Part shown: positions 1 through 64,000 of the stretch, piece by piece
How positions within the stretch are numbered: position 1 is the stretch's first letter
Layout of the letters: every line of letters begins with the position of its first letter
Assembly: GCA_017623675.1 (NCBI GenBank)
Contig: JAGAOO010000075.1
Coordinates: 1 to 64,000 of the forward strand
Length of the DNA: 64,000 nucleotides
Reading direction: 5' to 3'
Origin: Lachnospiraceae bacterium
GTDB taxonomy: Bacteria > Bacillota > Clostridia > Lachnospirales > Lachnospiraceae
Translations under genes and position numbers: made by a program
The notes under the pieces: model-generated
Told to the model about the DNA's origin: nothing
Seen by the model: only the letters and a program-made list of their open reading frames with translations
Databases searched by the model: none

Positions 1-76
1 AAAGAAATGGTTATGGATTTCGTAATTTCGAGAATTTTAGAAACAGAATTTTATTATCAATGAATTAAAATACAAA

Positions 77-138
77 GAAACCTGATACATATGTACCAGG
101 TTTCTAAAATGGGTTTTACCCCCACCCTTGACAAAGAG
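77..138 (-). repeat. Downstream element of rpsO: conserved 28-mer plus hairpin
   Basis: Read on the minus strand, a 28-base block (positions 138-111) containing GTGGGGGTAAAACCC is followed by a hairpin (104-77, arms GAAACCTG/CAGGTTTC) and a T-rich stretch. A copy differing at 4 of 28 bases lies just after efp (44802-44775), also followed by a hairpin. Here it lies beyond the rpsO terminator. Its function is unknown; a transcribed 3' element or a small dispersed repeat are both possible. Confidence 0.6.
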
Positions 139-140
139 CC

Positions 141-183
141 AAAAAAGACCGGACAGCACATATTCTTACTGTCCGGTCTTTTC
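141..183 (-). terminator. rpsO terminator
   Basis: Perfect inverted repeat AAAAGACCGGACAG / CTGTCCGGTCTTTT around a 12-base loop, followed on the minus strand by a T run. It begins about 20 bases after the rpsO stop codon and looks like a strong intrinsic terminator. Confidence 0.9.
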
Positions 184-201
184 TTATTTTCTTGCTTTGA
201 A

Positions 202-468
202 TTATTTTCTCAAGCCTAATCTTTCGATTAATGTTCTGTAACGCTCGATATCCTTCTTCTTTAAGTAAGCCAGCATATTTCTTCTCTGACCAACCATCTT
301 TAAAAGACCTCTTTTTGAATGATGGTCATGTGGATTAGCCTTGAAATGCTCCTGTAAGTCGTTGATTCTTGCTGTTAATAAAGCAACCTGAACCTCCGGT
401 GAACCTGTATCACCCTCTGAACGACCATATTCCTTGATAATTTCTGCCTTCTTCTCTGTTGTAATCAT
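202..468 (-). CDS. rpsO: 30S ribosomal protein S15
   Basis: An 88-aa protein of the usual S15 length. It binds the central domain of 16S rRNA early in 30S assembly. The N-terminal half has the family pattern [17 protein letters not shown], followed by the basic [13 protein letters not shown] segment that contacts rRNA. The start is preceded by AGGAGG. The gene has its own promoter upstream, a structured leader and its own terminator, so it is probably monocistronic and could be autoregulated through the leader. Confidence 0.98.
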
Positions 469-500
469 TGTCTTATCCTCCTATATTACTATTATTATAC

Positions 501-548
501 AGCCTGTACTAAGACACGGTTGGAGTGTCCGGCATCCGAGTACTGGCT
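501..548 (-). promoter_or_regulatory. Structured rpsO leader, possible S15 autoregulatory site
   Basis: Between the promoter and the rpsO start, an outer stem (GCC.GTACT at 502-510 with AGTAC.GGC at 539-547, one T/T mismatch) encloses an inner GACAC/GTGTC stem (513-517 with 525-529). S15 is known to repress its own mRNA through varied leader structures in different bacteria. That this one binds S15 is inference from position and structure only. Confidence 0.45.
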
Positions 549-564
549 AAATCACAACATTCAC

Positions 565-593
565 ATAATATCATAATCAATGTTGTTTGTAAA
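565..593 (-). promoter_or_regulatory. Sigma-A-type promoter of rpsO
   Basis: On the minus strand TTTACA (593-588) is separated by 17 bases from TATTAT (570-565). It lies about 95 bases upstream of the rpsO start, giving a leader of roughly 90 bases. Confidence 0.65.
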
Positions 594-652
594 CTGGTAT
601 TTTAATTCATTTTTATTTCGAGGTCTTTCCCTGGTACCCCTTGCATGACATA

Positions 653-1753
653 TTATCTCTCATAGAATTCCTTCATAAGATCAAGCCTTGCACACATATT
701 CTCCATCAGACCATCTATTAACGTCAATGCAACCATGGATTCTACGACCACAACTGCTCTTGGTACAATAATCGGATCATGACGTCCTTTAATTGAAACT
801 GTAATGTCTTCTCCCGCCTTGTTTACCGTTGCCTGTTCGTGCAAAATGGATGGCGTCGGCTTAAATGCAGCCCGAATTACAATTGGCGAACCATCACTCA
901 TGCCGCCTAAGGTACCACCTGCATGATTGCTCAATTTGGTAATCTTTCCCCCTTTCATTGCAAATCCGTCATTATTTACAGAACCAATTGCCTTTGCAAC
1001 CGCCATGCCATCTCCAATCTCAAAGCCTTTCACTGCTCCGATAGAAACAATGGCTTTCGCCAAATTAGCATCTAACTTATCAAATACCGTTTCACCGATT
1101 CCTGTAGGCATACCGGTTACAATACATTCTGCCATTCCGCCTACCGAATCATGGGCTCTCATCATATCTTCAATGTACAATCCGGCAGCCTCTGCCGCCT
1201 CTGAATCCGGCATAAATAAACTATTTTCCGCAATTACATTCTTATCAAATTTCTGATAGTCAATTTCTACAGGGCCAATGGATTTCGTATAGGTCAAAAT
1301 CTCGATGCCAAACTGCTTTAACAGCTTCGCTGCTATAGCACCCGCCGCAACTCTGGCAATGGTTTCTCTTCCGGAGGACCGTCCACCGCCGCGATAATCC
1401 CGAAATCCGTATTTTTCATCGAAGGTATAATCCGCATGTCCCGGGCGATAATAGCTGGCTATTTCACTATAATCCCCGGAACGCTGGGTATGATTCATTA
1501 CCACCATGGAAATTGGAGTTCCTGTGGTTTTTCCTTCAAATACACCGGAAAGAATTTCTACACAATCCTCTTCCTTTCTTGGGGTAGCATATTTAGATTG
1601 TCCCGGTTTTCTTCGATTCAGATATCCCTGAATATCCTCCTCTGATAGTTCCAGTCCTGCAGGGCAGCCATCAACCACCACGCCTACACCTTTCCCATGG
1701 GATTCCCCCCAGGTAGATGCTCGAAATAATTTACCATAGATTGAACCAGCCAT
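653..1753 (-). CDS. aroC: Chorismate synthase
   Basis: A 366-aa protein that makes chorismate from 5-enolpyruvylshikimate-3-phosphate with reduced FMN, the last step of the shikimate pathway. Family signatures include the N-terminal GESHGKGVGVVVDGCP, the RPGHADYTFDEKYGFRDYRGG block (split here only by reading) and GRSSGRETIARVAAGA. The length is normal and AGGAGGAG precedes the ATG. It is the last gene of a compact minus-strand run with apt and metAA. Two other shikimate genes, aroQ and an aroE-aroK fusion, lie about 44 kb away in this window. Confidence 0.97.
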   Translation of the reverse strand: MAGSIYGKLFRASTWGESHGKGVGVVVDGCPAGLELSEEDIQGYLNRRKPGQSKYATPRKEEDCVEILSGVFEGKTTGTPISMVVMNHTQRSGDYSEIASYYRPGHADYTFDEKYGFRDYRGGGRSSGRETIARVAAGAIAAKLLKQFGIEILTYTKSIGPVEIDYQKFDKNVIAENSLFMPDSEAAEAAGLYIEDMMRAHDSVGGMAECIVTGMPTGIGETVFDKLDANLAKAIVSIGAVKGFEIGDGMAVAKAIGSVNNDGFAMKGGKITKLSNHAGGTLGGMSDGSPIVIRAAFKPTPSILHEQATVNKAGEDITVSIKGRHDPIIVPRAVVVVESMVALTLIDGLMENMCARLDLMKEFYER

Positions 1754-1777
1754 TGTCTCCTCCTGTCATATCCTTTG

Positions 1778-2302
1778 TTATTTTCCTTCATAAGTAATCA
1801 CTGCATCTACATCATAACCGGACAACACATCTCTGCCATGCAGTCCTGCAAGTTCCATTAAGAAAATAACCTTTACCACTTCGCCACCTAATTCTTCCAC
1901 TAATTCTGCAGCCGCCTTCATCGTACCACCGGTTGCAATTAAATCATCTACCAAAACGACCTTCTGTCCCGGTTTGATGGCATCCTTATGCATCTCTATC
2001 TCTGCTGTTCCGTATTCTAACGCATATTCCTTAGAAACTGTTTCCCGAGGTAACTTTCCTTTTTTGCGAACCAGCACAAATGGTTTATGCATGTTATATG
2101 CAATTGGCATACCAAAGATAAATCCTCTGGATTCTGCACCTACCAGAACATCAAAATCAATTCCGTCTAATAAGCCTTGCAAACTGTCAATTGCAAGCCG
2201 GAGTCCCTCTGCATCCTGAATCACACTGGTCACATCCCGAAACATAATTCCAGGCTCCGGAAAGTCGGGAATGGTTACTACATAATCTTCTAATTTTTTC
2301 AT
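1778..2302 (-). CDS. apt: Adenine phosphoribosyltransferase
   Basis: A 174-aa purine salvage enzyme converting adenine and PRPP to AMP and pyrophosphate in the cytoplasm. The PRPP-binding loop reads VVLVDDLIATGGTMKAA, as expected for the type I phosphoribosyltransferase fold. The N-terminal KKLEDYVVTIPDFPEPG matches the family start. It lies 13 bases after metAA and 24 bases before aroC, consistent with one transcript, although the three genes share no pathway. Confidence 0.96.
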   Translation of the reverse strand: MKKLEDYVVTIPDFPEPGIMFRDVTSVIQDAEGLRLAIDSLQGLLDGIDFDVLVGAESRGFIFGMPIAYNMHKPFVLVRKKGKLPRETVSKEYALEYGTAEIEMHKDAIKPGQKVVLVDDLIATGGTMKAAAELVEELGGEVVKVIFLMELAGLHGRDVLSGYDVDAVITYEGK

Positions 2303-2315
2303 TTGCTTCTCCTTA

Positions 2316-3263
2316 TCATCCCTGTTTTTCTAACATATGATTGTTGCCTGTTTTTTCCGACCACTCATATGGTGTATTCTGGTATACATAATAATTCAAC
2401 CAATTGGTATAGAGGGTATTGGCATGACACCGCCAAGACTTAATCGGCGGATTCTCCGGATTATCGTCCGGATAATAATTTTCCGGTATATTCGGATTTA
2501 GTCCACGCCCCATATCGCGCTTATATTCCAGGTCCAATGTCAGGGTATCATATTCCGGATGTCCGGTCACAAAAATATTCTTACCGCCATCCCCAATAAT
2601 CAAATACGGTCCTGTCTGATTGGAATCCGATACAATTTCCAAATGCTCATTTGCCTGAATATCCTCTCGACGAACACCGGTATAACGGGACTGTGGCACC
2701 AGAAAAGAATCATCAAAGCCCCGTACCAAAGGCGTTTTCTTATGAAAGGTATAATGCTTATACACACCGGATATCTTCTCCGGCAGTTGAATCTTTGGTA
2801 TTCCGTACCGATAATACAAACCTGCCTGGGCACCCCAACAGATATGTAAGGTTGAAGTAACATTCCGTTCAGACCAATCCATGATTTCAGTTAATTCCTT
2901 CCAATATTCAACATCTTCGAATTCCAACTGTTCCACCGGAGCTCCTGTTATAATCAAGCCGTCATATTTCTTGTCTTTTATCTCCTCAAAGGTTGTATAA
3001 AACCGTTCCATATGATTCTTCTCTACATGCTTTGATTCATAAGAATCCGTACGAATCAAGGTAATGTTCACCTGTAACGGCGTATTGGACAGGCTTCGCA
3101 TTAGCTGAAGCTCAGTATCTTCTTTTAATGGCATAAGATTCAATATTAAAATAGATAAGGGACGAATATCCTGGGTCATTGCCCGGTCCTCATCCATAAC
3201 AAATATGTTTTCAGCTTCTAATATTTTCTTCACCGGTAAATCATTGGCTATACGAATTGGCAT
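2316..3263 (-). CDS. metAA: Homoserine O-acetyltransferase (MetA family)
   Basis: A 315-aa MetA-family enzyme activating homoserine for methionine synthesis. The catalytic residues fall at the usual positions: Cys142 (LHICWGAQAG), His235 and Glu237 (TGHPEYD). Residue 111 is Glu (TGAPVEQ). In the MetA family Glu111 goes with acetyl-CoA use and Gly111 with succinyl-CoA use, so acetyltransferase is the better call. The start is preceded by AAGGAAGAG. No SAM riboswitch is visible in the ~100 bases upstream. Confidence 0.93.
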   Translation of the reverse strand: MPIRIANDLPVKKILEAENIFVMDEDRAMTQDIRPLSILILNLMPLKEDTELQLMRSLSNTPLQVNITLIRTDSYESKHVEKNHMERFYTTFEEIKDKKYDGLIITGAPVEQLEFEDVEYWKELTEIMDWSERNVTSTLHICWGAQAGLYYRYGIPKIQLPEKISGVYKHYTFHKKTPLVRGFDDSFLVPQSRYTGVRREDIQANEHLEIVSDSNQTGPYLIIGDGGKNIFVTGHPEYDTLTLDLEYKRDMGRGLNPNIPENYYPDDNPENPPIKSWRCHANTLYTNWLNYYVYQNTPYEWSEKTGNNHMLEKQG

Positions 3264-3369
3264 TCTCTCTTCCTTCTTTCCTGTTTCTTACTCTTTCTAT
3301 CTTACTCTTTCTCTGTAGTTCCTTCAAGCATATCTTGTTTTTCTCTTGAAAAGCATGAAAAGAGTTATC

Positions 3370-5322
3370 TTAACCTAACATTTTTATAAATTCTTCCTCT
3401 GAAATAATTGGCACACCTAATTCCTTTGCTTTTTTATTCTTAGAAGAATTCGAGGTTACATCATTATTAATCAAATAATTGGTTTTAGAAGTCACCGAAC
3501 CGGTCACCTTTCCACCCTTAGCTTCTATAAGGGCCTTTACCTCATCCCGATTGGCAAAATGATTCACACTTCCGGTAATTACAAAGTTCACATTCCGAAA
3601 AATCTGTTCGCCTTCATCGGTTTCTTCCTGTTCAAACTGAATTTCCTTCAACAGTTCCTGAATCCGATGCATGTTTTCTTCATTTTGAAAATATGCCACA
3701 AAGGATTCTGCAATTACCTGACCAATCCCTTCAATCTCTACCAGTTCTTCTACTGTTGCATTCTGAATTGCATTCAAATCATTCTTGAAATGCTTGCAAA
3801 TCAGTTTTGCCGTTGCCACACCAATATTCATAATACCCAGACCGTATAGGAATCTGGATAACGTAGTTGTTCTGGAAACCGCAATGGATTTCTGTAAATT
3901 ATCATAGGACTTTTCACCAAACCCATCCATAACAACAATCTGCATCCGATATGGCTCTAAACGGTACAAATCATACAAATCCTCCAGAAATCCTTCATCA
4001 ATGAATTTTTCAATGGTTGCTTCCGACAAGCCATCAATATTCATGGCATTTCTGGATACAAAATGACTGAACAGCTTTAACTTTTTAGCACTGCAAAACT
4101 CATTGGTACAATACAATGCCCGCACGTCATTTATCTGGCGGATTTCCGTAGGAGCCCCACAAGCCGGACAATGCTCCGGAATCTGAATCGTACCACTTCG
4201 AGTATGATTTTCTGCGACCTGAGGAATAATCATATTCGCCTTAAAGACGCTGATTTCATCTCCTTCACCCATCTGAAAGCTTTCCAGAATACTAATATTA
4301 TGCATACTGGCACGACTGACAGAGGTTCCCTCCAGTTCTACCGGATCAAATACAGCTACCGGATTAATCAGTCCTGTTCTGGAAGGACTCCACTCAATAT
4401 AGCGTAAATGGGTATCAGCCAATTCATCTGCCCACTTAAATGCGATGGAATCCCGTGGAAACTTTGCTGTAGTTCCCAGACTCTTTCCATAGGCAATATC
4501 ATCATATAATAATACCAGACCATCCGAAGGAAAATCATTCTCCTGTATCCGGTTTGCAAATCCCCTTACTGCTTCTCGAATGGTATCCTGTGTAACCATT
4601 TCGTATTCTACAACATCAAATCCCAACTGAGACAGCCATTGAAACCGTTCCTCCATGGAATTATGAAAATCTACATCAGCTACCTCCACCAGATTAAATG
4701 CAAAGAAGTGTACATTTCGCTCCGCCGTAATCCGGTTATTTAACTGTCTGACTGTGCCACTGCAAAGATTTCTGGGATTCTTATATCTGGCATCTACATC
4801 TTCAATACTGGCATTGATTTTTTCAAAGTCAGAGTATTTAATCACTGCCTCACCACGGATTACCAATTCTCCCTGATAAGGAATTCTGCCCGGAATATTA
4901 CAGAAGGTTCTTGCATTATTCGTAATGACCTCTCCAATCTCACCGTTTCCTCTGGTTACAGCTTTTGCCAATTTCCCATTGCGATAAGTCAGAACAACTG
5001 TAAGTCCGTCCATTTTCCAAGAGAGAATACCTCTCTGATTCCCTAACCAGGCTGCTAAAGCATCTACATCCTTTGTTTTATCTAATGATAACATCGGAGA
5101 GCTATGTTGCTCTTTCACTAATTCACTCAGCACCTCATACCCTACATGAATCGTAGGGCTGTTTGCCAGTGTAATTCCTGTCTCCTGCTCCAAAGCAGTG
5201 AGCTCGTCATACAAAGCATCATATTCCCGATTGCTCATAATTTCCCTATCTTCCTGATAGTAAGCACGAGCTGCCTGATTCAATAATTCAACTAATTCCT
5301 TCATCCGTTCTAATGGTTCCAT
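3370..5322 (-). CDS. ligA: NAD-dependent DNA ligase LigA
   Basis: A 650-aa replicative ligase sealing nicks with NAD+. In order: the Ia domain (N-terminal ~60 residues), the adenylation domain with the nucleophilic Lys103 in SWKMDGL, an OB fold, a Cys4 zinc finger (CPACGAP ... YCTNEFC), helix-hairpin-helix repeats and a C-terminal BRCT domain from about residue 575. The KMDG motif, instead of the common KIDG, and the OB region suggest a somewhat divergent LigA, but all catalytic parts seem present. It lies 13 bases after the pseudouridine synthase gene. Confidence 0.94.
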   Translation of the reverse strand: MEPLERMKELVELLNQAARAYYQEDREIMSNREYDALYDELTALEQETGITLANSPTIHVGYEVLSELVKEQHSSPMLSLDKTKDVDALAAWLGNQRGILSWKMDGLTVVLTYRNGKLAKAVTRGNGEIGEVITNNARTFCNIPGRIPYQGELVIRGEAVIKYSDFEKINASIEDVDARYKNPRNLCSGTVRQLNNRITAERNVHFFAFNLVEVADVDFHNSMEERFQWLSQLGFDVVEYEMVTQDTIREAVRGFANRIQENDFPSDGLVLLYDDIAYGKSLGTTAKFPRDSIAFKWADELADTHLRYIEWSPSRTGLINPVAVFDPVELEGTSVSRASMHNISILESFQMGEGDEISVFKANMIIPQVAENHTRSGTIQIPEHCPACGAPTEIRQINDVRALYCTNEFCSAKKLKLFSHFVSRNAMNIDGLSEATIEKFIDEGFLEDLYDLYRLEPYRMQIVVMDGFGEKSYDNLQKSIAVSRTTTLSRFLYGLGIMNIGVATAKLICKHFKNDLNAIQNATVEELVEIEGIGQVIAESFVAYFQNEENMHRIQELLKEIQFEQEETDEGEQIFRNVNFVITGSVNHFANRDEVKALIEAKGGKVTGSVTSKTNYLINNDVTSNSSKNKKAKELGVPIISEEEFIKMLG

Positions 5323-5335
5323 ATTACCCTCACTT

Positions 5336-6046
5336 TTATGTTTCTTTTAACAATTGCTGTAATTCTTTCCATTCTTCCGGTTCTAATTCCCGATAGGCAC
5401 CGGGTGCCAGATTCTTCAAGGTTACATTCATCACTCGTACACGCTTTAGCTTTTTCACCCGATATCCACAATATTCACACATTCTCCGAATCTGCCGATT
5501 CAGTCCCTGGGTCAATATAATGGAAAATTGTCTTTCTCCGGTTTGCCAAACCTTACATTTTTTGGTTATTGTATCAAGAATCGGTACTCCTTGTTCCATT
5601 TGTTGTAAAAACTTCTCACAGACAGGGCGATTCACTGTCACCTCATATTCTTTTTCATGTCCGTTTCTTGCCTTACTGATGGCATTTGCCAAATCACCGT
5701 TATTGGTTAACAGCAATAGTCCTTCTGAATCTTTGTCAAGCCGTCCTACATAATATAGAGGAATAGGATACTTCAGATAATCCATCACTGTCTCCGCTCC
5801 TTGTCCTCGGGTGGAACAAACCAAACCGCGAGGCTTATGAAACACAAGTACAATCTTTTTATCTGTTATTGTAACTTTTTTACCTTTAACATATACACAG
5901 TCACCTTGTGACACCTTCGTGCCTTTTTCCGCAATCCGGTCATTCACCTGTACCCATCCGGCTTCAATATATTCATCGGCTTTTCTTCGTGAACAAATAC
6001 CTGCTTCGCTCAGGTACTTATTAATTCTGACTTCCTTTTGTTCCAT
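5336..6046 (-). CDS. rluF: RluF-type 23S rRNA pseudouridine synthase
   Basis: A 236-aa protein with an N-terminal S4 RNA-binding domain (about residues 6-60) and an RsuA/RluB/E/F catalytic domain with the active Asp in VGRLDKDSEGLLLLTNNGD. The stretches VPILDTITKKCKV and LNRQIRRMCEYCGYRVKKL resemble RluF, which modifies U2604 of 23S rRNA, more than RluB. The family is certain; the exact target is inferred. It is followed closely by ligA. Confidence 0.85.
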   Translation of the reverse strand: MEQKEVRINKYLSEAGICSRRKADEYIEAGWVQVNDRIAEKGTKVSQGDCVYVKGKKVTITDKKIVLVFHKPRGLVCSTRGQGAETVMDYLKYPIPLYYVGRLDKDSEGLLLLTNNGDLANAISKARNGHEKEYEVTVNRPVCEKFLQQMEQGVPILDTITKKCKVWQTGERQFSIILTQGLNRQIRRMCEYCGYRVKKLKRVRVMNVTLKNLAPGAYRELEPEEWKELQQLLKET

Positions 6047-6129
6047 TAATGCTTCTCCTATGGCTTATATCTTTCACAACCGAATTCATACCTATGAAGT
6101 GAATTCCAACAAACTCTTTATACAGTAAG

Positions 6130-6152
6130 CGAGACGGGAATTGCCCGTCTCG
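6130..6152 (-). terminator. Hairpin after the membrane protein gene
   Basis: A perfect 9-bp stem CGAGACGGG/CCCGTCTCG with a 5-base loop, about 10 bases after the stop of the 6162-6890 gene. The following bases on the minus strand are not strongly T-rich, so termination may be weak and rluF could be reached by read-through. Confidence 0.55.
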
Positions 6153-6161
6153 ATTCTCTTC

Positions 6162-6890
6162 TTATTCAATCTGAACATTAATGCTTTCATAAAATAACCG
6201 TAATGCATCATCCTGCTTTGCAGATTCTATATTATTCTCATCTACCCGTTCATATAATTCCACAACATCCGGGTCACGCTCAATTTTGTTTATATAAGCA
6301 TCAATTTCCGGATCTGTGCTTGCTGTATTGTATTGCAGGAAACCACCATACTCATTGGGAATTAGATAAAATTGATGCAAACTTAACGGTTGTATCTCTA
6401 CTCCAACAATCTGGGTGTTTACCAACGCATACACTACATAAGATCCTTCTGTCAAACCAGGCTTGGTATAACAATCTACATTCGAATAATTCAAAACCAG
6501 TTCCTTCTTCTTCTGCATTGCTTCCACATTAAACTGTGCCGGATCAACTACCATTGTACTTATTACATTGATATCTGCCGAAGTCAATGCATTCAGATAA
6601 TTTTCCACAAACGAATTTATCTCTGGATGTTCATTCCGTTCAAACGGCGTATATTCTTCATTACTGATGATTGTTCCATCTGCCCCAACGGAAGATTGTC
6701 CACCCTGCTTTGCAAATGGCTTTCCGATAATCAAAAATAACAGCAGTGCAACCAGAAAAATTGCCCAAGCCACAATCAGTTTTACAGTCGGATTAATATA
6801 TACCGCTTCACCACTGGTTTTAATTTCTGTATCTTCTAAATGAATCTTATCAAATTTTCGATTCCATCTTGTCCATAGATTATCCTGCAT
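6162..6890 (-). CDS. Single-pass membrane protein of unknown function
   Basis: A 242-aa protein. The first ~35 residues are basic and cytoplasmic in character, followed by one membrane helix (about residues 37-57, rich in V/A/L/I) and an extracytoplasmic domain of about 180 residues that may have an NTF2-like fold (PEINSFVENYLNALTSADIN is typical of such domains). No catalytic motif is recognised. It heads the minus-strand run toward rluF and ligA and is divergent from the tRNA-Arg gene. Confidence 0.75.
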   Translation of the reverse strand: MQDNLWTRWNRKFDKIHLEDTEIKTSGEAVYINPTVKLIVAWAIFLVALLLFLIIGKPFAKQGGQSSVGADGTIISNEEYTPFERNEHPEINSFVENYLNALTSADINVISTMVVDPAQFNVEAMQKKKELVLNYSNVDCYTKPGLTEGSYVVYALVNTQIVGVEIQPLSLHQFYLIPNEYGGFLQYNTASTDPEIDAYINKIERDPDVVELYERVDENNIESAKQDDALRLFYESINVQIE

Positions 6891-6978
6891 ATCAATGCTC
6901 CTTCGAGGGATTCAACATTTTCATACAAATCACAACACAAATATTTTAACAAACCATAAAATAAAAATCAATAAGTGT

Positions 6979-7007
6979 TTGCACTTTCCAGATATTTGCG
7001 TTATAAT
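6979..7007 (+). promoter_or_regulatory. Promoter of tRNA-Arg
   Basis: TTGCAC (6979-6984), a 17-base spacer and a perfect TATAAT (7002-7007), 10 bases before the tRNA. It may also be the only promoter for the RlmH-like gene that follows. Confidence 0.85.
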
Positions 7008-7017
7008 ACCAACTGAT

Positions 7018-7089
7018 GCACCAGTAGCTCAGTGGATAGAGCACTGGCCTCCGGAGCCAGGTGCGTAGGTTCGATTCCTATCTGGTGCA
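7018..7089 (+). tRNA. tRNA-Arg (anticodon CCG)
   Basis: A 72-base cloverleaf: acceptor arm GCACCAG/CTGGTGC plus discriminator A; D arm GCTC/GAGC; anticodon arm CTGGC/GCCAG with loop CTCCGGA, giving anticodon CCG that reads the rare arginine codon CGG; T arm GTAGG/CCTAT with loop TTCGATT. CCA is not encoded. It is a single tRNA gene on the strand opposite to most of the window. Confidence 0.96.
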
Positions 7090-7140
7090 TATTTTATTTT
7101 AAAATCCTTAAAGCATTCCCTGAGAAAATTACAAACTATC

Positions 7141-7578
7141 ATGAATTATTATGTATATTTGAACACGAAAAAATTGAATAAAAATGAAGAATTGGCTGTC
7201 AAGGAATACACCAAGCGTCTCAGCGCTTACTGTAAAACCGCTTGGTACTGTCATCCTGCCACGGATTGTATCAGCATCATATCGAAGATTAAATACTCTG
7301 AACATACCCTGTTTCTTCAGGTACAAGCAGATGAAGCCTCTCCTTCCTCAGAAGAACTGGCAAACGATTTTAATCAAATGGCGATTCAGGGAATATCTAC
7401 TGTATATATATTCATCGGATATCCACACGGAACAGAAACCTCGGAACCGATTATAAAGTCAATGAAAACCCTGTCTCTTTCTTCCATGACTCTTTCCACC
7501 GGATTGACCAGTGTGGTTTTTTATGAACAGCTATACCGCTGCTATCGAATTCTAAACAATCAACCCTATCATAAATGA
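7141..7578 (+). CDS. RlmH-like paralogue lacking the SAM loop but keeping the C-terminal tail
   Basis: A 145-aa protein related to RlmH, the 23S rRNA pseudouridine-1915 N3-methyltransferase. The N-terminal KEYTKRLSAYCK (residues 21-32) and the C-terminal LYRCYRILNNQPYHK (131-145) match RlmH well, including the terminal Tyr-His-Lys. The SAM-binding GGSLGL is replaced by IGYPHG (92-97) and FPHQLMR by STGLTS. It probably cannot bind SAM alone. It starts 51 bases after tRNA-Arg and has no clear ribosome binding site or promoter of its own. It ends 5 bases from the end of the convergent rlmH, which lacks exactly this tail. A partner subunit for that protein is the main hypothesis. Confidence 0.75.
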   Translation: MNYYVYLNTKKLNKNEELAVKEYTKRLSAYCKTAWYCHPATDCISIISKIKYSEHTLFLQVQADEASPSSEELANDFNQMAIQGISTVYIFIGYPHGTETSEPIIKSMKTLSLSSMTLSTGLTSVVFYEQLYRCYRILNNQPYHK

Positions 7579-7583
7579 GATAT

Positions 7584-8045
7584 CTAATTCAGAGTGAAAT
7601 AAATTTGTTCTGTCAACATAACACGCATAAGCTGATGTGGAAATGTAAGCTTAGAAAAGCTCAGTTTAAAATCTGCCCGTTGTACCACTTGTGCATCCAA
7701 TCCCAGAGAGCCACCAACAATATAAGTAATTTGTTGAATTTCCTGTTGTTTAGTAATTGTATTCACTTTCTTCTTCCATGCTTCTGTAGAATACTGCTTT
7801 CCATCAATACATAAGGCAACAACGAATTCCCGTTCATGATTGTCCAGATGCTTTAAAAGCCGTTGTCCTTCTATTTTCAAAATTCTTTCCCGTTCCGGCT
7901 CCGTTAAATGTTCTTCCGTCTTTTCATCCTCTATTTCTATAATTTCAAACGAGCAATGCTTTTGGATTTGGGCATGGTATTCCTTTATTTGCTTTTGATA
8001 AAACTCCTCTTTTACTTTACCAACACATAAAATTCGTATTTTCAT
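7584..8045 (-). CDS. rlmH: 23S rRNA (pseudouridine1915-N3)-methyltransferase RlmH, missing the C-terminal tail
   Basis: A 153-aa SPOUT-family methyltransferase acting on helix 69 of 23S rRNA. It retains the SAM-binding knot: GGSLGL (111-116) and LSFSKLTFPHQLMRVMLTEQ (about 128-147). Usual RlmH proteins continue after TEQIY with a further ~10-12 residues ending in EPYHK or similar; here the protein stops as TEQIYFTLN. No other frame restores the tail, so this is not a simple frameshift. From memory of the family, the RlmH active site is composite, with the tail supplied by the other dimer subunit. The convergent gene 5 bases away carries such a tail. Confidence 0.9.
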   Translation of the reverse strand: MKIRILCVGKVKEEFYQKQIKEYHAQIQKHCSFEIIEIEDEKTEEHLTEPERERILKIEGQRLLKHLDNHEREFVVALCIDGKQYSTEAWKKKVNTITKQQEIQQITYIVGGSLGLDAQVVQRADFKLSFSKLTFPHQLMRVMLTEQIYFTLN

Positions 8046-8192
8046 ATATAAACGCTTTCATTACAGTGAATTTTTATTCATCTTTTACACATTGTTTTTT
8101 TCAAATTCATAATTTGTTCATATTTAGCTTATATAATGGCACTATGAAGCGAATGATTAATTACTATTTCATATATTCTCTCTTCTCATAGC

Positions 8193-8222
8193 ATAAGCAT
8201 TCAGGGTCGGCTGAATGCTTAT
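8193..8222. terminator. Bidirectional hairpin between thiN and rlmH
   Basis: A 12-bp inverted repeat ATAAGCATTCAG/CTGAATGCTTAT with a 6-base loop, just after the thiN stop. The T-rich flank is on the plus side, so it is only a moderate terminator for thiN. The ~150 bases between it and rlmH hold no recognisable gene. Confidence 0.5.
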
Positions 8223-8234
8223 TATAATTTTAAA

Positions 8235-8900
8235 TCAATCTTTACTTTCAATGACATACAGAATTCCATCCCGTATCTTTATCTCTGCCATTGATTCCGT
8301 AATCTCATTACTGATTCCCCAACTCATTCCCATGGAAAAATCAGCATCATTTAATGGATACTTGAAACCTTTTAAGGTAATTCCTTTTACCTGTTCTGTA
8401 AACGGTAATAGAGACACATAAGAACCAAATTGATTCTTTTGTTCAATCGTCATATGCTTCTGCACCATTCGAATCCGATTATTGGAATCTACCAGTTCTG
8501 TTTCAATTCCGGCTTTCAATCCAAGAAGTAATAAACCCATATTTGCCATAACATGATCCAGTCGGCTTCCGGTAGCACCTAATATACAGATTTCTGCGGC
8601 TCCCTGTTCAATTGCAGTTATCACTGCCAGATGAGTATCTGTATAATCCTTTTCTGTGGGGTATTGCACGCTGACTACCTGGTCATTTTTTTCATATTCT
8701 TCTAACAATTCTAACGCTACCGAATCATAATCCCCCAACATTATATTTGGTTGTAAACCCAGTATTTTAGCTCCTTCTAATCCCCGGTCTGCAGTAATTA
8801 TTAGTTCCGGCCCCATGCTTCCATATTTTTCTTTGATATAACAAGAGGCGAATTCCGGATTTAATTCGCCTCCTGCTATGATTAAACATTTTCTTTTCAT
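8235..8900 (-). CDS. thiN: Thiamine pyrophosphokinase
   Basis: A 221-aa cytoplasmic enzyme transferring pyrophosphate from ATP to thiamine to form thiamine diphosphate. Family signatures are TADRGLEGAKILGLQPNIM with LGDYDSV following, PTEKDYTDTHLA and GATGSRLDH. It is the terminal gene of the yicC-to-thiN operon, the same position thiN holds in Bacillus. Its start follows the rpe stop by 3 bases. Confidence 0.94.
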   Translation of the reverse strand: MKRKCLIIAGGELNPEFASCYIKEKYGSMGPELIITADRGLEGAKILGLQPNIMLGDYDSVALELLEEYEKNDQVVSVQYPTEKDYTDTHLAVITAIEQGAAEICILGATGSRLDHVMANMGLLLLGLKAGIETELVDSNNRIRMVQKHMTIEQKNQFGSYVSLLPFTEQVKGITLKGFKYPLNDADFSMGMSWGISNEITESMAEIKIRDGILYVIESKD

Positions 8901-8903
8901 TGT

Positions 8904-9554
8904 CTAGTACATTCTCTTAATAAACTCTTTTACATTTGCCTTTATATCATCATGAAAAATTGCAGAGCCTGCTACAATTACATTGGCACCGGCATCTACA
9001 ACTGCAGCAATATTATTTAATGTAATACCACCATCTACCTCTATCTCCAGATTCTTTAGTCCTTTATCATCCGCAATCTTATGAATTCGTTTGATTTTAT
9101 CCAGCATTCCGGGAATAAACGTCTGCCCGCCAAAGCCGGGATTCACACTCATGACAACTGCCAAATCAATATCGTCAAATATGTAATTCAATACATTCAC
9201 AGAGGTTGCCGGATTCAAAGCAACACCGGCTTTCATATCCAATTCACGAATTCTGCAAATGGTACGATGCAAATGAGTACAAGCTTCTGTATGAACCGTA
9301 ATAATATCTGCTCCTGCATCTTTAAATTCCTGCAGATATCGGATTGGCTCTTCAATCATCAAATGTACATCCAAAGGTTTATCTGTCACCTTACGAATGG
9401 CTTCAATCACAGGTATACCAAAAGATATATTTGGTACAAACTGACCATCCATAATATCTAAATGGATGTAATCTGCTCCTGCTTCATCAACGATTTTAAT
9501 CTGTTCCCCTAAATTAGTAAAATCTGCGGATAATACCGATGGTGATAATTTCAT
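8904..9554 (-). CDS. rpe: Ribulose-phosphate 3-epimerase
   Basis: A 216-aa TIM-barrel enzyme interconverting ribulose-5-phosphate and xylulose-5-phosphate in the pentose phosphate pathway. The metal-binding histidines sit in YIHLDIMDGQFVPN and VHLM, and the phosphate-binding region reads VMSVNPGFGGQTF. AAGGAG precedes the start. It lies 1 base after rsgA, so the two are probably translationally linked. Confidence 0.97.
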   Translation of the reverse strand: MKLSPSVLSADFTNLGEQIKIVDEAGADYIHLDIMDGQFVPNISFGIPVIEAIRKVTDKPLDVHLMIEEPIRYLQEFKDAGADIITVHTEACTHLHRTICRIRELDMKAGVALNPATSVNVLNYIFDDIDLAVVMSVNPGFGGQTFIPGMLDKIKRIHKIADDKGLKNLEIEVDGGITLNNIAAVVDAGANVIVAGSAIFHDDIKANVKEFIKRMY

Positions 9555-9555
9555 G

Positions 9556-10434
9556 CTACCAACTCCTTGTATTTTTTAATTCTTCATAAAGTTCTATATA
9601 GTTTTTATAGCGAATCGTACTGATTTCTCCTGCCTCTACTGCCTGCTTTACACAACAATCCGGTTCGTGCGTATGGGAACACCCTAAAAATCGGCATTTC
9701 CCTTCATATTCCTGAAACTCTGCGTAATACTGTCTCAATTCGTCCTTGTCCAGCTTTTCTAAATATAACGTACTAAACCCCGGTGTATCAATCAAAAACG
9801 TACTATCTTCTGCTTTCATCAACTCCGAATGTCGCGTCGTATGCTTTCCACGCTTAATTTTTTCACTAATTTCTCCGGTCTTTACATTTGCTTCCGGCAT
9901 CAATTCGTTTAAAAGGGAAGATTTACCTACACCGGAAGGTCCCGCAAACACAGTGGTCTTACCATGAATCAGCTTTCGTACCTGTTCCATTCCTTCCCCT
10001 GTATAGGTACTGATTAAAATAACCGGCATTCCACATTTGGCATATGCCTGTTCCAATCGTTCCAGCATCCCATCTTCCGCTATGTCTATCTTATTAAAGC
10101 ATATGATAGTATTAACCTGCTGACGGTTCATAAGCACTAAGAACCGATCCAACAGGTTAAGGTTGGGATTGGGCTGAGCAGCCGCAAACTCAATCAATGC
10201 CTGATCTACATTTGCAACTGCCGGCCGTATTAATTCATTTATACGTTCTGATATTTCTATAATATTTCCCAGCTTCTTTTCTTCGTCCAATACATCAATG
10301 GTAACATTATCTCCCGGCAAGGGCTTTAATTTCTGATTGCGAAAACTCCCTTTTGCCTTACATTCGTACAATCCATGCTCCGGTATGTCTACATAATAGA
10401 AGCCACCAATTCCCTTAATAATTTTTCCCTGCAT
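9556..10434 (-). CDS. rsgA: Ribosome small subunit-dependent GTPase A
   Basis: A 292-aa GTPase that checks late 30S subunit maturation. It has an N-terminal OB fold, a circularly permuted GTPase domain with G4 (FNKID) before G1 (GPSGVGKSSLL) and G3 (DTPG), and a C-terminal zinc motif (CRFLGCSHTHEPDCCV). It sits between prkC and rpe, the position conserved in Firmicutes, with only 7 bases between prkC and rsgA. Confidence 0.96.
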   Translation of the reverse strand: MQGKIIKGIGGFYYVDIPEHGLYECKAKGSFRNQKLKPLPGDNVTIDVLDEEKKLGNIIEISERINELIRPAVANVDQALIEFAAAQPNPNLNLLDRFLVLMNRQQVNTIICFNKIDIAEDGMLERLEQAYAKCGMPVILISTYTGEGMEQVRKLIHGKTTVFAGPSGVGKSSLLNELMPEANVKTGEISEKIKRGKHTTRHSELMKAEDSTFLIDTPGFSTLYLEKLDKDELRQYYAEFQEYEGKCRFLGCSHTHEPDCCVKQAVEAGEISTIRYKNYIELYEELKNTRSW

Positions 10435-10441
10435 ATACTAC

Positions 10442-12649
10442 CTATTCTTCTGAAATCTGAACATTTACAGACTGTGATACATCACTTGGTTGGGTAGTAG
10501 AACCATTATACTGTACCTGTAATTGACCCGGTGATTTCAGACCTGTCAACGTTTTTCCGTCCAGCGAAATCGTTGGATTCGATGCTGACAGACCGGTTGG
10601 AGCCAATACTTGTTTCATATCCCCACCAACCACATAATATACTGCCACATTGTAACTATTGGTAGAATCTGCTGCTCCGGTAAAGGTAATGCTTCCACTA
10701 AAGGTTGCCGTATAGGTTTTTACCTCTTCTGAAGTTGGTTCCGGTCCCTTACTGATTGTAATATCCACGGTAGAACCTTCATTCACCTTCGTTCCCTGAC
10801 TGGTGCTCTGTGCAATAACCTTGCCTGCTTCAACAGAATCACTGTATTCCTCTGTAACATTACCAAGACTCAACTTCCGGTTCTGCAATTCAGCAGATGC
10901 CTCCTGCTGTGTCTTTCCCCGTAAATCCGGCACTTCTGTTTCTTTTGTTTCCGGACCGTTACTAATTACAATCTTAATCTTAGAACCCTTTGCTACCATC
11001 TGGGTTGCACCCGGCTCCTGACTGATAACATGATCCTTTTCAACCTCATCACTAAATTCATATGCATGGGTAACATCTAAATCCGCATCCGCTAACATCG
11101 TTTCTGCCCGGTCAACCGCATAACCAACTACATTTGGTACGGAAACTTCTTCTTTTCCTGCACTAACAACAATCTTTACTTCTGAGCCTTCCGGAATCAT
11201 ATCTCCCTTATCATAGCTCTGGGATATAACAATATCTGCATCAATGGCGTCATCATTGACATGCTCCACTGTATATGGAATCTCTGCTATCTTTAATGCA
11301 TTCTCTGCATCCTCAATATTCATGCCTACCACATCAAGTGTCATCTCAACTGATTGATTATCTTCATTTTCTGATGAATGATTACCACCAAATTTAAACC
11401 AGCCTGCTGCTTTACCAACTAACAGCATAACAAACATTGCAATAATTACAGCTGCAACAATACCGCCAATCATCACTATCTTCTGGAGTTTCGGATCAAC
11501 ATCACCATCTTCCTCGTTATCCGGTAACTTTGCCGGGATTTCCCCTTCCTCATCATCCTCATCGTCATAATCATAGTTATAATCTTCATCATCCGGGTCA
11601 AAATCCTCATCCATAGTTGACTGAGGTGCTGTGGTCTGTGGAGTTACCGGACGTCTTGCCGCTGTCGGCTGTTCGTTCTGATATGCACTTGTATAAGCAC
11701 CGGTATCCTCCGGTTCCTCTAAAGATTTCTGTGCGGCAGATTCTTTAATGCTATTCATCTCCGCATCTGACATCATAACCGTTGGTGCATCCGCTGCAGT
11801 ATTGGTTCCTAAAACAACGAAATCACCGTTTGGATTAGTGGCAACCCGTTTCAAATCAGCAATTAACGCACTGGCTGTTAAATATCTGCGTTCCGGCTTC
11901 TTCTGGGTACACTTTAATATTACCTTTTCAAAGCTTGCAGGAATATCAGGGTAATACTCTCTCGGCGGAATCATTTCTCCCTGAATATGCATTAACGCAA
12001 CCGTTACATTATTATCTCCTTCAAAAGGAACCCTTCCGGTTACCATTTCATACATGGTAATACCTAAGGAATAAATATCACTCTTTTCATCACTATAACC
12101 ACCTCTTGCCTGCTCTGGTGACACATAATGTACACTTCCCATTGCATTAGAGGCAACTGTATTGGAAGTAGCAGCTCTGGCAATACCAAAATCTGTCACC
12201 TTCAAGGTGCCATTCTTTGACACAATAATATTCTGTGGCTTAATATCCCGATGTATCGTATGGTTCTGATGTGCCACTTCAATACCGGAAGCAATCTGTA
12301 AAGCAAAATCCAATGCCTGCTCTGCAGGTAATCTTCCGTTATTCATAATGTATTCCTTCAAGGTAATACCTTCTACGAATTCCATTACAATGTAATAGAT
12401 GCCTTCATCTTCTCCAACATCATATACATTTACAATATTCGGATGTGCAAGCCCTGCTGCAGACTGTGCCTCTACGCGGAATTTTGAAACAAAATTCCGG
12501 TCATCACTAAACTCATTTTTTAATACTTTGACTGCCACATAACGATTTAACTTATGATCCTTTGCCTTATAGACCTCCGACATACCGCCTGAACCTACAA
12601 GCTCGATTATCTCATATCGATCACCTAACATCATACCTGGTTTTAACAT
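10442..12649 (-). CDS. prkC: PASTA-domain serine/threonine kinase PrkC
   Basis: A 735-aa membrane kinase. The kinase domain (about 10-270) has the ATP lysine K41, the HRDIKPQN catalytic loop (D135) and DFG (D153). An acidic linker (about 345-385, long Asp/Glu/Tyr runs) precedes one membrane helix (about 391-411). Outside lie three PASTA repeats, each with its GS.V.I.VS-type ending, then a Thr/Ser-rich C-terminal domain of about 80 residues. In Firmicutes this kinase senses peptidoglycan fragments and controls growth, cell wall synthesis and exit from dormancy. It follows its phosphatase prpC by 16 bases. Confidence 0.96.
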   Translation of the reverse strand: MLKPGMMLGDRYEIIELVGSGGMSEVYKAKDHKLNRYVAVKVLKNEFSDDRNFVSKFRVEAQSAAGLAHPNIVNVYDVGEDEGIYYIVMEFVEGITLKEYIMNNGRLPAEQALDFALQIASGIEVAHQNHTIHRDIKPQNIIVSKNGTLKVTDFGIARAATSNTVASNAMGSVHYVSPEQARGGYSDEKSDIYSLGITMYEMVTGRVPFEGDNNVTVALMHIQGEMIPPREYYPDIPASFEKVILKCTQKKPERRYLTASALIADLKRVATNPNGDFVVLGTNTAADAPTVMMSDAEMNSIKESAAQKSLEEPEDTGAYTSAYQNEQPTAARRPVTPQTTAPQSTMDEDFDPDDEDYNYDYDDEDDEEGEIPAKLPDNEEDGDVDPKLQKIVMIGGIVAAVIIAMFVMLLVGKAAGWFKFGGNHSSENEDNQSVEMTLDVVGMNIEDAENALKIAEIPYTVEHVNDDAIDADIVISQSYDKGDMIPEGSEVKIVVSAGKEEVSVPNVVGYAVDRAETMLADADLDVTHAYEFSDEVEKDHVISQEPGATQMVAKGSKIKIVISNGPETKETEVPDLRGKTQQEASAELQNRKLSLGNVTEEYSDSVEAGKVIAQSTSQGTKVNEGSTVDITISKGPEPTSEEVKTYTATFSGSITFTGAADSTNSYNVAVYYVVGGDMKQVLAPTGLSASNPTISLDGKTLTGLKSPGQLQVQYNGSTTQPSDVSQSVNVQISEE

Positions 12650-12665
12650 CTTTACACCTCTCTAT

Positions 12666-13388
12666 TTACTGTACCGCCACAAGGGCTGCTATATTATCTT
12701 TACCGCCATAATAATTCGCCCGATCAATCAGACGTTCCACAGCAGTATTTGGTTTTTCCGCTTCCATAATAATATTCAGAAGTTCATCATCCTCTACCAT
12801 ATTTGATAAACCATCTGAACACATTAAAATTCTTTCATCCATGTGTAATTCTATTTCAAAGAAATCCGGAACTGCTTCCTCTCCAACACCTAAGGCTCTG
12901 GTAATAATATTCTTTTCCGGATGATTTCGCACTTTCAATGGGTTTAACTGTCCTGTTCGGATTAATTCCTCTACCAAAGAATGGTCTAATGTAATCTGTC
13001 GTATTGTATCCTTTCCTAACAGATACAATCGACTATCACCAATATTTGCTACATACAAATGATTCTCAGCAACAACGGCACAGACAAATGTGGTACCCAT
13101 TCCACTTAATTCTTCCCGTTCCCTTGATGCCGCCAAGATTCCTTCGTTTACTGTACGAATCCCCTTCTTCATAACGGTTATCGGATTCGTATCCTCACAT
13201 TTCTTCACAAATTCAACGAATCGAAATACTGCATACGAAGAAGCATAATCTCCGGCCTTATGACCGCCCATACCATCGGCAACGATGTATAGATTGGGGA
13301 GATTACCTACAGGCTCATCACTAAAGAACAGATTATCCTGATTCATACTCCGCTTCTTACCTATATCTGTTTTTCCAAATGATAACAA
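12666..13388 (-). CDS. prpC: PP2C-family serine/threonine phosphatase
   Basis: A 240-aa metal-dependent phosphatase opposing PrkC. Metal-binding signatures are RSMNQDN, VADGMGGHKAGDYAS, NIGDSRLYL and MCSDGLSNMV. The start appears to be TTG at 13388, preceded by AGGAGG at good spacing. It lies 12 bases after rlmN and directly upstream of prkC, the usual pairing. Confidence 0.95.
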   Translation of the reverse strand: MLSFGKTDIGKKRSMNQDNLFFSDEPVGNLPNLYIVADGMGGHKAGDYASSYAVFRFVEFVKKCEDTNPITVMKKGIRTVNEGILAASREREELSGMGTTFVCAVVAENHLYVANIGDSRLYLLGKDTIRQITLDHSLVEELIRTGQLNPLKVRNHPEKNIITRALGVGEEAVPDFFEIELHMDERILMCSDGLSNMVEDDELLNIIMEAEKPNTAVERLIDRANYYGGKDNIAALVAVQ

Positions 13389-13400
13389 ATCAGCTTCCTC

Positions 13401-14429
13401 CTACTTCGTTTTTTGCAGATAATTTCTCCTAAGCTGTCCACAGGCAGCATCAATATCGCTACCCATACCTCTTCTTATAGTAACATTTATTTGATTATTT
13501 TCAAGTACATATTTGAAATTTTGTATAGTTTTGTCCGTTGCTCGTTGAAAATTCCGCTCTTTTATCGGGTTCACCGGAATCAAATTTACATGGCAGGGAG
13601 CCTGTTTTTTTAACAATTCTGCCAATCGTTTGGCATGGGCGGTTGTATCATTCACCCCCTGTACCAGACTATATTCATAAGTCACCCGCCGTCCTGTCTG
13701 CTTAAAATAGTATTGACAGGCCTCTAATACTTCCGTCAGATGATATTTTCTTGCAATCGGCATTAATTCCTGTCGTTCTTCATCCGTAGTGGCATGCAGG
13801 GACAATGCAAATGTAATCTGTAGTCCTTCCTCTGCCAGCCTTCGGATTTCCGGAACCAGACCGCAACTGGAAACCGTAATATTCCTCTGACTGATGTGTA
13901 AGCCCTTTTCATCAGAAATTAATTTCAAAAAACGGATGAGATTCTGATAATTGTCCAAGGGCTCTCCGGAACCCATCACCACAATGTTGGAAATCCGTTC
14001 TCCCATAAGCATCTGCATGGCATAAACCTGGTCCAGCATCTCCGAAGGAGTCAGGTTACGCACCACACCATCAATGGTAGATGCACAGAATTTGCAGCCC
14101 ATCCGGCAGCCTACCTGAGAGGAAATACATACGGAATTACCATGTTTATAGGGCATCCATACACTTTCAATCAGATTATTATCCTGCAACCGGAACAAAA
14201 ACTTATTCGTACCGTCCAATTTGGAGGTGAATCGGGCTTCTTCCTCCACACCCATCCATTGCTCCTTCAGAAATTCCCGAATCTCCTTTGGCAGATTCTT
14301 CATTTCCTCCGGAGAACGAACCAACTTCTGGTGAATCCATTGATAAATCTGTCCGGTGCGATACTTCGGATATCCATGTTCTATTATATAATTCTCTAAT
14401 TCTTCATATGTCATGGAACGAACATCCAT
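13401..14429 (-). CDS. rlmN: Dual-specificity RNA methyltransferase RlmN
   Basis: A radical SAM enzyme that methylates C2 of A2503 in 23S rRNA and A37 of some tRNAs. The cluster motif is CRMGCKFC, with GSGEPLDNY nearby and the two family cysteines (CASTID region and C-terminal DAACGQL). A longer frame begins at 14540 inside rsmB, but the ATG at 14429 follows AGAGGT and gives 342 aa, the normal length, so that start is preferred. Confidence 0.94.
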   Translation of the reverse strand: MDVRSMTYEELENYIIEHGYPKYRTGQIYQWIHQKLVRSPEEMKNLPKEIREFLKEQWMGVEEEARFTSKLDGTNKFLFRLQDNNLIESVWMPYKHGNSVCISSQVGCRMGCKFCASTIDGVVRNLTPSEMLDQVYAMQMLMGERISNIVVMGSGEPLDNYQNLIRFLKLISDEKGLHISQRNITVSSCGLVPEIRRLAEEGLQITFALSLHATTDEERQELMPIARKYHLTEVLEACQYYFKQTGRRVTYEYSLVQGVNDTTAHAKRLAELLKKQAPCHVNLIPVNPIKERNFQRATDKTIQNFKYVLENNQINVTIRRGMGSDIDAACGQLRRNYLQKTK

Positions 14430-14484
14430 GTCTTTACCTCTTGTTTTTTCCATCCTTAAACTTCTATCGAATCCTTCTTTTCTT

Positions 14485-15915
14485 TCAACAGCCCTTAGCT
14501 GTTTTCTTCTTCCGAAGCAGAGCAAAAAAGAATCCGTCACAATCCTGTTTGCCCGGCAGTAAGGTACAATATCCCTGTTGCAGATTCGTACCCGGTTGCT
14601 CCCTTACTTGTTCTACTAACCGGCTTGGTAACAACGGTTCAATATCAACCGGTTCAAAGGGGAATTGTTCCTGTATCCATGCAACCTGTTGTTCATTTTC
14701 ATTGGGATTCACCGTACAGGTGCTATATAGGAAATATCCATCTTCCTTCACATATTGGGTTACCACCTGTAAGATATCCCTCTGTAAAACCTGTAATTCG
14801 TCTAATTGTTCCTTCGTTACGTGATACTTGATATCCGGTTTCCGTCCAATCACACCTAAGCCGGAGCATGGAACATCTGCCATAACAATATCTATATTTT
14901 TTATTTTGCTTTTATCTAAAGTCAGGGCATTCCAAACTTCTACCTTCAGATTGGAATAACCCATTCGTTCTATATTTTCTTCAATACGTTCTACTTTCCC
15001 TTCGCTGATATCTCTGGCAATCACTATACCGGAATCATGTGAAATATCACCTGATTGAGATAGTTTTTCTGCTAAAAACAACCGCTCGGCTGCATGCAAA
15101 CTTTTTCCTCCCGGGGCAGCACACACATCCAGAATGATATCTCCTGCTTTTGTCTGCACCAAGTTTCCCTGTAAAATAGAACTCTCGTCCTGTACGGTAA
15201 TCCAGCCCTGACGAAATGCTTTGATTCGGTTTACATAGTTAATTCCTGATAATCGTAACGCATTGTCAGCGTAAAATCCGGCTTCTGCCTGAATGCCTTC
15301 CTTTTGCAGTTCCTGCAAGACTTCTTCCATGGTAGTACGTGCCAGATTCACCCGTACCGTAAGAGGTGATTCCTGCAAAAATGCCTGCAACATGGTTTCT
15401 GTCAATTCCAAGGAATACCATTCCAATAATTGTTCTACCAGCCATTCCGGTATAGAATAGGCAATCGATAAATATTGGATTTCATTTTCTGCTCTGCTCG
15501 GCAATGAAATACGTTCCTGCTGACGAGCCAGATTCCGAAGAACCCCATTGACAAATCCGCTCAAAGACTGAAAGCCTTTTTTCTTTGCCAGCTTTACTGC
15601 TTCGTTGCACACTGCTTCCTCCGGTACACTGTCCATGAACCGAAGCTGATATAAGCTCATGCGAAACAAATTCCGAATCAGAGACTTACATTTGTTAACC
15701 GGTGTCTTGGAAACCTGGTTAATAATATAATCCAATTGTATCTGATATTCTAATGTTCCCTCGCATAATCTTGTATAAAAACTGCGTTCCTGCTTGCTCA
15801 TATACTGGTAATTCCGCAGGGTACTGCTGATTGCTTCACTGGCATGCTTCGTACCCTTATCAATATCCATCAAGGTTACTAATACCAGTTCCCGTACATT
15901 AATTTCACTTGCCAT
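14485..15915 (-). CDS. rsmB: 16S rRNA m5C967 methyltransferase RsmB
   Basis: A 476-aa protein with an N-terminal NusB-like RNA-binding domain (about 1-140) and a C-terminal SAM methyltransferase domain. The SAM motif is DVCAAPGGKSLHAAE, and the catalytic cysteines lie in ADVPCSGLG and YSTCTVNP. The ATG at 15915 is chosen because GGAG precedes it by 6 bases; an upstream TTG four codons earlier is possible. It lies 30 bases after fmt in the same operon order as in Bacillus. Confidence 0.95.
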   Translation of the reverse strand: MASEINVRELVLVTLMDIDKGTKHASEAISSTLRNYQYMSKQERSFYTRLCEGTLEYQIQLDYIINQVSKTPVNKCKSLIRNLFRMSLYQLRFMDSVPEEAVCNEAVKLAKKKGFQSLSGFVNGVLRNLARQQERISLPSRAENEIQYLSIAYSIPEWLVEQLLEWYSLELTETMLQAFLQESPLTVRVNLARTTMEEVLQELQKEGIQAEAGFYADNALRLSGINYVNRIKAFRQGWITVQDESSILQGNLVQTKAGDIILDVCAAPGGKSLHAAERLFLAEKLSQSGDISHDSGIVIARDISEGKVERIEENIERMGYSNLKVEVWNALTLDKSKIKNIDIVMADVPCSGLGVIGRKPDIKYHVTKEQLDELQVLQRDILQVVTQYVKEDGYFLYSTCTVNPNENEQQVAWIQEQFPFEPVDIEPLLPSRLVEQVREQPGTNLQQGYCTLLPGKQDCDGFFFALLRKKKTAKGC

Positions 15916-15945
15916 ATTATTCTCCAACCCGGATTACTTCTATCC

Positions 15946-16920
15946 TTATGATGTGCTCTCTGCATCTTTTCCTAATTTCATTCCTGTCGTTACCGAATAT
16001 CCCAGTAAAAATGCGGCAGTTTCCATTCTCTTCTTTCCCTCAAGCTGTAAGGAGCGAATACACAACGCTCCGCTTCCACATTGAACTGTAAAAGACTTCT
16101 TATCCACAGCAACGATGGTTCCTGCATCCGCTTTCGTATGATTCTCTGTTATTGTCCCATTCGGTTCTGCTACCACATCTGCTTCAAAAACCTTTAATGT
16201 CTTTCCTTGCAAATAGGTATATGCACTCGGCCAAGGATTTAGTCCACGAATCAACCGTTCTAACTCCTCTGCGGATTTCTGAAAATCCAATTCTCCCATT
16301 GCCTTATTCAACATATGGGCATAGCAGCTCTGGCTGTCATCCTGTGGAATTCTCGGTGCAGTGCCTTTTTCCAGCTTCTCTAGCGTTGATAGACATAGTT
16401 TTGCACCGGCTGCTGCCAGCTTATCATGATAAGTTCCTCCTGTTTCCTTTGTATCAATAGGAACGACTGTTTTCTCAATCATATCTCCGGTATCCAAGCC
16501 TTTTGCCATATACATAGTGGTTACACCACTTTCCTTCTCGCCATCTATGATAACCCTCTGAATTGGTGCTGCTCCCCGATATTTTGGAAGTAGGGAGGCA
16601 TGAACATTAATACAACCAAGCGGCGGAATACTCAAAATGGTTTCCGGAAGAATTTGACCAAATGCAACCACTACAATTACATCCGGTTTTAGCCGCTTCA
16701 TTTCTTCTACTACCTCCGGTTCCCGTACTTTTATGGGTTGGTATACCGGGATATTATATTCGATCGCTTTTTCTTTCACCGGAGTAAACTGCATACTCTT
16801 GCCTCTGCCTTTTGGTTTATCCGGCTGCGTGTATACACCTACAACCTCATGTCCATCCTTTATAATTGCATCTAACACCTGAACAGCAAAATCCGGTGTT
16901 CCCATAAAAATAATTCGCAT
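15946..16920 (-). CDS. fmt: Methionyl-tRNA formyltransferase
   Basis: A 324-aa enzyme formylating initiator Met-tRNA with 10-formyl-THF. Signatures are MRIIFMGTPDFA at the start, the active-site stretch HASLLPKYRGAAPIQ, and DTGDM. The frame is open to 16962, but the ATG at 16920 starts at the family's normal N-terminus and has AAGGGAG upstream. It lies 19 bases after def, whose product removes the formyl group later. Confidence 0.96.
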   Translation of the reverse strand: MRIIFMGTPDFAVQVLDAIIKDGHEVVGVYTQPDKPKGRGKSMQFTPVKEKAIEYNIPVYQPIKVREPEVVEEMKRLKPDVIVVVAFGQILPETILSIPPLGCINVHASLLPKYRGAAPIQRVIIDGEKESGVTTMYMAKGLDTGDMIEKTVVPIDTKETGGTYHDKLAAAGAKLCLSTLEKLEKGTAPRIPQDDSQSCYAHMLNKAMGELDFQKSAEELERLIRGLNPWPSAYTYLQGKTLKVFEADVVAEPNGTITENHTKADAGTIVAVDKKSFTVQCGSGALCIRSLQLEGKKRMETAAFLLGYSVTTGMKLGKDAESTS

Positions 16921-16939
16921 ATCTGATTCTGCTCCCTTA

Positions 16940-17401
16940 CTATTCCACATCTCGCAATCCATCTGTTACATGATCCCGATACAGGACACCATCTAAATGG
17001 TCTAACTCATGACAGATTGCTCTTGCCAACAATTCTGTACCTTCGACAATAATTTCTTCCATATTTTCATCCAAAGCTTTGCATTTCACATAATTCGGAC
17101 GACTAACCGTTCCTACCTTGCCCGGCAGACTCAAGCACCCTTCATCACCCGTCTGCTCCCCGGAGGTTTCTAAAATTTCAGGATTGATTAGCACCAATGG
17201 ATTGTCATCCCCAATATCAATCACTACTATCCGCTTTAAGATACCTACCTGAGGCGCGGCAAGTCCAACACCATTTGCTTCATACATGGTATCAAACATA
17301 TCATCAATCAACTGTAATAACCGTGGTGTCATCTTATCAATTGGTTTACATTGCTTTCTTAAAACTGAATCTCCTTCGTACCGAATGTTCCGTATTGCCA
17401 T
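16940..17401 (-). CDS. def: Peptide deformylase
   Basis: A 153-aa metalloenzyme removing the N-formyl group from new proteins. All three motifs are present: [19 protein letters not shown] (metal Cys) and [10 protein letters not shown] (metal His and catalytic Glu). AGGAAGG precedes the start. It follows priA by 77 bases, a slightly larger gap than its neighbours. Confidence 0.97.
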
Positions 17402-17478
17402 TTTTCCTTCCTGCCTTTCTTAAATATGTTGCTATTTTATCATCATTCCATTATTTATGCAATTTTGAGAAAGCTGTA

Positions 17479-19773
17479 TCAATATCCCTTCATCGGATTC
17501 AAATCAAAATAAATCTTAAATTCTCCTATGGTAGTCAACTGTTCTGCATATTGCTCCATCCGGTCTTTGGCTTCCAAAACCTTTGCTTCCTCCTGTGCCT
17601 TCAGGTAAATCACCCTGCGATAAATATCCTTTATCTTAGAAATCACCGGAGGAGTTGGTCCAATGACACGGACTGTCTGATTCACAAACCATTCCATTCC
17701 CTCCTTCTCCATTGCTTCCTTCTTTTCCTGCTGACAGGTTCGCATATAAGCTGCCAGAGTTTCTGCTGCTTCCTCTGCCACTTCCTCCTGTTCTGCCGTA
17801 ATCAGAACTGCTATCATAGAAAAGACCGGAGGATATTTCAAAATCCGTCGATAGGCAATTTCATTGTCATAAAACTGCTCGTAATCCTGTTGTGCCGAGG
17901 TCTGAATCACCATATGTTCCGGGTCATAGGTCTGAATTACCACTGCTCCCGGCTGTTCCCCCCGACCGGCACGTCCTGCCGCCTGGGTTAATAAATCAAA
18001 GGTTCGCTCTCCTGCCATATAATCCTGACTATGCAGAGACAAATCCGCCGCCAGAATACCCACTAAGGTTACATTTGGGAAATCATGCCCTTTCACAATC
18101 ATCTGGGTTCCTACCAGAATATCCGCCTTTCCTTCTCCGAAGGCAGACAGGATTGTCTCATGCCCATCTTTTCCCTTGGTAGTATCTGCATCCATCCGAA
18201 GGATTCTGGCTTCCGGAAAATATTCCTTTAATTCCGCTTCTACCAATTGGGTTCCGGAACCGAACCGTCCAATCATACCGGAGCCACATGCCTTACATTT
18301 TTTCACAAAATCTTCCGTATAACCACAATAATGACAAATCAGCTTCGGCTGTCTGGAATTATGGTCATGATAGGTTAAAGACACCTGACAATGAGGGCAA
18401 TTCACCACCTCTCCACAACTTCGACAGGATACAAAGCTGGCATAACCCCTACGATTCATGAACAGGATAGACTGTTGTCCCTGCTCCAGTCGGTTTCGAA
18501 GCAATTCCTGTAAGCGATAACTAAACCGACTTCGATTTCCCATGCGTAATTCTTCCCGCAAGTCCACCACTTCCACCGTGGGCAATTGTGCCGCCTTTGC
18601 CCGTTTTGAAAGCTTCCACAACCGGTATTCTCCCTGCTTTGCTTTGTAATAAGAAATGACAGAAGGCGTTGCCGATCCTAGTATTACACTGGCTCCGCAC
18701 ATTTTTGCCCTTTGCAATGCCACTTCTCTGGCATGGTATTTGGGTACATTATCACTTTTATAACTGCTTTCATGTTCCTCATCAATTATCACCAGTCCCA
18801 GATTCGAAAATGGTGCAAATAATGCCGACCGGGGTCCAATCACAATATCTACTTCTCCCTTTCGAATTCGTTCAAACTGATCATATCGTTCTCCGTCATT
18901 CATACGGGAATTCAATATGGTAATCCGATCACCAAAATGCCGACGAAACCGCATCACTGTCTGGAAGGTCAAGGAGATTTCCGGTATTAACACAATGGCC
19001 TGTCTGCCCCGTGCAATCACGATATCGATTGCATGCATATAGACTTCCGTTTTTCCACTTCCTGTAATCCCATGAAGCAAATAGTTTTTGTAATCCTCTG
19101 CCAGATAATCCTTTGTAAACTCCTCCACCAACTGCTTCTGATTGTCATTTAATTCCGGCTCCGGTTCTGTTAAGTGCTTTCTGGTTCCTGCCTGTCGATA
19201 CTGGGTTTCCGTCAGTATTTCTAATGTTCCTTCCTCCCGTAGCCGTTCACAGGTAGCCGGACTGATATTTAGCTTTTCCTTTGCCAAATCATAAGGAAAT
19301 TCCCCATGTTCCAACAAGGCTTCTAACAAACGCGCTTTCGCTACATAATGCTTTCTCCGATATTCCAATAGACGCAGCTTTCCTTCCTCCACATCTACTG
19401 CCAGCTGTAATGTCTTTTTTTCTACCGGACGAATCTTCTTTTTCACCGGCATCACCGTCATTAATGCCTGATACATGGTAGAACCATAGGTTTCCTTCAT
19501 CCATGCAGCCAATTGTATTAACTGACCTTCCACCGGTATCTGTTTTTCCACAATGCCATGAACCTGCTTAATCTTATCTACCTGCCATTTGGGTTCATTT
19601 CCCATTCCTATGACATATCCGGTTCGAAGCCGGTTTCCGTTACCAAATGGTACCTGTACCTGCATACCTATGGATATTTTTCCATACAAAGAAAGGGGCA
19701 CTTCATATTGAAATGCCCGGTCAATGGCTTCATGCGAAATATCGATTATTATATCCACATATTTTGCTGACAT
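17479..19773 (-). CDS. priA: Primosomal protein N', helicase PriA
   Basis: A 764-aa replication restart helicase. It has an N-terminal DNA-binding domain (about 1-200), a Walker A GITGSGKTEVY, Walker B IIDEEHE, and the zinc-binding cluster with paired Cys motifs (CRSCG, CPHC, CHYCG, CKACG) between the helicase lobes. Its start overlaps the end of murE by 44 bases. GGAGG before the start supports this, so translation is likely coupled to murE. Confidence 0.96.
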   Translation of the reverse strand: MSAKYVDIIIDISHEAIDRAFQYEVPLSLYGKISIGMQVQVPFGNGNRLRTGYVIGMGNEPKWQVDKIKQVHGIVEKQIPVEGQLIQLAAWMKETYGSTMYQALMTVMPVKKKIRPVEKKTLQLAVDVEEGKLRLLEYRRKHYVAKARLLEALLEHGEFPYDLAKEKLNISPATCERLREEGTLEILTETQYRQAGTRKHLTEPEPELNDNQKQLVEEFTKDYLAEDYKNYLLHGITGSGKTEVYMHAIDIVIARGRQAIVLIPEISLTFQTVMRFRRHFGDRITILNSRMNDGERYDQFERIRKGEVDIVIGPRSALFAPFSNLGLVIIDEEHESSYKSDNVPKYHAREVALQRAKMCGASVILGSATPSVISYYKAKQGEYRLWKLSKRAKAAQLPTVEVVDLREELRMGNRSRFSYRLQELLRNRLEQGQQSILFMNRRGYASFVSCRSCGEVVNCPHCQVSLTYHDHNSRQPKLICHYCGYTEDFVKKCKACGSGMIGRFGSGTQLVEAELKEYFPEARILRMDADTTKGKDGHETILSAFGEGKADILVGTQMIVKGHDFPNVTLVGILAADLSLHSQDYMAGERTFDLLTQAAGRAGRGEQPGAVVIQTYDPEHMVIQTSAQQDYEQFYDNEIAYRRILKYPPVFSMIAVLITAEQEEVAEEAAETLAAYMRTCQQEKKEAMEKEGMEWFVNQTVRVIGPTPPVISKIKDIYRRVIYLKAQEEAKVLEAKDRMEQYAEQLTTIGEFKIYFDLNPMKGY

Positions 19774-21229
19774 CCTCTTCCTCCAATACTTCCCGAATCA
19801 GCTCTCGTTCGTCCATATGGTACTTCACACCTTTAATTTCCTGATAATCCTCATGTCCCTTGCCAGCCAGTACAATCACATCGCCCGTCTGTGCATGCAT
19901 AATTGCATATCGAAAGGCTTCCTTACGGTCAATAATCTCAATATAGTTTCCATCCGTTTTTGATATACCGGTAATAATATCATCAATAATAGCCTGTGGC
20001 TCCTCAAATCTCGGATTGTCCGAGGTGATAATCGTAAAATCTGCCAGTCGGCCCGAAACCTCACCCATTTCATAACGACGGGTTTTAGAACGATTTCCTC
20101 CACAGCCAAATACAGAAACCAGCCGTCCCGGATTGTATTCCCGCAGGGTTTCTAAAATACTTTCCAAGCTTACTGCATTATGTGCATAATCAATCAGGAT
20201 AGTAAAGGCATCCGAAATCGGAATCAATTCTACCCGTCCCCGTACCTTCACTGTCGTTAAGACCTGCTGAATCACTTGGATATCCACATTCATTTCATTT
20301 GCAACTGCTATTGCCGCCAAAGAATTATATATACTGAACTTACCCGGTATATTCACCAGCATTTGTCCTTCTGCTTTACCGGATAAATGATATTCAATGC
20401 CTAAATGTCCATCTTCATTATGCAGTTTCCAATCACTTGCCTGATAGTCAGCCCCCTCATGCATGCCATATGTGATGACTTTACAGGTATGATTTTTCAA
20501 TATTTCTTCAAAATTCGGGTCATCCCGATTAAAAATACCCACCTTACAAAGCTGAAACAGCTTGCTTTTCCACATGCAATATTCTTCAAAGCTGGCATGT
20601 TCATTTGGTCCAATATGGTCTTCCGATAAATTCGTAAAAATACCATAATCAAAATCAACACCGGCAACCCGGTCTAACATTAATCCCTGGGAGGATACCT
20701 CCATTACCACGCTGTCCAGTCCATTTGCCACCATATCCCGCAAAATGCGTTGTAGTTTTAACGATTCCGGTGTGGTATTGGCTGCCGGAATCCGTTCCTT
20801 GCCATCTATGATTTCAATAGTTCCCACTAATCCGGTATGGTGTCCGGTCTGTTCTAACATAGACTGAATCATGTAGGTAGTTGTTGTTTTCCCCTTGGTT
20901 CCTGTAATACCAATCACTGTTAATTGCTTGGAAGGTTCTCCGTAAAAAACAGAAGAAATCATACCCATGGCATACCGACTGTTTGGTACTTGAAGTACAG
21001 CAACCCCTTCCGGTACCTCCACCGGTTTTTCTACCACTAATACACTTGCTCCTTTTTCTACTACTTCCTTTGCAAACTCATGTCCATCCCGAACACTTCC
21101 GGCAATACAAAAGAACAGATATCCTTCTGCAACCTTTCGGGAATCATTTTCTATTTCAACCACCTCTGTATCCAAGGAGCCTTGTAACAGGGTGTAATCC
21201 AAATCTTTTATTAATTCTGATACCTTCAT
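19730..21229 (-). CDS. murE: UDP-MurNAc-tripeptide synthetase MurE (meso-DAP type)
   Basis: A 499-aa Mur ligase adding the third residue of the peptidoglycan stem. The ATP loop is TGTKGKTTTTYM. DNPRFE in the C-terminal domain is the DNPR signature of enzymes that add meso-diaminopimelate. It sits between rpoZ and priA, where Bacillus has coaBC, and its 3' end overlaps priA by 44 bases. Confidence 0.94.
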   Translation of the reverse strand: MKVSELIKDLDYTLLQGSLDTEVVEIENDSRKVAEGYLFFCIAGSVRDGHEFAKEVVEKGASVLVVEKPVEVPEGVAVLQVPNSRYAMGMISSVFYGEPSKQLTVIGITGTKGKTTTTYMIQSMLEQTGHHTGLVGTIEIIDGKERIPAANTTPESLKLQRILRDMVANGLDSVVMEVSSQGLMLDRVAGVDFDYGIFTNLSEDHIGPNEHASFEEYCMWKSKLFQLCKVGIFNRDDPNFEEILKNHTCKVITYGMHEGADYQASDWKLHNEDGHLGIEYHLSGKAEGQMLVNIPGKFSIYNSLAAIAVANEMNVDIQVIQQVLTTVKVRGRVELIPISDAFTILIDYAHNAVSLESILETLREYNPGRLVSVFGCGGNRSKTRRYEMGEVSGRLADFTIITSDNPRFEEPQAIIDDIITGISKTDGNYIEIIDRKEAFRYAIMHAQTGDVIVLAGKGHEDYQEIKGVKYHMDERELIREVLEEEDVSKICGYNNRYFA

Positions 21230-21330
21230 GTTATCGCCCTTTCCATTCTCTATGAATATCCACCCGGCTTCGGGCAGACATATATTCCGAATCTTATTAC
21301 GTTACTAGCAGAGAGTATAAAAGAACATAA

Positions 21331-21351
21331 GGGAGCTTGTATAAAGCTCCC
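21331..21351 (-). terminator. Hairpin after rpoZ
   Basis: Stem GGGAGCTT/AAGCTCCC with a 5-base loop, 7 bases after the rpoZ stop, followed by a moderately T-rich stretch. It may partly separate yicC-gmk-rpoZ from murE-priA and the genes beyond. Confidence 0.6.
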
Positions 21352-21358
21352 TCGATTC

Positions 21359-21592
21359 TTATTCGTCATCGCCGACAATCTTAACCTTACCTCTGTACAA
21401 CTCTTCCACAGCAAGGGATAATGGCTTCTTGTTAGATGCCTCTACCAACGGTTCTGAACCTGCAATAATCTGTCTTGCACGCTTAGCAGTTGCAAGCACA
21501 ATGGAATAACGGCTCTGTACCACCGGCTGTTCGCCCGGTTCAACCTCACTGTTAACGACCTCCATTAAGTCAGTATAAGATGGATGTATCAT
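21359..21592 (-). CDS. rpoZ: RNA polymerase omega subunit
   Basis: A 77-aa subunit that helps assemble RNA polymerase and carries the ppGpp-linked contact region in other bacteria. The N-terminus MIHPSYTDLMEVV and the YSIVLATAKRARQI helix are typical. The frame is open upstream to 21709 inside gmk, but the ATG at 21592 has a near-perfect AAAGGAG at 7 bases, giving the normal short length. It follows gmk by 14 bases. Confidence 0.93.
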   Translation of the reverse strand: MIHPSYTDLMEVVNSEVEPGEQPVVQSRYSIVLATAKRARQIIAGSEPLVEASNKKPLSLAVEELYRGKVKIVGDDE

Positions 21593-21606
21593 AATAAAAC
21601 TCCTTT

Positions 21607-22224
21607 CTATAAAGCCTTTAATTCTGCTTTCATTTCTTTCATAAATTCTATATTTTCTTCCAGTCTGCAGCTCTTTGCCACAATGACAGAATTTACATCT
21701 TTTACACACTGATCCAAATCATCATTGACCACAATATATTCATATTGATCCATGTCCTCGGATTCTTCTACCGCACGTTTCATTCGTTTTTCAATGACCG
21801 CCGGATCCTCCGTTCCGCGACCAATCAAACGATTTTTTAATACTTCTGCACTTGGTGCTGTTAAGAAAATCAAAACCGCATCCGGATACTGGCTCTTAAT
21901 ATTCAAGGCACCCTGCACTTCGATTTCCAGAATAACATTATGTCCGGCAGCCAGTTCCTTTTCTACAAAGGCTCTTGGTGTACCATAATAATTCTCCACA
22001 TAAACTGCCCACTCAATAAATCCGTTATAATCAATCAGATTCATAAAATCTTCTTTGGATTTGAAATAATATTCTCTTCCATCCACTTCACCTTCACGTG
22101 GTGCTCTTGTGGTTGCTGAGATTGAAAGACTGTATCCATAATCCTGAACCAGACGCTTTACTACAGTACCTTTTCCAACTCCGGAAAAACCGGATATCAC
22201 AATCAAAGTTCCCTTTTTCTCCAT
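21607..22224 (-). CDS. gmk: Guanylate kinase
   Basis: A 205-aa enzyme phosphorylating GMP to GDP. The P-loop is SGFSGVGKGT and the GMP-binding part includes SATTRAPREGEVDGREYYF. The gene pair gmk-rpoZ is conserved across bacteria. GGTGA precedes the start. Confidence 0.97.
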   Translation of the reverse strand: MEKKGTLIVISGFSGVGKGTVVKRLVQDYGYSLSISATTRAPREGEVDGREYYFKSKEDFMNLIDYNGFIEWAVYVENYYGTPRAFVEKELAAGHNVILEIEVQGALNIKSQYPDAVLIFLTAPSAEVLKNRLIGRGTEDPAVIEKRMKRAVEESEDMDQYEYIVVNDDLDQCVKDVNSVIVAKSCRLEENIEFMKEMKAELKAL

Positions 22225-22238
22225 ATTATCACCTGACC

Positions 22239-23117
22239 TTATTCAATGTTCTGAATCTGTTCCCGAACCTTTTCAATTTCGGTCTTCAAGTCAATCGCTG
22301 TATTGGAAATATCCAAGGAATTGGCTTTGGATAGAATGGTATTGGCTTCCCGATTCATCTCCTGTGCTATAAAATCCAGCTTTCGTCCGATACTTCCACC
22401 TTCCGTTAATATATCCTTGGTACTGTTGATATGGCTTCTCAAACGAACCGTTTCCTCATCCACACATATCTTATCCGCATATATCACAACTTCTGTTGCA
22501 ATTCTGGATTCATCGATATTCGTACCCTCTAACAATTCCTGTACCTTTGCTTCTAATTTATTTCGGTAATCCTGTATTAACTGTGGTGCTTCCTGTTCAA
22601 TGTAATCCACCATGGATAGCATTCCATCCAGCTTGCCAATCAGGTCATTTTTCAGATTTTCACCTTCCCGTTCCCGGGTTGCAACAAACTGCTCTGCCGC
22701 CTGACGGATTCCTGTCTCCAAAATACTCCACAGCTGTTCTTCATCAATGGACTGTTCTTCCTTAGAAAATACATCAGAAAAACCTGCTAATTTTGTTACC
22801 GTTATATCATTTGGAATCTGGAATTCCGTTTCCATCTGTTTCAAATAATCCAGATATTCTTTTGCAATTTCCTTATTGTACTTGATACATGCATTGGATT
22901 CCCGATAATCCTCATAGGTAATAAATACGTCAACCTTTCCACGATTGATATATTCCTTTAGCAAAGCCCGTATATTTGCCTCGAATAAATTCAATTTCTT
23001 TGGCATCTTAATACCGAATTCACTGTATCGATGATTCACTGCTTTCATCTCCACAATCAACTTATATTCTGTTGTAATCGTTTCACTACGGCCGAAGCCT
23101 GTCATACTGCGAATCAT
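22239..23117 (-). CDS. yicC: YicC/YloC-family endoribonuclease
   Basis: A 292-aa protein with the family start MIRSMTGFGR, the N-terminal YicC domain and the C-terminal DUF1732 region (GRKLDFIAQEMNREANT, and an ending rich in EIEKVREQ). Members have been shown to have endoribonuclease activity. It is the first gene of the long operon that continues with gmk, and the promoter at 23179-23208 lies upstream. Confidence 0.94.
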   Translation of the reverse strand: MIRSMTGFGRSETITTEYKLIVEMKAVNHRYSEFGIKMPKKLNLFEANIRALLKEYINRGKVDVFITYEDYRESNACIKYNKEIAKEYLDYLKQMETEFQIPNDITVTKLAGFSDVFSKEEQSIDEEQLWSILETGIRQAAEQFVATREREGENLKNDLIGKLDGMLSMVDYIEQEAPQLIQDYRNKLEAKVQELLEGTNIDESRIATEVVIYADKICVDEETVRLRSHINSTKDILTEGGSIGRKLDFIAQEMNREANTILSKANSLDISNTAIDLKTEIEKVREQIQNIE

Positions 23118-23178
23118 CTCGTCACCTTTTTCTTACTGTTATTTTCAATGATTTATCCATTGTTTTACAATCCAATCT

Positions 23179-23208
23179 ATTATACGGTAAAACACCGGTA
23201 AAAGTCAA
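23179..23208 (-). promoter_or_regulatory. Promoter of the yicC-gmk-rpoZ operon
   Basis: On the minus strand TTGACT (23208-23203), an 18-base spacer and a perfect TATAAT (23184-23179), about 60 bases before yicC. Confidence 0.75.
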
Positions 23209-23231
23209 TGAAAAAGCTATGATTCACTGAT

Positions 23232-24995
23232 TTATTCTTCTACTTCTTCTATTCCCCGTATATCCGGCTCAATGGTCATGGAATAATTGGTATGATATAT
23301 TACAAAACCTGGAGCACCTCCGGGTGTCTTTTTTAAATTTGCCCGTTTGGTGTAATCAACATCTACCTTGGACCCGGTTCTGGCAGAAGAATAATACGCT
23401 GCCAATCTTGCTGCTTCCTCATACGTACGGTCCGGTATTTCCTCTTGTCCTTCTGTTTTTAAAATTACATGTGAACCCGATGCCTGCTTGGCATGAAACC
23501 ACCAATCACCGCCATTGGCGACTTTAAATGTAAGCTCCTCGTTCTGATAATTGTTTTTTCCTACATACATATGATAACCGTCGGAAGAAATATAGTGAAA
23601 TGGCTTACTTTTTGGCATCTTTCCCTTTTTCTTTCCATCGCTTTTGTACTTAATGTAGCCATAATCCATAAGTTCCCGCTTAATTTCTGCTAAATCATTT
23701 TCTTCTAACGTAATATCCAATGCAGTCTGAATGGATTGTAAATGCTCCAATTCCTGTTTGGTTTGTTCTACCTGCTCTGTTAATGCTTCAAATGTACGTT
23801 TTAATTTATTATATTTTGCAAAATACCTCTTGGCATTTTCTGCGGGAGTAATTGTAGAATCCAAGGGAATGGTAATTTCCTCGTTGGTATAATAATTCAA
23901 TGCCTGAAAGGATTTTGATTCCGGTTCAATTCCATATCCATAGGTATTAATCAATTCCCCATATATACGATATTTATCCCGCTTCTCCGTATCCTTTAAT
24001 TGACTTAACTGTAAATCGTATTTTTTTACCGTCCGTTCTATTGCCGTTGCAACCACACGCCGCAAATCCGAAGACTTTTGCCGAATACGTGTGACATTAT
24101 TTTTCATTGCATAATATTCCTGCAACACTTCCGATATAGATTCTTTTTTCCTCCACTCCAAGTCCGAATACATGTATAAAGGAATAGCAGAAAACTCTAC
24201 AGGGCTTTCCTCTTCATCATAGTAAATACCCGGCTGGAATTCTTCTTTGCGGATTTGCTCTGCCACATTCCACAATTCTGCCCAAAGTCGTTCTTTCCCT
24301 TCTTCTCCCTCTATTTCTAAAAGACCGGAAACACTGCTGTCTCCATCCAAACCGGCTCTGTCACAGATTTCATTTGCCACTACCGGGCTAAAGCCGGTTA
24401 AGGAGGTATAAATCATTTTACACAGATTTACAGGCTTTACCAGCATCATTTGTTCAAAATACTCTTTCGACAAATCCAAAGGACTGATTTTCCCCTGTGA
24501 CGGTGGCAGTTCATAGGTTCGCCCCGGCAATACCTCTCGAACCGAACTCATCTGGGCACCCACCCGTTTAATACTATCAATAATTACGTCTTTATCATCA
24601 CAGAAAATAATATTACTGTGCTTCCCCATAATTTCAATGATAAGCTTCTTAGTGCACAAATCTCCCATTTCATCTAAATGTTCAATATGAAACACCACAA
24701 TTCGCTCAAATCCGGGTTGCTCTATTTTCACAATTCGTCCATTTCCAATGTGTTTCCGTAACAGCATACAGAAATTCGGTGCGGTCATGGGATTATTCTT
24801 GTTCTCTGTTGACAGATAAATCAGTGGCAGTGTAGCACTTGCCGATAATAACAAACGAAAATTACCCTGAGGAGTTTTTAATATAAGATTTAATTCATCC
24901 GGTTCCGGCTGATAAATTTTATAAATTCGGCTATTCAGCACGTTTGTATTCAATTCATGTATGATATTTGCAATTACAATTCCGTCAAATGCCAT
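23232..24995 (-). CDS. rqcH: Rqc2/NEMF homologue RqcH (NFACT protein)
   Basis: A 587-aa ribosome quality-control factor that adds C-terminal alanine tails to stalled nascent chains on 50S subunits. It has the NFACT-N domain (start MAFDGIVIANIIHELN), a central coiled coil (about 280-440) and the NFACT-R domain with GGDWWFHAKQASGSHVIL. These proteins are often mislabelled as fibronectin-binding proteins. It is preceded by GGAC and separated from glgA by a dispersed repeat element. Confidence 0.94.
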   Translation of the reverse strand: MAFDGIVIANIIHELNTNVLNSRIYKIYQPEPDELNLILKTPQGNFRLLLSASATLPLIYLSTENKNNPMTAPNFCMLLRKHIGNGRIVKIEQPGFERIVVFHIEHLDEMGDLCTKKLIIEIMGKHSNIIFCDDKDVIIDSIKRVGAQMSSVREVLPGRTYELPPSQGKISPLDLSKEYFEQMMLVKPVNLCKMIYTSLTGFSPVVANEICDRAGLDGDSSVSGLLEIEGEEGKERLWAELWNVAEQIRKEEFQPGIYYDEEESPVEFSAIPLYMYSDLEWRKKESISEVLQEYYAMKNNVTRIRQKSSDLRRVVATAIERTVKKYDLQLSQLKDTEKRDKYRIYGELINTYGYGIEPESKSFQALNYYTNEEITIPLDSTITPAENAKRYFAKYNKLKRTFEALTEQVEQTKQELEHLQSIQTALDITLEENDLAEIKRELMDYGYIKYKSDGKKKGKMPKSKPFHYISSDGYHMYVGKNNYQNEELTFKVANGGDWWFHAKQASGSHVILKTEGQEEIPDRTYEEAARLAAYYSSARTGSKVDVDYTKRANLKKTPGGAPGFVIYHTNYSMTIEPDIRGIEEVEE

Positions 24996-25031
24996 AATTT
25001 GTCCTTTCTGTCGCCCACCTTCCGGCTTCTC

Positions 25032-25162
25032 GCCATGCCCATCTCATCTCGCTTCGCTCGACTCGATGATAGGGCTGTCGCCCTATAAGTCTAAAACTCA
25101 GAGCAGTCAGCAAAGAGCATAAATGTTCTCGCTGACTGTTCTGAGTTTTATCCTTGCATGGC
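25032..25162. repeat. Dispersed structured element, copy A
   Basis: Outer arms GCCATGC (25032-25038) and GCATGGC (25156-25162) enclose three hairpins: CATC/GATG (25040 and 25065), ATAGGGC/GCCCTAT (25069 and 25080) and a long stem AAAACTCAGA/TCTGAGTTTT (25093 and 25140). It lies between glgA and rqcH, where the long hairpin could end glgA transcription. Copies B (28.6 kb) and C (39.2 kb) share the layout. Confidence 0.7.
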
Positions 25163-25172
25163 TCGTAGCCTT

Positions 25173-26609
25173 CTACACGTAGTTATACAATTCTTGGTAT
25201 TTTTCTGCGGATTTCTGCCATGAGTAATCTATTTTCATAGCTCGTTCCATAATACCATACCAGCTTTCCTTATCGTTATAATAAACTTCTTTTGCATAAT
25301 TGATTGTATTCAACATCTCGTGTGCATTATAGTTTCGGAAACTGAAGCCTGTACCAGTCTTAGCGAACTGGTTGTAAGGTTCTACCGTATCCTTTAATCC
25401 ACCGGTTTCACGTACTACCGGAACCGTACCATAACGAAGTGCCATTAACTGTGTCAATCCACAAGGTTCAAATCGGGAAGGTACTAACATTACATCACAG
25501 CCTGCATACATCTTATGAGAACGCTCATCTGAATAGTAAATGTTTGCAGATACTTTATACGGATGGATACCCTGATAATACCGGAACATATCTTCATACC
25601 GTTGCTCTCCGGTACCAAGAACAATAAACTGAACGCCATCCTGACAAATATCATTCATAACCCGGTCTACTAAATCCAGTCCCTTCTGGTCTGTCAATCT
25701 GGAAATAATACCAATCACAAATTGCTTTTCATCAACCGGTAAACCGAATTCCTCCTGCATTCTTCGCTTATTTTCTGCTTTTGCTTTCTTATAGTTCTTT
25801 ATCGAATAATTCTTATAAATCATTGGGTCTTTAGCAGGATTATAAATATCATAGTCAATACCATTTACAATACCCCATAAATCATGCTTTCTGGCAGATA
25901 ATAATCCTTCCAAACCTTCTCCATATTCCTTTGTCTGAATTTCCCATGCATAGGTGTTACTTACTGTCGTAATCTTATCTGCATATACCAAACCACCCTT
26001 TAACATACTGGCATCTTTCTTAAACTCCAGCTTGTCCGGCGTAAATACATAAGATGGCAGACCGGAATATCCCTGAATAGTTTCAATATCCCAATTTCCT
26101 TGGAATTTCAGATTATGAATTGTCATAATTGATTTAATTCCCTGGAAAAATGGATTGCCTGCAAATAAGGTTTTCAAATATACCGGCACCAAACCGGATT
26201 GCCAATCGTGGCAGTGGATAATATCCGGACGGAATCCAATCACCGGTAATATGGATAATGCTGCTTTCGAAAAGAAGGTAAACTTTTCAATATCCCATTT
26301 CACATCACCATACGGTGTAAATCCATTGAAATAATATTCGTTGTCAATAAAATATACCGGAACACCTTCATATTCCATGTACATAACACCTACATATTGG
26401 TGTCTCCAACCAATATCCATCTGAAAGTGTGTTAAATACTTCATTTTTTCCCGATACTTATGGGGAATACACAAATAGTTCGGAATAATAATCCGTACAT
26501 CATATTCATTTTTGTCAAACATTTTCGGTAATGTTCCAACAACATCGGCAAGACCGCCTGTTTTTATAAATGGTACACATTCTGATGCTACATATGCCAC
26601 TTTCTTCAT
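25173..26609 (-). CDS. glgA: Glycogen synthase
   Basis: A 478-aa GT5 glycosyltransferase extending alpha-1,4-glucan from ADP-glucose. The N-terminal KTGGLADVVGTLPK is the substrate-binding signature, and the C-terminal part has PSRFEPCGLTQLMALRYG. GGGAGGG precedes the start. No other glycogen gene is in the window; it stands alone between spo0A and rqcH. Confidence 0.95.
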   Translation of the reverse strand: MKKVAYVASECVPFIKTGGLADVVGTLPKMFDKNEYDVRIIIPNYLCIPHKYREKMKYLTHFQMDIGWRHQYVGVMYMEYEGVPVYFIDNEYYFNGFTPYGDVKWDIEKFTFFSKAALSILPVIGFRPDIIHCHDWQSGLVPVYLKTLFAGNPFFQGIKSIMTIHNLKFQGNWDIETIQGYSGLPSYVFTPDKLEFKKDASMLKGGLVYADKITTVSNTYAWEIQTKEYGEGLEGLLSARKHDLWGIVNGIDYDIYNPAKDPMIYKNYSIKNYKKAKAENKRRMQEEFGLPVDEKQFVIGIISRLTDQKGLDLVDRVMNDICQDGVQFIVLGTGEQRYEDMFRYYQGIHPYKVSANIYYSDERSHKMYAGCDVMLVPSRFEPCGLTQLMALRYGTVPVVRETGGLKDTVEPYNQFAKTGTGFSFRNYNAHEMLNTINYAKEVYYNDKESWYGIMERAMKIDYSWQKSAEKYQELYNYV

Positions 26610-26719
26610 ATTTAGATAACCCTCCCGGTATTTCTTTTATTTTTGAAATAACATGAAAAAAGTATAGCATATTTTATCAATAAATGGAACCACATTTTTA
26701 CATTTATCCTTCCTATCTT

Positions 26720-27520
26720 TTACAATTCGTATTCCAACCGAAGCTTATCCGCAATAAGTGCTATAAATTCTGAATTCGTTGGTTTTCCTTTTCCGGCATG
26801 TATAGTATAACCAAACAATTCCTGAATCACATCCATTTTTCCTCTGCTCCAGGCCACTTCAATGGCATGCCGAATGGCACGTTCCACACTGGAAGACGTG
26901 GTTTTATATTTCTTAGCAATGGTAGGATATAACAGCTTCGTTATGTAATTCAACATATTCGGGTCTTCAACCGCCATCATAATCCCCTCCCGAATATACT
27001 GATATCCTTTAATATGTGCCGGGATTCCGATTTCCCGAATAATTTCCGTTACTTCTCCCTCAAGGTTTCGTTCTTTCACATAAGGTGCCAGGTCTTCTCC
27101 CAATTCCAACACCCGTTCTTCTTCTGTCTTTCCCTCACTCATTAATACCTGCTTCATTCTCCGCTTTAATATCTGATTATCAAAAGGTTTCAGCATATAA
27201 TAAGAGGCTCCCATTAAAAAAGCTGTTTCAATCACACTTTCAGAGCCAATAGTTGTCAATAGAATAAATCTTGTCTGTATTTCCGGATGCTCTTCTTTCA
27301 TTCTTCTCATCAATTCAATTCCATCTGTTGATTTTAGTAAGGCATCCATTACAACCAGATCCGGGCGACTTTTCACAATTGCCTGATACAATTCCTCACC
27401 ATCCAGGTATTTTCCAACAATTTCCATGTTCCCATCTCTGGAAATGAAATCATATCTGTTTAACTCCTGAATTAAATCCTGATCTGCCGCCATTACTCTC
27501 ATTTTCGTTAATTTTTCCAT
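26720..27520 (-). CDS. spo0A: Spo0A-family response regulator, intact receiver
   Basis: A 266-aa protein. The receiver domain (1-120) keeps the phosphorylated Asp59 (LVVMDALL), the Thr near 89-90 (LLTT) and Lys111 (LKPF). The C-terminal Spo0A DNA-binding domain has the very conserved [23 protein letters not shown] and [18 protein letters not shown]. In the recognition region it reads [11 protein letters not shown], where the tandem copy and Bacillus read ..SRVERAIRH. It lies 38 bases after the second spo0A. It is the better candidate for a phosphorelay-controlled master regulator of sporulation, but its DNA specificity may differ. Confidence 0.88.
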
Positions 27521-27558
27521 AATATCCCCATCTTTCTGTTTTTACATACTTTGCTCCC

Positions 27559-28356
27559 TTACGCACTTTTCATCTTTTGATCCAAACGAATTTTATCTGC
27601 AATCAATGCTATAAATTCCGAATTGGTCGGTTTTCCCTTACCGGCATGGATGGTATATCCAAATAATTCATCTATGGTATCCATATGTCCTCTGCCCCAT
27701 GCTACTTCAATGGCATGCCGAATGGCACGTTCCACCCTGCTTGGTGTAGTTCCATACATATTAGCAATTTCCGGATACAACTGCTTTGTTATGGAATTTA
27801 ATATATCCATATCTGCAACTGACATAAGAATCGCCGTTCTCAGATACTGATAACCTTTAATATGTGCCGGCACCCCAATTTCATGAATAATGTCTGTCAC
27901 CACAAGCTCCAGCTTGTCCTCCGGCGGTGCAACCGTAATCGCTGCACTTTGTACACCGCTCCAACGAACAGACTTTCGATTTCCATTTAGCATCTGAAGG
28001 GCATTTTTTAAATCAGTCTGTGAAAACTTCGCTCCCACGCCTACAACATTCTGACTTTCTGCTGCCATCTGGAACATAAATTCCTGCCCCTTCATCATGC
28101 CAATAATATACTTTGGTCGCCCCTCTTTTCCTGCCTGATACTCCACCTGCTCCATAATTCCTACTCCGTCCAAATGTGGCATTATCAAGTCCAAAACAAC
28201 TACCTCCGGTTTTCGTTCCCGTATCATAGTAACTGCTTCCTGTCCATCCTGTGCTGTGCCTACCACTCGAACCCGATCCTCTTCTGCCAGAAACTGGTTT
28301 ATCCTCTGTAAAGCTCGCTTGTCGTGATTCACAATTGCAACTTTTATGTCGTTCAT
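27559..28356 (-). CDS. Spo0A-family regulator with degenerate receiver
   Basis: A 265-aa protein directly after spoIVB, the position of spo0A in Firmicutes. Its DNA-binding domain is canonical ([50 protein letters not shown]). The receiver keeps Asp56 in [11 protein letters not shown] but the switch Thr of the usual LTAFGQE is replaced (GMMKGQE) and the Lys-Pro of LKPF is lost (GAKFSQ). It may act without normal phosphorylation, or compete with the intact copy. The frame is open to 28563, but the ATG at 28356 has a perfect AGGAGG. Confidence 0.87.
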
Positions 28357-28591
28357 GGCTCGCCTCCTGTACTTTTTGCTCCCAATTTGTTGTTCCTTTG
28401 CAATTATAGTTGAAATAAAAAACAGTGAAAAGGGGGTATCCTTCGCAATTATTGACAGTATATCTTTATTCCGTCGATGGTTCGTATAATTCATAATAAT
28501 TTCGATTCTAATTCTGTTGCTTTTTGTTGAAGCACCGAGTGTTATGGTCGAGTTTTTTGTCATTGGAGCAGGATTTTACACCTCCCCATTC
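28357..28591 (-). promoter_or_regulatory. Upstream region of the spo0A pair
   Basis: About 235 bases without a gene. It should hold the spo0A promoter(s), but I see no unambiguous sigma-A or sigma-H pair. The plus strand has TTTTGTTGAA at 28522-28531, one mismatch from the 0A box TTTTGTCRAA, which would fit autoregulation. An open frame continues through here from the gene but lacks a ribosome binding site. Confidence 0.3.
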
Positions 28592-28718
28592 GCCATGCAC
28601 ACTTCGAAAAAGCTTCGCTTTTCCTCAGTGTTCGGCTTTCGCCGTATAGTCCACTCGTAAAAATGAGGCTCCTACAAGCAAGCTTGTATCGCCTCATTTT
28701 ACTCCTGTCCTGCATGGC
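28592..28718. repeat. Dispersed structured element, copy B
   Basis: Outer arms GCCATGC (28592-28598) and GCATGGC (28712-28718). Internal stems are ACACT/AGTGT (28599 and 28627), CGGC/GCCG (28633 and 28641) and AAAATGAGGC/GCCTCATTTT (28660 and 28691). It is in the same orientation as copy A and begins 1 base after the spoIVB stop, so the last stem could act as its terminator. Confidence 0.68.
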
Positions 28719-29942
28719 TCATTGCCCCAACATCTTTTCAATGAAGATTCCATATCCTTTTGTTGCATCGTTTACAAATACATGCGTCACAGCACCTACA
28801 ACCTTTCCGTTTTGAAGAATCGGACTGCCACTCATCCCCTGTATGATTCCACCGGTCAATTCCAACAGTTCCGGGTCTGTTACCTGAATTTCGAATCCTT
28901 TTGTTGTATGTGCATCTCCCAAATGTATATCCGTTATCTGAATTTCATAATCCTTCATTTCTCCTGAAATATTGGAACGAATATATGCGGTTCCTAATTC
29001 TACCTCCTGCTTCAATGCAATTGGTACAGCGGTTCGATCCACTTCATCCGGTAAGGCATCCAGATACTCTACCCTGCCGACAATTCCGCATTCTGTATTT
29101 TTTTCAATTGTTCCTAAATATCCGTTTTCTGAATAATCAATGATTCCTGCAACAGAACCCGGACTTCCACTGGTTCCCTTTGTAATTCCCAAGATAGAAG
29201 CTGCCCTTAATTCTCCATCCTCTAATTCAACCAGCTTTCCTGTATCCACATCATTCACTCCATGTCCTAATGCACCAAACCGGTCTTCTGTTACATAGGT
29301 TAAGGTTCCGATTCCCTGCATATCATCCCGTACCCAGATTCCTGCCTTATAATCCCCATCCATCGCAAGGACCGGCGTCACCCGGACTTCTATTGCCTGA
29401 TTATTTCGATTGACCGTTAATATCACATCATTTCCTTGAGACTCTTGAATACTTTCTATCAACTGCTCCTTTTCTGTTACATAGATTCCGTTTATCGCCT
29501 GAATATAATCACCGGATTGCAATACGGTTCCTGCCGGAGACTGTTCTACCCCATTGGCATCTGTAATGACACCGGTATCAATGACCATAATTCCCTCTGT
29601 TTCCATGTATATTCCTACCGGACAACCACAAGGAATCACATATGCTTCTTCAATCGCTTCTACCTGTACCGTTTTCAGTGGTATCACTCCAAACAGACGT
29701 ACCTCCATTTCATAAGAACCCGTATTCCAGGCAGTCATTGTAAATGGTTGTTGTAAATTCCATTGCTGATTTGATTCCTCAACCGTTGCACTGGCAGGAA
29801 TGGAAAAATCAAAATCTTCCTGATTCCCTGCAATCACTTGAATTTCATTCGGAATACAGGTTTTGTAATATTCCAGCCAACCCCAGCCGGCAAGAAAAAG
29901 CGTACTGAAAAACATCATATATAAGCAAAACTTACGTTTCAT
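28719..29942 (-). CDS. spoIVB: SpoIVB peptidase
   Basis: A 407-aa serine peptidase (family S55) made in the forespore that signals across the intermembrane space to activate pro-sigma-K processing. It has an N-terminal membrane anchor (about 4-22), a PDZ domain (about 100-190) and the peptidase domain with GHGVND (catalytic His) and GMSGSPIL (catalytic Ser). The ATG at 29942 has AAAGGAG upstream and places the anchor at the N-terminus; the frame extends 10 codons further but without support. recN lies just upstream, as in Bacillus. Confidence 0.95.
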   Translation of the reverse strand: MKRKFCLYMMFFSTLFLAGWGWLEYYKTCIPNEIQVIAGNQEDFDFSIPASATVEESNQQWNLQQPFTMTAWNTGSYEMEVRLFGVIPLKTVQVEAIEEAYVIPCGCPVGIYMETEGIMVIDTGVITDANGVEQSPAGTVLQSGDYIQAINGIYVTEKEQLIESIQESQGNDVILTVNRNNQAIEVRVTPVLAMDGDYKAGIWVRDDMQGIGTLTYVTEDRFGALGHGVNDVDTGKLVELEDGELRAASILGITKGTSGSPGSVAGIIDYSENGYLGTIEKNTECGIVGRVEYLDALPDEVDRTAVPIALKQEVELGTAYIRSNISGEMKDYEIQITDIHLGDAHTTKGFEIQVTDPELLELTGGIIQGMSGSPILQNGKVVGAVTHVFVNDATKGYGIFIEKMLGQ

Positions 29943-29967
29943 AGCCGAATCTCCTTTCAAAAGTAAA

Positions 29968-30001
29968 GACACTAAAAACAGAGTTATCTGTTCTTAGTGT
30001 C
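29968..30001 (-). terminator. recN terminator
   Basis: A 15-base inverted repeat (GACACTAAAAACAGA with one mismatch against its partner) around GTTA, followed on the minus strand by a T-rich tail. It separates recN from spoIVB, which overlaps the sporulation stage-specific control expected for spoIVB. Confidence 0.7.
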
Positions 30002-30022
30002 TACGTTTCTACTAAAAATCCC

Positions 30023-31708
30023 TTAGTATATTTTTGTACGCTTTGCCATTTCTTTCATTTCAGCCGCGCTGGATAACACAGTTTCCGTAATTTCCACACC
30101 GCCTAGCATTCTGGCAATTTCTTCCACGGAAGCTTCTTCCTCCAATGGATAAATCTGAGTTACCGTCTTTTCCCCCTGCACCTGCTTCTCAATTTTATAA
30201 TGGGCATCTGCCATAGCTGCGATTTGTGGCAAATGACTGATGCAGATTACCTGATGCTGTCTTCCAAGTGCAGATAATTTTTCTGAAACCTTCTGTGCCG
30301 TTCTTCCACTGATTCCTACATCAATTTCATCAAAGATTAATGTATCAATATCATCCACCTCTGCCAGACAGGATTTCACTGCCAGCATAATTCTGGATAA
30401 TTCACCACCGGAAGCCACTTCCCACAATGGTTTCATTTCTTCTCCCACATTCGTGGAAATGACAAAATAAGCTTCTTCCATTCCATTTCCCGTTGGCTGT
30501 TCCAGTTCTTTGAATCTCATATCAAAACGAACATCCAAAAAGTTTAAATCCATTAATGCATTCGAAATCATTTGAGTTAGTTGTTCTGCCACCTGTTTTC
30601 GTACCTGAGATAATGTTTCGCTATGCAGTTTATACTGTTCTAATGCCTGTGTGCATTCTTTTTGTAACTGCTCCCGGCAGACCTCATAATCTTCATATCT
30701 GGCATATTCCTTTTGTTTTTCCTCCAGATATTCCAGCACCAATGGAATCGTTTTTCCATACTTGGCTTCCAGATTATGTATCTGATCCAATCGGTGTTCC
30801 ACCTGACGAAATTCCTGTTCATCAAAGGTCAATTCTGAAATATAATCCGACAATTCCCGATTAAAATCATTTAACAGACTATCGATTGTACCAAGCTGTT
30901 CCTGTAGGTTCAGCAAGGTATTATCATACTCCGCTGCCTTTGAAATCATTGCAAAGGCATGTCCAATCTGATTCCCGGCACTTTCTGACTGCTCATAACC
31001 GGTACTTTGATAGATATGAGAGACAGACTCCATAATCTTCCGACTATTGGTCATTCTTCGATAACGGACTTCTAATTTTTCCTCTTCCTCCGGCTGTAAG
31101 GCTGCTTCCTCTATTTCCTGAATTTCAAATTTCAGAAAACTTATCTGTCGTTTTCTGGTTTCTTCGTCCATTTGCATAGCGTCTAATTCTTCTTTTCGCT
31201 TTGCATAGACATCATAATCGCCACGTACCAGTTTTTTCATTGTTTCAATTTTATCATGTCCAAATCGGTCTAAAATATTTAAATGATTCGATTTTTTTAA
31301 TAAAGATTGATGCTCCTGTTGGGAATGAATGTCAATTAATATACCCGCAATCTCCTTTAATTTGGAAACTGTTACCATCTCATCATTTACTTTATTTACC
31401 ACACGGTTTGGAAAAATCCGGCGACTGATAATCAAAACATTATCTTCTGATAAAGAAATATCAATTTGTGTCAAGGCTGCCTTGGTTTCCGGTGTATTGA
31501 TTTCAAATAATAATTCCACCAAACCATATTCTGCACCTTCTCGCAGCATTTCTTTTCCGGTTCTTCCACCTAAAGCAATATTGACTGCACCCAGAATAAT
31601 TGATTTTCCTGCACCTGTTTCTCCGGTTAATATATTCAGACCTTCTTCAAAATTCACTTCGATTTCATCAATCAAAGCCATATTTTTTATATGCAGATTC
31701 CGTAACAT
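30023..31708 (-). CDS. recN: DNA repair protein RecN
   Basis: A 561-aa SMC-like ATPase acting early at double-strand breaks. Walker A is GETGAGKSIILGAV near the N-terminus, the middle (about 160-370) is coiled coil, and the C-terminal half carries the signature VASGGELSRIMLAVK and Walker B LIFDEIDVGISG. GGAGG precedes the start. It follows argR, as in Bacillus. Confidence 0.97.
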   Translation of the reverse strand: MLRNLHIKNMALIDEIEVNFEEGLNILTGETGAGKSIILGAVNIALGGRTGKEMLREGAEYGLVELLFEINTPETKAALTQIDISLSEDNVLIISRRIFPNRVVNKVNDEMVTVSKLKEIAGILIDIHSQQEHQSLLKKSNHLNILDRFGHDKIETMKKLVRGDYDVYAKRKEELDAMQMDEETRKRQISFLKFEIQEIEEAALQPEEEEKLEVRYRRMTNSRKIMESVSHIYQSTGYEQSESAGNQIGHAFAMISKAAEYDNTLLNLQEQLGTIDSLLNDFNRELSDYISELTFDEQEFRQVEHRLDQIHNLEAKYGKTIPLVLEYLEEKQKEYARYEDYEVCREQLQKECTQALEQYKLHSETLSQVRKQVAEQLTQMISNALMDLNFLDVRFDMRFKELEQPTGNGMEEAYFVISTNVGEEMKPLWEVASGGELSRIMLAVKSCLAEVDDIDTLIFDEIDVGISGRTAQKVSEKLSALGRQHQVICISHLPQIAAMADAHYKIEKQVQGEKTVTQIYPLEEEASVEEIARMLGGVEITETVLSSAAEMKEMAKRTKIY

Positions 31709-31749
31709 ATCAGTTCCTCCATATATGTATCATTTGCTAACTATGTCTG

Positions 31750-32208
31750 TTACAAGTCACTGTATGCTGTCTTTTCAATATTGGCAATCACCTTTTCTGA
31801 CATATCCTTTGACCTTGCAACTGCAATGATAGTATCATCTCCTGCAATGCATCCCATTAGGCCATTGATATCTAAATTATCCAGTGCGGCAGCTACTGCC
31901 ATTGCCACACCTGATACCGTTTTTATCACAATCAGATTTTCCGAAGTCTCCATAGTTAAAATTCCTGCTGCCAATACCTGTCGATACTTTCTCCAAATAT
32001 CTACATCCTGTGGCTGCTGGATGGCATACTTCGGCTTACCGGAGGCAGTCGTTATCTTCGTCAGCTTTAACTCCCGAATATCTCTGGAAATTGTTGCCTG
32101 TGTATTGGGAAATCCCGCCTGGCTTAGCAATTCCGATAACTCCTCCTGGGTCATAATGTCATATTCTTCAATTAATTCTATAATCTTTGATTGTCTGGCT
32201 GATTTCAT
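31750..32208 (-). CDS. argR: Arginine repressor ArgR/AhrC
   Basis: A 152-aa transcription factor. The N-terminal winged helix-turn-helix has NTQATISRDIRELKL, and the C-terminal domain that forms hexamers and binds arginine has GCIAGDDTIIAVARS. It starts inside the nadK stop codon (ATGA overlap). No arginine biosynthesis genes are present in the window. Confidence 0.96.
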   Translation of the reverse strand: MKSARQSKIIELIEEYDIMTQEELSELLSQAGFPNTQATISRDIRELKLTKITTASGKPKYAIQQPQDVDIWRKYRQVLAAGILTMETSENLIVIKTVSGVAMAVAAALDNLDINGLMGCIAGDDTIIAVARSKDMSEKVIANIEKTAYSDL

Positions 32209-33041
32209 CGATTTGACTCTCCCATTTTACTTCTTAATATCTCATAAAAGCTAGTCTGATAAATCTTAACCAGACGTGTTGGTTTTAGAGCACGTCGTAT
32301 CCGTACTCGGTCCTCCAATTGTAATTCTTCATAGCCTCTTCCATCGAAAGTTGCAAAGGCTTCTTCTTTCTGACTTTTCCTCTTTGGTACAATTTCAACC
32401 TCTATCTCGTCTTCAGCAGAAAAAACCACACTTTTACTGGTCAATGAATGTGGCGAAACCGGTGTAACCAGAATCAGACTGGCATTCGGACTGACTATCG
32501 GTCCGCCGGCAGACAGATTATATGCGGTGGAACCGGTAGGTGTAGCAATAATTACACCGTCTGCCTCATAAACATCCAGCAGTTCACCATTTACATAAAT
32601 TCGAAGACAAATAATACGGGAATAACCGGAACGTGCAATAACAATATCATTCAAAGCCGTTGCAGTTGCCATTTCCTTTCCCTCATGGTAAATGGTTCCA
32701 ATCAAATTCATTCGTTCTTCCACCCGATATTGGTCTTGAAGCAAACATTCCAAAGCTTCCTCCATATTTCGGGGATCAACATCTGCCATAAAACCCATGG
32801 TGCCCAGATTAATGCCTATCATAGGAATTCCTTTCTCTGACAACTTGCTGGAAGCAAGAAGCATCGTTCCGTCACCGCCCAGGACAATGGCACATTCCAC
32901 ACTGCAATCTACCGGAATATTATCTGCATCTGCACAGATTTCTGCACTGGCACCATGCATCTGAAGATAGGACTGAACTTCACCTGCCAATATTAAGTTT
33001 TCATCCTTTGTTGAATTTGCTACGATAATGAATCGTTTCAT
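32205..33041 (-). CDS. nadK: NAD kinase
   Basis: A 278-aa enzyme phosphorylating NAD to NADP. The GGDGTML motif, the NLGTMGFMADV stretch and the TPTGSTAYNLSAGGPIV substrate loop are all present. AAGGA precedes the start. It overlaps argR by 4 bases, indicating coupled translation. Confidence 0.96.
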   Translation of the reverse strand: MKRFIIVANSTKDENLILAGEVQSYLQMHGASAEICADADNIPVDCSVECAIVLGGDGTMLLASSKLSEKGIPMIGINLGTMGFMADVDPRNMEEALECLLQDQYRVEERMNLIGTIYHEGKEMATATALNDIVIARSGYSRIICLRIYVNGELLDVYEADGVIIATPTGSTAYNLSAGGPIVSPNASLILVTPVSPHSLTSKSVVFSAEDEIEVEIVPKRKSQKEEAFATFDGRGYEELQLEDRVRIRRALKPTRLVKIYQTSFYEILRSKMGESNR

Positions 33042-33106
33042 AACGCTATCCTTCCCTCAATTCTGACTGCTTATTTCATACTAGCTTGTTATCTGTCAGT
33101 TTCTTC

Positions 33107-33907
33107 CTATGCCAGTTCCTGATGAGAGGCCTCTACGACTGCCTTTATATCCAATTCTTCCCGGTCACAAACCTGTTCTTTGGTCATATGCAATAAATAT
33201 TCAATGTTTCCTTCCGGTCCTTTGATTGGTGAGAAATCCAAATGAAGTAATTGAAAACCAATAGATTTGGCATATTCCATTACCATTTTAATCACTTCCA
33301 TATGTACGCTCTTGTCACGTACCACACCTTTTTTTCCGACTTTTTCTCTTCCTGCCTCAAACTGTGGTTTAATCAGGCAAACTACTTCACCATCCGGTGT
33401 CATCAATTCCTTTACCGGTCCTAATACCTTTGTCAAAGAAATAAAAGATACATCAATCGAAACAAATGCTGCCGGTTCATCTATATCCTCAGGTGTCACA
33501 TAACGGATGTTCGTTTTTTCCATACATACCACTCTGGAATCATTCCGAAGTTTCCAGTCTAATTGTCCATGTCCTACATCAACAGAATATACCTTTACTG
33601 CTCCGTTTTGCAGCATACAATCCGTAAATCCGCCGGTAGAAGCTCCAACATCCATACATACCTTATCCTGTAACACGACGCCAAACTGTTCCATTGCCTT
33701 TTCCAGCTTTAATCCGCCCCGGCTGACATATTTCAATGTATGTCCCTTCACTTCAATTTTTGATTTTTCAGTATCAAAGGTAGAGCCTGCTTTATCCTCC
33801 CGTTCTCCATTTACAAATACAATTCCGGACATTATAATTGCTTTTGCTTTTTCACGGGAAGTGGCAAAGCCCTGTTCCACCAGCATCACATCTAATCGTT
33901 GCTTCAT
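33107..33907 (-). CDS. tlyA: TlyA-family rRNA 2'-O-methyltransferase
   Basis: A 266-aa protein with an N-terminal S4 RNA-binding domain (RLDVMLVEQGFATSREKAK) and an FtsJ-like methyltransferase domain with the SAM motif CMDVGASTGGFTDCML. TlyA methylates 16S and 23S rRNA in some bacteria; the exact target here is unknown, and the old name hemolysin A is misleading. The ATG at 33907 overlaps the dxs stop (ATGA) and has AGGAGG inside the dxs end. Confidence 0.92.
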   Translation of the reverse strand: MKQRLDVMLVEQGFATSREKAKAIIMSGIVFVNGEREDKAGSTFDTEKSKIEVKGHTLKYVSRGGLKLEKAMEQFGVVLQDKVCMDVGASTGGFTDCMLQNGAVKVYSVDVGHGQLDWKLRNDSRVVCMEKTNIRYVTPEDIDEPAAFVSIDVSFISLTKVLGPVKELMTPDGEVVCLIKPQFEAGREKVGKKGVVRDKSVHMEVIKMVMEYAKSIGFQLLHLDFSPIKGPEGNIEYLLHMTKEQVCDREELDIKAVVEASHQELA

Positions 33908-35781
33908 ATTTCCTCCTGGTTGTCCCAATGCCGGATAATCTTCTCTGCAACACTGGCACCATCAATATTTAATAGCTTTCTCAATTCCTGAATACTGCCA
34001 TGTTCCACAAACTGATCAACAATGGCAACCGGTAAGAATTCAACCTTTGCATTTTTCTCCTTCAGATATGCACCAACTGCCTGTCCATATCCGCCGGAAT
34101 ATACGTTTTCTTCCATCGTACAAATCATTCCATGGCTTTCACATAAAGAATCCAGCAGATTCGTATCAAAAGGCTTGATAAATCTGACATTAACGAGAGT
34201 TGGATTGATACCATGCTCTTTCAGGATTGTACAGGTTTTTTCTGCCTCTTCCAGCATATTACCCACTGCCAGAATTGCAATATCCTTTCCTTCCACGAGC
34301 ACTTCACTCTTACCATGCTCCATTGGTGTCTGAATGTCCTGATAGCCTTCATATGCAGTTCCTCTCGGATAGCGAATTGCAATAGGTCCCTGCCATTCCA
34401 GTGCGAAATCCATTGCTTCCTCTAACTCATATCGGTTCTTTGGTGACACAATCGTCATATTCGGTATTTCCGATAAATAGCTGATGTCGAAAATTCCTTG
34501 ATGTGTAGAACCATCTGCGCCTACCAGACCGGAACGGTCAATTGCAAAAATGACCGGCAAATTCTGAATACAGACATCATGCAGAATCTGGTCATAAGCT
34601 CGTTGTAAAAAAGAGGAATATACTGCCACAACCGGCTTCATTCCTGCTGCTGCCAAGCCTGCCGCAAAAGTAACGGCATGTTGTTCAGCAATTCCCACAT
34701 CAAAGAAACGTTCCGGATACTGCTCTCGAAATCGCTTTAATCCTGTTCCTTCCGCCATTGCTGCCGTAATTGCAACAATTTTCTGGTTTTGATCTGCCAT
34801 ATTCAGTATCTTTCGCGCAAATATATCTGTATAAGCAGGCTTTTCCTTCTTTTCCTTTACTTTGCCTGTCTCCAAATCAAACGGTCCAACGCCATGGAAA
34901 TAACAAGGGTGCTTTTCTGCAAAGCGATACCCCTTTCCTTTGACTGTTTTCACGTGTACCACTACCGGACGTTCCAATTCAATGGCTGATACCAGACTCT
35001 CTACCATCTGTTGGATATTATGTCCATCAATCGGACCAATGTAGGTAATCCCCATATCTTCAAAAAACATTCCGGGAACTAACAAATGCTTAATACTGTC
35101 CTTTGACCGTTTTACGGATACCGCCAAATCATGTCCGGCAAGAGGTATCCGTAAAATAGATTTTTCAACTCCAGCTTTAAAATCATTGTATTTCTGTCCG
35201 GTACGGATTTTATTTAAATAATGTGACATGCCTCCAACATTTTCAGAAATAGACATTTCATTGTCATTTAATACCACTACCATACTGGATTTCAGCCGAG
35301 CCATATTATTTAATGCTTCATATGCCAAACCACCGGATAAAGCCCCATCACCGATTACAGCAACGATAGATTCATCCGTTCCCATGATTTCTTTTGCCTC
35401 CGCATAACCAAGCGCAGCAGAAATAGAAGTAGAACTATGTCCGGTATCAAAACAATCACAAGGACTTTCCATCTGCTTCGGAAAACCACTCATACCACCA
35501 AATTCCCGCAAATGTTCAAATTCCTCTTTCCGTCCGGTTAAAATCTTATGGGTATATGCCTGATGACCCACATCCCAGATTAATTTATCCACCGGAAAAT
35601 CCAGAACCAGATGCAGTGCCATAGTAAGTTCTACTGTTCCCAAATTCGATGCCAGATGTCCACCGGTCTGGCTGACATGCTCTAATATAAAATCCCGTAT
35701 TTCCTGTGCCAAAATCGGATATTCAGTTTTGCTCAACCGCTTAATATCATTCGGTTTATTTATCTTATCTAATACCTTCAT
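33904..35781 (-). CDS. dxs: 1-deoxy-D-xylulose-5-phosphate synthase
   Basis: A 625-aa thiamine diphosphate enzyme, first step of the MEP isoprenoid pathway, joining pyruvate and glyceraldehyde-3-phosphate. The ThDP motif GDGALSGGLAYEALNN, the HQAYTHKILTGR loop and the transketolase-type RSGLVGADGSTHQG are present. It lies between ispA and tlyA; the product feeds the precursors that IspA condenses. AGG precedes the start. Confidence 0.96.
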   Translation of the reverse strand: MKVLDKINKPNDIKRLSKTEYPILAQEIRDFILEHVSQTGGHLASNLGTVELTMALHLVLDFPVDKLIWDVGHQAYTHKILTGRKEEFEHLREFGGMSGFPKQMESPCDCFDTGHSSTSISAALGYAEAKEIMGTDESIVAVIGDGALSGGLAYEALNNMARLKSSMVVVLNDNEMSISENVGGMSHYLNKIRTGQKYNDFKAGVEKSILRIPLAGHDLAVSVKRSKDSIKHLLVPGMFFEDMGITYIGPIDGHNIQQMVESLVSAIELERPVVVHVKTVKGKGYRFAEKHPCYFHGVGPFDLETGKVKEKKEKPAYTDIFARKILNMADQNQKIVAITAAMAEGTGLKRFREQYPERFFDVGIAEQHAVTFAAGLAAAGMKPVVAVYSSFLQRAYDQILHDVCIQNLPVIFAIDRSGLVGADGSTHQGIFDISYLSEIPNMTIVSPKNRYELEEAMDFALEWQGPIAIRYPRGTAYEGYQDIQTPMEHGKSEVLVEGKDIAILAVGNMLEEAEKTCTILKEHGINPTLVNVRFIKPFDTNLLDSLCESHGMICTMEENVYSGGYGQAVGAYLKEKNAKVEFLPVAIVDQFVEHGSIQELRKLLNIDGASVAEKIIRHWDNQEEI

Positions 35782-35790
35782 ATCCTGCCT

Positions 35791-36669
35791 CTATTTTCGA
35801 CGATGTACTAAGGATAAAATCAATTCTCGCAAAAATGGATTTTCCTGTGGAAAACCATCCAGAATCTTTACTGCCTGTTGCGATAGATGCTCTACTTCCG
35901 CCTTCGCATCTGTTATACCATGAATCGTAACATAGGTAACCTTTCCATTTTCTTCATCACTATGCAAAGGTTTACCTAATTCCTCCTCATTTCCTTCTAT
36001 ATCCAGAATATCATCCTGAATCTGAAAGGCTCTTCCCACAATACCTGCCAGCTTCTCGATTTCTTTCACTGCATCCAAAGATGCCCCTGCCAGACAGGCA
36101 CCAATCATCATGGAAGCCTCAATTAACGCTCCGGTTTTATTCTCATAAATATACTCCAAAGCGTCTTCGCTAAGAGGAGTTCCTGTTAATTCCACATCTG
36201 CGGTCTGGCCTCCAATCATTCCATAAATTCCAGGTTTCTGGGTCAATATAGTAAATGCCCGCACGACCGGTTGTACCTCTGTGGTCATGGAAAATGCCTT
36301 TGCCGCTGTTTCATACGCGTAATTCAACAAAGCGTCTCCTGCAAGAATTGCCATTGCTTCTCCGTAAACAATATGAGCAGTCTTTCGACCCCTCCGATAA
36401 TCATCATTATCCAATGCCGGCAAATCATCATGCACCAAAGAATAGGTATGTATCATTTCTATTGCCGCCATAAATGGTTCAATCGTCTCACCCGTCCCAC
36501 CAAACATATAAAATGTTTCCTGCATAAGCATTGGTCTCAGACGTTTGCCACCTGCATTCATGGTATAATTCATTGCCTCCATAACAGTTGCTGCATATCC
36601 TTCTGCCTTGGGCATATATTTATGAATAATTACTTCGATTGCCTGCACTCTTTCATTTAATCTCTCCAT
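35791..36669 (-). CDS. ispA: Farnesyl/geranyl diphosphate synthase
   Basis: A 292-aa polyprenyl synthase. The first Asp-rich motif is DDLPALDND and the second is DDILDIEG, with GGKRLRPML near the N-terminus. It makes C10-C15 diphosphates from IPP and DMAPP. Its start overlaps xseB by 17 bases, with AGGAG before the ATG. Confidence 0.94.
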   Translation of the reverse strand: MERLNERVQAIEVIIHKYMPKAEGYAATVMEAMNYTMNAGGKRLRPMLMQETFYMFGGTGETIEPFMAAIEMIHTYSLVHDDLPALDNDDYRRGRKTAHIVYGEAMAILAGDALLNYAYETAAKAFSMTTEVQPVVRAFTILTQKPGIYGMIGGQTADVELTGTPLSEDALEYIYENKTGALIEASMMIGACLAGASLDAVKEIEKLAGIVGRAFQIQDDILDIEGNEEELGKPLHSDEENGKVTYVTIHGITDAKAEVEHLSQQAVKILDGFPQENPFLRELILSLVHRRK

Positions 36670-36904
36670 CCGGCACCTCTCCTTCTTCTGTAAGAGTTAT
36701 CATCTCTTTTTCAATCTGGTCTAATGTATCCTTACATTGATTCAACAGAGCCATTCCTTTTCGATAATAGTCCATAGATTCTTCTAATGTCACCTTTGGA
36801 TTTTCCATTTGTTCAACAATTTCCGTAAGCTGTACAAAGGCTTCCTCCACCGTCACCTTGGACGTTTCTTGTATTTCTGTTGCTTCCTGCTGATTCTTTT
36901 TCAT
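36653..36904 (-). CDS. xseB: Exodeoxyribonuclease VII small subunit
   Basis: An 83-aa partner of XseA. The core VEEAFVQLTEIVEQMENP and LEESMDYYRKGMALLNQC are the helical family pattern. The C-terminus is acidic. It lies between xseA and ispA with a 17-base overlap into ispA. Confidence 0.94.
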   Translation of the reverse strand: MKKNQQEATEIQETSKVTVEEAFVQLTEIVEQMENPKVTLEESMDYYRKGMALLNQCKDTLDQIEKEMITLTEEGEVPDGEIK

Positions 36905-36942
36905 ATCATAGTCCTCTTTTCCGAAAAATGCTCGCTACCTAT

Positions 36943-38163
36943 CTAAACCCATTGGGAGCCTTCCACTTCTTTCCTTTCACAAACCTGAGTCTGAATCGTT
37001 CCATCATGAACCGTAATCTGTATCATATCTCCTGCCTGTACCTGTGTCACACTTGTAACAGGCTGTCCTTTGGTCTCCAGATAACCATATCCATGAATCA
37101 ATTTGGCAGTAGGTGAACAACCATGCAGACGTTCTGTCATAATTGCCAGTTGATGCTTACATTCCTCCAACCGATGCTTCATGCTCTGTTCCAATCGCTC
37201 CCATAAATCATCCAAATACTGTTTTTGTTGCTCTAATTTTGCCATAGGATTATTATGTTCCAGCTTCCATTGAAATTGCTGATATTCCATTCTGGCAACC
37301 TTATACTTTTGCTCTACTATTTGTTGCATCTGCTGTCTTAACTGTTCCAGTTGGTTCCAGGTTCCCATGTAATCAGGAATTGCCAGTTCACAGGCTGCTG
37401 AAGGAGTTGGTGCCCGCAAATCTGCCGCATAATCTGCAATGGTATTATCCACTTCATGACCGGTACCGGATATAATAGGAGTTCTGGCCGCATATATTGC
37501 TCTTGCAACAGATTCCTCGTTAAATGCCCATAAGTCCTCAATGGAACCGCCGCCACGGCCAATAATAATGGTATCCACACCCATGGAATCTAATATCTGA
37601 ATTCCTTTTACAATCGTATCTGCTGCTCCCTCTCCCTGCACCTTTGCCGGATATAAAATCAACTGTACATAAGGATTTCTCCGTTTGGCGATATTCCGAA
37701 TATCCTGTATGGCAGCTCCTGTTGGTGCGGTTACAACCCCTATCCGCTTCGGAAACTTCGGAATTGGTTTCTTGATATCAAATTCAAATAAGCCTTCTTC
37801 ATATAATTTCGCTTTTAAGCGTTCATATTCTTCATATAATGCACCTGTGCCATCCAAAGTAATATCCTTGGCATACATCTGATATTTTCCATCCCTCTCA
37901 TAGACAGAAATACTTCCACCAACAATGACACATTGCCCATCCTGCAACTGAAATTTCAAACCGGAGCTACGATTTCCCTTAAACATTACGCAGGCCATCG
38001 CTCCTGTTTCATCTTTCAAACTAAAATAAATATGACCCGAGGAATGATATTTACAATTCGAAACTTCCCCTTTCATATATAACCCCGACAACAGATAATC
38101 TCCTTGAAAGACATTCTTAATATAAGTATTTATCTGTCCTACGGAATAAATACGCTTCTGCAT
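36943..38163 (-). CDS. xseA: Exodeoxyribonuclease VII large subunit
   Basis: A 406-aa catalytic subunit degrading single-stranded DNA. It has an N-terminal OB fold (SVGQINTYIKNVFQ, GEVSNCKYHSSGHIYFSLKD) and a catalytic domain with GRGGGSIEDLWAFNEE and GHEVDNTIADYAADLRAPTPSAA. The ATG at 38163 has GGAG upstream; a TTG six codons earlier is also open but less likely. Confidence 0.95.
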   Translation of the reverse strand: MQKRIYSVGQINTYIKNVFQGDYLLSGLYMKGEVSNCKYHSSGHIYFSLKDETGAMACVMFKGNRSSGLKFQLQDGQCVIVGGSISVYERDGKYQMYAKDITLDGTGALYEEYERLKAKLYEEGLFEFDIKKPIPKFPKRIGVVTAPTGAAIQDIRNIAKRRNPYVQLILYPAKVQGEGAADTIVKGIQILDSMGVDTIIIGRGGGSIEDLWAFNEESVARAIYAARTPIISGTGHEVDNTIADYAADLRAPTPSAACELAIPDYMGTWNQLEQLRQQMQQIVEQKYKVARMEYQQFQWKLEHNNPMAKLEQQKQYLDDLWERLEQSMKHRLEECKHQLAIMTERLHGCSPTAKLIHGYGYLETKGQPVTSVTQVQAGDMIQITVHDGTIQTQVCERKEVEGSQWV

Positions 38164-38185
38164 CTTTTTTCTCCAAAACAACTAC

Positions 38186-38620
38186 TTATGCTTTTACCAG
38201 CTTGCCTAAAACTGCATTTACGAAGCCCTTTGCATCTTCGTCACAATACTTTTTTGTTAATTCTACTGCTTCATTGATGGCAACACCTTCCGGCACTTCA
38301 TCATCAAAGCGGATTTCATATACTGCCAGTCGCAAAATTGCCAGCTCCGCTTTCCCGATTCGGTTCAATTTCCATCCTTCTGTATGCTCGGATAGTTCTG
38401 TGTCAATCTCATCTAAATGAGCGATAACACTCAACACCTTATCCTTTACATATTTCAAATCTTCTTCCTTGGCAAAAGCAATCGTTCCATCCTCCTGCTC
38501 CTGTTCCGCCAATTCCTGTAGATGAAATTCTATCTGTTCCAATCGTTCCTGCTGATTCGTAAATTCAATTCGGAATAGTGCCTGAAAAATATTTTCCCGC
38601 AATTGTCGTCTTGTCATCAT
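38186..38620 (-). CDS. nusB: Transcription antitermination factor NusB
   Basis: A 144-aa all-helical protein binding boxA RNA with S10 in rRNA antitermination. The C-terminal AINEAVELTKKYCDEDAKGFVNAVLGKL is the family signature (given here in overlapping parts). It is 22 bases upstream of xseA; folD, which often sits between them in Bacillus, is absent. Confidence 0.94.
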   Translation of the reverse strand: MMTRRQLRENIFQALFRIEFTNQQERLEQIEFHLQELAEQEQEDGTIAFAKEEDLKYVKDKVLSVIAHLDEIDTELSEHTEGWKLNRIGKAELAILRLAVYEIRFDDEVPEGVAINEAVELTKKYCDEDAKGFVNAVLGKLVKA

Positions 38621-38712
38621 AATCCTCCACTCGGTTCCGCCTTATTTTCATGGAATGAGGACACATCCGCAACGCAGATCTGTCCCCATCGTCCACATAT
38701 TAATTCGGTCTT

Positions 38713-39153
38713 TTATTTCTTCATTATCTGAATACTTTTTTGATTCTTTGCATTCTTTGGGGCTTTCTGCGGCTTATCTACTGCAACACCCACAATCCGA
38801 ACATCTACTCGCTCTACAGAAAGACCAGTCATGCTTTCAATAGCACTCTTAACCTTTTCCTGTACCTGCTCAGATACCTTTGGAATACTGAACCCATACT
38901 TCATTACTAATGCAAGTTCAATTGCAACACTTTCCGGCGAAACCTCTACCTTTACACCTTTGGAAAGATTGTTCATTCCAAGCTTACTAACCAGTTCGTT
39001 TGGGATATTACCACTCATCTTAGCTACACCTTCAACTTCTAATGCAGCCAGACTGGAAATGATTGCAACCACTTCGTCTGCGATCTGTACCTCACCAAAC
39101 ACACCTGATTCCTGTAATTTATATCCGTCTTGACGTTCCATATCAATAGCCAT
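38713..39153 (-). CDS. Asp23/Gls24-family protein (YqhY type)
   Basis: A 146-aa protein with the Asp23 pattern: GEVQIADEVVAIISSLAALE, then KMSGN, VEVSPESVAIELALVMKYG and the closing VDVRIVGVAV. Members are linked with envelope stress and, next to acc genes, with fatty acid synthesis control. Here the usual accB-accC neighbours are absent. AGGAGG precedes the start. Confidence 0.9.
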   Translation of the reverse strand: MAIDMERQDGYKLQESGVFGEVQIADEVVAIISSLAALEVEGVAKMSGNIPNELVSKLGMNNLSKGVKVEVSPESVAIELALVMKYGFSIPKVSEQVQEKVKSAIESMTGLSVERVDVRIVGVAVDKPQKAPKNAKNQKSIQIMKK

Positions 39154-39227
39154 ACTCTATCCTCCTAACGTACTTTACCTATAACATTACCTTTATTATA
39201 TCAAATTTATACGCTTTTGCAACAAAC

Positions 39228-39360
39228 TTTTAGCCATGCAGCAACGAAACTTCATGCAGAATTCATGCTTGCATGATATTCTGTATGACAGTTTCTGTTG
39301 TTATAGGGCGCTAGCCCTCACCGAGATGGAGTGAAGCGTAATCGAGGTGCATGGCTAAAA
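39228..39360. repeat. Dispersed structured element, copy C (opposite orientation)
   Basis: Perfect 12-bp outer arms TTTTAGCCATGC (39228-39239) and GCATGGCTAAAA (39349-39360). It contains a long imperfect hairpin (about 39241-39302), a AGGGC/GCCCT stem (39305 and 39314) and an ACC/GGT stem near the end. Read on the minus strand, its order matches copies A and B read on the plus strand. It lies between spoIIIAH and the asp23 gene. Confidence 0.7.
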
Positions 39361-39366
39361 AACACA

Positions 39367-40068
39367 TCATTCCTCAGAAATCACCGTAATCACTATTTCT
39401 GATATATCACAATCTGCCTTTCTGGTTACAATATCCTCAATCTGTGCCTTTTCCACCTCAGTCAACTCTGTACGATTCACAGTAACATCTACACAATCTT
39501 CACTAATCAACACGACACATTCCTCAAATCCTTTTGCCATCAATTGTTGTTCACATACAGATTCTTTTTCCATAATATCAGTCATTGCCACTAATTCATC
39601 AATCGCCTGTTGCTTTGACTCTTGATCCAGGCTTTCATTATTCACAATCTGCAGTAACAGTTCCTGAGATTTTGAACGTGTCTGTTCACGATTCAGCTTT
39701 GCATTTACAATTGCATCTGCAGCTGCATCCACAGCTCCGGCATTCGTAAGAACTGCTTCCCCAATCGAATCATTCACCGGTGCACTCACTTCGGCATCAT
39801 CCGAATTACCTTCAGCACCTTCTACTAAAGCAACTTCACTTCCCTCCTCTGTACCTTCGATTACTTCTGTATTAATTGTTTCTGCCACGTCCGTATTTCC
39901 ATCGGTTTGCAATGTTTCCTTAACATCTGCACCCGCAAGATCCACAGTATTACCATTCTCATCTATAATACTGACCTCTTTGCTGGTAAAACTTAAGTAC
40001 CCTGCCACCGCTATCATCACTGCCAAAGCAGTAATGATAATTTGATTTTTTTTCATAATTTTTTTCAT
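39367..40068 (-). CDS. spoIIIAH: Stage III sporulation protein AH
   Basis: A 233-aa mother-cell membrane protein that pairs with forespore SpoIIQ across the intermembrane space. One membrane helix lies at about residues 9-26, then a Glu/Ala/Val-rich linker (about 45-115) and the conserved ring-forming domain in the second half (EQTRSKSQELLLQIVNN, ending VNRTELTEVEKAQIEDI). GGGAGG precedes the start. It is the last gene of the spoIIIA operon. Confidence 0.94.
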   Translation of the reverse strand: MKKIMKKNQIIITALAVMIAVAGYLSFTSKEVSIIDENGNTVDLAGADVKETLQTDGNTDVAETINTEVIEGTEEGSEVALVEGAEGNSDDAEVSAPVNDSIGEAVLTNAGAVDAAADAIVNAKLNREQTRSKSQELLLQIVNNESLDQESKQQAIDELVAMTDIMEKESVCEQQLMAKGFEECVVLISEDCVDVTVNRTELTEVEKAQIEDIVTRKADCDISEIVITVISEE

Positions 40069-40082
40069 TTCATACCTCCCAA

Positions 40083-40481
40083 TTATTCCACCATTTTACA
40101 TACTTTGATTTTATGAGCTGCAATAGGAAATAACGCTTGGGCAGTTTCCACAATGTCCTGTCTTACCTGTGGGGTATTCCCACCTTCTGCTACCACTACA
40201 ACTCCTTCTATCTGATTGTATTCACCGGTTGTTGTAATCATGACTTCTACCCGACCCACTCCTTGTACTTTTTCCAACATTTCCTGTAAGCGTTGTTCCA
40301 GATTCTCCATATCCGTACAACTTTCCGTTTCATTAGTGCCTATGATACTTTCCTCTTTCTTTTCTTTTCCGGAACCGGTTGGTATACAAAGCACCAGTAA
40401 AAACACACCAATCAGCAGACATATTACCAGTTTATTCATACCAAAGGATTTCAGCTTATCCAACGAAAACCATTCCTTCAT
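40083..40481 (-). CDS. spoIIIAG: Stage III sporulation protein AG
   Basis: A 132-aa protein with one membrane helix (about 14-33) and a ring-forming domain similar to secretion system proteins. It keeps the typical LEQRLQEMLEKVQGVGRVEVMI and GVVVVAEGG. The ATG at 40481 is preferred over the longer frame because it follows a purine-rich site and gives the normal N-terminus. Confidence 0.92.
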   Translation of the reverse strand: MKEWFSLDKLKSFGMNKLVICLLIGVFLLVLCIPTGSGKEKKEESIIGTNETESCTDMENLEQRLQEMLEKVQGVGRVEVMITTTGEYNQIEGVVVVAEGGNTPQVRQDIVETAQALFPIAAHKIKVCKMVE

Positions 40482-40532
40482 GTTTTCACCCACCTTAATT
40501 ATGTATATTATGTTCAAACGAATATCAGAATA

Positions 40533-40733
40533 CTAAAATGTCATAACCGTAATACTTTTCCCTAATATCGTTCCCAGCAGTTCCAAAACCATACAAATGT
40601 AGACAAGTCCAATGGCAAATCTGGCATACTTTTGATATTTCTGTTCCGGCAGCAAATGCACACAGAATGCAGACAACACCGTAAATACCACCATATTCCG
40701 CATAAAGTCTTTCACTACTGTTATGAAATTCAT
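40533..40733 (-). CDS. spoIIIAF: Short SpoIIIAF-like membrane protein
   Basis: A 66-aa protein between spoIIIAE and spoIIIAG. It has two membrane segments (about 12-28 and 40-58), as the N-terminus of SpoIIIAF does, with the usual motif LLPEQKYQKYARFAIGLVYI. SpoIIIAF in Bacillus is about 200 aa, so the whole C-terminal soluble domain is missing. Only 51 bases separate it from spoIIIAG, so the rest is not present in another frame. AAGGAG precedes the start, so it seems a real short gene. Confidence 0.85.
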   Translation of the reverse strand: MNFITVVKDFMRNMVVFTVLSAFCVHLLPEQKYQKYARFAIGLVYICMVLELLGTILGKSITVMTF

Positions 40734-40748
40734 CGATATCTCCTTAAT

Positions 40749-41966
40749 CTAACCCGAATAATACCCCACATTTGTAGATACTGCTACAATGGCAATGGAC
40801 AATAAGAACAGCACAATAACTGTAAGCACAGATGTGATTAGCATTTGCCCACCTTCACTAATGCTTTGTATCCCCTGAATCATTCGTTTATCGGAAATCG
40901 GCTGCAAAATCGCTGCCATGCATTTATAAGATAATATGAACACACTCATTTTTAAAATCGGAACACTGACAGATGCAACCAAAAGCAGCATACCTCCTAC
41001 CCCAATTGCATTTTTAATTAGGATACCGGAACCAATTACAACACCGGATACTGCGTTTACTGCCTGTCCTCCGGGTATTGCTGAAAATCCTCGCTGCAAT
41101 GCGGTAGATGCCACTGAATCCGTAACCGGTGCAAGCATACTCTTTACAGCGTTCAACCCAACAACAAATGCCAACACACTCTTTAAGAGCCACTTTACAA
41201 CTGTTTTTATCAATTCTCCCAACTTAGAAAAATAGTCCTCTTCCAAGAGATTATTTACTAATTCCAATACAACATATAATTGAATGATAGGAAACACGAT
41301 TTTTTCTACTCCCCATGATACGGATGTCATTCCCATAACCATCCCTTCCTGTAGAACAACCGAGGAAGTAACACCAGAGCTGAATCCAACTGCAACCATA
41401 TAGGTAGGAATCAATGCTTCCATAATCTGTAGAATATCTTCTACTGTCTCAACTGCCACCTGGAAAATCAAATAAAAGGAAGACATTAGTAACGCTGTCA
41501 TAATCAGATATGTAATATAAAACCCGTTTTCCCGAATCATTCCCTTTCCCATAGACCCACTGAGGTTGGTAAAAATGGCAGTAATAATTGCCAGTAATAC
41601 CAGTTTGATTAGAATTCCCAAATTTGCATCCAGTTCCTTTAAAAACATTTGATATAGAAATCCCTTCCAGTCTTCTCCCTCATCCGGAACATCCCCCTGC
41701 ATCAAAGACCAGACTAACTGTTCAAAGGATATATTTTTATCATTCCAATTCTCAGAAAGAAGAGCATCCAGTTCACCAAAATCATATTCCTGTAGTAATT
41801 CTACCTGTATTTCCTGTGCAGATTCTTCTATTCCATCTTCTTCCCACCAGACTCCTTCCTCCGAAGCAGATTCCTCTGATGTATCTTCCATCCATGTTTC
41901 CATGTTTCTCCCAGTTGGACACTGTAACAGAAAAAAACTTATCAGAACTGCACATAAACACCCCAT
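40749..41966 (-). CDS. spoIIIAE: Stage III sporulation protein AE
   Basis: A 405-aa multi-pass protein of the mother-cell channel complex. An N-terminal signal-like helix (1-16) precedes an acidic segment (about 22-60), then several membrane helices with the family parts LGILIKLVLLAIITAIFTNL and GGQAVNAVSGVVIGSGILIK. GGGAGG precedes the start. Confidence 0.95.
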   Translation of the reverse strand: MGCLCAVLISFFLLQCPTGRNMETWMEDTSEESASEEGVWWEEDGIEESAQEIQVELLQEYDFGELDALLSENWNDKNISFEQLVWSLMQGDVPDEGEDWKGFLYQMFLKELDANLGILIKLVLLAIITAIFTNLSGSMGKGMIRENGFYITYLIMTALLMSSFYLIFQVAVETVEDILQIMEALIPTYMVAVGFSSGVTSSVVLQEGMVMGMTSVSWGVEKIVFPIIQLYVVLELVNNLLEEDYFSKLGELIKTVVKWLLKSVLAFVVGLNAVKSMLAPVTDSVASTALQRGFSAIPGGQAVNAVSGVVIGSGILIKNAIGVGGMLLLVASVSVPILKMSVFILSYKCMAAILQPISDKRMIQGIQSISEGGQMLITSVLTVIVLFLLSIAIVAVSTNVGYYSG

Positions 41967-41999
41967 AACATTCCTCCCTGTATAAGATGAATTGCCTCC

Positions 42000-42386
42000 T
42001 TATATCAACAATTGCTGAATCATATCAAGGATGCCTTTCATTACCGGAATGGTAATTATCATCATCCCTACTCTTCCTACCATTTCAATCTGACCGGAAA
42101 TTGCCTGATAACCCGCATCCTTACACAAACCAGAGGCGAATTCGCAAACATATGCTATCCCAATCAATTTCAACAAAACGCCAACATACTCCAAATTCAT
42201 ATAGCCGGAAAGTTCCTGAATGAATATCACCAGCTCATCAAAGGCTTGGACCATAAAAAACATCAAAATCAGACAGACTGCCAGACTAATCATGGTACTG
42301 ACCTCTATTTGCTGCTTTTTACACACTAATGCAGCAATCATACCAACTACTGCAAGTAGTGCTAATTGTACAACGGACAATTCCAA
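42000..42386 (-). CDS. spoIIIAD: Stage III sporulation protein AD
   Basis: A 128-aa membrane protein. The frame is open upstream to 42467 inside spoIIIAC, but the TTG at 42386 follows GGAGG by 7 bases and gives (M)ELSVVQLALLAVVGMIAAL, the normal SpoIIIAD N-terminus with the first membrane helix. The rest has conserved LEYVGVLLKLIGIAYVCEFA. The TTG start is therefore preferred over the ATG at 42407. Confidence 0.88.
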   Translation of the reverse strand: MELSVVQLALLAVVGMIAALVCKKQQIEVSTMISLAVCLILMFFMVQAFDELVIFIQELSGYMNLEYVGVLLKLIGIAYVCEFASGLCKDAGYQAISGQIEMVGRVGMMIITIPVMKGILDMIQQLLI

Positions 42387-42423
42387 AGCTATTCCTCCAT
42401 TTTCCATTGATTTCCGGCATGTC

Positions 42424-42621
42424 CTATCCAATTTGGAATAATGCCTGAATTGTTGTAAACAGGTCATAAATATATGGGACTATCCAGGTTAAAACCAGAA
42501 TTAATCCAGCCAAGCTGACCAAATATGCATGCTCCTCTCTGCCGGAATGCTTCAAAACCTGATTCAGCAATGCCACCAGGATTCCAACTGCTGCAATTTT
42601 GAAAATCAATCCTATTGTCAT
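42424..42621 (-). CDS. spoIIIAC: Stage III sporulation protein AC
   Basis: A 65-aa protein with two membrane helices (about 5-21 and 34-57), the usual size and pattern (IFKIAAVGILVALLNQVLKH). AAGGAG precedes the start. It lies 12 bases after spoIIIAB. Confidence 0.94.
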   Translation of the reverse strand: MTIGLIFKIAAVGILVALLNQVLKHSGREEHAYLVSLAGLILVLTWIVPYIYDLFTTIQALFQIG

Positions 42622-42633
42622 AACCGTTTCTCC

Positions 42634-43167
42634 TTACATCAGTAAAATGATTAAAAACAAGCCCGACAACACTCCAAGGGTCGTCCCAAGTTTCATCTTA
42701 ACCGGAAGCTCCTTTGTCAATTGATCTTCTTGCTCCTTTAAGCGATGACTATATAGCTTCAATGCACCTATTTGTGTTTCTTTATCGGGGTAAGATAACT
42801 GATTCCCCAATCTGCGTAAATCTTCAATATTTGAAATACTTAACATTGTATCTTTCTGCAAATTCAAGAGTTGCTGTTCCCATATTTCCTGAAAACCAAC
42901 TCCCTCCATTTCATTTAAGCGTTTCCCGGTTTCCATAAACCAGCTTCCACATACACTTTTTACCTGATTTCCACAAGTCAGAAAGGCTTCCGGAAGAGTG
43001 GAGCATTGATACCGAATCTCTCCCTGCAATAACAGCATTAATTGCTGTAATTGTCTAAGCTGTTCCAATCGCAACCGCAACCTTCGACTATAAGTAAGTC
43101 CACCGCCTGCTGCTGCAATGAAAATCAGACATACGCCCAACGTTTTACAAACTATTTCCCTGTGCAT
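42634..43167 (-). CDS. spoIIIAB: Stage III sporulation protein AB
   Basis: A 177-aa protein with helices at both ends (about 4-24 and 160-176) and a charged helical middle (LRLRLEQLRQLQQLMLLL, TQIGALKLYSHRLKEQEDQL). It overlaps spoIIIAA by 23 bases. The start is uncertain: the ATG at 43167 has no clear ribosome site, and two TTG codons upstream lie after a run of seven G. Confidence 0.88.
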   Translation of the reverse strand: MHREIVCKTLGVCLIFIAAAGGGLTYSRRLRLRLEQLRQLQQLMLLLQGEIRYQCSTLPEAFLTCGNQVKSVCGSWFMETGKRLNEMEGVGFQEIWEQQLLNLQKDTMLSISNIEDLRRLGNQLSYPDKETQIGALKLYSHRLKEQEDQLTKELPVKMKLGTTLGVLSGLFLIILLM

Positions 43168-44086
43168 CAAAAATTCGTTCAATATGTCCAATCCCCCCCT
43201 TGTTATTCAAGACAACGTACCGTTCAAAAATCCGTTCCTCCACCAGCCGTCGAAGTACCGGTTTATTTCGAATATCTTCAATGGAATTCCCATGTACCGT
43301 AGCCAGAATGGAGCATCCGGCATTAATGACGTATTCGATTGCTTCAATGTCCTCTCGACTTCCAATCTCATCCACAGCAACCACTGTCGGTGACATGGAG
43401 CGAATCAACATCAACATACCATAAGCTTTGGGACAGCAATCTAAAATGTCCGTTCGTTTTCCTAAATCATTCTGTGGAATCCCCTGATAACACGCACCAA
43501 TTTCAGAACGCTCATCCACCACTCCAACCGTAACACCCGGATGTTTCTCCGTGCCATCGGATAATAACCGTATTAAATCCCGTAATAACGTGGTCTTACC
43601 ACAACGAGGCGGTGAAATAATCAACGTATGCCGGACTCCATTTTCATCTCTTACCACCGGTAATAATTCCTTTCCACAGCCTTTGACCTGATGGGATAAC
43701 CGAATGTTCAAAAAGGCAATATGCCGAATGGTTTTAATGCCTCCTTCTTCCATTACCACCTTACCTGCAATTCCAACCCGATGTCCTCCCTGTATCGTAA
43801 TGAAGCCCTGACGTATTTCATCTTCATAGGCATAGAGAGAATATCGACTGATAAAATCCAAGGTATTTCGAATATCCTCCGGGGTAACGGTATATGTATC
43901 ATTCATACAGGTATTCAATCTTCCACTTTTCCCAACAAAGAATTCCCGATTATCATATATAATAATTAATGGTTCCCATACACGTAATCGTATTTCCTGC
44001 AATCGTTCAAAATCGATATTCATGGAAGTCAAAATATTTCTCAAATGAATCGAAAAAACCTTCCATAACTCCTGTTCCTTGTCCAT
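43145..44086 (-). CDS. spoIIIAA: Stage III sporulation protein AA, ATPase
   Basis: A 313-aa ATPase resembling those of type II/IV secretion systems, thought to energise the mother-cell to forespore channel. The P-loop is SPPRCGKTTLLRDL and the Walker B region reads SPTVVAVDEIGSREDIEA. GGAGGAGG precedes the start. The gene opens the eight-gene spoIIIA operon; a possible sigma-E promoter upstream is not clear. Confidence 0.96.
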   Translation of the reverse strand: MDKEQELWKVFSIHLRNILTSMNIDFERLQEIRLRVWEPLIIIYDNREFFVGKSGRLNTCMNDTYTVTPEDIRNTLDFISRYSLYAYEDEIRQGFITIQGGHRVGIAGKVVMEEGGIKTIRHIAFLNIRLSHQVKGCGKELLPVVRDENGVRHTLIISPPRCGKTTLLRDLIRLLSDGTEKHPGVTVGVVDERSEIGACYQGIPQNDLGKRTDILDCCPKAYGMLMLIRSMSPTVVAVDEIGSREDIEAIEYVINAGCSILATVHGNSIEDIRNKPVLRRLVEERIFERYVVLNNKGGIGHIERIFDAQGNSL

Positions 44087-44129
44087 GCTTCCTCCTCCTT
44101 TCTTCTAAATATATGAATAAAGAAGGAAT

Positions 44130-44479
44130 TTAGAACAAGATGAAACTATCATTTCGTATCCATTGTTCTAATATGTTTTTCCAATTCTGTCTTTCTTGTA
44201 ATACTCTTAGAATCGTTATGACAGCTTCTTCTTCATCTATGACATAAAAGATCAAATAGGATTGAAAAACCTTCAAATATATTTCTCGTCCTCTGTATTG
44301 AAAATTTGTTATAACATTTTCTTAGGGAAATTTTTAAGATTATTTGTTGCTTTTTTAATTTTATTCATGAAATTTTCAGCATATTGATGATACTTGAATG
44401 TTGTAAGAATGTATTGCCTTTTCTCAATAATATCTTTACGACTGGCATACGTATACTTTATCTTATATGTTTTTTGCAT
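44130..44479 (-). pseudogene. Frameshifted RelE/ParE-family toxin
   Basis: The first frame starts with ATG at 44479 (MQKTYKIKYTYASRKDIIEK) and stops at 44309 after 56 codons. The shifted frame that follows continues with REIYLKVFQSYLIFYVIDEE and VITILRVLQERQNWKNIL to a stop at 44130. Together they give the length and the final strand pattern of a RelE/ParE toxin, so one frameshift near 44310 has broken it. The antitoxin-like gene lies 15 bases upstream. A programmed frameshift is possible but less likely. Confidence 0.75.
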
Positions 44480-44494
44480 TATGTTATTACTTAA

Positions 44495-44650
44495 CTAAAG
44501 AGAATCCAATTCCTTCCATAGCTCTTCTTCAGAAAGAACTCGTTCCTGTTCTAAATCATCAATTGCCTCATCTATTTTAGAAAGAATTGTCTGCTTAGCT
44601 CTATCTGCCATAGATATATTATATCTTTGATTCATATTGATGATTTCCAT
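44495..44650 (-). CDS. Small antitoxin-like protein
   Basis: A 51-aa acidic protein: MEIINMNQRYNISMADRAKQ, then an Asp/Glu-rich helix ending WKELDSL. AAGGAG precedes the ATG by 7 bases, so it is probably translated. It is just upstream of the broken RelE/ParE toxin, the usual antitoxin position. It is too short to assign to an antitoxin family; its function is inferred from position. Confidence 0.65.
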   Translation of the reverse strand: MEIINMNQRYNISMADRAKQTILSKIDEAIDDLEQERVLSEEELWKELDSL

Positions 44651-44737
44651 AACTTATCTCCTTTCCTGGATGTTATAATTAGTTTAACATATTTCACTAA
44701 TGATTGCAAACATTTTAATTATTTTATATATCTAATT

Positions 44738-44802
44738 AAAAACAGGTGCAGATTCATCCACACCTGTTTTTAACGGGTTTTATCCCCACTCTTAACAAAT
44801 AG
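44738..44802 (-). repeat. Downstream element of efp: conserved 28-mer plus terminator hairpin
   Basis: About 7 bases after the efp stop, the minus strand has a 28-base block (44802-44775, core GTGGGGATAAAACCC) matching the one after rpsO at 24 of 28 bases. A hairpin AAAAACAGGTG/CACCTGTTTTT (44738-44771) with T run follows and should terminate efp. Confidence 0.75.
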
Positions 44803-44808
44803 TTAATA

Positions 44809-45366
44809 TTATACTCTTGATAAATACTCACCGGTTCTGGTATCAATCTTGATAATATCGCCCTGATTTACAAATAACGGAACCATCAAAGTTGCTCCGG
44901 TCTCAACCGTACATGGCTTTGTAGCACCGGTAGCTGTATCACCCTTCACACCAGGTTCACACTCTGTAATCTCTAATTCAACAAATAATGGTGGCTCTAC
45001 TGCAAATACTTCACCCTTATGAGACATCATCTTAACCATTTCATTCTCTTTTACGAACTTCAGAGAATCACCAATCTGATCCTCATTCAATGCAATCTGG
45101 TCATAAGTTTCCGTATCCATGAAGTGATATAAATCACCATCACTGTACAAATACTGCATTTCTTTCCGGTCAATATGTGCATTCTCACATTTTTCTGTTG
45201 GACGGAATGTCTTTTCAACTACACCACCGGTCTTAATATTCTTAAGCTTCGTACGAACAAAAGCAGCACCCTTACCTGGTTTTACATGCTGAAACTCAAT
45301 AATCTGATAAATGTTACCTTCCAATTCAATTGTAACACCATTTCTGAAATCGCCTGCAGCTACCAT
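44809..45366 (-). CDS. efp: Elongation factor P
   Basis: A 185-aa factor that rescues ribosomes stalled at polyproline. The N-terminal KOW-like domain carries the loop [14 protein letters not shown] with Lys32, the residue modified in other bacteria, followed by two OB domains (ending [17 protein letters not shown]). GGAGG precedes the start. No EpmA/EpmB-type modification gene is in the window. efp sits upstream of the spoIIIA operon, as in Bacillus, but with the broken toxin-antitoxin pair in between. Confidence 0.97.
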
Positions 45367-45442
45367 TCTATATTATCCTCCTTACACATGTAGAAATCTC
45401 TCATTTCATTATTTTATAATAGTTGTCCACATTTTTCAAGTC

Positions 45443-45877
45443 TTATTTCACCAACTCCTGCATGGCTTCCAATGCCAGTTCATAGCCAAGCAGTCCCATA
45501 CCTACTATCTGCCCGTTGCACACCGGTGCTGTCACAGAGGTGTGACGGAATTCCTCCCGCTGATGTATATTGGAAATATGCACCTCTATCTTCGGCATCT
45601 GAACAGAAGCCAAAGCATCTCGCAAGGCATAACTGTAATGGGTATACGCGCCCGGATTGATGATAATTCCCTGTGTACCATCGGAATATGCCTCCTGAAT
45701 CCGGTCAATCAGACCACCTTCCGAATTACTTTGAAAAATATCAACCTCAATCTTCAATTCCCTTGCCTTTTCCTGAATCCGCTTACACAAGCTCTCATAA
45801 TTCTCTTCTCCATAAATTCCCTTTTCCCGAATTCCAAGGAAATTAATATTTGGTCCGTTCATAACTAACAATTTCAT
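45443..45877 (-). CDS. aroQ: Type II 3-dehydroquinate dehydratase
   Basis: A 144-aa enzyme of the shikimate pathway. Signatures are LVMNGPNINFLGIREKGIYG (active Tyr in the lid), NPGAYTHYSYALRDA and VHISNIHQREEFRHTS. The ATG at 45877 gives the normal length; earlier in-frame starts lack support. It is 80 bases after aroE-aroK, whose product uses its product. Confidence 0.95.
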   Translation of the reverse strand: MKLLVMNGPNINFLGIREKGIYGEENYESLCKRIQEKARELKIEVDIFQSNSEGGLIDRIQEAYSDGTQGIIINPGAYTHYSYALRDALASVQMPKIEVHISNIHQREEFRHTSVTAPVCNGQIVGMGLLGYELALEAMQELVK

Positions 45878-45957
45878 GATTTTCACTTCCATTCTTTTAT
45901 CCATTTGATTATTTATTATCAATACTTATTTTTTTACTTATTTATTCTTTTGATTTT

Positions 45958-47352
45958 TTATCTTAATTGCCTTTTATTACTTACCTGATAAATCTCCGCG
46001 GCAATTGCATCCACATTCCGTCCATCTGTCTTGACTTCCACATGTGCCGCTCTAGAATAAATCGGATGCCTTTGATGCATCATGACATGAATTTTCTCCT
46101 GTGGATTCTCACATATTAGTAACGGTCGGTTCTGATTCTCTTTTACACGATTCCAGATTTCTTCTTCCGAAGCCTGCAAATAAAAGACCTGACCCAATTC
46201 ACGAAGCAGTCTTGCATTTTCCCTTCGAAGCGGCATCCCACCTCCTGTTGCAATCAAACCATGTCTGGTATTTGTAATGAGTTCCTGTAAAACCACTGTC
46301 TCCAGTTGGCGGAAATACTCCTCGCCCTCCTCAGCAAAGATTTGAGATATACTTCTGCCTTCTCTTTCTTCAATATAAGCATCAGTGTCAATAAATGTGT
46401 ACCCGTACTTTTCTTCTATCCGATGACCAATGGTTGTTTTTCCGGAACCCATAAAACCAATTAACACAATATTATCTCCTGAAGGATGAATGGCTTCATA
46501 CAAACGGTCATAGACCAAATCTGCCTGTTCTTCCGTTACCACAACCTGGTTCCAAAGCTCATAGGCAATAATACCCTGATATAACAACATTTTCAAACCA
46601 TTAAATGCCTGCCCGCCTGCTTTCTGTACCAGTCTCATAAAATGTGTCACAGCCGGATTATAAATTAAGTCCACACCAACAGCTACCTTTTCATAAAATT
46701 CCGGTGTTTCAATTATCACCTGCTCTACATTCGGGCTTAAACCAACGGATGTACATTGAAAAACAATCCAGGAATCTCCCGGCACATTTTTCCATTCTTC
46801 TAAAGTCATTGCCTGCATGACTGATGTATGAAACAATTGATTCATCTGCGTTGCAATCTCCCTTGCTTTTTCCAAGGTTCGATTCAACATAAATACCGCT
46901 TTCGCCTGTTCCTGCAAACACATATATGCTACTGCTTTTGAGGCGCCACCGGCACCCAGAATCACAACCGTTTTACCCTTTAATTCAATCCCTTCCGATT
47001 GTATCGCACGCAACAGACCCGGCATATCGGTATTATATCCCTTATAGCCGGTATTTGTACGAACCAGTGTATTTACAGCCCCAATCCCTTGTGCAACAGA
47101 ATCCAGTTCCACAACCGAATGCATCACTTGATTTTTATGAGGCACCGTTACATTCAGCCCTAGAACATTCAAATCAAATGCTCCCTGCACCGCTGATGAT
47201 ACCCCGGCACCCTCTACACGAAACGGAACATATACTTCGTTCAACTGTAATAATTCACTCAAGGTATTATGTATTATCGGTGAAAGTGTATGCTCCACCG
47301 GATTTCCCAACAAACCCAATACTCTGGTTTGACCACTTATTTGCTGTTTCAC
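45958..47352 (-). CDS. aroEK: Bifunctional shikimate dehydrogenase / shikimate kinase
   Basis: A 464-aa fusion. The AroE half (1-275) has the substrate site NPVEHTLSPIIHN, catalytic Lys73 in NVTVPHK, Asp109 in NTD and the NADP loop LGAGGASKAVA. The AroK half (about 293-455) has the P-loop GFMGSGKTT, DTDAYIE for shikimate, GGGMPLR and the RPLL lid. Two consecutive reactions (3-dehydroshikimate to shikimate to shikimate-3-phosphate) would occur in one chain. The start is GTG at 47352 with AAAGGAG upstream. There is no sign of a stop or frameshift between halves. Confidence 0.94.
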   Translation of the reverse strand: MKQQISGQTRVLGLLGNPVEHTLSPIIHNTLSELLQLNEVYVPFRVEGAGVSSAVQGAFDLNVLGLNVTVPHKNQVMHSVVELDSVAQGIGAVNTLVRTNTGYKGYNTDMPGLLRAIQSEGIELKGKTVVILGAGGASKAVAYMCLQEQAKAVFMLNRTLEKAREIATQMNQLFHTSVMQAMTLEEWKNVPGDSWIVFQCTSVGLSPNVEQVIIETPEFYEKVAVGVDLIYNPAVTHFMRLVQKAGGQAFNGLKMLLYQGIIAYELWNQVVVTEEQADLVYDRLYEAIHPSGDNIVLIGFMGSGKTTIGHRIEEKYGYTFIDTDAYIEEREGRSISQIFAEEGEEYFRQLETVVLQELITNTRHGLIATGGGMPLRRENARLLRELGQVFYLQASEEEIWNRVKENQNRPLLICENPQEKIHVMMHQRHPIYSRAAHVEVKTDGRNVDAIAAEIYQVSNKRQLR

Positions 47353-47365
47353 TATACCAACTCCT

Positions 47366-47914
47366 TTACCGGTAATGTTCCGGTATGTTTTCTTCGTATC
47401 CTCTTCGATTCGGTGTATTGCTGTTATACTTCCTGCTTCTCCGATAAAAGTGCAGACATACAGATTCTAGCATTCGTTTCAAGACAATCCAAAAGCTTTC
47501 TTTCTTTTGAATGGGTCCAACTAAAACACTGTAATATCCAACTCTGTTTGCGCCTATAATATCTGTCAGCAATTGGTCTCCTACAAAAAGTATCTTATCT
47601 GCTTCTACCTGCAAGATTTCTGCTGCCTGCTGATATCCCCGCTTAAATGGTTTTCCTGCATTACTGATATATTTTGCTCCCATTGCCTGTGCAAATGGAG
47701 CTACACGTCGTTCATTATTATTGGATACAAAACAAATCTGATAACCTAATTCTTTTAAATGATTACATAATCGAATAGAACGTTCATCTGCCGGTGCACC
47801 ATGAGGTACTAACGTATTATCAATATCAAAAATAATTCCTCGATACCCTTTATCATAAAATTCTTCAAATGGAATCTGGTATGTAGAACCAAATTCTTCT
47901 TTTGGATAAATCAC
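47366..47914 (-). CDS. yqeG: YqeG-family HAD phosphatase
   Basis: A 182-aa HAD-superfamily phosphatase, class IIIA. Motif I is FDIDNTLVPHG, motif II the SNNNERR region, motif III Lys in KPFKRG and motif IV GDQLLTDIIGANR. The GTG at 47914 has GGAGG at 7 bases and gives the expected start VIYPKEEF; the longer frame reaches into the terminator of the next gene. The substrate is unknown, though relatives act on phosphatidylglycerophosphate or sugars. Confidence 0.88.
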   Translation of the reverse strand: MIYPKEEFGSTYQIPFEEFYDKGYRGIIFDIDNTLVPHGAPADERSIRLCNHLKELGYQICFVSNNNERRVAPFAQAMGAKYISNAGKPFKRGYQQAAEILQVEADKILFVGDQLLTDIIGANRVGYYSVLVGPIQKKESFWIVLKRMLESVCLHFYRRSRKYNSNTPNRRGYEENIPEHYR

Positions 47915-47991
47915 TTCAAAACCTCCAAATGTCTTCCCTGTCACATCACATTCTAATATTGTAACATAAAACCCTAATCGACACAATGAAA

Positions 47992-48037
47992 AACACCCAG
48001 ACCATCCGAAGTTTTTCCTTCCAACGGTTTGGGTGTT
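47992..48037 (-). terminator. Terminator of the 3D-domain gene
   Basis: Outer stem AACACCCA/TGGGTGTT with further imperfect pairing inside, followed on the minus strand by a run of T. It lies 29 bases after the stop codon of the gene at 48066. Confidence 0.75.
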
Positions 48038-48065
48038 ACTGTTATTAAACATTATGATACTTTTG

Positions 48066-48962
48066 TTATTTAACTGTCTCTTCTGATACCACTTCTGTTG
48101 TTGCTTTGCTCCCCTGTGTTGTATCAGTTACAGATTCAGTTGTTGCATGTGTACTTCCTTCCGTACTGGTGCTAATTGTTTCGGTTGTATTTTCTCCTGC
48201 TACATTTCCTTCTGTTGCAGCCTCAGTCGTTGTTGTTTCAATATCCGGAGTTTCAGAAATTGTTTCTACTACAACCGTTGATGCATTCTCACTAGTGCCA
48301 ACATAACGATACACTCTTACATATCTCTTACCATAAATCAAAGCTTCCTGATGGCTGGCAAAGTAAATATCAATACGATTACCACGAATCGCACCGCCAC
48401 GATCCTCTACAGTATATACCTTTCCATTAATGACTACTTGTGTTCCAAACGGAAGCACACTGGTATCTGCCGCAATGGTATGATTTGCCTGAGCAATTAC
48501 ACCACAGGCAGTCACGCCGTTTGTCTTACCACAGCATACTGCACACGCACAATAACCGGTAGTCAGATACGTACCTAAACATTCATAACCATTCATAGAA
48601 GGATCCGCATATACAGGATTAGCAGACAATGCACTATAGCTTTGAGCCACGACTGCTGTTGTCTTTTCTTCCACTTCTGCAGTCTCAGGTTCTATCTCCC
48701 CTGCTGCCAGTAAAGCTTCCTCTACAATCACCTGATTCTGAATAATATTATAATCTTCATGTTGTACATCACCAAATGCATAGGTTTCTTCCTGCGTACA
48801 TTCGCTTAATGCCACCTGTTTGAAAGGCTGAACATTTTTAGCAGCTTCTCCATTAACCGTAATTAACGCTGCACAAGCAAAAGAAGCGGAAACTGTAAGC
48901 AGTAAAATACGCTTGCCAAATGCTTTTACGTTATTCATAAGTTGTACAAGTTGCTTTTCCAT
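48066..48962 (-). CDS. Secreted 3D-domain protein
   Basis: A 298-aa protein with an N-terminal signal or anchor (about 17-36), a linker, and a 3D domain (about 125-220) with the three Asp: AADTSVLPFGT, VEDRGGAIRG and RIDIYFAS. The fold resembles MltA lytic transglycosylase, so a peptidoglycan role is likely. The domain has an unusual cluster of Cys (GYCACAVCCGKT). The C-terminal ~75 residues are Thr/Ser/Glu-rich, suggesting a cell-surface linker. AAAGGG precedes the start. It is divergent from rnpB. Confidence 0.87.
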   Translation of the reverse strand: MEKQLVQLMNNVKAFGKRILLLTVSASFACAALITVNGEAAKNVQPFKQVALSECTQEETYAFGDVQHEDYNIIQNQVIVEEALLAAGEIEPETAEVEEKTTAVVAQSYSALSANPVYADPSMNGYECLGTYLTTGYCACAVCCGKTNGVTACGVIAQANHTIAADTSVLPFGTQVVINGKVYTVEDRGGAIRGNRIDIYFASHQEALIYGKRYVRVYRYVGTSENASTVVVETISETPDIETTTTEAATEGNVAGENTTETISTSTEGSTHATTESVTDTTQGSKATTEVVSEETVK

Positions 48963-49127
48963 TTCAAAATCCCTTTCAAGTGTTAATTACTTGTTTCAAA
49001 ATGTTACATAATTGTTACATCTGTGTTGCATTATATGATGATTTTAAGAAAAGGTCAAGCAAAATAACATTTTTTCGTTTTTTTAAACATGAAATCATAA
49101 GATATTTGTTTAAATTGCTGGTAGGAC

Positions 49128-49156
49128 TTTACAAAAAAACACTGAAATGCTAAAAT
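49128..49156 (+). promoter_or_regulatory. Promoter of rnpB
   Basis: TTTACA (49128-49133), a 17-base spacer and TAAAAT (49151-49156), ending 5 bases before the RNA begins. Confidence 0.6.
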
Positions 49157-49160
49157 TCCA

Positions 49161-49510
49161 AGGTGAGTCGGACAGGTGATCGCGGCTGCAAGTGCCGAAA
49201 GGCCGCAGGTGAGGAAAGTCCGGGCTTCATAGGGCAGGGTGCCGGATAACGTCCGGTGGAGGCGACTCCCAGACCAGTGCAACAGAAATATACCGCCAGG
49301 AATTCCTGGTAAGGGTGGAACGGCGAGGTAAGAGCTCACCGCTTGTCTGGTAACAGACAAGGCTCTGTAAACTCCACTCGAAGCAAGACCGAACAGAAAG
49401 CGATACAGTTGCCCGCTGTGCTTTCGGGTAGGTTGCTGGAACCGTTTGGCAACAAACGGTCTAGATAGATGATCACCCACGACATAACCCGGCTTATCGT
49501 CCGACTCCCA
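49161..49510 (+). ncRNA. rnpB: RNase P RNA, class A
   Basis: About 350 bases with the conserved regions of the catalytic RNA of RNase P, which trims tRNA 5' ends: GAGGAAAGTCCGGGCT, CATAGGGCAGGGTGCC, ACAGAAATATACCGCC, GGTAAGAGCTCACCGC, and the 3' part ending ACGACATAACCCGGCTTA. The 5' GAGTCGGAC pairs with 3' GTCCGACTC to close the molecule. The layout is class A, not the Bacillus class B type. It is on the plus strand. Confidence 0.95.
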
Positions 49511-49524
49511 TTAAATGCAAAAAA

Positions 49525-49558
49525 GGTTGCCATCTGTTTCAAGATGACAACCCCTTTT
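49525..49558 (+). terminator. rnpB terminator
   Basis: Imperfect stem GGTTGCCATC/GATGACAACC, followed by CCTTTTAT. It also lies just past the 3' end of the convergent unknown gene at 49581. Confidence 0.65.
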
Positions 49559-49580
49559 ATACCCCCAATATATACGAAAA

Positions 49581-50297
49581 TTAGATAGTACACGTTTTTA
49601 ATAACTGACTTTCATGCCAGTATAGATAATTGGTAATCAGAACACTTGATGTATCCGGAAATTCTTTCATTAGTTCTTCTTTCGTAACCGGTATATCTCC
49701 TACCGTTATTGCCAACTTCTGAATTTCTTCAATTACCTCTAATTTCATCTGACGGTCCATATAAGTCATGATGTGACGGATTTTCTTTGGTAGAAATGGA
49801 ATCATGGAACGAAGTGCCGTATCACTGTCCACTTCTATGTATCGGTTTACCAAATCAAACATCACAGCCTGTTCATCATATGGAATCCCTGCATGTCTGG
49901 CAACAATCCTTTCACAATTCTTCAGCAAATCACCGGTCTGTACCTGATAGCTGTTCAAACCAAAATCATGAAAGCACTCCTGAAACATGTCCAATTGATG
50001 TCGTTGAGTATACTGTGATAAATCCTCAAACGATTGAAACAACTCATGATTCATCTTCGCGTATTTTTCATCCCAATAAATAAAATTGTAGGTCCAATAT
50101 ACCGCCATGCACAGCATAAAATCGTCTGCAAAATTACTATTATTGGCGAATGCAAAAAGGGATTTTAGCTTGATTCCTAATCGTCTATAGTCATTCTCAC
50201 TAAGTTCCAAATCACTAAGGGTACGTACATTATGTATTTCCCGCTCGAAATACATTTGCATCTCTTGTAAGTCGAATTTTGGTTCCTGTATTCCCAT
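49581..50297 (-). CDS. Unknown protein with a Spo0A-type box in its promoter
   Basis: A 238-aa protein I do not recognise. It is helical in character, with no signal or membrane segment, and has an aromatic-rich region (about residues 58-78: CMAVYWTYNFIYWDEKY). The C-terminal part (IQKLAITVGDIPVTKEELMK) may form a winged helix. AAAGGAGG precedes the ATG at 50297 by 7 bases; the longer frame to 50426 is not supported. Its promoter region has a perfect 0A box (see 50376-50397), so expression at sporulation onset is plausible. It is convergent with rnpB. Confidence 0.75.
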   Translation of the reverse strand: MGIQEPKFDLQEMQMYFEREIHNVRTLSDLELSENDYRRLGIKLKSLFAFANNSNFADDFMLCMAVYWTYNFIYWDEKYAKMNHELFQSFEDLSQYTQRHQLDMFQECFHDFGLNSYQVQTGDLLKNCERIVARHAGIPYDEQAVMFDLVNRYIEVDSDTALRSMIPFLPKKIRHIMTYMDRQMKLEVIEEIQKLAITVGDIPVTKEELMKEFPDTSSVLITNYLYWHESQLLKTCTI

Positions 50298-50375
50298 ATA
50301 CATTCCTCCTTTATATAGTTTCACATCACATTTTATTCTGTTTCCTTTCTTTTTATGATTTGTTTCTATAGACAT

Positions 50376-50397
50376 ATTATATAACTTTTCGACAAAA
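50376..50397 (-). promoter_or_regulatory. 0A box and -10 of the unknown gene
   Basis: On the minus strand TTTTGTCGAA (50397-50388) is a perfect match to the Spo0A box TTTTGTCRAA. TATAAT (50381-50376) follows 6 bases later, about 80 bases before the start codon. No good -35 box exists (TGGACT at the right spacing), as in promoters that need Spo0A for activation. The rest of 50298-50624 is AT-rich and holds only this and the promoter of the next gene. Confidence 0.6.
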
Positions 50398-50569
50398 AAG
50401 TCCATGTTATTCGTCTTTTTATACACATTTTTTCCTATTTACACAAATTTCAATCCATTTTTGTAAGAACTTGTCCTGTTTTTTGTACATTTTATACATA
50501 AGTTTATATAATTTTTATAAATTTATGCTAAAACATCCTCTTTGTTTCAACCGATTTTTCCTCTTTTCC

Positions 50570-50598
50570 TTGCCCTTTTTCTTACAATATACTAAAAT
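50570..50598 (+). promoter_or_regulatory. Possible promoter of the AP2-like gene
   Basis: TTGCCC (50570-50575), 17-base spacer, TAAAAT (50593-50598), 27 bases before the ATG. The -35 box is weak. Confidence 0.45.
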
Positions 50599-50624
50599 TA
50601 TAAAAAAAATCAGGAGTCAGTTTC

Positions 50625-51434
50625 ATGGAGCATTTACCCGGTATTTCAACTGCATATAGAAAAGACGGAAGCTGCTATTATCGTGCATCTATTACCTATA
50701 GAAATAAGCATATCAGCTTAGGCAGCTTTGATTCTCCAGAAGCCGGTTCTTGTGCTTATCAGGAAGCCTGGCAAATACTGAATGGAGAAACCGTTCCCTT
50801 AATTGAAGAGTACCCTGACCATTCTACTCTCCCATTTACCAAATATGTTACCTTAATCAATTTCCGAAAGAATGGGATTTATATAAAGACGCCAATTTAC
50901 TTATTTCCAGGGTACTTTCTATACTACTTCCAACCGAATTTTGCTTTAAAATTCGATAAAGATGACTTGTTTTTTTATTCCACCCATACCATCCAACAGC
51001 GGGGCGGCTATCTTTTTATTTGCCATTATGGCAGTCAATATGGAATTCTTTCCCGCTATGGAATTCGCAAATTCGCAGTGGAGGGACGAGATTACCTCTT
51101 TATGAATGGTGATAATCGGGATTATCGCTATCAGAATATCAAAGTATTAAATCATTATATGGGAGTCTTAGAAGAAAGCAAAGGCGGTAAAACGTTTTAT
51201 ACCGCTTCTATTCATATTAACGGCAACTACATAATTGGAAGATATGCAACAGAGACAGATGCGGCCATAGCTTATAACAAAGCTGCCGATATCTTGAATC
51301 AGGCAGGATTTGAAAAACAGTTTATTCGTAATTATATTAGCAACCTTACTAAAGAAACTTATCTGTCCCGCTATGATGCCCTTACCATTTCCAAAAAAAT
51401 ATATACTGTAATAAATTCATCTCCTTCCTCATAA
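50625..51434 (+). CDS. Protein with two AP2-like DNA-binding domains around a degenerate HNH-like core
   Basis: A 269-aa protein. Both ends have the AP2/ERF-like pattern found in homing endonucleases: residues about 5-52 (YYRASITYRNKHISLGSFDS, then AYQEAW) and about 178-228 (FYTASIHINGNYIIGRYATE, then AIAYNKAADIL). Between them, NGDNRDYRYQNIKVLNHYMG resembles the end of the HNH module (normally D.N.LDNR..NLR), but the catalytic histidines are not seen. It may be a domesticated endonuclease now acting as a DNA-binding protein. CAGGAG precedes the start. It is followed at 34 bases by the deacetylase gene. Confidence 0.75.
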   Translation: MEHLPGISTAYRKDGSCYYRASITYRNKHISLGSFDSPEAGSCAYQEAWQILNGETVPLIEEYPDHSTLPFTKYVTLINFRKNGIYIKTPIYLFPGYFLYYFQPNFALKFDKDDLFFYSTHTIQQRGGYLFICHYGSQYGILSRYGIRKFAVEGRDYLFMNGDNRDYRYQNIKVLNHYMGVLEESKGGKTFYTASIHINGNYIIGRYATETDAAIAYNKAADILNQAGFEKQFIRNYISNLTKETYLSRYDALTISKKIYTVINSSPSS

Positions 51435-51468
51435 ACTAACAACAACAAATGCCGGATATGGACACCTT

Positions 51469-52299
51469 ATGAAATCACTACAGGAACATCAGAATTCTAT
51501 TACTTCTCTTTATCAGGAAATTAATACATCTTACATGAAGGTGATGACTGTCATTCTGCTTGCTGCGGTCTGTCTATACGCAGCTCTTTCTTTCCACACC
51601 GCTCAGACCAATAATCAGGCAACCATTTCAACCCTCTCTTCATCCAGCCGCGGCGAACTTCCTATCTATAGTGTAGAAACAGAAGAACGCGTTGTAGCAT
51701 TAACCTTTGACGCAGCCTGGGGAGATGAAGATTTAGCCGACATCCTTGCTACTTTGGAATCTCACCAAGCAAAAGCAACCTTCTTCGTTTCGGGAGACTG
51801 GGTTGACCGTTATCCGGATGCAGTACAATCCATACATGCTGCCGGGCACGAGCTTGCGAATCATGGTACAAATCATAAACATATGCCTCAATTAAGCCAG
51901 GAAGAAATGATAAAAGAAATTATGGAATGCCATCAGCAGGTCTATGCACTGACACAAACCAACATGACTGCGTTTCGAGCGCCTTATAGTGATTGGAACG
52001 ATCAGGTAGTGAAAGTTGCAAAATCCTGTGGATATTCCAGCATTAATCAAAATGTAGATTCCGTTGACTGGAAAGATTATGGAGTAGATAGCATTATACA
52101 AACGGTTATGGAAGATCCTGATTTAGATAATGGTGCCATCATTCTCTTACATAATGGTGCCACTTATACCAGTGCTGCGTTGGATGAATTACTTACCCGG
52201 TTAGAGAATGAAGGTTATACCTTTGTTCCTATTTCTGAATTGATCTATACAGACAATTATACCCTTGACCATACAGGACGCCAGTTTCCGGCTTCTTGA
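51469..52299 (+). CDS. Polysaccharide deacetylase (PdaB-like)
   Basis: A 276-aa membrane-anchored protein. One helix lies at about residues 23-43, with the catalytic NodB domain outside. Motifs are TFDAAWG (first Asp retained; the second of the usual DD is Ala, as in PdaB relatives), the zinc pair in HGTNHKH, FRAPYSDWN and the final LLHNG. PdaB-type enzymes act on peptidoglycan in sporulation, so a spore cortex role is possible. No strong ribosome binding site is seen, so it may be coupled to the AP2-like gene upstream. Confidence 0.87.
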   Translation: MKSLQEHQNSITSLYQEINTSYMKVMTVILLAAVCLYAALSFHTAQTNNQATISTLSSSSRGELPIYSVETEERVVALTFDAAWGDEDLADILATLESHQAKATFFVSGDWVDRYPDAVQSIHAAGHELANHGTNHKHMPQLSQEEMIKEIMECHQQVYALTQTNMTAFRAPYSDWNDQVVKVAKSCGYSSINQNVDSVDWKDYGVDSIIQTVMEDPDLDNGAIILLHNGATYTSAALDELLTRLENEGYTFVPISELIYTDNYTLDHTGRQFPAS

Positions 52300-52447
52300 A
52301 TTTGCAAAATTTGGAATTCTTTTGTCAGAGACTTCCTAATTAGAAAACATGAAATTGTTAATACTAATGATAGCGACAAAAAGATTGTATGTCTTTTTGC
52401 CCAATGGAATTCCGATTCCAAATCTCAAAACGCAAAGGAGTCTGATT

Positions 52448-52849
52448 ATGAAACGAATCAAACAAATCATGATTTTATGCGGTTGTCTTACATTACTGGC
52501 ATGTACAGCAATAGGATGTAACCGAAACGGAGCCAACAATACAACCGATAACAACAGTGATGCCAATAACGGAAATAATACCGGCAATGCTGTAGAAAAC
52601 GTCGGCAACGATATTGGTAATATGGTAGATGACGCAGGAAATGCCGTAAATGATGCCGCAGAAGGTGCCGGTGATGTTATTCGTGATGTTACAGACGGTA
52701 CTGACAATTTGGTTAATGATGTAACAAATGGTACTAACACCAATTCAACCAACCCTTCAAACAGTACAGAGACCAACAACAATGGCAGCACAGAAGGCAA
52801 TCGTACCACAAACGGTACTGAATCAACCAGAACCGGCGCAACAAGATAG
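52448..52849 (+). CDS. Low-complexity lipoprotein
   Basis: A 133-aa protein with a lipoprotein signal (MKRIKQIMILCGCLTLLAC, possible lipobox at LLAC or IGC). The mature part is Asn/Thr/Gly/Asp-rich with repeats of the kind GNxVxDAGNAVNDAAEGAGD, without catalytic motifs. AAAGGAG precedes the ATG at 52448; the longer frame to 52349 is not supported. Function unknown, possibly a surface spacer. Confidence 0.8.
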   Translation: MKRIKQIMILCGCLTLLACTAIGCNRNGANNTTDNNSDANNGNNTGNAVENVGNDIGNMVDDAGNAVNDAAEGAGDVIRDVTDGTDNLVNDVTNGTNTNSTNPSNSTETNNNGSTEGNRTTNGTESTRTGATR

Positions 52850-52855
52850 TTTCAG

Positions 52856-52898
52856 AAAAGGAAATGGCATATGAACAATTGTTCAACCATTTCCTTTT
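52856..52898. terminator. Bidirectional terminator between convergent genes
   Basis: A perfect 12-bp stem AAAAGGAAATGG/CCATTTCCTTTT with an inner AACAATTGTT palindrome. T runs on both sides allow it to serve the lipoprotein gene (plus) and the membrane protein gene (minus), whose last codons overlap it. Confidence 0.8.
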
Positions 52899-53233
52899 TC
52901 TTTTCTACGTTCCATTTCATCATATTGCTCATACATGTATTGTACTCCATTTTCCAATACATAATAATGTGCAATATATGGTATCAAAAGTACCAGCAGA
53001 ACAATTAGCAAAAGGACAAAGAGAAGCTTTTCTGTCATCACAGTCATTATAAAAACTAAAACAGTCAATAAAGCAAAGAGAATCATAATAAACTCATGTA
53101 CCAATCGTTCATGCATAAAGAATTGAATTTGAATCAAATGCTTTTCCTGTTCTTTTTCATAATCGATTTCCTCTGGTGGATTTTTTAATAATTCATCTAT
53201 TCGTTTTATATACCCTTGTATTTTCTTTCTCAT
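52883..53233 (-). CDS. Small membrane protein, two helices
   Basis: A 116-aa protein. A charged N-terminal helical segment (1-40) precedes two membrane helices (about 48-66 and 69-90) and a charged C-terminus (YEQYDEMERRKEKGNG). No family is recognised. AAAGGAG precedes the start. It follows the subtilase gene by 33 bases and may be co-transcribed with it. Confidence 0.7.
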   Translation of the reverse strand: MRKKIQGYIKRIDELLKNPPEEIDYEKEQEKHLIQIQFFMHERLVHEFIMILFALLTVLVFIMTVMTEKLLFVLLLIVLLVLLIPYIAHYYVLENGVQYMYEQYDEMERRKEKGNG

Positions 53234-53266
53234 TTTCTAAACTCCTTTGTAATTGAATCTCTGTAT

Positions 53267-55030
53267 CTACAAAACATCTCGTTGCTGAAGACTTTGAAAC
53301 GTACCATACAAATCCAGTGTTCCATAGCCCCATAGCTTATTCGGATATGAGACATCCGGTTCTCGCTTAGCCCCCCGGATTAAATATCGTTTTACCGCCT
53401 CTCCATTTATCCGAACCACATTGCTACGAGTTTCTGCCCATTCCATCAGTAATGCGGCTGCTCCGGCAGTATGGGCAGCTGCTATACTACTTCCACTTCT
53501 TCTCGTATAAGCATACCTGCCATCCGGCATTCGTGTAGCGGTAGGTCCATACACATTGACCCCCGGTGCAGCAAAATCCGGTTTGATTCCCCCAACACTG
53601 GTAAACCCTCTGCCTGCCTCTACATATAAGCTGTCTGTTACATGATTGTAAGCAGTGGAACAGGCAGGTCCATCCGCCGTTGATGGCTCTGTTAACGTCA
53701 CTTCCGGTTCCGGTCGTAAAAAATACGTATCTTCAGACAAGAATTCACGAATAGGCATCCAGATATTAAAATCATTCTGAATATTTCCAACCGCATATAC
53801 CCTTATTTTCCATATGCCTTCTGTTGGTTCCTGCATACGTATGAAAATCAACTGTTTTCCTGAAAATTCCTCTACTAATACATAGGAGATTTCTACAACT
53901 GTCCGCTCCAACAGGAAATTTATTTTCTGCTGGAGCAGGAAATTAGGTGGGATTCTGGCAATTATTTCTCCATATGGAGATTCTAACCCTATTGCATAAG
54001 TATTTGGTGTTTCTCCCCACAATTCCAAGATAATTCCCGGTACATTTGCTCCGACATTAATCTCAACCGTTTCATATGCCTCTCCTTCTTCCACGGCTCC
54101 GGAAAAATGCCTTCGTGCATTCCCTTCATTGCCGGCAGGTAGGGATACAAATCTTCCCGGAAATAAATTAACCCTTGTCAAATATTCATTTAAGGCACCT
54201 CTTCCTGCATGGTCACCACTATTGGTTCCTACTCCCAAATAAATACACATGGGCATATGCCATTTAGCAGCCTGATTCAACAGATAATAAACTGCCATCA
54301 TAATGTCGGTTTCCTGATAAACTTCCTCCGAATCAATAAAATAAAAATCTTTCAAATACTGCTTTGCCTGTTTAAGCTTTACCACTACCAATTCTGCCAT
54401 AGGAGCCGCACCGATAAAATCATTTGCCTCATCTTCTCCTCCGGCAATAATACCGGATACAAACGTACCATGTCCGTTAGAATCAACAGAAGGCACAACA
54501 TCAAGAGGATTCCTTGCCTGCAACGCCTGATTAATCATCTCCTCTGTATACTCTGTTCCATAAAAAATATTCTCTGGCGGCGTACCGGTTTGAATACTTT
54601 GATCCCAGATAGCTCGAACTCGTGTTGTCCCATTCACATGTTGAAAAATGGGATTTTGATAATCAATACCTGTATCAATGATTCCTACCAGAATCCTTCT
54701 TCCTTTCAGATTCAACACCGGTTGATTCTGTGCTCTCAAGATACCACTTTCCTCCATGCTGCTGGTATCCATAAGTCCATAACATTTCGGAACCATATAA
54801 TATAATTGCGAAATCACAGACATTAAATTAATGTCCTGACGTTTAATCGTTATTAGTGCCAGATTCTGATCCAGGAATTTTAAACATTCTCCCTGAAAAT
54901 AATCAAGGATTTCCTGTTCATCACCATTATAAGAGATAATATAATCCGCATAGTCATTATCCAGAATCCGTTCTTTACAATTCCCCGGCAACCTATAATT
55001 CGTAAACCGATTCATATCCATACTCTGCAC
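53267..55030 (-). CDS. Subtilisin-like protease (Csp-like)
   Basis: A 587-aa S8-family protease without a signal peptide. The triad is intact: Asp119 (IIDTGID), His187 (NGHGTFVSG) and Ser515 (SGSSIAAAHTAG, where the usual GTSMAAPH is altered). It has an N-terminal prodomain-like part (1-105) and a jelly-roll insertion between His and Ser, as in the clostridial germination proteases CspA/B/C, one of which activates the cortex hydrolase SleC. That role is inferred. The start (GTG at 55030, ATG at 55021 or 55015) is uncertain, since none has a clear ribosome site. Confidence 0.85.
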   Translation of the reverse strand: MQSMDMNRFTNYRLPGNCKERILDNDYADYIISYNGDEQEILDYFQGECLKFLDQNLALITIKRQDINLMSVISQLYYMVPKCYGLMDTSSMEESGILRAQNQPVLNLKGRRILVGIIDTGIDYQNPIFQHVNGTTRVRAIWDQSIQTGTPPENIFYGTEYTEEMINQALQARNPLDVVPSVDSNGHGTFVSGIIAGGEDEANDFIGAAPMAELVVVKLKQAKQYLKDFYFIDSEEVYQETDIMMAVYYLLNQAAKWHMPMCIYLGVGTNSGDHAGRGALNEYLTRVNLFPGRFVSLPAGNEGNARRHFSGAVEEGEAYETVEINVGANVPGIILELWGETPNTYAIGLESPYGEIIARIPPNFLLQQKINFLLERTVVEISYVLVEEFSGKQLIFIRMQEPTEGIWKIRVYAVGNIQNDFNIWMPIREFLSEDTYFLRPEPEVTLTEPSTADGPACSTAYNHVTDSLYVEAGRGFTSVGGIKPDFAAPGVNVYGPTATRMPDGRYAYTRRSGSSIAAAHTAGAAALLMEWAETRSNVVRINGEAVKRYLIRGAKREPDVSYPNKLWGYGTLDLYGTFQSLQQRDVL

Positions 55031-55106
55031 CAGACCATTTATTTCTTTCTATAATATGCAAAGAAACTCCTATATGTCCCCGAAACACTTCCTACCGGAT
55101 TCTAAA

Positions 55107-55135
55107 AAAGGAACCGGCCTTATTCCGGTTCCTTT
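55107..55135 (-). terminator. Terminator of the DivIVA-like gene
   Basis: Perfect 11-bp stem AAAGGAACCGG/CCGGTTCCTTT with a 7-base loop and a run of T after it on the minus strand, 9 bases past the stop codon. Confidence 0.9.
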
Positions 55136-55143
55136 CTCTCTCA

Positions 55144-55887
55144 TTATAAGAACGTAAATCCTTCATCGTCATCATCATCATTACCAATGAGCATACTTTC
55201 ATCTACCTTAACTTCAACTTCTCCTGAATATACTTCATCATCATTCACGTTATCCACACTGGATACAAATGAAAAATCAGTTGTGTCCGACTGCTCCTCT
55301 TTTGCTGCTTTCTCCTTTTCCTGTTTTTCTTTTGCAGCAACATCTTTCAATTCAGCAAAAATATCCTTCGGAGCCTCTGCTTTGACTTCTTCTTTTGATT
55401 CTTCCTTTTTCTTTACCGGTTCATCAAAATCAAAAATAGGTTTTGGAGTAAATCCTTTGGTTGTATCCTTCTCTTCATCCTCAGCCTTTGGCTCCGGTGT
55501 TTCATCTTTTACATCGGATGCATCATCAATATTATCGGCTCCTGCTTTAATCAATTGATCAGTCAGTTTGCTGATTCTCTTCTCAGCTGCATCTAATTCC
55601 CGTCTCAATGCAGCAGCTTCCTTCTTTGCTGCTTCTAATTCTACATTTGCGCGATCCGTTTTTCTTTGTGCCTCTGTAATATCATTCTGTAAATTATATA
55701 ACTTCAAGGCATTCTCCCGATTCGAATCGGATAACTTATTATTCTGATCCTTTAAGACCTGAATCTGTAACTGCAATTCTTCATATGCACTGCCGACTTC
55801 ATTCAAATAAGCATACACTTCTGTCTTATTTAAACCCAAAATAGCACGACCAAACCGTCTGTCACTGGAAACTACTATCTCGTTCAT
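55144..55887 (-). CDS. DivIVA-like coiled-coil protein
   Basis: A 247-aa protein. The start RRFGRAILGLNKTEVYAYLN resembles the DivIVA N-terminal domain that binds curved membrane. It is followed by a coiled coil (about 30-115), then a Lys/Glu-rich disordered part (about 120-205) and an acidic tail (GNDDDDDEGFTFL). It may act in septum placement or polar organisation. GGGAG precedes the start, and a near-match to the 0A box lies upstream. Confidence 0.8.
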   Translation of the reverse strand: MNEIVVSSDRRFGRAILGLNKTEVYAYLNEVGSAYEELQLQIQVLKDQNNKLSDSNRENALKLYNLQNDITEAQRKTDRANVELEAAKKEAAALRRELDAAEKRISKLTDQLIKAGADNIDDASDVKDETPEPKAEDEEKDTTKGFTPKPIFDFDEPVKKKEESKEEVKAEAPKDIFAELKDVAAKEKQEKEKAAKEEQSDTTDFSFVSSVDNVNDDEVYSGEVEVKVDESMLIGNDDDDDEGFTFL

Positions 55888-55911
55888 CCCAAAATCTCCC
55901 TTTCTATGTTA

Positions 55912-55924
55912 ATTCCGACAAAAA
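55912..55924 (-). promoter_or_regulatory. 0A-like box upstream of the DivIVA-like gene
   Basis: TTTTTTGTCGGAA on the minus strand has one mismatch to TTTTGTCRAA, about 30 bases before the start codon. It could reflect chance, as the region is AT-rich. Confidence 0.3.
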
Positions 55925-55994
55925 AACCACAAAAATTTAGCTAAAATGATTATAACAAATTAGAACCAAAACTTCAATACCAAGCTAAGCACTT

Positions 55995-56867
55995 CTATGC
56001 ATTCTTTTTCTGAATTGTTCCCCTATTTTTAGGTGCAACTTTTTCCGGATATTGCTCCATGATATATTCATTGATTTCTCCACCCCATAATGCAAGGTTC
56101 ATCATCAAATATACCCAGACCATAGCAATTGCAATACCTGCCAAGCTCCCATATACCTTAGAATAATTACTAAAGTGATTAATATAGATAGAAAATCCAA
56201 AGGATACAATAATCCATGACAGGGATGCAAATAAAGCTCCCGGTGTTGCCTGTTTTAAAGTAATCTTATGATTCGGAAGTCCTTTATACATAATTACAAA
56301 CACGAAAAAAAATAATACAAAACCAGTCACTACCCGAATACTAAGAATCAAGGTAGCAATATTGTTCATAAAAGGCATCTGTACGGAAATAAACTGATAA
56401 AGGGAATTACCAAATACAAACACAATTAATACAATTACCAATGCAACTGCAACAATTAATGTATGAAAGGTTGCAATACTCCGAAGTACCAGATAATTTC
56501 TGGATTCCTCTGTTCGATAGACAGAATTCAGTCCGTTACTAATGGAAAGAATTCCTCTGGATGCCGACCAGAGGGCCGTAATAATGGATAACCATAGCCA
56601 GGTACCATTGGAATTATTAATCAACTCCTTAACAATTTTCAGAATCCAGCTTCCAATTTCATTTGGTAGAATCTCCTGTAATATCAGAATCACATCTAAC
56701 TGTTCTAATGGTAAGAAACGAGTTAAATCCAAAATCAGAATCATAAAGGGGAACACCGACAAAATCAGAAAAAAGGCTGCCTGCGTTGCATAAGCTGATA
56801 CATGATCTTCTTTAATTCGCACAGTAAACTCCCGTATTATCTTAATTGCTTGATTCATTCTATCCAC
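55995..56867 (-). CDS. YihY/BrkB-family membrane protein
   Basis: A 290-aa protein with about six membrane helices. The N-terminal HVSAYATQAAFFLILSVFPF and the central LWSASRGILSISNGLN are the family signature. Members were once called ribonuclease BN by error; their role is not known (transport or envelope function). It follows the SpoIID-like gene by 9 bases. Confidence 0.92.
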   Translation of the reverse strand: MDRMNQAIKIIREFTVRIKEDHVSAYATQAAFFLILSVFPFMILILDLTRFLPLEQLDVILILQEILPNEIGSWILKIVKELINNSNGTWLWLSIITALWSASRGILSISNGLNSVYRTEESRNYLVLRSIATFHTLIVAVALVIVLIVFVFGNSLYQFISVQMPFMNNIATLILSIRVVTGFVLFFFVFVIMYKGLPNHKITLKQATPGALFASLSWIIVSFGFSIYINHFSNYSKVYGSLAGIAIAMVWVYLMMNLALWGGEINEYIMEQYPEKVAPKNRGTIQKKNA

Positions 56868-56876
56868 CTATTTCAC

Positions 56877-59198
56877 TTACTGATATATATTTACAATCTC
56901 CACATCTGTATAATAATGCTGAATGATTTCCTCTGCTGAATACCCTAATTCTGTCATGGCCTTGGTTCCATTCTGGCTCATACCTACTCCATGGCCAAAG
57001 CCTCCTCCTACAATTAAGAAGTTCCCTTCCCCATCCTTGGTTACATAATAGAATGGACTTGGCAACAAACTCCACTCAACCGATTCTGAACCATCCTGCC
57101 TCCGAATCGTAACCGCAATTGGTGTCATCAAGGCTCTTGCATTGGTCTGCCCACTTACCTTTATCGTTGCATTTGAACCAACAATTGTAATCTCCTTTAC
57201 AATTCCACTCTTTCCCCGAGCGGTAACTGTTATATCCTTCACATCTCCAATGCTTGTGATTGGCTGACTGGAATAAGAACCATCTGACTGTAAGGTTAGA
57301 ATCTTATCCGGATTCACCTCATATCTCTGAGTCAACGTTGCTTGAATTGCTTCCGTCATTTCCTCCGGCGTATATACAATACTCCAGCGATACATAGAAT
57401 AATCTTTTTCATATGTATCATACTTACTGCTGTCATCTATAAAACTTCGAAATGCTGTTTCATCCGAGAAATCCACTTCCGGTGCATTTTCACATTCCAA
57501 TTTATCCTGTAAATACGGCAACGGTTCTCCATCCCACACATCACTATTATTACAAGTGGTTCCACAGGAAGTAGAAAAGAAATAAGCAGCAATTACCTCT
57601 CCATTATAGAACGGAACCATTCCATAAGTATCCTTAACTGCCAATATGGATTCTTCACTTTCTGCTACTGCATTATATACCTGAGTCATGGTACTATCGT
57701 CCAAATGTGCACCATATTTTGCATAGGTTCCATCCATCATTTTCGCATATGCATATCCTCTGGCACAAATTGCCTGCACTTGCAATGCTTCCTCTCCATA
57801 AGAGGTTGGCATCTCACTTGGCACTACTGTATATAAGTATTCTTCCAGACTTAATTCATTTACAATTGTCAAACCACTATCTCCATAAGGAGCCACCTCA
57901 ATAGTTCCTCTGTAAGAAGGCTGGATTCCATTTCGGGTAATCGATAACACCTGAAGCTTTCCATTCTCCTCATTTGGCGATAGCAGAACACGCCCACTTG
58001 CCATATAGCCACAGGTCATAGTTAACGTAACCTCTTCCCCTGCCTCAAATACCTTCTCCTGATCGTTAAACTTCATGGTGAATGGACAGTCTGCAGTCAG
58101 AATCACTGCATCATGAATTAAAGAGGTATAATCACTATTTCCTAAAACAACTCGTATATTCTCTGCATGAATTGGCTCTGTAATCAAGGCAGCTTCAATG
58201 ACCCCATCTGCCACAACAAAATTCGTAGTGGAATATCCTACCAAAATCTGTGAGGTTGGTTCCACTGCTAATTCTCCATATATCTTATAGATTCTATAAT
58301 GTTCAGAAAGCTTTAATTTCCCATAGCCACTCACTTCTACTTCATTTTCTGCCACAGCTAACACCTTTGCAGTGATAACATCTGATTTCATTATAATATC
58401 TGTTACTCCCTGACTGGTGATATAGATATCTGCCAAGGTAGAAGCTACCGGTTTCTCCTCTTCTTTCAGATTCAAATTACAAGAAAATGCTTTATGATAT
58501 CCATTCATGAATACCTTCAATTCTGATTCACTGGATTCTTCTATCCAAACGTTTGAAAGCAAAACTGCTTCTGTTCCTTCTCCGGTATAGTCGAATATAA
58601 CACCATCCGATACATATACTCGAATGATAGTATCCTCTGAATTCTGCAACTGATTCACAAGCTGCTCCTGTCGCAGGGTGTCAAACCCTTGAACCAGCAG
58701 TTTTTCCTCCTGAGTAATCAACCAAAGCTGACCGGTTCCCTCGTCAGCTTCCTCTAATACCGTATCTAACACTAAAAGATTCTCAACCCTAACTGCATCC
58801 GTACCGGTCTTATGAATTAAATACTCATAGAAGCATTGAAATTCCTTTCTGGAAAGAATCCTTTTATCCTTCTTATCTGTCAGAAATACAAGAGAGGTTT
58901 CTGCATTTGATTCATTCATTACTTCTCCCTGAATCTGCTCCTCACTCATCCCTAACAGCTTTTGTAAAACATATTTGGCATCACCAACCGTAAACCCTTT
59001 TGTACCATTCTCCTCCAGGTCCAAAACAGCATTGCCATTGTTCATTCGTTCCAACATACTGTTTGCTTCCTGACGATTATAATATGTATCCGGCTGAACA
59101 ACTCGGAAGAAAATCTGATGAATCAGTACACCTCCTATGATACCTGCCACAGACAAAACGATTGCAATTATTATTCCTATCTTTTTTCCTAATTTCAA
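56877..59198 (-). CDS. SpoIID/LytB-domain protein
   Basis: A 773-aa protein with an N-terminal membrane anchor (about 7-29), a long region (about 40-420) of unknown fold and a C-terminal SpoIID/LytB domain (LSLEEYLYTVVPSEMPTSYG, ALQVQAICARGYAYAKM, STSCGTTCNNSDVW, ending GGGFGHGVGMSQNG). SpoIID is a lytic transglycosylase in engulfment; this protein is about twice the size, so it is a relative not the standard SpoIID. The start is TTG at 59198, with GAGG at 8 bases. Confidence 0.88.
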   Translation of the reverse strand: MKLGKKIGIIIAIVLSVAGIIGGVLIHQIFFRVVQPDTYYNRQEANSMLERMNNGNAVLDLEENGTKGFTVGDAKYVLQKLLGMSEEQIQGEVMNESNAETSLVFLTDKKDKRILSRKEFQCFYEYLIHKTGTDAVRVENLLVLDTVLEEADEGTGQLWLITQEEKLLVQGFDTLRQEQLVNQLQNSEDTIIRVYVSDGVIFDYTGEGTEAVLLSNVWIEESSESELKVFMNGYHKAFSCNLNLKEEEKPVASTLADIYITSQGVTDIIMKSDVITAKVLAVAENEVEVSGYGKLKLSEHYRIYKIYGELAVEPTSQILVGYSTTNFVVADGVIEAALITEPIHAENIRVVLGNSDYTSLIHDAVILTADCPFTMKFNDQEKVFEAGEEVTLTMTCGYMASGRVLLSPNEENGKLQVLSITRNGIQPSYRGTIEVAPYGDSGLTIVNELSLEEYLYTVVPSEMPTSYGEEALQVQAICARGYAYAKMMDGTYAKYGAHLDDSTMTQVYNAVAESEESILAVKDTYGMVPFYNGEVIAAYFFSTSCGTTCNNSDVWDGEPLPYLQDKLECENAPEVDFSDETAFRSFIDDSSKYDTYEKDYSMYRWSIVYTPEEMTEAIQATLTQRYEVNPDKILTLQSDGSYSSQPITSIGDVKDITVTARGKSGIVKEITIVGSNATIKVSGQTNARALMTPIAVTIRRQDGSESVEWSLLPSPFYYVTKDGEGNFLIVGGGFGHGVGMSQNGTKAMTELGYSAEEIIQHYYTDVEIVNIYQ

Positions 59199-59303
59199 TC
59201 TTATATCCTCTGATTTCTAAATTATTGTCATTAAATTATTATACTTATTATTTTCAATCATCATTTCCATTATAATGAAATCCGGGTTCCAAGATGCATT
59301 AAC

Positions 59304-59335
59304 GATAAAAAGCAGCATTTCTGCTGCTTTTTATC
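59304..59335 (-). terminator. Terminator of the 6S-like RNA
   Basis: A perfect 14-bp stem GATAAAAAGCAGCA/TGCTGCTTTTTATC with a TTTC loop; the descending arm supplies the T run on the minus strand. Confidence 0.85.
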
Positions 59336-59500
59336 CTTAAGTAACACCCAAAATGCCGGTTCCCTCTTTTGACTCCTAGCATAGCTAGGTGGGTATCCGC
59401 ATCCGGCTTCCTGTCTTCCACTGCAAACGGAGGCTTGACATTTCACCATGAAATATAAGATTCCCGTATCAATGAATGTAGGTTCAAAATTAAGGGAATT
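59336..59500 (-). ncRNA. ssrS: 6S RNA (probable)
   Basis: The minus strand has the arrangement of 6S RNA, which binds RNA polymerase and mimics an open promoter. On the 3' side, GGATACCCACCTAGC, a TATG loop and GCTAGGAGTCAAAAGAGG form the apical hairpin; GCCGG pairs with CCGGC; and the 5' CCTTAA pairs with the 3' TTAAGG to close the molecule. A strong promoter and a terminator bracket it. The transcript from that promoter would carry ~60 extra 5' bases that may be processed. A covariance model search would settle the class. Confidence 0.65.
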
Positions 59501-59565
59501 GTCGTACATTTCAGGCTTTCATAGCCTGTAACTTTCCAGCAACATGTGTCACCTTTATTATGGCT

Positions 59566-59594
59566 ACTATACCATATTCATATGTAAAACTCAA
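59566..59594 (-). promoter_or_regulatory. Promoter of the 6S-like RNA
   Basis: On the minus strand TTGAGT (59594-59589), a 17-base spacer and TATAGT (59571-59566). Transcription would start near 59558. Confidence 0.7.
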
Positions 59595-59648
59595 GTAAAT
59601 TATTCAGAATCAGACCTCAATCTTGCCTTAATTCTTGCATCCATTCCA

Positions 59649-60308
59649 TTATTCCGGACTATGAATCAAGATTTCAACTTCTTTATGTCCATAGCTCATA
59701 ATCTTGCTACGAATATGTGCTTTCATCTCTTCATTACAGTTCACGCTTACCATATCATACAACTGCATGACATATTCCGTCCAGCAGTCATAAATCTCTG
59801 CCCGAATTTCAGCATCATCTGCCTCTTCTGCAGTCGCCGCAATCTCGTCATCATCCTGGAGCATCAGCTCTTCTACTGCCTCATCAAAATCAAAATCGAA
59901 ATCATCATATTCATCATCAATTTCATAAGGATTGGTAATTATTTCTACCGGCTTGGCTTCTCCATAAGCAATTCGCTCTAACTCCTCTGTTCGAACTAAC
60001 GCACAGTCATACATCTCAATAATCAATGCCTTAATACATTCCTGCTCTGTTTCAAAATAATGATATAATCGCTCTACCGGCATATCCTTCGGACAATCCT
60101 CAACCTCCCGGATGTTATACCAGTAATTCTTTGCACAGGCAATGGTTCTTTGACGAATAGATTTCTGTTTTTCCCGAATAGCCACACTATGCTTCTCTCG
60201 TTTCTTATCCATTCCATGTGAAATAAACTTACAGGTCCATATAATTAAATACACCAATACCACAGCTAATACGACTGTACATATGGTATTACCAATTGAA
60301 TCGAACAT
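59649..60308 (-). CDS. Membrane-anchored acidic protein of unknown function
   Basis: A 219-aa protein with an N-terminal membrane helix (about 8-28), a basic segment (KKREKHSVAIREKQKSIRQR) and a long acidic C-terminal half (DDEYDDFDFDFDEAVEEL near 132-150). No family is recognised. AAGG precedes the start. It lies upstream of the 6S-like RNA. Confidence 0.7.
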   Translation of the reverse strand: MFDSIGNTICTVVLAVVLVYLIIWTCKFISHGMDKKREKHSVAIREKQKSIRQRTIACAKNYWYNIREVEDCPKDMPVERLYHYFETEQECIKALIIEMYDCALVRTEELERIAYGEAKPVEIITNPYEIDDEYDDFDFDFDEAVEELMLQDDDEIAATAEEADDAEIRAEIYDCWTEYVMQLYDMVSVNCNEEMKAHIRSKIMSYGHKEVEILIHSPE

Positions 60309-60412
60309 AATTGTACCTTCCTTATATTATCACTAACTGAACAAGCCTAAGCCAATGGCATATGTTCTTGATTATTATACAACAGATAAGATGGAGATTT
60401 CAACAAAGAAAA

Positions 60413-60446
60413 AGCAGCTTCTATGAAAACTCCATAGAAAGCTGCT
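60413..60446 (-). terminator. Terminator of the large secreted protein gene
   Basis: Stem AGCAGCTT.CTATG with CATAG.AAAGCTGCT (small bulge), followed on the minus strand by TTTTTCTTTG, 14 bases after the stop codon. Confidence 0.8.
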
Positions 60447-60460
60447 CTTCCTAAAGCATA

Positions 60461-63400
60461 TTATGTTAAATCTAATAACTGCTCTTTTAGATTAATTCTT
60501 ATACGCTTGTAAACCGGTTCTGTCTGACCACTCAGTGTAACCTTAATTACAATATACGTATACTTATTATCATACTTCTCAAAGTATGATTTCTGAGTTA
60601 CCATTCCCGGCCAGTTAATACTGGTTATTTGATAAATACTATTCTTACCGTTTTCCTTGGTATTCAAATAATCTATCAAATCACTCTTATTGCCAGGTAT
60701 TGGTATCAGGACATGGGAATCATTCTCATGATAATCATTGTCTGGACTTGCTCCTGAAGCCGGCTTAACATAATCCAAATCGTAATAAATCTGAATATCA
60801 GTTACCTGTTGTCCCGGTTCCAAATCAATCATACTGAAACCAAATTCCGGATAAGAATTAATACTTGTAACATCAATATAATATTCACCGGTAATGTCCT
60901 GCTTAACAACCGTACCATTCGGAGCTAATGTACCATCCGGATCATACAAAGCAATGTCTGGATTAGATACAGGTTCCGTATAAGTACTCTTATTTACCAA
61001 ATTAACCAAAACATTAATGAATAATCGACGTTCATCATTATTATTCCGGCTTGGTCCGGTAATTGCTGCATGACCAGCACCACAATAGGTTACATTACCC
61101 TTAGAATAAATATAATAGTTATTCATACCATCCTTTGGTGAGGCCGCATACATAGATGAATTCTGCTTAACATTATTATAATCAATAGTACCCGTATAAT
61201 TCGCCAATGAAACTATTTTATCACCTACTTGCATTGAGCTATCACCTGCTAAAGTATACCAGGTGGTCACTGAATCATCTTCCAAATCCAATGCAAAGGT
61301 CTGACAATGGGTTGGTGAAATTGTCAGGTCTGACTTTATATAATATGGGTAAGTGGTAACAATACCACGATTTACCTGTACAGCCTTTGTGGTTCCTGTC
61401 AACTTCAATGCCATTGCAGGATTAACGTTCCATGACATTTGTACAGTAACTTCAGATTCTTCATACATATATGTTGCACCAAGCACTGCATTGGTACGAC
61501 ATATAATTGCACCATTTGTCAAACCTGAATAGCCAATTTTTAGCTTATCCTTTCCCATCTCAGATAAATTGATTTTACCTAATATAGTGTTTCTATCTGA
61601 ATCACCAGAACCTTGCGTCACAAATTCATCTGATTTCGCTTTCCATTCTGCAGCACTATATGGATCTGTTTTACCAAAATTATAATCTGTTGCAATAGAT
61701 GAGACATAATAACGATTTGCCATATAATTCTGATATACAGCATCATTAGTCAATCCCCGTTTTGCACGTTCATCTGCACTTAGTTCCGCATTCATTTTAG
61801 CAACAAAGGCTTCAGAAACTGCAGGGTCTTCTGTAAAATGGAATCGATCCATACCAACAATTTCCCGCATAGCCTCTGTAAAATTCAATGAAAAGCTATT
61901 TTCATCAAACTTGGATAAGCTATCATGTGTTAACAAAATACTACCCGCTTTTAACTGTTTATCTTCTGAAACTCCATCTAGTTTTGGAGGATTCATAAAT
62001 GCCTGAAATGCTTTGCATGCATTGTCACTATAATCATAACCATTCTTCAAATCATCCAAGAATCCAAAGCAGATAACATCATAGTTTCTACGCAAAAATT
62101 CTTCCGGACCATAAGATAACAGACTGTAATGTCTCCACTCACGATAAGCTGTAATCTTGGCATCATTCAAAACTCTATATTCTTCATATGCCTTCTTAAT
62201 TGCAACCCTATTAGCATCTGAATCATCATTTATATTCTGTGCTATACACTGTGCATAAAAGATTTTAAAGTAATCTCCACTATTATACGCAGTTTCCAAT
62301 GCATACATATCATGTTCACTCAAACCACCTCGGGTGATATAGCCCTGAATCAATCTCTTTAATTCATTTTCTTTATTAACTAAGTCAACATATGGGTCAA
62401 TATCATCACCAACATTGGTATATGTCTTACCATAATTTTGCTGCATATACTTCATATATTCATTTCTTGCAACAACAGCATTTTCTTTATATTCAGTGCG
62501 TTCAGAATCCGTAAGTGTTGCCGCCATATAAGAATAATACTCTATATCATCCAGATACATAATATCTAAGGTAAGGTCATAATCATCTGCTATCTCATCT
62601 ACATAATTATAACCCCAATCCTCACGATTATTTGCTGTATCAAATCGGTTCAATCCCAAATGTGGCTGATATAACCCTAATTGAACACCTGTACCTGCAT
62701 CCTGTCTCACATATTGACCTGAACCAACATTTTCGTATGAATAGAAGTAACCTTCTGCATAAGTTGTAAAAGCATAACCGCCCCCACCAACACTGCCACT
62801 ATACTTATATGTAATACCATCTGTTATCGTCTTATCACTCTCATAATATCCTGTATCATCTAAAGATGAATATAAGTAATCATTACCCGCAGCCTGCTGA
62901 TAATTTATATCAAGATACAAGGAGTGACCATCCTGAATATTTCCTCCCTTATTAAATCCTGCCGTATCTTTTCTAGCCGCATTATTATACGCCATATTAT
63001 AAGTTCCATTATCTGCTAACGATAGTGGCATAATTTCCAAAATAGTTGCCGACTTCTTTGGCTTATTTTCACGGGCAATACATGTAATATCTGAGGTTGA
63101 AGTTGAAAGTGCTTGTTCAGTGATTTTTCCATCAGTATATAGTGTATCCACAACAACAATCTGCCAACTAACAGCTCCCCAGAAGGTACTATCTATTGTA
63201 TAAGTCAACTTATTCCCTTTACTTAAGTCAATGGATGTCACTTGCTCCGTTGCCAAATCAAATTCAGCGTTATCATTTTTATCTTTTAACAATACCGCAT
63301 AATATCTACCCGGAGTCAATTGTGAAGAATCCACATTAACCAAATCAATGGTCCAATACAAGTATTTGCCTGACTCTAAATCTTTTGTTTTCAATAACGT

Positions 63401-64000
63401 ATTTTCATCATTTGATGTATAACCAACTGCATTGGTCGTCACCTCATACTTTGGTCTCAAATATCCATCTCGTAAGGCTACAGTTGCCAACTCAGCATTT
63501 AATGTATCATTCCATACAGTTACAGTTGCTGATGCACCATAAACACCTTGTGAATTATCTACTTTTCTGGTTGTATACTCTGTCCTATGAGCATCACTGA
63601 CCTGAGACTGTCGCACTTCAACATAATATTCTTGCAAGTAAGCATTCTTATTAGTATCATTAGAAACGTCTGGTTTCCAACGACCTAATGCAACATCTCG
63701 AGATACCTTATTCTCCCAGCCAAGCAACACATTATTTTTACCGTTGGTCTTCTTCTGATCCAGATATTGTAATAATGTATACATGTTAGACTCTACATCT
63801 AAGAAAGCACTCGTTCTAGGATTACCAAGTATCTTAGTAGATTCATTATATCGATCCCACAATTCACTACCAACAACAATTGGCAAACCTGAATCTACAT
63901 ACTTTATCAATTGTTGTAATCTGTCATAAGTAATATCATTACCATTTACACGTGTATACTGATAATCTTTTGAGGAATAAATACGATTTGCACCTTGATA
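60461..64000 (-). CDS. Very large protein with glutamine amidotransferase-like fold, 5' end outside the window
   Basis: At least 1180 residues; the reading frame is open to the window end, so the true start and any signal peptide lie beyond 64000. Two parts resemble the GATase1-like/ThuA fold used in the DUF5057 type: DVICFGFLDDLKNG with SILLTHDSL, and GNVTYCGAGHAAI near the C-terminal third. The N-terminal visible part (LQQLIKYVDSGLPIVVGSEL) fits the same fold. It is rich in Asn, Tyr and Asp, as surface proteins are. The C-terminus has repeat-like beta domains. The function is unknown. Confidence 0.75.
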   Translation of the reverse strand, partial: YQGANRIYSSKDYQYTRVNGNDITYDRLQQLIKYVDSGLPIVVGSELWDRYNESTKILGNPRTSAFLDVESNMYTLLQYLDQKKTNGKNNVLLGWENKVSRDVALGRWKPDVSNDTNKNAYLQEYYVEVRQSQVSDAHRTEYTTRKVDNSQGVYGASATVTVWNDTLNAELATVALRDGYLRPKYEVTTNAVGYTSNDENTLLKTKDLESGKYLYWTIDLVNVDSSQLTPGRYYAVLLKDKNDNAEFDLATEQVTSIDLSKGNKLTYTIDSTFWGAVSWQIVVVDTLYTDGKITEQALSTSTSDITCIARENKPKKSATILEIMPLSLADNGTYNMAYNNAARKDTAGFNKGGNIQDGHSLYLDINYQQAAGNDYLYSSLDDTGYYESDKTITDGITYKYSGSVGGGGYAFTTYAEGYFYSYENVGSGQYVRQDAGTGVQLGLYQPHLGLNRFDTANNREDWGYNYVDEIADDYDLTLDIMYLDDIEYYSYMAATLTDSERTEYKENAVVARNEYMKYMQQNYGKTYTNVGDDIDPYVDLVNKENELKRLIQGYITRGGLSEHDMYALETAYNSGDYFKIFYAQCIAQNINDDSDANRVAIKKAYEEYRVLNDAKITAYREWRHYSLLSYGPEEFLRRNYDVICFGFLDDLKNGYDYSDNACKAFQAFMNPPKLDGVSEDKQLKAGSILLTHDSLSKFDENSFSLNFTEAMREIVGMDRFHFTEDPAVSEAFVAKMNAELSADERAKRGLTNDAVYQNYMANRYYVSSIATDYNFGKTDPYSAAEWKAKSDEFVTQGSGDSDRNTILGKINLSEMGKDKLKIGYSGLTNGAIICRTNAVLGATYMYEESEVTVQMSWNVNPAMALKLTGTTKAVQVNRGIVTTYPYYIKSDLTISPTHCQTFALDLEDDSVTTWYTLAGDSSMQVGDKIVSLANYTGTIDYNNVKQNSSMYAASPKDGMNNYYIYSKGNVTYCGAGHAAITGPSRNNNDERRLFINVLVNLVNKSTYTEPVSNPDIALYDPDGTLAPNGTVVKQDITGEYYIDVTSINSYPEFGFSMIDLEPGQQVTDIQIYYDLDYVKPASGASPDNDYHENDSHVLIPIPGNKSDLIDYLNTKENGKNSIYQITSINWPGMVTQKSYFEKYDNKYTYIVIKVTLSGQTEPVYKRIRINLKEQLLDLT

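Follow-up and report, generated by a model that had tools for sequence, protein, structure and literature searches.

The window, a 64,000-nucleotide stretch of a Lachnospiraceae genome, carries two convergent genes of the RlmH family (Table 1). The protein encoded on the minus strand (A) keeps the S-adenosylmethionine (SAM) loop and the FPHQLMR motif and ends in TEQIYFTLN without the conserved tail. Its plus-strand paralogue (B) ends in LYRCYRILNNQPYHK and carries IGYPHG at the loop site. The initial annotation had described both proteins in these terms, and their lengths, motifs and tail-to-tail arrangement were all reproduced from the coordinates, the sequences and the two stop codons, with one nuance: of the three loop positions, 103 and 107 still hold glycine in IGYPHG, and the SAM loop of B is therefore altered rather than wholly gone. 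B is preceded by a tRNA-Arg gene with a promoter-like site, which might also serve B if the two genes are co-transcribed; seven promoter-like sites were seen, against 5.0 expected from shuffling. Among 20 convergent pairs checked, A and B overlap by exactly 10 bp in eight (L064, L065, L067, L071, L073, L258, L260 and L154), and in these overlaps the TGA stop codon of A lies antisense to the Tyr-His codons of the B catalytic tail.

Table 1 Coordinates of the gene pair and its parts in the window.
Feature	Position	Strand	Basis
Subunit A (153 aa), tail-less RlmH that has the SAM pocket	7584..8045	-	sequence, profile, model
Subunit B (145 aa), tail-bearing RlmH paralogue lacking the SAM loop	7141..7578	+	sequence
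SAM loop GGSLG, A residues 111-115 (E. coli G103-G107)	7701..7715	-	sequence
FPHQLMR, A residues 135-141, contains the H129 equivalent	7623..7643	-	sequence
Catalytic helix and tail of B, EQLYRCYRILNNQPYHK (E138, R142, Y152, H153, K154 equivalents)	7525..7575	+	
EYTKRL of B, K25 and R26 (catalytic-side R25/R26 equivalents)	7204..7221	+	
IGYPHG of B, at the SAM-loop site	7414..7431	+	sequence, alignment columns
5 bp gap separating the convergent A and B stop codons	7579..7583		
tRNA-Arg(CCG), 50 bp upstream of B	7017..7090	+	
Promoter-like site preceding tRNA-Arg	6978-7007	+	

Both proteins belong to Pfam family PF02590 (RlmH), with scores of 146 bits for A and 78.3 bits for B against a cut-off of 27; the match of A stops at profile position 142 of 154 and that of B reaches the profile end. 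Neither reaches the cut-off of 172 of the NCBIfam RlmH equivalog model NF000985 (A 171.1, B 70.7). At the positions that characterize canonical RlmH, A has the GGxxG SAM loop and H129, carries F at 142, and lacks Y152-H153-R/K154 as well as the R26 and R25 equivalents. Conversely, B has neither the GGxxG loop nor H129, where it carries T, and retains E138, R142 and Y152-H153-R/K154.

RlmH has been described as a homodimer in which every part lies on one chain and the active site is composite across the dimer (PMC5430550). In the E. coli enzyme, one monomer provides the SAM pocket (L72, D73, I74, G103-G107, L122, L125, L127, V132 and others, with H129 termed a pocket residue) together with K11, K42 and R43, and the second monomer contributes R25, R26, R142, R154 and a tail facing the SAM site (PMC5430550). 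E138, Y152, H153 and R154 are reported there as essential. The composite site invoked by the initial annotation matches this assignment, which predicts that A should keep the SAM-side set and may lose the other, and that B should do the reverse. We therefore counted these residues in an alignment of 52 canonical, 47 A and 47 B proteins. The YHK/YHR C-terminal end occurs in 52/52 canonical proteins, 0/47 A and 47/47 B, and the loop motif G[GA]SxG in 51/52, 45/47 and 0/47, respectively, counts that are partly circular because both features helped to sort A from B. R142 (canonical 52/52, A 18/47, B 47/47) and R26 (canonical 52/52, A 16/47, B 46/47 with one gap) were not used in this sorting, yet their distribution matches the predicted subunit. 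H129 is present in all 52 canonical proteins and all 47 A and in no B, and G107 in 47/47 A and 4/47 B. B also keeps K25 (46/47, one gap), E138 (46/47; canonical 52/52, A 42/47) and each of Y152, H153 and K154 (47/47). The complementary loss of halves that had been proposed for this pair is thus supported, and R26 and R142 extend it. Hydrophobic residues occupy the dimer-contact positions 122, 125 and 127 in 46, 46 and 42 of the 47 B, whereas position 74 is hydrophobic in 6/47 B versus 47/47 A, indicating that part of the known dimer interface is altered in B.

The 47 aligned A include three proteins from genomes in which no B was found (G283, G275 and G167) and are not the same set as the 47 partners counted below; the 47 aligned B include a fragment from Aquibacillus albus. 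The near-copies G165_A, G165_B and G106_B were left out of this alignment and its tree in addition to the rows omitted from the first tree (listed below), and the A of Acetivibrio straminisolvens, which spans two frames, stands outside all alignments. A first, smaller alignment (36 A, 35 B and 43 canonical proteins; the fragment G583_B left out of its residue table) gave an agreeing residue picture.

We then examined how the two genes are distributed across genomes. In a set of 61 genomes with every match listed, nine had no RlmH match, 42 had one copy and ten had two. The single-copy match reached the final tail position in 42/42 genomes, and all ten two-copy genomes combined a tail-less A with B; seven of these belong to the genus of the window and the others are G039, G045 and G057, the last with a B covered fully in the profile search. 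Within the window genus, both genes were present in seven of eight genomes, its own included, with the A match ending at profile position 141-143 of 154, and the eighth (G002) had neither A nor B. This identical truncation in seven genomes rules out a sequencing or assembly error at the 3' end of rlmH, an explanation that the tail loss in named isolates also opposes and to which we assign practically no probability.

Wider samples gave the same picture. From the order (392 genomes), 37 genomes with two matches, a weak match or chosen as checks were inspected, as were nine weak single-copy ones, all of which end in YHK. At least 20 genomes of the order carry B, 17 with a tail-less A and three with no partner found (G106, G134 and G175), and none of these at least 20 has an intact RlmH. 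In a B-profile search of the order, all 131 non-B matches among the best 150 reach the last profile position, although ranking by this profile biases the set toward tail-bearers. In the class (391 genomes, 31 inspected), at least ten further B carriers were found, nine with a tail-less A; in the tenth (G583), no A was found and B lies at a contig edge. At least six more came from the phylum sample (398 genomes), 6/6 with a tail-less A, and six others are members of the window genus outside the order sample. The order, class, phylum and B-profile counts refer to the best-scoring matches and may miss low-scoring B, most of all in the class and phylum. A scan of genome contigs with alignment A3, of which the best 80 of 214 loci were kept, added ten new B carriers, nine with a lost or altered partner tail and one with an intact partner; the same scan with the window B alone as query confirmed no relatives. 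Altogether, at least 52 B carriers were found, comprising 47 with a partner whose tail is lost (45) or altered (2), four without a partner found (the three of the order and G583) and one with an intact partner, and, beyond the named families, B occurs in at least 18 coded ones. No genome among these at least 52 combines an intact RlmH with an intact B.

The intact partner is that of Aquibacillus albus, which ends in YHK and is accompanied by a B whose frame appears broken near its 5' end (L153 2880-3360); this exception is one record, in which a sequence error is possible. The initial annotation had also asked whether a truncated RlmH is invariably accompanied by the tail-bearing partner. This holds for all ten two-copy genomes among the 61, but A without a B found occurs in four f5-family genomes (G283, G275, G167 and G290; completeness 76, 79, 92 and 77%, respectively). 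In addition, the single-copy RlmH of two genomes of one genus ends in SYNK (G703, L118) and KYDK (G787, L117), with the essential H153 replaced and no second RlmH match above the cut-off, so a changed tail alone is no proof of a partner. In G062 (L101), an intact RlmH is joined, at a distance of about 3 kb, by a further RlmH-like copy interrupted by a TAA; this copy lacks the B pattern and reads as a decayed duplicate. The 1.5 Mb genome G641 (L115) has a much reduced A of 129 aa in tandem with a B-like gene of 87 aa, counted from a TTG in a longer open frame.

Phylogenetic analysis placed B in one clade (SH-aLRT 99 in the first tree and 96 in the larger one), although the length of some branches calls for caution. 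With the tail columns excluded, loss of the RlmH tail maps to nine changes on the best tree (9-11 in bootstraps), of which at least three are forced by well-supported branches; tail loss thus appears to have happened on several occasions. A sign test on three independent well-supported pairs found B together with tail loss in 3/3 in nearly all draws, with a median p of 0.25, three pairs being too few for significance. Of the A rows, 34/47 group together (88/96), which points to one old split followed by later ones. The A of Brevibacillus massiliensis is 82% identical to an intact-tailed Brevibacillus RlmH, whereas its B is nearest, among the sampled B, to that of G115 from the order of the window (68%), and these differing affinities suggest transfer of B between lineages. 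The initial annotation had envisaged a duplication after which each copy lost one half. The complementary losses agree with this, but the trees disfavour a single duplication within this lineage, and one recent local duplication is ruled out as the whole story by the single B clade and the several losses of the RlmH tail. The first tree was built without G583_B, G057_B, G641_A, G641_B, G290_A, G787_S, G703_S, G718_S and L041_C.

Both genes are under purifying selection. The dN/dS of B is 0.09-0.18 in five pairs at dS 0.7-1.6 (four within G074, G106, G115 and G134, and G003-G004), and that of A is 0.10-0.13 in two pairs in the same dS range (G074-G115 and G003-G004); inside the window genus the values are mostly saturated. 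Near-identical pairs hold too few changes for a ratio (G105-G165, B dN 0.006 and dS 0.022, A dN 0.003 and dS 0.064; G074-G106, B dN 0.003 and dS 0). In single-chain AlphaFold2 models (pLDDT 89.5 for B and 93.5 for A), both proteins are predicted to adopt the RlmH fold, and the best Foldseek matches of both models are RlmH structures (A, TM 0.94 to RlmH/OrfX 4fak). These data bear on whether B is a decaying, dead paralogue next to an A that independently decays as an unneeded enzyme. RlmH is indeed dispensable, with no match in 47/392 genomes of the order, and the Aquibacillus albus B and the Acetivibrio straminisolvens A do show broken frames, but these are the only frame breaks among the loci read. 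Together with the low dN/dS of B, the retention of YHK and R142 by 47/47 aligned B and the joint retention of A and B in many families, this rules out a dead B, and the probability of such parallel decay is negligible.

Another explanation would be that A is active alone as a tail-less homodimer and that B is a regulator or has some other function. A has indeed kept its SAM pocket and shows purifying selection, and some variation in the tail is tolerated, since a minor fraction of RlmH orthologues terminates at H153 (PMC5430550). However, Y152F, H153F and R154A each abolish the activity of the E. coli enzyme and R142A lowers kcat/KM at least 30-fold, while H129A, on the pocket side, leaves about half of the activity (PMC5430550). 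The window A lacks all three tail residues as well as R142, R26 and R25, and just those residues are kept in 46-47 of 47 B, a pattern that is difficult to account for if B does not carry out that step. We therefore regard an active A homodimer as very unlikely.

Instead, A and B very probably form a heterodimeric RlmH-type rRNA methyltransferase with one composite active site, as judged from the residues that each protein keeps. A would bind SAM in its knotted pocket, and B, no longer having a SAM pocket of its own, would supply the equivalents of R25/R26, E138, R142 and Y-H-K to the site of A. The reciprocal site, made of the B pocket and the A tail, would be dead, leaving A:B with one working site, which suffices in the proposed RlmH mechanism (PMC9508554). 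The residues argue against activity of either homodimer, A:A or B:B. The enzyme probably makes m3Psi1915 in 23S rRNA. A heterodimer with a changed substrate, modifying another RNA position, might instead be imagined, because B is missing the segment that would align with K42/R43, residues assigned to the proposed RNA-binding surface (a gap in 34/35 rows of the first alignment), and a helix-69 (23S) pattern had no match in the own assembly. Nevertheless, it is the SAM-side monomer that contributes K42 and R43, position 42 is K or R in 27/36 A proteins, and the catalytic residues in B are unchanged. Moreover, the own genome has no third RlmH-family match, and two RluA-family pseudouridine synthases are above the cut-off in it. 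A switch of substrate thus appears unlikely, and Psi1915 is probably the target of the A:B heterodimer.

The partner tails found beside B are graded. The two altered tails end in YHTKP (Brevibacillus massiliensis) and YRTKL (Evansella sp.); tails that have lost YHK or slightly more end in NEP (G499), GEP (Clostridium sp. cel8) and GER (Lutispora); and in the furthest loss the helix end and R142 are absent, as in the window A. This series may reflect an order in time. B would have arisen once, and in genomes that have it the resident RlmH would no longer need its own tail and would lose it stepwise, with YHK first altered, then gone, and finally the helix end and R142 gone, thereby locking the pair together. 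We lean towards the broader reading that B is a stand-alone donor of the catalytic tail spreading in Bacillota, which has repeatedly turned resident RlmH into an obligate heterodimer through a neutral ratchet with living intermediates.

If the heterodimer is real, the pair represents a natural separation-of-function experiment for RlmH that shows which subunit gives each residue. It would also show that one active site is enough. The case for both points has until now rested on structures and mutants of the E. coli enzyme. Furthermore, the path from a homodimer to an obligate heterodimer by complementary loss could be read stepwise, apparently in parallel lineages. Annotation by family models would then be reading the halves of a single enzyme as one truncated enzyme and one weak homologue. 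No report of split RlmH half-sites was found in the PMC literature searched, outside which most subscription papers lie.

Compared with known RlmH (YbeA, OrfX; PF02590, COG1576), the pair shares the fold, the SAM pocket (in A) and the catalytic residues and tail (in B), but the parts of a homodimer encoded by a single gene are here split over two genes (PMC5430550). The tRNA m1A58 methyltransferase Trm6-Trm61 likewise consists of duplicated subunits, one binding SAM and the other, devoid of the cofactor motifs, assisting with the RNA; it differs in being a eukaryotic heterotetramer with a Rossmann fold and a tRNA substrate, and its SAM-binding subunit is the one termed catalytic (PMC5372732). 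Among SPOUT proteins, mt-LAF5/6 of the Trypanosoma brucei mitoribosome is a natural heterodimer at the large subunit, but it is discussed alongside 2'-O-methyltransferases at the A-loop, and the portions of that report consulted here describe no complementary split of half-sites (PMC12123411). In METTL3-METTL14 and PRMT1ENZ-PRMT1PRO, an active paralogue similarly requires an inactive one, although these are eukaryotic enzymes of other families whose partner, as far as the consulted part of the source describes it, donates no catalytic tail (PMC10908127).
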